Positions 1-7,088 of a DNA stretch of 7,088 bases are shown here, in pieces; the stretch's first letter is position 1; each line of letters opens with the position of its first letter. A program made the position numbers and the translations under genes. The stretch lies in assembly GCA_001803565.1 (NCBI GenBank), contig MHDQ01000304.1, forward strand, positions 1 through 7,088, in the 5' to 3' direction. Origin of the DNA: Nitrospinae bacterium RIFCSPLOWO2_12_FULL_45_22. Lineage in GTDB: Bacteria > 2-12-FULL-45-22. The notes under the pieces are model-generated. The model saw only the letters and a program-made list of their open reading frames with translations. It ran no database searches and was not told the origin of the DNA.

Positions 1-73
1 TGACCAGATCACGGCTTGGCCGCGCTACGTAATAGCTGACTATAGATGTTTCGAGGTAGACTTTCTGTTCCAT
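1..73 (-). CDS. PIN-domain (VapC-like) toxin, N-terminal fragment (cassette C7)
   Basis: Only the first 24 codons are inside the window. They read MEQK followed by VYLETSIVSYYVARPSRDL, the opening strand and helix of a PIN-domain ribonuclease family in which the first acidic residue is Glu in YLETS rather than Asp. Members are usually annotated as type II toxin-antitoxin VapC-family proteins, which cleave RNA using a cluster of acidic residues binding a metal. The start ATG lies 23 bases into the cassette. An AGGAG sits about 12 bases upstream, longer than ideal. No antitoxin precedes it within the cassette; any partner would have to lie beyond the left edge. The family call rests on a short recognisable motif, and toxin activity is inferred. 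Confidence 0.72.
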   Translation of the reverse strand, partial: MEQKVYLETSIVSYYVARPSRDLV

Positions 74-89
74 AGCGTCTTATATCTCC

Positions 90-149
90 TGCTAACGACT
101 TTAATCAGGTGCGCTGCTTTTTGGCGTCACCTGAATTAATTTGTTAGGT
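90..149 (-). other. attC site of cassette C6
   Basis: The R' core is GCTAAC at 91-96 (GTTAGC on the minus strand) and the R'' core is GTTAGGT at 143-149. The inner arms TTAATCAGGTG and CACCTGAATTAA pair, with one surplus A in the right arm, which sets a leftward orientation. The end of the C6 coding sequence lies inside this site. Confidence 0.9.
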
Positions 150-583
150 GCTTTTATCTGTCCACCAAAAGTAATATTAAAAGAAAAATATTTACCGAAT
201 AAAAATAATAATGAAGCAATTAATCCTAATATCATTAAAAAAATCAGAAAAGGAACTAATGGATTCACACTACTTTTTATTCCTGTAACCATGTTTTTTA
301 GCGTTAATAAATCTCCCTCCTTTATATTTCCTACTGAATCTACTTTTACTTTATTTTTCCAATCAGTAATTGCGCTTCCTTCCTCTTGCCCAAATAAATC
401 TTTGCTTAGAATTCCTTTGATTCTTACTTCCCAAGCTTGATGAGGATTATTGGCAAACTCTTTTTCATCAATTTGTTTTTTTATTTCCTTCTCAATGCTT
501 CTTAATTGACAATATGCGATAAGCTTTTTAGCAAAAGGTTTGATTTCAAATAGTTCTATGCATTCTTGAAGTGATTTACACAT
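101..583 (-). CDS. Hypothetical single-pass membrane protein (cassette C6)
   Basis: A 160-residue protein of unknown family. Residues 1-105 are hydrophilic, rich in Lys and Glu, and probably helical. Residues 107-131 form one strong transmembrane segment (VNPLVPFLIFLMILGLIASL and onward). A short tail follows. The last 15 or so residues (from APNKLIQ to SSAPD) are encoded inside the attC, with the stop at 101-103 in the attC stem, so the recombination site contributes the C-terminus. The ATG is 30 bases inside the cassette and the upstream AAGAAAG is only a weak Shine-Dalgarno match. The topology suggests a cytoplasmic N-domain anchored in the inner membrane. I do not recognise the family and assign no function. 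Confidence 0.8.
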   Translation of the reverse strand: MCKSLQECIELFEIKPFAKKLIAYCQLRSIEKEIKKQIDEKEFANNPHQAWEVRIKGILSKDLFGQEEGSAITDWKNKVKVDSVGNIKEGDLLTLKNMVTGIKSSVNPLVPFLIFLMILGLIASLLFLFGKYFSFNITFGGQIKAPNKLIQVTPKSSAPD

Positions 584-607
584 TTTTGGGTTACTTTCTT
601 AAATTTA

Positions 608-680
608 ACCTAACGCTGGAGCTGAGACGCGGGAAACGCCCCAGCGTTTTCCCGTCGATTCTCCAGCGACTTGTTAGGCC
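608..680 (-). other. attC site of cassette C5
   Basis: The R' core is CCTAAC at 609-614 and the R'' core is GTTAGGC at 673-679. CGCTGGAG and CTCCAGCG form the outer arms. A second inner hairpin joins GGGAAACGC at about 631-639 to GCGTTTTCCC at 644-653. The two form a typical folded attC. Confidence 0.9.
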
Positions 681-699
681 CTTGAACAGGTAATTGTAT

Positions 700-1719
700 T
701 TATTTAGACAATGTCTTTGAAAGAGATCTTATTTGTTGGGCTTCATAACTTTCTGGATCATTTTCCAGAATCCACCTATGATGCTGAATTGCCAGATCTT
801 CCTCACCTAGCTTCAAATATGTTAAACCAAGATAAAATCTGGCCGTGGTCAGAGATTGATCAAGGCTGACTGCTTCAACAAGGTGCTTTTTGGCTTCATT
901 TAGTTCATTAAGATTGAATAATGCCACTCCTAGCGCCATTCTGAATTCCGCATATCCAGGATCTAACTGGACAGCTTTACGAAGATCCTTTAGTGCCTTA
1001 TTATAATCTTCTGAGCTAAGATAAAGAGAACCCCTGTCAAAATAAGTATGAGCATATTTGGGATCAATAGAGATAGCCCTCTTATATGTTTCCAAAGCTA
1101 AATTGATATCTCCTTTTGCAAAATAAAGATTTCCCAGTAAATCTATAGCGGACACATCGTTAGGACTTTTCTTTAGCGCCTCATTTAAGATGATTTCAGC
1201 TTTAACAAAATCCATCATTTCAAGGGATCTAAAGAATTGTGTTCTTAAATCCTCTTCTTGATGAATATAGACGACATCTCCTTCTTTTGAAATTTTGTTG
1301 TAAGTGAAAGTTATATTCACATTTTTCCCGATCCAATGAACTTGATGGACAGGGTCGACTTTATCTGAAAATACGTAACCATAAGAATCATAGAGAAATT
1401 TGCGAATGATATCTGTATTATTATCATTCTTAAACATAATCATTGCACCAGAGAATTTATTCCTTGTAAATATGTAGGCCTTCCTTGTAACATTTGCACC
1501 TCCAAATTTCATCGTATCGTATTTCCTAAGACAGACAATCTTATCTCCTTCTTTCTGGTAAAGAACCATATCTTTTAACTCATGAATGCTGGTCCCCCAC
1601 TTAATGTCATTAAAGTTGTCAGGTTCATTATAATCCCCAACGTAGGAAAGAGCGTGTTGAGGGGACAATAGATAGCTCATCATAAATAATAGGACTATAC
1701 GGCTGTAATATTTTGCCAT
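700..1719 (-). CDS. Secreted tetratricopeptide-repeat protein (cassette C5)
   Basis: A 339-residue protein. Residues 1-25 look like a Sec signal peptide: basic start, hydrophobic core IVLLFMMSYLL, and AxS cleavage motif at 23-25. Residues 26-155 form an N-terminal domain beginning NFNDIKWGTSIHELKDM, of a kind I associate with periplasmic proteins but cannot name. Residues 155-323 hold about five TPR helix pairs, with clear repeats at 188-221, 222-255, 256-289 and 290-323 (for example AIDLLGNLYFAKGDINLALE and the Asp-Pro boundaries SIDPKYA and QLDPGYA). TPRs are protein-binding scaffolds, so this is likely a periplasmic or envelope adaptor; its partner is unknown. GAGGA lies about 7 bases before the ATG, which fixes the start. 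At 1188 bases the cassette is the longest here. Confidence 0.9.
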   Translation of the reverse strand: MAKYYSRIVLLFMMSYLLSPQHALSYVGDYNEPDNFNDIKWGTSIHELKDMVLYQKEGDKIVCLRKYDTMKFGGANVTRKAYIFTRNKFSGAMIMFKNDNNTDIIRKFLYDSYGYVFSDKVDPVHQVHWIGKNVNITFTYNKISKEGDVVYIHQEEDLRTQFFRSLEMMDFVKAEIILNEALKKSPNDVSAIDLLGNLYFAKGDINLALETYKRAISIDPKYAHTYFDRGSLYLSSEDYNKALKDLRKAVQLDPGYAEFRMALGVALFNLNELNEAKKHLVEAVSLDQSLTTARFYLGLTYLKLGEEDLAIQHHRWILENDPESYEAQQIRSLSKTLSK

Positions 1720-1795
1720 CTTGCGATCCTCACATGTCAGATGAAAATGTCTGGAAATTAAGAAAGGGAGTCACCATAATCTTTATTTTTTCTGG

Positions 1796-1853
1796 GCCTA
1801 ACGTCAAGGCTCACCGGTTGCTCTCAGCAATCCGGTGGAGCCGCTTGTTAGCT
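1796..1853 (-). other. attC site of cassette C4
   Basis: A short attC with R' GCCTAAC at 1796-1802 and R'' GTTAGCT at 1847-1853. Arms GGCTCACCGG and CCGGTGGAGCC pair with a surplus G in the right arm. An inner TTGC/GCAA stem closes the loop. The stop codon of the C4 gene is the TAA within the R'' box. Confidence 0.92.
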
Positions 1854-2357
1854 TTTGGGAGCATTCATTATATGAACAGACATAGTTTGTTTACCTTGGA
1901 GAAAATTGATAGTGCTTTTACGGATGACATATTGGTCATCTTCCCATTCACCATAACCATGGGGGTAATATGATGAATTTTTTATGTGGGCTTTATCAAA
2001 AGGGTAACCGAGAGCCTTACCCATTACATGCAAGAGGTCAATCAATAGATCAGCTTTACGGGGTGCCCATGATTCAAGTGGGTAATTTTTGTCCTGAAGG
2101 TGAGCATGATAAAGTTTCCATGCCGAAAGGACATCCTGCTCAAGCGATGTCTTGGGAAGAAATTCAACATCAATCATGTTTAGACTCTCGACATGCTGAG
2201 GAGCCAGAGTGGATGAACGAGTAGACATGAGGTCTTTAAATATTCTTAATTTTCTTTCTCTGCCCCATCTTCTACGGTCTAAGTATTGAGCAATTTGGAC
2301 TGATAGAATAGGGCCAAGAAGTATTGCAGAAATTGTGAGGATGTTGGTTAATGTCAT
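1848..2357 (-). CDS. Membrane-anchored protein, DUF6680-like (cassette C4)
   Basis: A 169-residue protein starting MTLTNILTIS. The start is chosen because a full AAGGAGG precedes this ATG at 5-base spacing; the in-frame ATG at 2375 lies upstream of that site. Residues 4-24 are a transmembrane helix. The basic stretch RRRWGRERKLRIFKDLMSTR follows, so most of the protein should face the cytoplasm. The order of motifs (LAPQHVESLNMIDVEF, then AW/LY, LLIDLLHVMGKALGYPFDK, then a C-terminal QYVIRKSTINFLQG) matches my recollection of the DUF6680 family, often annotated as a membrane protein of unknown function and found in mobile DNA. The family name is from memory. The stop lies in the attC R'' box, so the gene fills its cassette. 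Confidence 0.88.
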   Translation of the reverse strand: MTLTNILTISAILLGPILSVQIAQYLDRRRWGRERKLRIFKDLMSTRSSTLAPQHVESLNMIDVEFLPKTSLEQDVLSAWKLYHAHLQDKNYPLESWAPRKADLLIDLLHVMGKALGYPFDKAHIKNSSYYPHGYGEWEDDQYVIRKSTINFLQGKQTMSVHIMNAPKS

Positions 2358-2381
2358 AATGTCCTCCTTATGCATTGTTAA

Positions 2382-2435
2382 AGCTAACGACCCGGCTGAC
2401 TTGCCCGAAGGGTCAAGTCAAGCCGATGGTTAGGA
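2382..2435 (-). other. attC site of cassette C3
   Basis: The shortest attC here. R' core is GCTAAC at 2383-2388 and R'' is GTTAGGA at 2429-2435. CGGCTGACTTG pairs with CAAGTCAAGCCG, with a surplus A in the right arm. The R'' box continues as GTTAGGAG, a Shine-Dalgarno-like sequence for the rightward ORF that starts at 2444. Confidence 0.9.
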
Positions 2436-2750
2436 GAATAAACATGTTTGAACCTTATGACTATTCAAAGATTTTAGATTGTTTTCGCTTACTTTACCAT
2501 AGAAAATTAAATCCTCCTTCTGAATATACGAGACAATGGATGGATGGTCTTTCGCACGAAGACATGAAAGAAGTCGCACGTATATATCATAACCTTGTAC
2601 GGAATGAAGTAGAATTGCATTGTGTGAGGCGAATATTACTCCATCATGTTCTAAGAGAGATTCGCTTGAAATTCCAAAAGGCTCTTTCAAAATACCTGAG
2701 ATGTTTCTATCATGCTGAAGACTGCAAATCAAAACATATTCATTTTTCAT
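2430..2750 (-). CDS. Hypothetical protein in canonical cassette orientation (C3)
   Basis: A 106-residue ORF beginning MKNEYVLICSLQHDRNISG. The start is preceded by AGGAGG at 5-base spacing, and that sequence is the continuation of the GTTAGGA R' box. The stop is the TAA of the neighbouring R'' box, so start and stop signals both sit at the cassette edges as in C4. No signal peptide, transmembrane segment or known motif is visible; alternating hydrophobic stretches such as DGVIFASHNAILLHSV suggest beta strands. A second ORF on the other strand (2444-2752) covers nearly the same bases. By hand count purines at codon position 1 slightly favour this strand (about 54%), which is not decisive. I do not recognise the family. 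Confidence 0.52.
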   Translation of the reverse strand: MKNEYVLICSLQHDRNISGILKEPFGISSESLLEHDGVIFASHNAILLHSVQGYDIYVRLLSCLRAKDHPSIVSYIQKEDLIFYGKVSENNLKSLNSHKVQTCLFS

Positions 2751-2752
2751 AA
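2444..2752 (+). CDS. Alternative rightward ORF in cassette C3 (antisense to 2430-2750)
   Basis: A 102-residue ORF beginning MFEPYDYSKILDCFRLL, with AGGAG 7 to 8 bases before the ATG. Its stop TAA overlaps the start codon of the opposing ORF. The predicted protein is almost all helix. Residues from about 54 to 88 (containing VRRILLHHVLREIRLKF) show hydrophobic residues every third or fourth position, the amphipathic pattern of a real helix. It is unusually rich in His and Arg. If genuine, this is an inverted cassette gene, which normally needs its own promoter; I see no strong one in the short space available. Only one of the two C3 ORFs may be expressed. Function unknown. Confidence 0.45.
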   Translation: MFEPYDYSKILDCFRLLYHRKLNPPSEYTRQWMDGLSHEDMKEVARIYHNLVRNEVELHCVRRILLHHVLREIRLKFQKALSKYLRCFYHAEDCKSKHIHFS

Positions 2753-2757
2753 TTTCC

Positions 2758-2858
2758 TCCTAACGCTAGAGCTCAGCGGCCCAAAAAGCGCTTACAGGGC
2801 TCCAAACAACCGAAAACTTGCGTGCGCTTTTGGGGTCCGCTGAAGTGACTCGTTAGCT
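2758..2858 (-). other. attC site of cassette C2
   Basis: The longest undisturbed attC, about 100 bases. R' is TCCTAAC at 2758-2764 and R'' is GTTAGCT at 2852-2858. The stem runs through AGCTCAGCGG with CCGCTGAAGT, where the extra base again appears to be on the right, although this outer alignment is fuzzy. It continues with CCCAAAAAGCGC against GCGCTTTTGGGG. The loop of about 30 bases is unstructured by eye. Confidence 0.88.
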
Positions 2859-3359
2859 TTATTTGACAGGAATCATCTTTTCTATCAGATATTCTGGAAC
2901 ATCCTCCAAATGAACAATTTTAAGGGATTGCTCCTCCGGATTCAATGAAGATGTTTGGGATGTAAGTGTTGCGCTCACATCTTCCTCGAGTTTCCACATA
3001 GCCCCGGTTGCAGGATCAACAATGAGCCATCCAATCAGGCCACCAAATAATAAGTTGCCATAAATATACCAACCATCTACTTTTCGGCTAATAACTGCCG
3101 AATGACTATCATAACCAGATTTTTTGAATGTCACATTATAGTCTTTACCTTTAAAATATCCTCTTTTAGTCTTCAAAGTTACCACTGTTGGAGTTTTTCC
3201 TGTGAAAACATGGTTACCTACTTCATCAGTTATAGTGATATCAGCTCCATCTGGTGTACTGTTTATATTAACAGCATACATTGATTTACTGACAATGGAT
3301 GCACATCCTGTCAAAATGGCAACCATTAGAACTACAAAATGGTAAATGATCTTTTTCAT
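2859..3359 (-). CDS. PEGA-like outer-membrane lipoprotein (cassette C2)
   Basis: A 166-residue lipoprotein. MKKIIYHFVVLMVAILTGC is a lipoprotein signal peptide with lipobox LTGC and Cys19 as the lipidated residue. Ala at +2 predicts outer-membrane sorting in a Gram-negative cell. Residues 29-92 resemble a PEGA-type surface-binding domain (INSTPDGADITITDEVG, then GKTPTVVTLKT, then KKSGYDSHSA). Residues 100-122 carry the glycine-rich motif GNLLFGGLIGWLIVDPATGA, recurrent in lipoproteins of this kind. The start at 3359 is preferred over 3380 because AAGGAGG lies 7 bases before it and inside the longer reading. The ATG overlaps the stop of a 25-codon ORF, so translation may be coupled. Exact role unknown. 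Confidence 0.9.
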   Translation of the reverse strand: MKKIIYHFVVLMVAILTGCASIVSKSMYAVNINSTPDGADITITDEVGNHVFTGKTPTVVTLKTKRGYFKGKDYNVTFKKSGYDSHSAVISRKVDGWYIYGNLLFGGLIGWLIVDPATGAMWKLEEDVSATLTSQTSSLNPEEQSLKIVHLEDVPEYLIEKMIPVK

Positions 3360-3433
3360 GGCGTTTCCTCCTTTTTGCATAGTTTATCTGTTTGGAATAA
3401 ATTTAAATCTGTTAAAAAAATTAAACCTAACAT
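3356..3433 (-). CDS. Possible 25-residue leader peptide coupled to the lipoprotein (C2)
   Basis: A short ORF, MLGLIFLTDLNLFQTDKLCK followed by KEETP. It has a strong GGGGGTGAG sequence directly upstream of its ATG. It ends in TGA overlapping the lipoprotein ATG as ATGA, the classic arrangement for translational coupling. The lipoprotein Shine-Dalgarno AAGGAGG is inside the ORF, so ribosomes translating the leader would pass through it and unmask it. It is leucine and lysine rich with no known motif. It could be a true small gene, a regulatory leader, or a chance ORF; the good Shine-Dalgarno plus ATGA overlap makes chance less likely. Confidence 0.45.
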   Translation of the reverse strand: MLGLIFLTDLNLFQTDKLCKKEETP

Positions 3434-3505
3434 CTCACCCCCTTTCAATTTTATAGTGCATAATACCTCTCTCTTGGAACACACCATAGCCAAATTTATT
3501 ATTTC

Positions 3506-3631
3506 CTATTTATTATCCTTCTTAATTGTTCTGCTAACTTTCCGAGTTGTTTTCCTTTTTCGCAGAAAGCATTCAATAAAAATGGAAGGGACGAAGCCAA
3601 ATATTAAAGCAAGCCAAATAATTTTCTTCAT
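3506..3631 (-). CDS. Small 41-residue membrane protein (first gene of cassette C2)
   Basis: A small ORF beginning MKKIIWLALIFGFVPSIFIE, followed by CFLRKRKTTRKVSRTIKKDN. Residues 4-23 are one hydrophobic helix and the remainder is strongly basic, giving a predicted N-out, C-in single-pass peptide with a cationic cytoplasmic tail. ATGGAGGATAA precedes the ATG at short 4-base spacing. The start is 16 bases inside the cassette, where cassette genes normally begin. Its N-terminus (MKKII) resembles that of the lipoprotein downstream, probably only because both are membrane-targeting. About 70 bases separate it from the leader ORF. The function is unknown; small cationic membrane peptides include toxins and regulators, but nothing here proves either. 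Confidence 0.6.
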   Translation of the reverse strand: MKKIIWLALIFGFVPSIFIECFLRKRKTTRKVSRTIKKDNK

Positions 3632-3641
3632 TTATCCTCCA

Positions 3642-3700
3642 TGCTAACGCTCCGGCTAACCCCGCCGCTGTAAGCGGTCGGGTTGAGCCGGTGGTTAGGC
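3642..3700 (-). other. attC site of cassette C1
   Basis: The R' core is GCTAAC at 3643-3648 and R'' is GTTAGGC at 3694-3700. CCGGCTAACC pairs with GGTTGAGCCGG with a surplus G on the right arm. An inner CCGC/GCGG stem closes a TGTAA loop. Confidence 0.92.
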
Positions 3701-3970
3701 TTTTGGTTGTTCTAAAACATTACCAATACTATGCTCGAACTCTATTCTTGTAAATAAAATATCTTTTCTATCTACAAAGGAGAATATTATGCCTAGTAAT
3801 TCTGATCTGTTGAAATTTGCGATAAGAATTGACGAAGTAGAAAGTATTTTGTGTGGGAAAGATTTTGAGAGAGAAGTAAACAAGGCTGATATTTTTGATT
3901 TTTTGACCCTGGTGTCATTAACTGCTAAAACAAATATCGGCAAATTGGGATCGCTCAAATCAAAATCCAT
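3695..3970 (-). CDS. Alternative leftward ORF in cassette C1 (antisense to 3789-4076)
   Basis: A 91-residue ORF beginning MDFDLSDPNLPIFVLAVNDT, with AAGGAG 7 bases before the ATG and its stop in the attC R'' box. This is the normal cassette orientation. Against it, the ATG is about 106 bases inside the cassette, further than in most cassettes here, and its upstream stretch is open and coding-like on the other strand. The product is Ser and Leu/Ile rich, lacks Trp, Tyr and Cys, and has no motif or membrane segment I recognise. The two C1 ORFs share third codon positions, so GC at position 3 cannot separate them. Confidence 0.42.
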   Translation of the reverse strand: MDFDLSDPNLPIFVLAVNDTRVKKSKISALFTSLSKSFPHKILSTSSILIANFNRSELLGIIFSFVDRKDILFTRIEFEHSIGNVLEQPKA

Positions 3971-4076
3971 AACAATCTCCTTTTTGGATAGCTATATCCC
4001 TGTAGATGTCTGCGGTAGTACTCCAATGAAAACCGCTTCTCCCGAAGAAGTTGGATTGGTACTACCTAAAGCATAA
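3789..4076 (+). CDS. Hypothetical rightward (inverted) gene in cassette C1
   Basis: A 95-residue ORF, MPSNSDLLKFAIRIDEVES onward, ending EEVGLVLPKA. AAAGGAG stands exactly 6 bases before the ATG. About two thirds of codons begin with a purine by hand count, typical of a true frame. GAA, GAT and AAA codons are common. The stop is the TAA inside the degenerate R box GCATAAT at 4071-4077. The protein is acidic and soluble, without a signal peptide or known motif. If real, it is transcribed toward the integrase, opposite to the other cassettes, and would need its own promoter. A weak candidate is TTGTTC (3707-3712), 17 bases, then TATGCT (3730-3735). Confidence 0.52.
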   Translation: MPSNSDLLKFAIRIDEVESILCGKDFEREVNKADIFDFLTLVSLTAKTNIGKLGSLKSKSITISFLDSYIPVDVCGSTPMKTASPEEVGLVLPKA

Positions 4077-4158
4077 TGCCGAGTTGAGCGGAATGGCCGG
4101 AGCGTCAGACCGGAGGTCTGTAAGCGCAGGACATTTCCGCTCCAACGATTTGTTGGAG
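4071..4158 (-). other. attC-like site with altered R' box, nearest the integrase
   Basis: It has the complete attC layout: R' position GCATAAT (4071-4077), spacer GCCGA, arm GTTGAGCGGAATG, a central hairpin CAGACC-GGA-GGTCTG (4106-4120), arm CATTTCCGCTCCAAC, spacer GATTT, then R'' GTTGGAG (4152-4158). Two surplus bases lie on the right arm, giving the same orientation as the other sites. On the minus strand the R' box reads ATTATGC where the usual form would be GTTATGC, so the base next to the cleavage point is changed. The site may be a poor recombination substrate. Confidence 0.72.
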
Positions 4159-4215
4159 GCGCGCGAATCAGCGCGCGCCGGAAACAAATTGTTGGAGTTT
4201 ACTCAACTCGGCATT
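4075..4215. repeat. Inverted pair of attC-like sites forming a 141-base palindrome
   Basis: AATGCCGAGTTGAG at 4075-4088 is repeated perfectly in inverted form at 4202-4215. Just inside it, CTCCAAC-GATTT-GTT (4140-4154) matches the reverse complement of AAC-AAATT-GTTGGAG (4183-4197) except at one base. The right part (about 4179-4219) is therefore a shortened inverted copy of the attC at 4071-4158, with the same 5-base spacers, the same ATT in place of GTT, and a TTTA loop. Between them GGCGCGCG/CGCGCGCC (4158-4179) makes an 8-bp hairpin. Confidence 0.75.
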
Positions 4216-4240
4216 GCAGGCGCGCGCAGCGCGCCTGCAA
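4214..4240. repeat. Perfect 12-bp GC-rich hairpin
   Basis: TTGCAGGCGCGC and GCGCGCCTGCAA flank a GCA triloop. There is no T run on either side, so it is not a standard intrinsic terminator. It lies between the array and the integrase promoters. An array transcript started near the integrase would carry it in its leader. Confidence 0.85.
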
Positions 4241-4275
4241 CATATATTAGACAGAAAAAATCTATTACAAAACAC

Positions 4276-4305
4276 TTGACCAAAAACATTATTCAATGAT
4301 ATCAT
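4276..4305 (+). promoter_or_regulatory. Candidate distal promoter of the integrase gene
   Basis: TTGACC (4276-4281) and TATCAT (4300-4305) are separated by 18 bases, five of six consensus matches in each box. The start would lie about 140 bases before the integrase ATG. ATACAG at 4304-4309 overlaps the -10 region and resembles one half of a LexA box, but the other half is poor. Confidence 0.4.
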
Positions 4306-4362
4306 ACAGTTAGAGCATAAGCACCACCTCCCTTGAAAAAAATAACTAATAATATCAACATG

Positions 4363-4392
4363 TTGTAACGACACTCCTGAGCGTAATATAAT
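4363..4392 (+). promoter_or_regulatory. Candidate proximal promoter of the integrase gene
   Basis: TTGTAA (4363-4368), an 18-base spacer, then a perfect TATAAT (4387-4392). Transcription would begin near 4399, leaving a leader of about 50 bases before the ATG at 4451. Confidence 0.5.
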
Positions 4393-4417
4393 AATGCCGT
4401 CTAGCATGACACTGTAA
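4388..4417 (-). promoter_or_regulatory. Weak candidate cassette promoter (Pc) reading into the array
   Basis: On the minus strand, TTACAG (4417-4412) and TATTAT (4393-4388) are separated by 18 bases and point leftward into the cassettes. It overlaps the proximal integrase promoter face to face, as Pc and intI promoters often do. AT-rich sequence makes chance matches likely. Confidence 0.25.
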
Positions 4418-4450
4418 GTTTTGAGTTAACTGCTTGATCTGATTAACATT

Positions 4451-5815
4451 ATGAGCGAAGAAAGCCAAAAACCGACTGAAGCAGCTCAAAAGTTTTGGGA
4501 TGCTTTTAAGGCCTGTGTCGAGGAGAACAGGGTGCCACCTGATCGTTCGCCCTTTTTTGTCAAGTGGGCGCAGGCATATGTTGATTTCTTGCCTGGAAAG
4601 CGGTTGCGAGATCGATCGCGGGAGGATATTGACGCCTTTCTTGCCGACCTGGGTAAGCGTCCAGGCATCCCGGACTGGCAGATAAGGCAGGCCGAACATG
4701 CCCTGAAGATTCTCTATGAGGCCTTTCTTCATAAATATGCCCCGGCTGGCACGACAAAACGGGCAGCAGGGACCGCAAAAAAGAACAGGATCGCGAGCAA
4801 GGCTCATAGGGCCAGCATCTTCCGGGATCGGGTTGTTCCCGGCGAGGTTGAGCGGCTTTTTTCTACCGTGATAGATACTCTGAAGACCGAAATTCGCAGC
4901 CGCCATTACTCGATCCGGACAGAAACAACCTATCTTGATTGGGTGCGCCGTTTCATCGCCTTTCATGGCTACGTGGACCCAAGGGGAATTGATGGGACCG
5001 TGGCGGTGAAGGAATATCTTGATTACCTTGCGGTGGAGAGGGAGGTTGCGGCGAGCACCCAAAACCAGGCCCTCAATGCCTTGGTGTTCTTTTACACTCA
5101 GGCCTTGCAGAAGCCCTTTGGAGAAATGGAGACGTTCGTGAGGGCCAAGCGTCCACAACGATTGCCCGAGGTGTTGACCAGAAGTGAAGTCGAGGCAGTT
5201 CTCGATCAGATGGAAGGGGTGAATTCGCTCATGGCTGGGTTGATGTATGGGGGCGGCCTGCGGCTCATGGAGTGTGTCCGTCTCAGGGTCAAGGACATTG
5301 ACTTCGAACGCTTTCAGATCATGGTGCGTGATGGCAAAGGGCAGAAGGACCGGGTAACGATGCTGCCGGAACGCTTCGCAGTTGCATTGAAGGAACACCT
5401 TATTCGTGTGAAGATCATTTATGAAAAGGATCAGGCCAACGGGGTTCCCGGAGTTTATATTTGGCCGGCTCTGGCCCGAAAATATCCAAAGGCGGCCTCT
5501 GAATGGATCTGGCAATACGTATTCCCCGCCAAGAGCCTTTCGGTTGATCCTCGAAGCGGTACTGTGAGGCGGCACCATATCAATGAAAGCCTGGTGCAAA
5601 AGGCCGTAAAAGAGGCGGCTATGCGGGCCGGTATCAGCAAAAGGGTAAGCTGCCATACCTTGCGTCACTCCTTTGCCACGCACCTGCTTGAGGCGCACTA
5701 CGACATCCGCACTGTCCAGGAACTGCTAGGGCATGCGGATGTTTCCACTACGATGATTTACACCCATGTTCTAAACAGACCAGGCCTCTCAGTAAAAAGT
5801 CCCGCAGACTTCTAA
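4451..5815 (+). CDS. intI: Integron integrase (IntI-type tyrosine recombinase), long form
   Basis: This 454-residue enzyme inserts and excises cassettes by recombining single-stranded folded attC and attI. The catalytic set is complete: R271 (GGLRLME), K296 (GKGQKDR), H402 and R405 ([12 protein letters not shown]), H428 ([16 protein letters not shown]) and nucleophile Y437. Their spacings equal those of IntI1 (R146, K171, H277, R280, H303, Y312) as I recall them. Residues 340-377 ([19 protein letters not shown], then [11 protein letters not shown]) are the insert that separates IntI from XerC/D. Residues 142-240 are the usual core-binding domain. Residues 1-125 are an extension absent from IntI1, its first 95 resembling another core-binding domain, followed by a basic Ala/Lys linker. 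There is no Shine-Dalgarno before the ATG, but an in-frame stop at 4427 excludes a much earlier start. Confidence 0.97.
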
Positions 5816-5923
5816 GACTTTTCACTTTATCCAGCCCGACGGGAAAAAGTAGTCCACACGTTTTTTCTCGGCACCCTCGTATCTCTTAGGTTGGCTCCAT
5901 CCAAATCCACATCGCTCGTTCAA

Positions 5924-6184
5924 CTAAGGCTTCAAGAAATTCTCCATAGGCAAATCGAATTTTTCGAGTCTCGATTTAACCTCTCCAAAAAGGGGAAAGT
6001 CAAGGAAATAACTTAGATTTCTTGAAGCATCACCGAGCGATCCTACGTAGACCGGATCGTGCAGTTTGTTCGTTTCCACAGCATACGACCGCGTGAGGAC
6101 CTCTTCCTCGCCGCAGCCGAAATCGAATCGTTCCGGACCGACCTCGCCGTACACGCAAGCATCGCTCCCTCCATCCAGAGCCAA
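5924..6184 (-). CDS. Short hypothetical gene or gene remnant downstream of intI
   Basis: An 86-codon frame with good coding character: high-GC third positions and balanced amino acids, for example RSYAVETNKLHDPVYVGSL and FPLFGEVKSRLEKFDLPMEN. The only start giving the full length is TTG at 6184 without a Shine-Dalgarno; an in-frame TGA lies just upstream. A GTG at about codon 11, with GGAGG 13 bases before it, is the alternative. No motif, signal or membrane segment is visible. It converges with intI. The weak start suggests a C-terminal remnant of a longer gene whose front is lost. I do not recognise the family. Confidence 0.45.
   Translation of the reverse strand: MALDGGSDACVYGEVGPERFDFGCGEEEVLTRSYAVETNKLHDPVYVGSLGDASRNLSYFLDFPLFGEVKSRLEKFDLPMENFLKP
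5929..6028. repeat. 12-bp perfect inverted repeat spanning 100 bases
   Basis: GCTTCAAGAAAT at 5929-5940 and ATTTCTTGAAGC at 6017-6028 are exact reverse complements. Between them AAATCGA and TCGATTT form an inner 7-bp stem. It overlaps the 3' part of the short minus-strand ORF. There are no R boxes, so it is not an attC. Confidence 0.6.
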
Positions 6185-6714
6185 GCGATGAATGCGACTT
6201 CATATTACAGATGCTTCCCTTTTCTTTCAAGATGCCAGGCAAATACCGCCTTAAAAAGCAAAACATGGAGGTTCGACTTGTTGTTGCATGCAAACAGATC
6301 GCTGAAGAGTTGAGCAAAGCACCCGCGACCTGCCAGACATTCAAGTTTGGAAACTACCGGCACAAGTCAGGTATCGGTGGCTTCCACCGCATATCCCGAT
6401 GCCTTCATTGCGTCAGATAGTCGCTCAGTTAAAGTCGGCAATCCGCTTCCTCCGCAGGCACGTTGTCGTCCTTGGTGCATAACAAGTTATTCTATAGTTT
6501 CTTAATAACTGCGCACCTCAAGGGGTTCCTTCTGGGCTCTATGGATTAACAATTTATTTTGTCTATCCAGCCCATGATCCCCTGACCTCTTAGATACCCC
6601 TTAAATCGTTATAAAATAACAATATCTCATGACAGATTTTTTTGCAACAATATATTTTAATCCTCCTTTATAACATATCATTTTTAAGATTATATAGAAA
6701 TAGGAGAATCCTAC
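6185..6714. other. Intergenic stretch without a convincing gene
   Basis: Open frames here are short and disagree in strand. On the minus strand a frame reads TKDDNVPAEEADCRL before its stop near 6432, and another ends KASGYAVEATDT near 6367; both could be ends of decayed genes. The part from about 6600 to 6714 is very AT-rich and precedes the integrase remnant, so it probably held that gene's promoter. Confidence 0.5.
6474..6583. repeat. Two adjacent imperfect stem-loops
   Basis: The first pairs GGTGC (6474-6478) with GCACC (6513-6517) and AGTTATT (6485-6491) with AATAACT (6504-6510). The second pairs AGGGG (6521-6525) with CCCCT (6579-6583), GGGC (6534-6537) with GCCC (6570-6573) and TGGAT (6542-6546) with ATCCA (6565-6569). 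Neither is followed by a T run. The role is unknown. Confidence 0.5.
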
Positions 6715-7054
6715 ATGCTGGCTATCCCTTCCACATTACAGGCACAATTTGAAGAATATTTACGAAATAAGGCGATTCCAAACAGCCACTCTTCAAACAA
6801 AACGGGTAAACGGGGCTTCCTGGAAAGCGGAATACTCCCTGCTGGCGGATGAAATCCATGTGCGGCATTATTCTTCCAAAACTCTCAAGACATATAGAGG
6901 ATGGGTGCAAAAATTTCAGACTTTTACGCGCAGCAAGACCCCGGAACTGCTCTTATCGAATGATGTTAAAGAGTTTTTAACATTCTTGGCTGTGAAACGA
7001 AAGGTAGCATCCACCATCACGGCGGGTACTGGCACGGAGAACGAATTTCGATGA
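6715..7054 (+). pseudogene. Decayed N-terminal part of a second integron-type integrase
   Basis: AGGAG lies 8 bases before an ATG at 6715 that reads MLAIPSTLQAQFEEYLRNKA then IPN, the usual opening of a long-form integrase family I remember. That frame soon ends at TGA. The core-binding domain continues in another frame from about 6806 (SWKAEYSLLADEIHVRHYSS, then KTLKTYRGWVQKFQTF and VKEFLTFLAVKRKVAST). This aligns with residues 145-203 of the intact integrase ([21 protein letters not shown] and [18 protein letters not shown]). Most of the first core-binding domain is missing, consistent with an out-of-frame deletion near 6783-6805. Similarity stops after VAST, around 7015, and the frame ends at 7054 with unrelated residues, so the whole catalytic domain is absent. 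It cannot be an active recombinase. Confidence 0.85.
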
Positions 7055-7088
7055 CCGAGTCTGGAGCGACTTCTAGAGAGCTTTTTTA

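Follow-up and report, generated by a model that had tools for sequence, protein, structure and literature searches.

Between the integrase gene and the first gene cassette of an integron from Nitrospinae bacterium RIFCSPLOWO2_12_FULL_45_22 lies a block of inverted, attC-like sequence, which raises the question whether this block stands in place of the attI site, as a sequence-only reading had proposed, or beside it. The window (the whole stretch of DNA analysed, 7,088 nucleotides) is the entire contig C304 and carries intI (4451-5815, + strand; 454 aa, Pfam PF00589 and PF13495), an attI to the left of intI and a cassette array running leftwards. A strict attC scan, with a model made of R'', spacer, L'' with one extra base, L', spacer and R', recovered one attC in the block and six array attCs, all on the - strand (90-149, 608-679, 1796-1853, 2382-2435, 2758-2858 and 3642-3700, the last belonging to the first gene cassette past the block). 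The spacer between intI and the block (4241-4450) held an intact attI on the - strand, ending ...TTTTTTCTGTCTAATATATG^ at 4241, as aligned to the unoccupied attI of a relative (G447, L259). A promoter-like site directed towards intI (TTGACC-18-TATCAT with an extended -10; 4276-4305, + strand), recognised by consensus match only, was located within the conserved attI region. At the other end of the window, 6749-7054 encoded the N-terminal part of a second integrase-like gene (PF13495, E 3e-13), with its frame broken at the contig end.

The block proved to be a structured integron element in which two attC sites form a palindrome, and it folded far beyond shuffled sequences on each strand (z -11.3 on the + strand, z -9.9 on the - strand). 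The attC-like site described at 4071-4158 is real, being the sole strict attC match in the block (- strand; such a match arises in 2% of shuffled blocks). The sequence bore out the shortened inverted copy at about 4179-4219, the 14-bp perfect inverted repeat shared by the two halves (4075-4088 and 4202-4215) and the A^TT at the crossover of both. The spacers, said to be identical, are so on the R' side (CTCGGC in both) but differ by one base on the R'' side (AAATCG and AAATTG). Two further GC-rich hairpins had been placed after the pair of halves; both exist, but only that at 4214-4240 follows the pair, while that at 4158-4179 lies between the halves.

The element so delimited, hereafter E, is a gene-free stretch of 164 nt on the - strand (4077-4240), beginning with TTGCAGG at base 4240 and closing with ...CTCGGCA at base 4077. 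It is flanked by the G of attI (4241) and by a TT (4076-4075) belonging to the cassette that follows. Read along the cassette strand, G^ is followed by hairpin A, which begins at the crossover (4214-4240, - strand; TTGCAGGCGCGC-TGC-GCGCGCCTGCAA, 12 of 12 pairs, a palindrome conserved in 17 lineages while its sequence differs), and by an outer arm (TGCCGAGTTGAG; 4202-4213, - strand) pairing at 12 of 12 positions with 4077-4088. Then come the inverted shortened attC half (4179-4219, + strand; R'' GAAAC, AAATTG, TTGGAG-TTTA-CTCAA, CTCGGC and A^TTGCAGG), hairpin C between the two R'' boxes (4158-4179, - strand; GGCGCGCG-CTGATT-CGCGCGCC) and the array-oriented attC D (4071-4158, - strand), whose final six bases, from ^TT onward, are those of the next cassette. 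The inverted half had no match on the + strand in the strict attC scan and was therefore taken as a degenerate attC. Closing E into a circle would make a single palindrome of the sequence flanking hairpin A; circular E would then come very near a perfect dimer of one attC, arranged head-to-head and tail-to-tail, except that one tip is reduced.

The genome of the window carried a second copy of E, 98% identical, in a different cassette array (L003). The two aligned copies agreed from TTGCAGG to CTCGGCA(TTA) and diverged outside. On the cassette strand the G preceding E belonged to an attC in one copy and to an attI in the other, which sets the limits of E at 4077-4240, between G (4241) and TT (4076-4075). 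The relative G447, whose intI was 79% identical to that of the window over its full length, had an attI ending identically (...TCTGTCTAATATATG^TT) without the block; the last ~43 bases were the same in both (...GTCAAGTGTTTTGTAATAGATTTTTTCTGTCTAATATATG^TT), after which G447 ran into another cassette. Two other lineages gave such pairs of filled and empty attI sites: one was formed by the X3 (filled) and Smithella (empty) MAGs, ending ...GGTATATTAATTG^, and one was found within a single genome (G147), where one attI was filled and one empty (...AAGTTCGTATATTAATYG^). E therefore takes the cassette position beside attI and not that of attI itself: in the window attI is intact just beyond the block, from 4241 upward, and E is inserted at G^TT. 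Both of its ends fell at G^TT of attI or attC, in the filled and empty attI pairs as at attC-E-cassette junctions, and neither a target-site duplication nor an insertion outside recombination sites was seen among the copies read. At four loci (L076 5055, L081 8330, L084 6364, L014 2140) an attI-like sequence and E occurred with no intI on the stretch read, as orphan attI sites heading arrays.

Members of the family were sought by BLAST, by scanning 84,980 species for a pattern and with a covariance model (R1). Copies were found in Syntrophaceae, Smithella, bins of other Deltaproteobacteria, a Nitrospira MAG, a Fermentibacteria MAG and further genomes, while a copy in Patescibacteria may reflect Smithella contamination of that bin. 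Of 149 genomes in the order to which Smithella bin_149 belongs, R1 matched 27; of 386 diverse genomes it matched 4. E is a repeat with copies in many genomes, and it recurs precisely at attI or at the junctions between cassettes. About half of 29 pattern matches in genome_contigs (Runella, Chryseolinea, Acidobacteria and others) were set aside on reading as chance matches. The window copy had no match in the plasmid collection, a Smithella copy none in the plasmid or phage collections, and the E pattern none in viral_contigs.

Every copy whose flanks were read lay in array orientation, with its 3' attC oriented like those of the array in the window and in the family, and no inverse-oriented copy was seen. 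Some copies were found far within arrays, and others in arrays that had no intI. The X3 array held six copies, a full E after attI and five others between cassettes, each with a different internal deletion. A short form of ~51 nt (hairpin A and arm B) recurred, which looks like the product of a deletion between direct repeats. One copy (E10_1) had a deletion in hairpin A that put it out of register in the arm tables.

Comparison of the copies indicates a widespread family whose predicted fold is conserved while its sequence changes. Among the 17 lineages compared, hairpin A had 16 distinct arm sequences and the outer arm 13. Watson-Crick pairing within hairpin A reached 94% with the own arm against 52% with the partners of other lineages (the 17 lineages are not fully independent), and within the outer arm 98% against 58% (some arms are related by descent). 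The two halves thus change together, which makes it unlikely that the block is a recombination relic, one of the possibilities raised earlier. The base that follows hairpin A matched the final base of E, as T/A or C/G, in 16 of the 17 lineages; the A^TT at R', found in the window copy and several other lineages where most family members have GTT, is therefore a recurrent state and not decay. A conserved extra-helical G in L'' of the bottom strand has been reported for attC (PMC2727003); this extra base was C in the window copy and G in Syntrophales-type copies and most family members, and the array attC at 608-679 carried the same variant as the E of the window.

The predicted folds also leaned to one strand. 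Integron integrases recombine the bottom strand (PMC2727003), and it was this strand of the window E that had the lower predicted energy, as in an attC (-69.0 against -61.0 kcal/mol for the top strand), as it did in 22 of 23 copies. G-T pairs in the minimum-energy DNA folds numbered 36 on the bottom and 1 on the top strand in the first 12 copies, and 32 and 5 in 11 further copies (68 against 6 over all 23). Mismatches in the first 12 copies were mostly purine-purine in bottom-strand folds, and pyrimidine or A-C in those of the top strand. The array attCs leaned the same way, more weakly (11 G-T pairs against 4). For nearly all copies, folding of the bottom strand was predicted to give a three-way junction, closed by the outer arms, next to hairpin A. 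A stand-alone attC hairpin was less favoured in the minimum-energy predictions than this element-wide structure, so that an active E would need to adopt a different fold.

The integrase of the window has ~135 extra N-terminal residues, in which an N-terminal domain model, built from a set that included E carriers, placed a SAM-like domain at about 15-128; the likeness of this extra domain to SAM-like core-binding domains is weak. Extended forms, with an additional N-terminal domain of ~110 aa, accounted for roughly one in two of the IntIs read from the order of Smithella bin_149. In a tree built from 53 IntIs, a single modestly supported branch (88/59) separated the extended from the canonical forms. 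Wherever an attI-adjacent E had a readable intI (12 loci: the window, L074, L078, L086, L123, L141, L177/L209, L194/L201, L232, L242, L246 and L257), the integrase was of the extended form (12/12); hairpin A was lost at L086, L141 was cut by the contig end, and L177/L209 and L246 were cut. Of the canonical IntI loci, 58 extended far enough upstream, and none of these had an E beside attI; 34 of 44 extended IntIs also had no E there. Ignoring kinship among the IntIs, the association gave a Fisher p of 1e-4 with both surveys pooled and the window left out, 0.006 in the order survey alone, and a weak 0.075 in the diverse survey alone with the window left out. The genome of the window encoded another integron integrase (L156, G000:C243), of canonical length and with no E at its attI.

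The block, about 164 nt long, is probably an integron gene cassette without an ORF that was captured at attI, because it has a normally oriented attC at its 3' end, no gene, and a precise recurrence at attI or between cassettes. E has no ORF where cassettes customarily have one; this feature is customary and not defining, ORF-less cassettes being accepted members (PMC8876359). E would be moved by IntI: its bottom strand, once single-stranded, would fold out, and IntI would cut at the crossover of E (A^TT here) and join it to the G^TT of attI or attC, possibly by way of a circular form. Such a reaction would leave E always in one orientation and often beside attI, and older copies would remain in the array and shed hairpins by deletion. 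Hairpin A and the three-way junction of the outer arms appear to be under bottom-strand selection, the most likely benefit being that the crossover is presented to, or protected for, the extended IntI. Our best guess for the retention of the inverted half is that the element-wide fold may hold the crossover in a state used by the extended IntI or, alternatively, may keep it silent until the strand refolds as attC.

Site-specific insertion in attC is also a habit of IS1111-attC elements and group IIC-attC introns, which carry a transposase or a reverse transcriptase and bring no attC; E shares the specificity for attC sites but, unlike them, has an attC of its own. E could accordingly be pictured as a MITE-like non-autonomous transposable element that targets attI/attC crossovers and is moved by a foreign transposase, given that it is short, palindromic, multi-copy, site-specific and found in a single orientation, and that group II intron pieces lie close to one copy in a cassette array (L048 986-2381, UBA4767). 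We regard this as improbable: the attC is rightly placed and oriented, its L''/L' and extra base are kept by compensatory change, every copy read is inserted exactly at the IntI crossover with no target duplication, and E is associated with one IntI class.

An RNA made from the bottom strand would leave the same wobble bias as recombination of that strand, and some ORF-less cassettes carry RNAs or promoters (PMC8876359, PMC6557892). E might then be a regulatory-RNA cassette read towards intI, like the sRNA-Xcc1 cassettes of Xanthomonas (PMC12444791, PMC2996969), with which it has in common a non-coding cassette part recurring across species. The Clostridiales-1 RNA (RF01699) did match that strand below threshold (best 37.6 bits against a gathering score of 48), with full-length matches of 34.6-37.6 bits on the bottom strand of E at L047, L045 and L048, but was judged a hairpin look-alike, and Rfam gave no match at threshold in the window. 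Nor did the window copy contain any promoter-like or terminator-like site, and no T run followed its hairpins, which leaves a transcription terminator unsupported as well. Copies with deleted hairpins persist in arrays; sRNA-Xcc1 itself is an 88-nt RNA upstream of symE, and its model (RF02221) was absent from the four E-bearing genomes searched (a search without a positive control). The RNA explanation is quite improbable.

Palindrome arms can be kept alike by template switching. Inverted attC dimers might accordingly be by-products, formed repeatedly when a folded attC strand is copied round the hairpin end, with template switching in place of selection holding the arms together; the internal deletions observed at hairpins fit such a process. 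But one layout (hairpin A with a loop of 3-5 nt at the crossover, outer arm, hairpin C, and a conserved AACAAATCGTT-like R''/spacer) recurs in many lineages, in most of them by common descent, and template switching alone would not confine wobbles to one strand, so that this origin is very unlikely. That E substitutes for attI or locks the array as a boundary can practically be dismissed: although it stands first after attI at 12 loci, attI is intact beyond it and found empty in the relative, E also sits within arrays, several copies in one, and in arrays without intI, and most extended-IntI integrons are devoid of it.

ORF-less cassettes are known from oral Treponema and other metagenomes (PMC6557892, PMC8876359), and E resembles them by the missing ORF, the 3' attC and the possible first place after attI. 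Those known are described as carriers of promoters or RNAs, whereas E is an attC palindrome with a conserved fold, tied to one IntI class. The attC of E has the parts of a standard site (PMC2727003), namely R'', spacer, L'' with its extra base, variable tip, L', spacer and R', in array orientation; it departs from it in being preceded by an inverted shortened copy, with which its R' arm can pair instead, and, in the window copy, in its A^TT and its extra base C on the bottom strand. Cassettes of the delta-attI type in class 1 integrons (PMC12901181) likewise bring non-standard recombination sites into the array, but as partial attI sites beside resistance genes, while E has neither an attI copy nor a gene. 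No description of a palindromic, attI-associated, gene-free cassette family was found in a search of an open-access library, and the palindromic kind is read here as probably new among the ORF-less cassettes already known.

Cassettes are usually viewed as carriers of genes, and the family of E is gene-free, with its fold kept while its sequence changes. In a family that keeps returning to the entry site of one integrase class, selection would act on the cassette's own recombination or on the tuning of the platform. Tentatively, and with rather less confidence than in the cassette reading itself, palindromic attC dimers may form a distinct class of integron satellites, which would multiply through arrays without genes by presenting a whole-element bottom-strand fold to SAM-extended integrases, element and integrase having coevolved in several lineages. 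The extended IntIs are a large class, and their substrate rules may differ from those of IntI1 and VchIntIA.

Two loci showed E-like elements in company. At L242/L190 (G531:C31) two different elements of the family lay apparently in direct tandem beside an extended intI, and upstream of an R1 match in L007 (G087), at about 6133-6265, there was another element of the same layout (L257 type) but divergent sequence.
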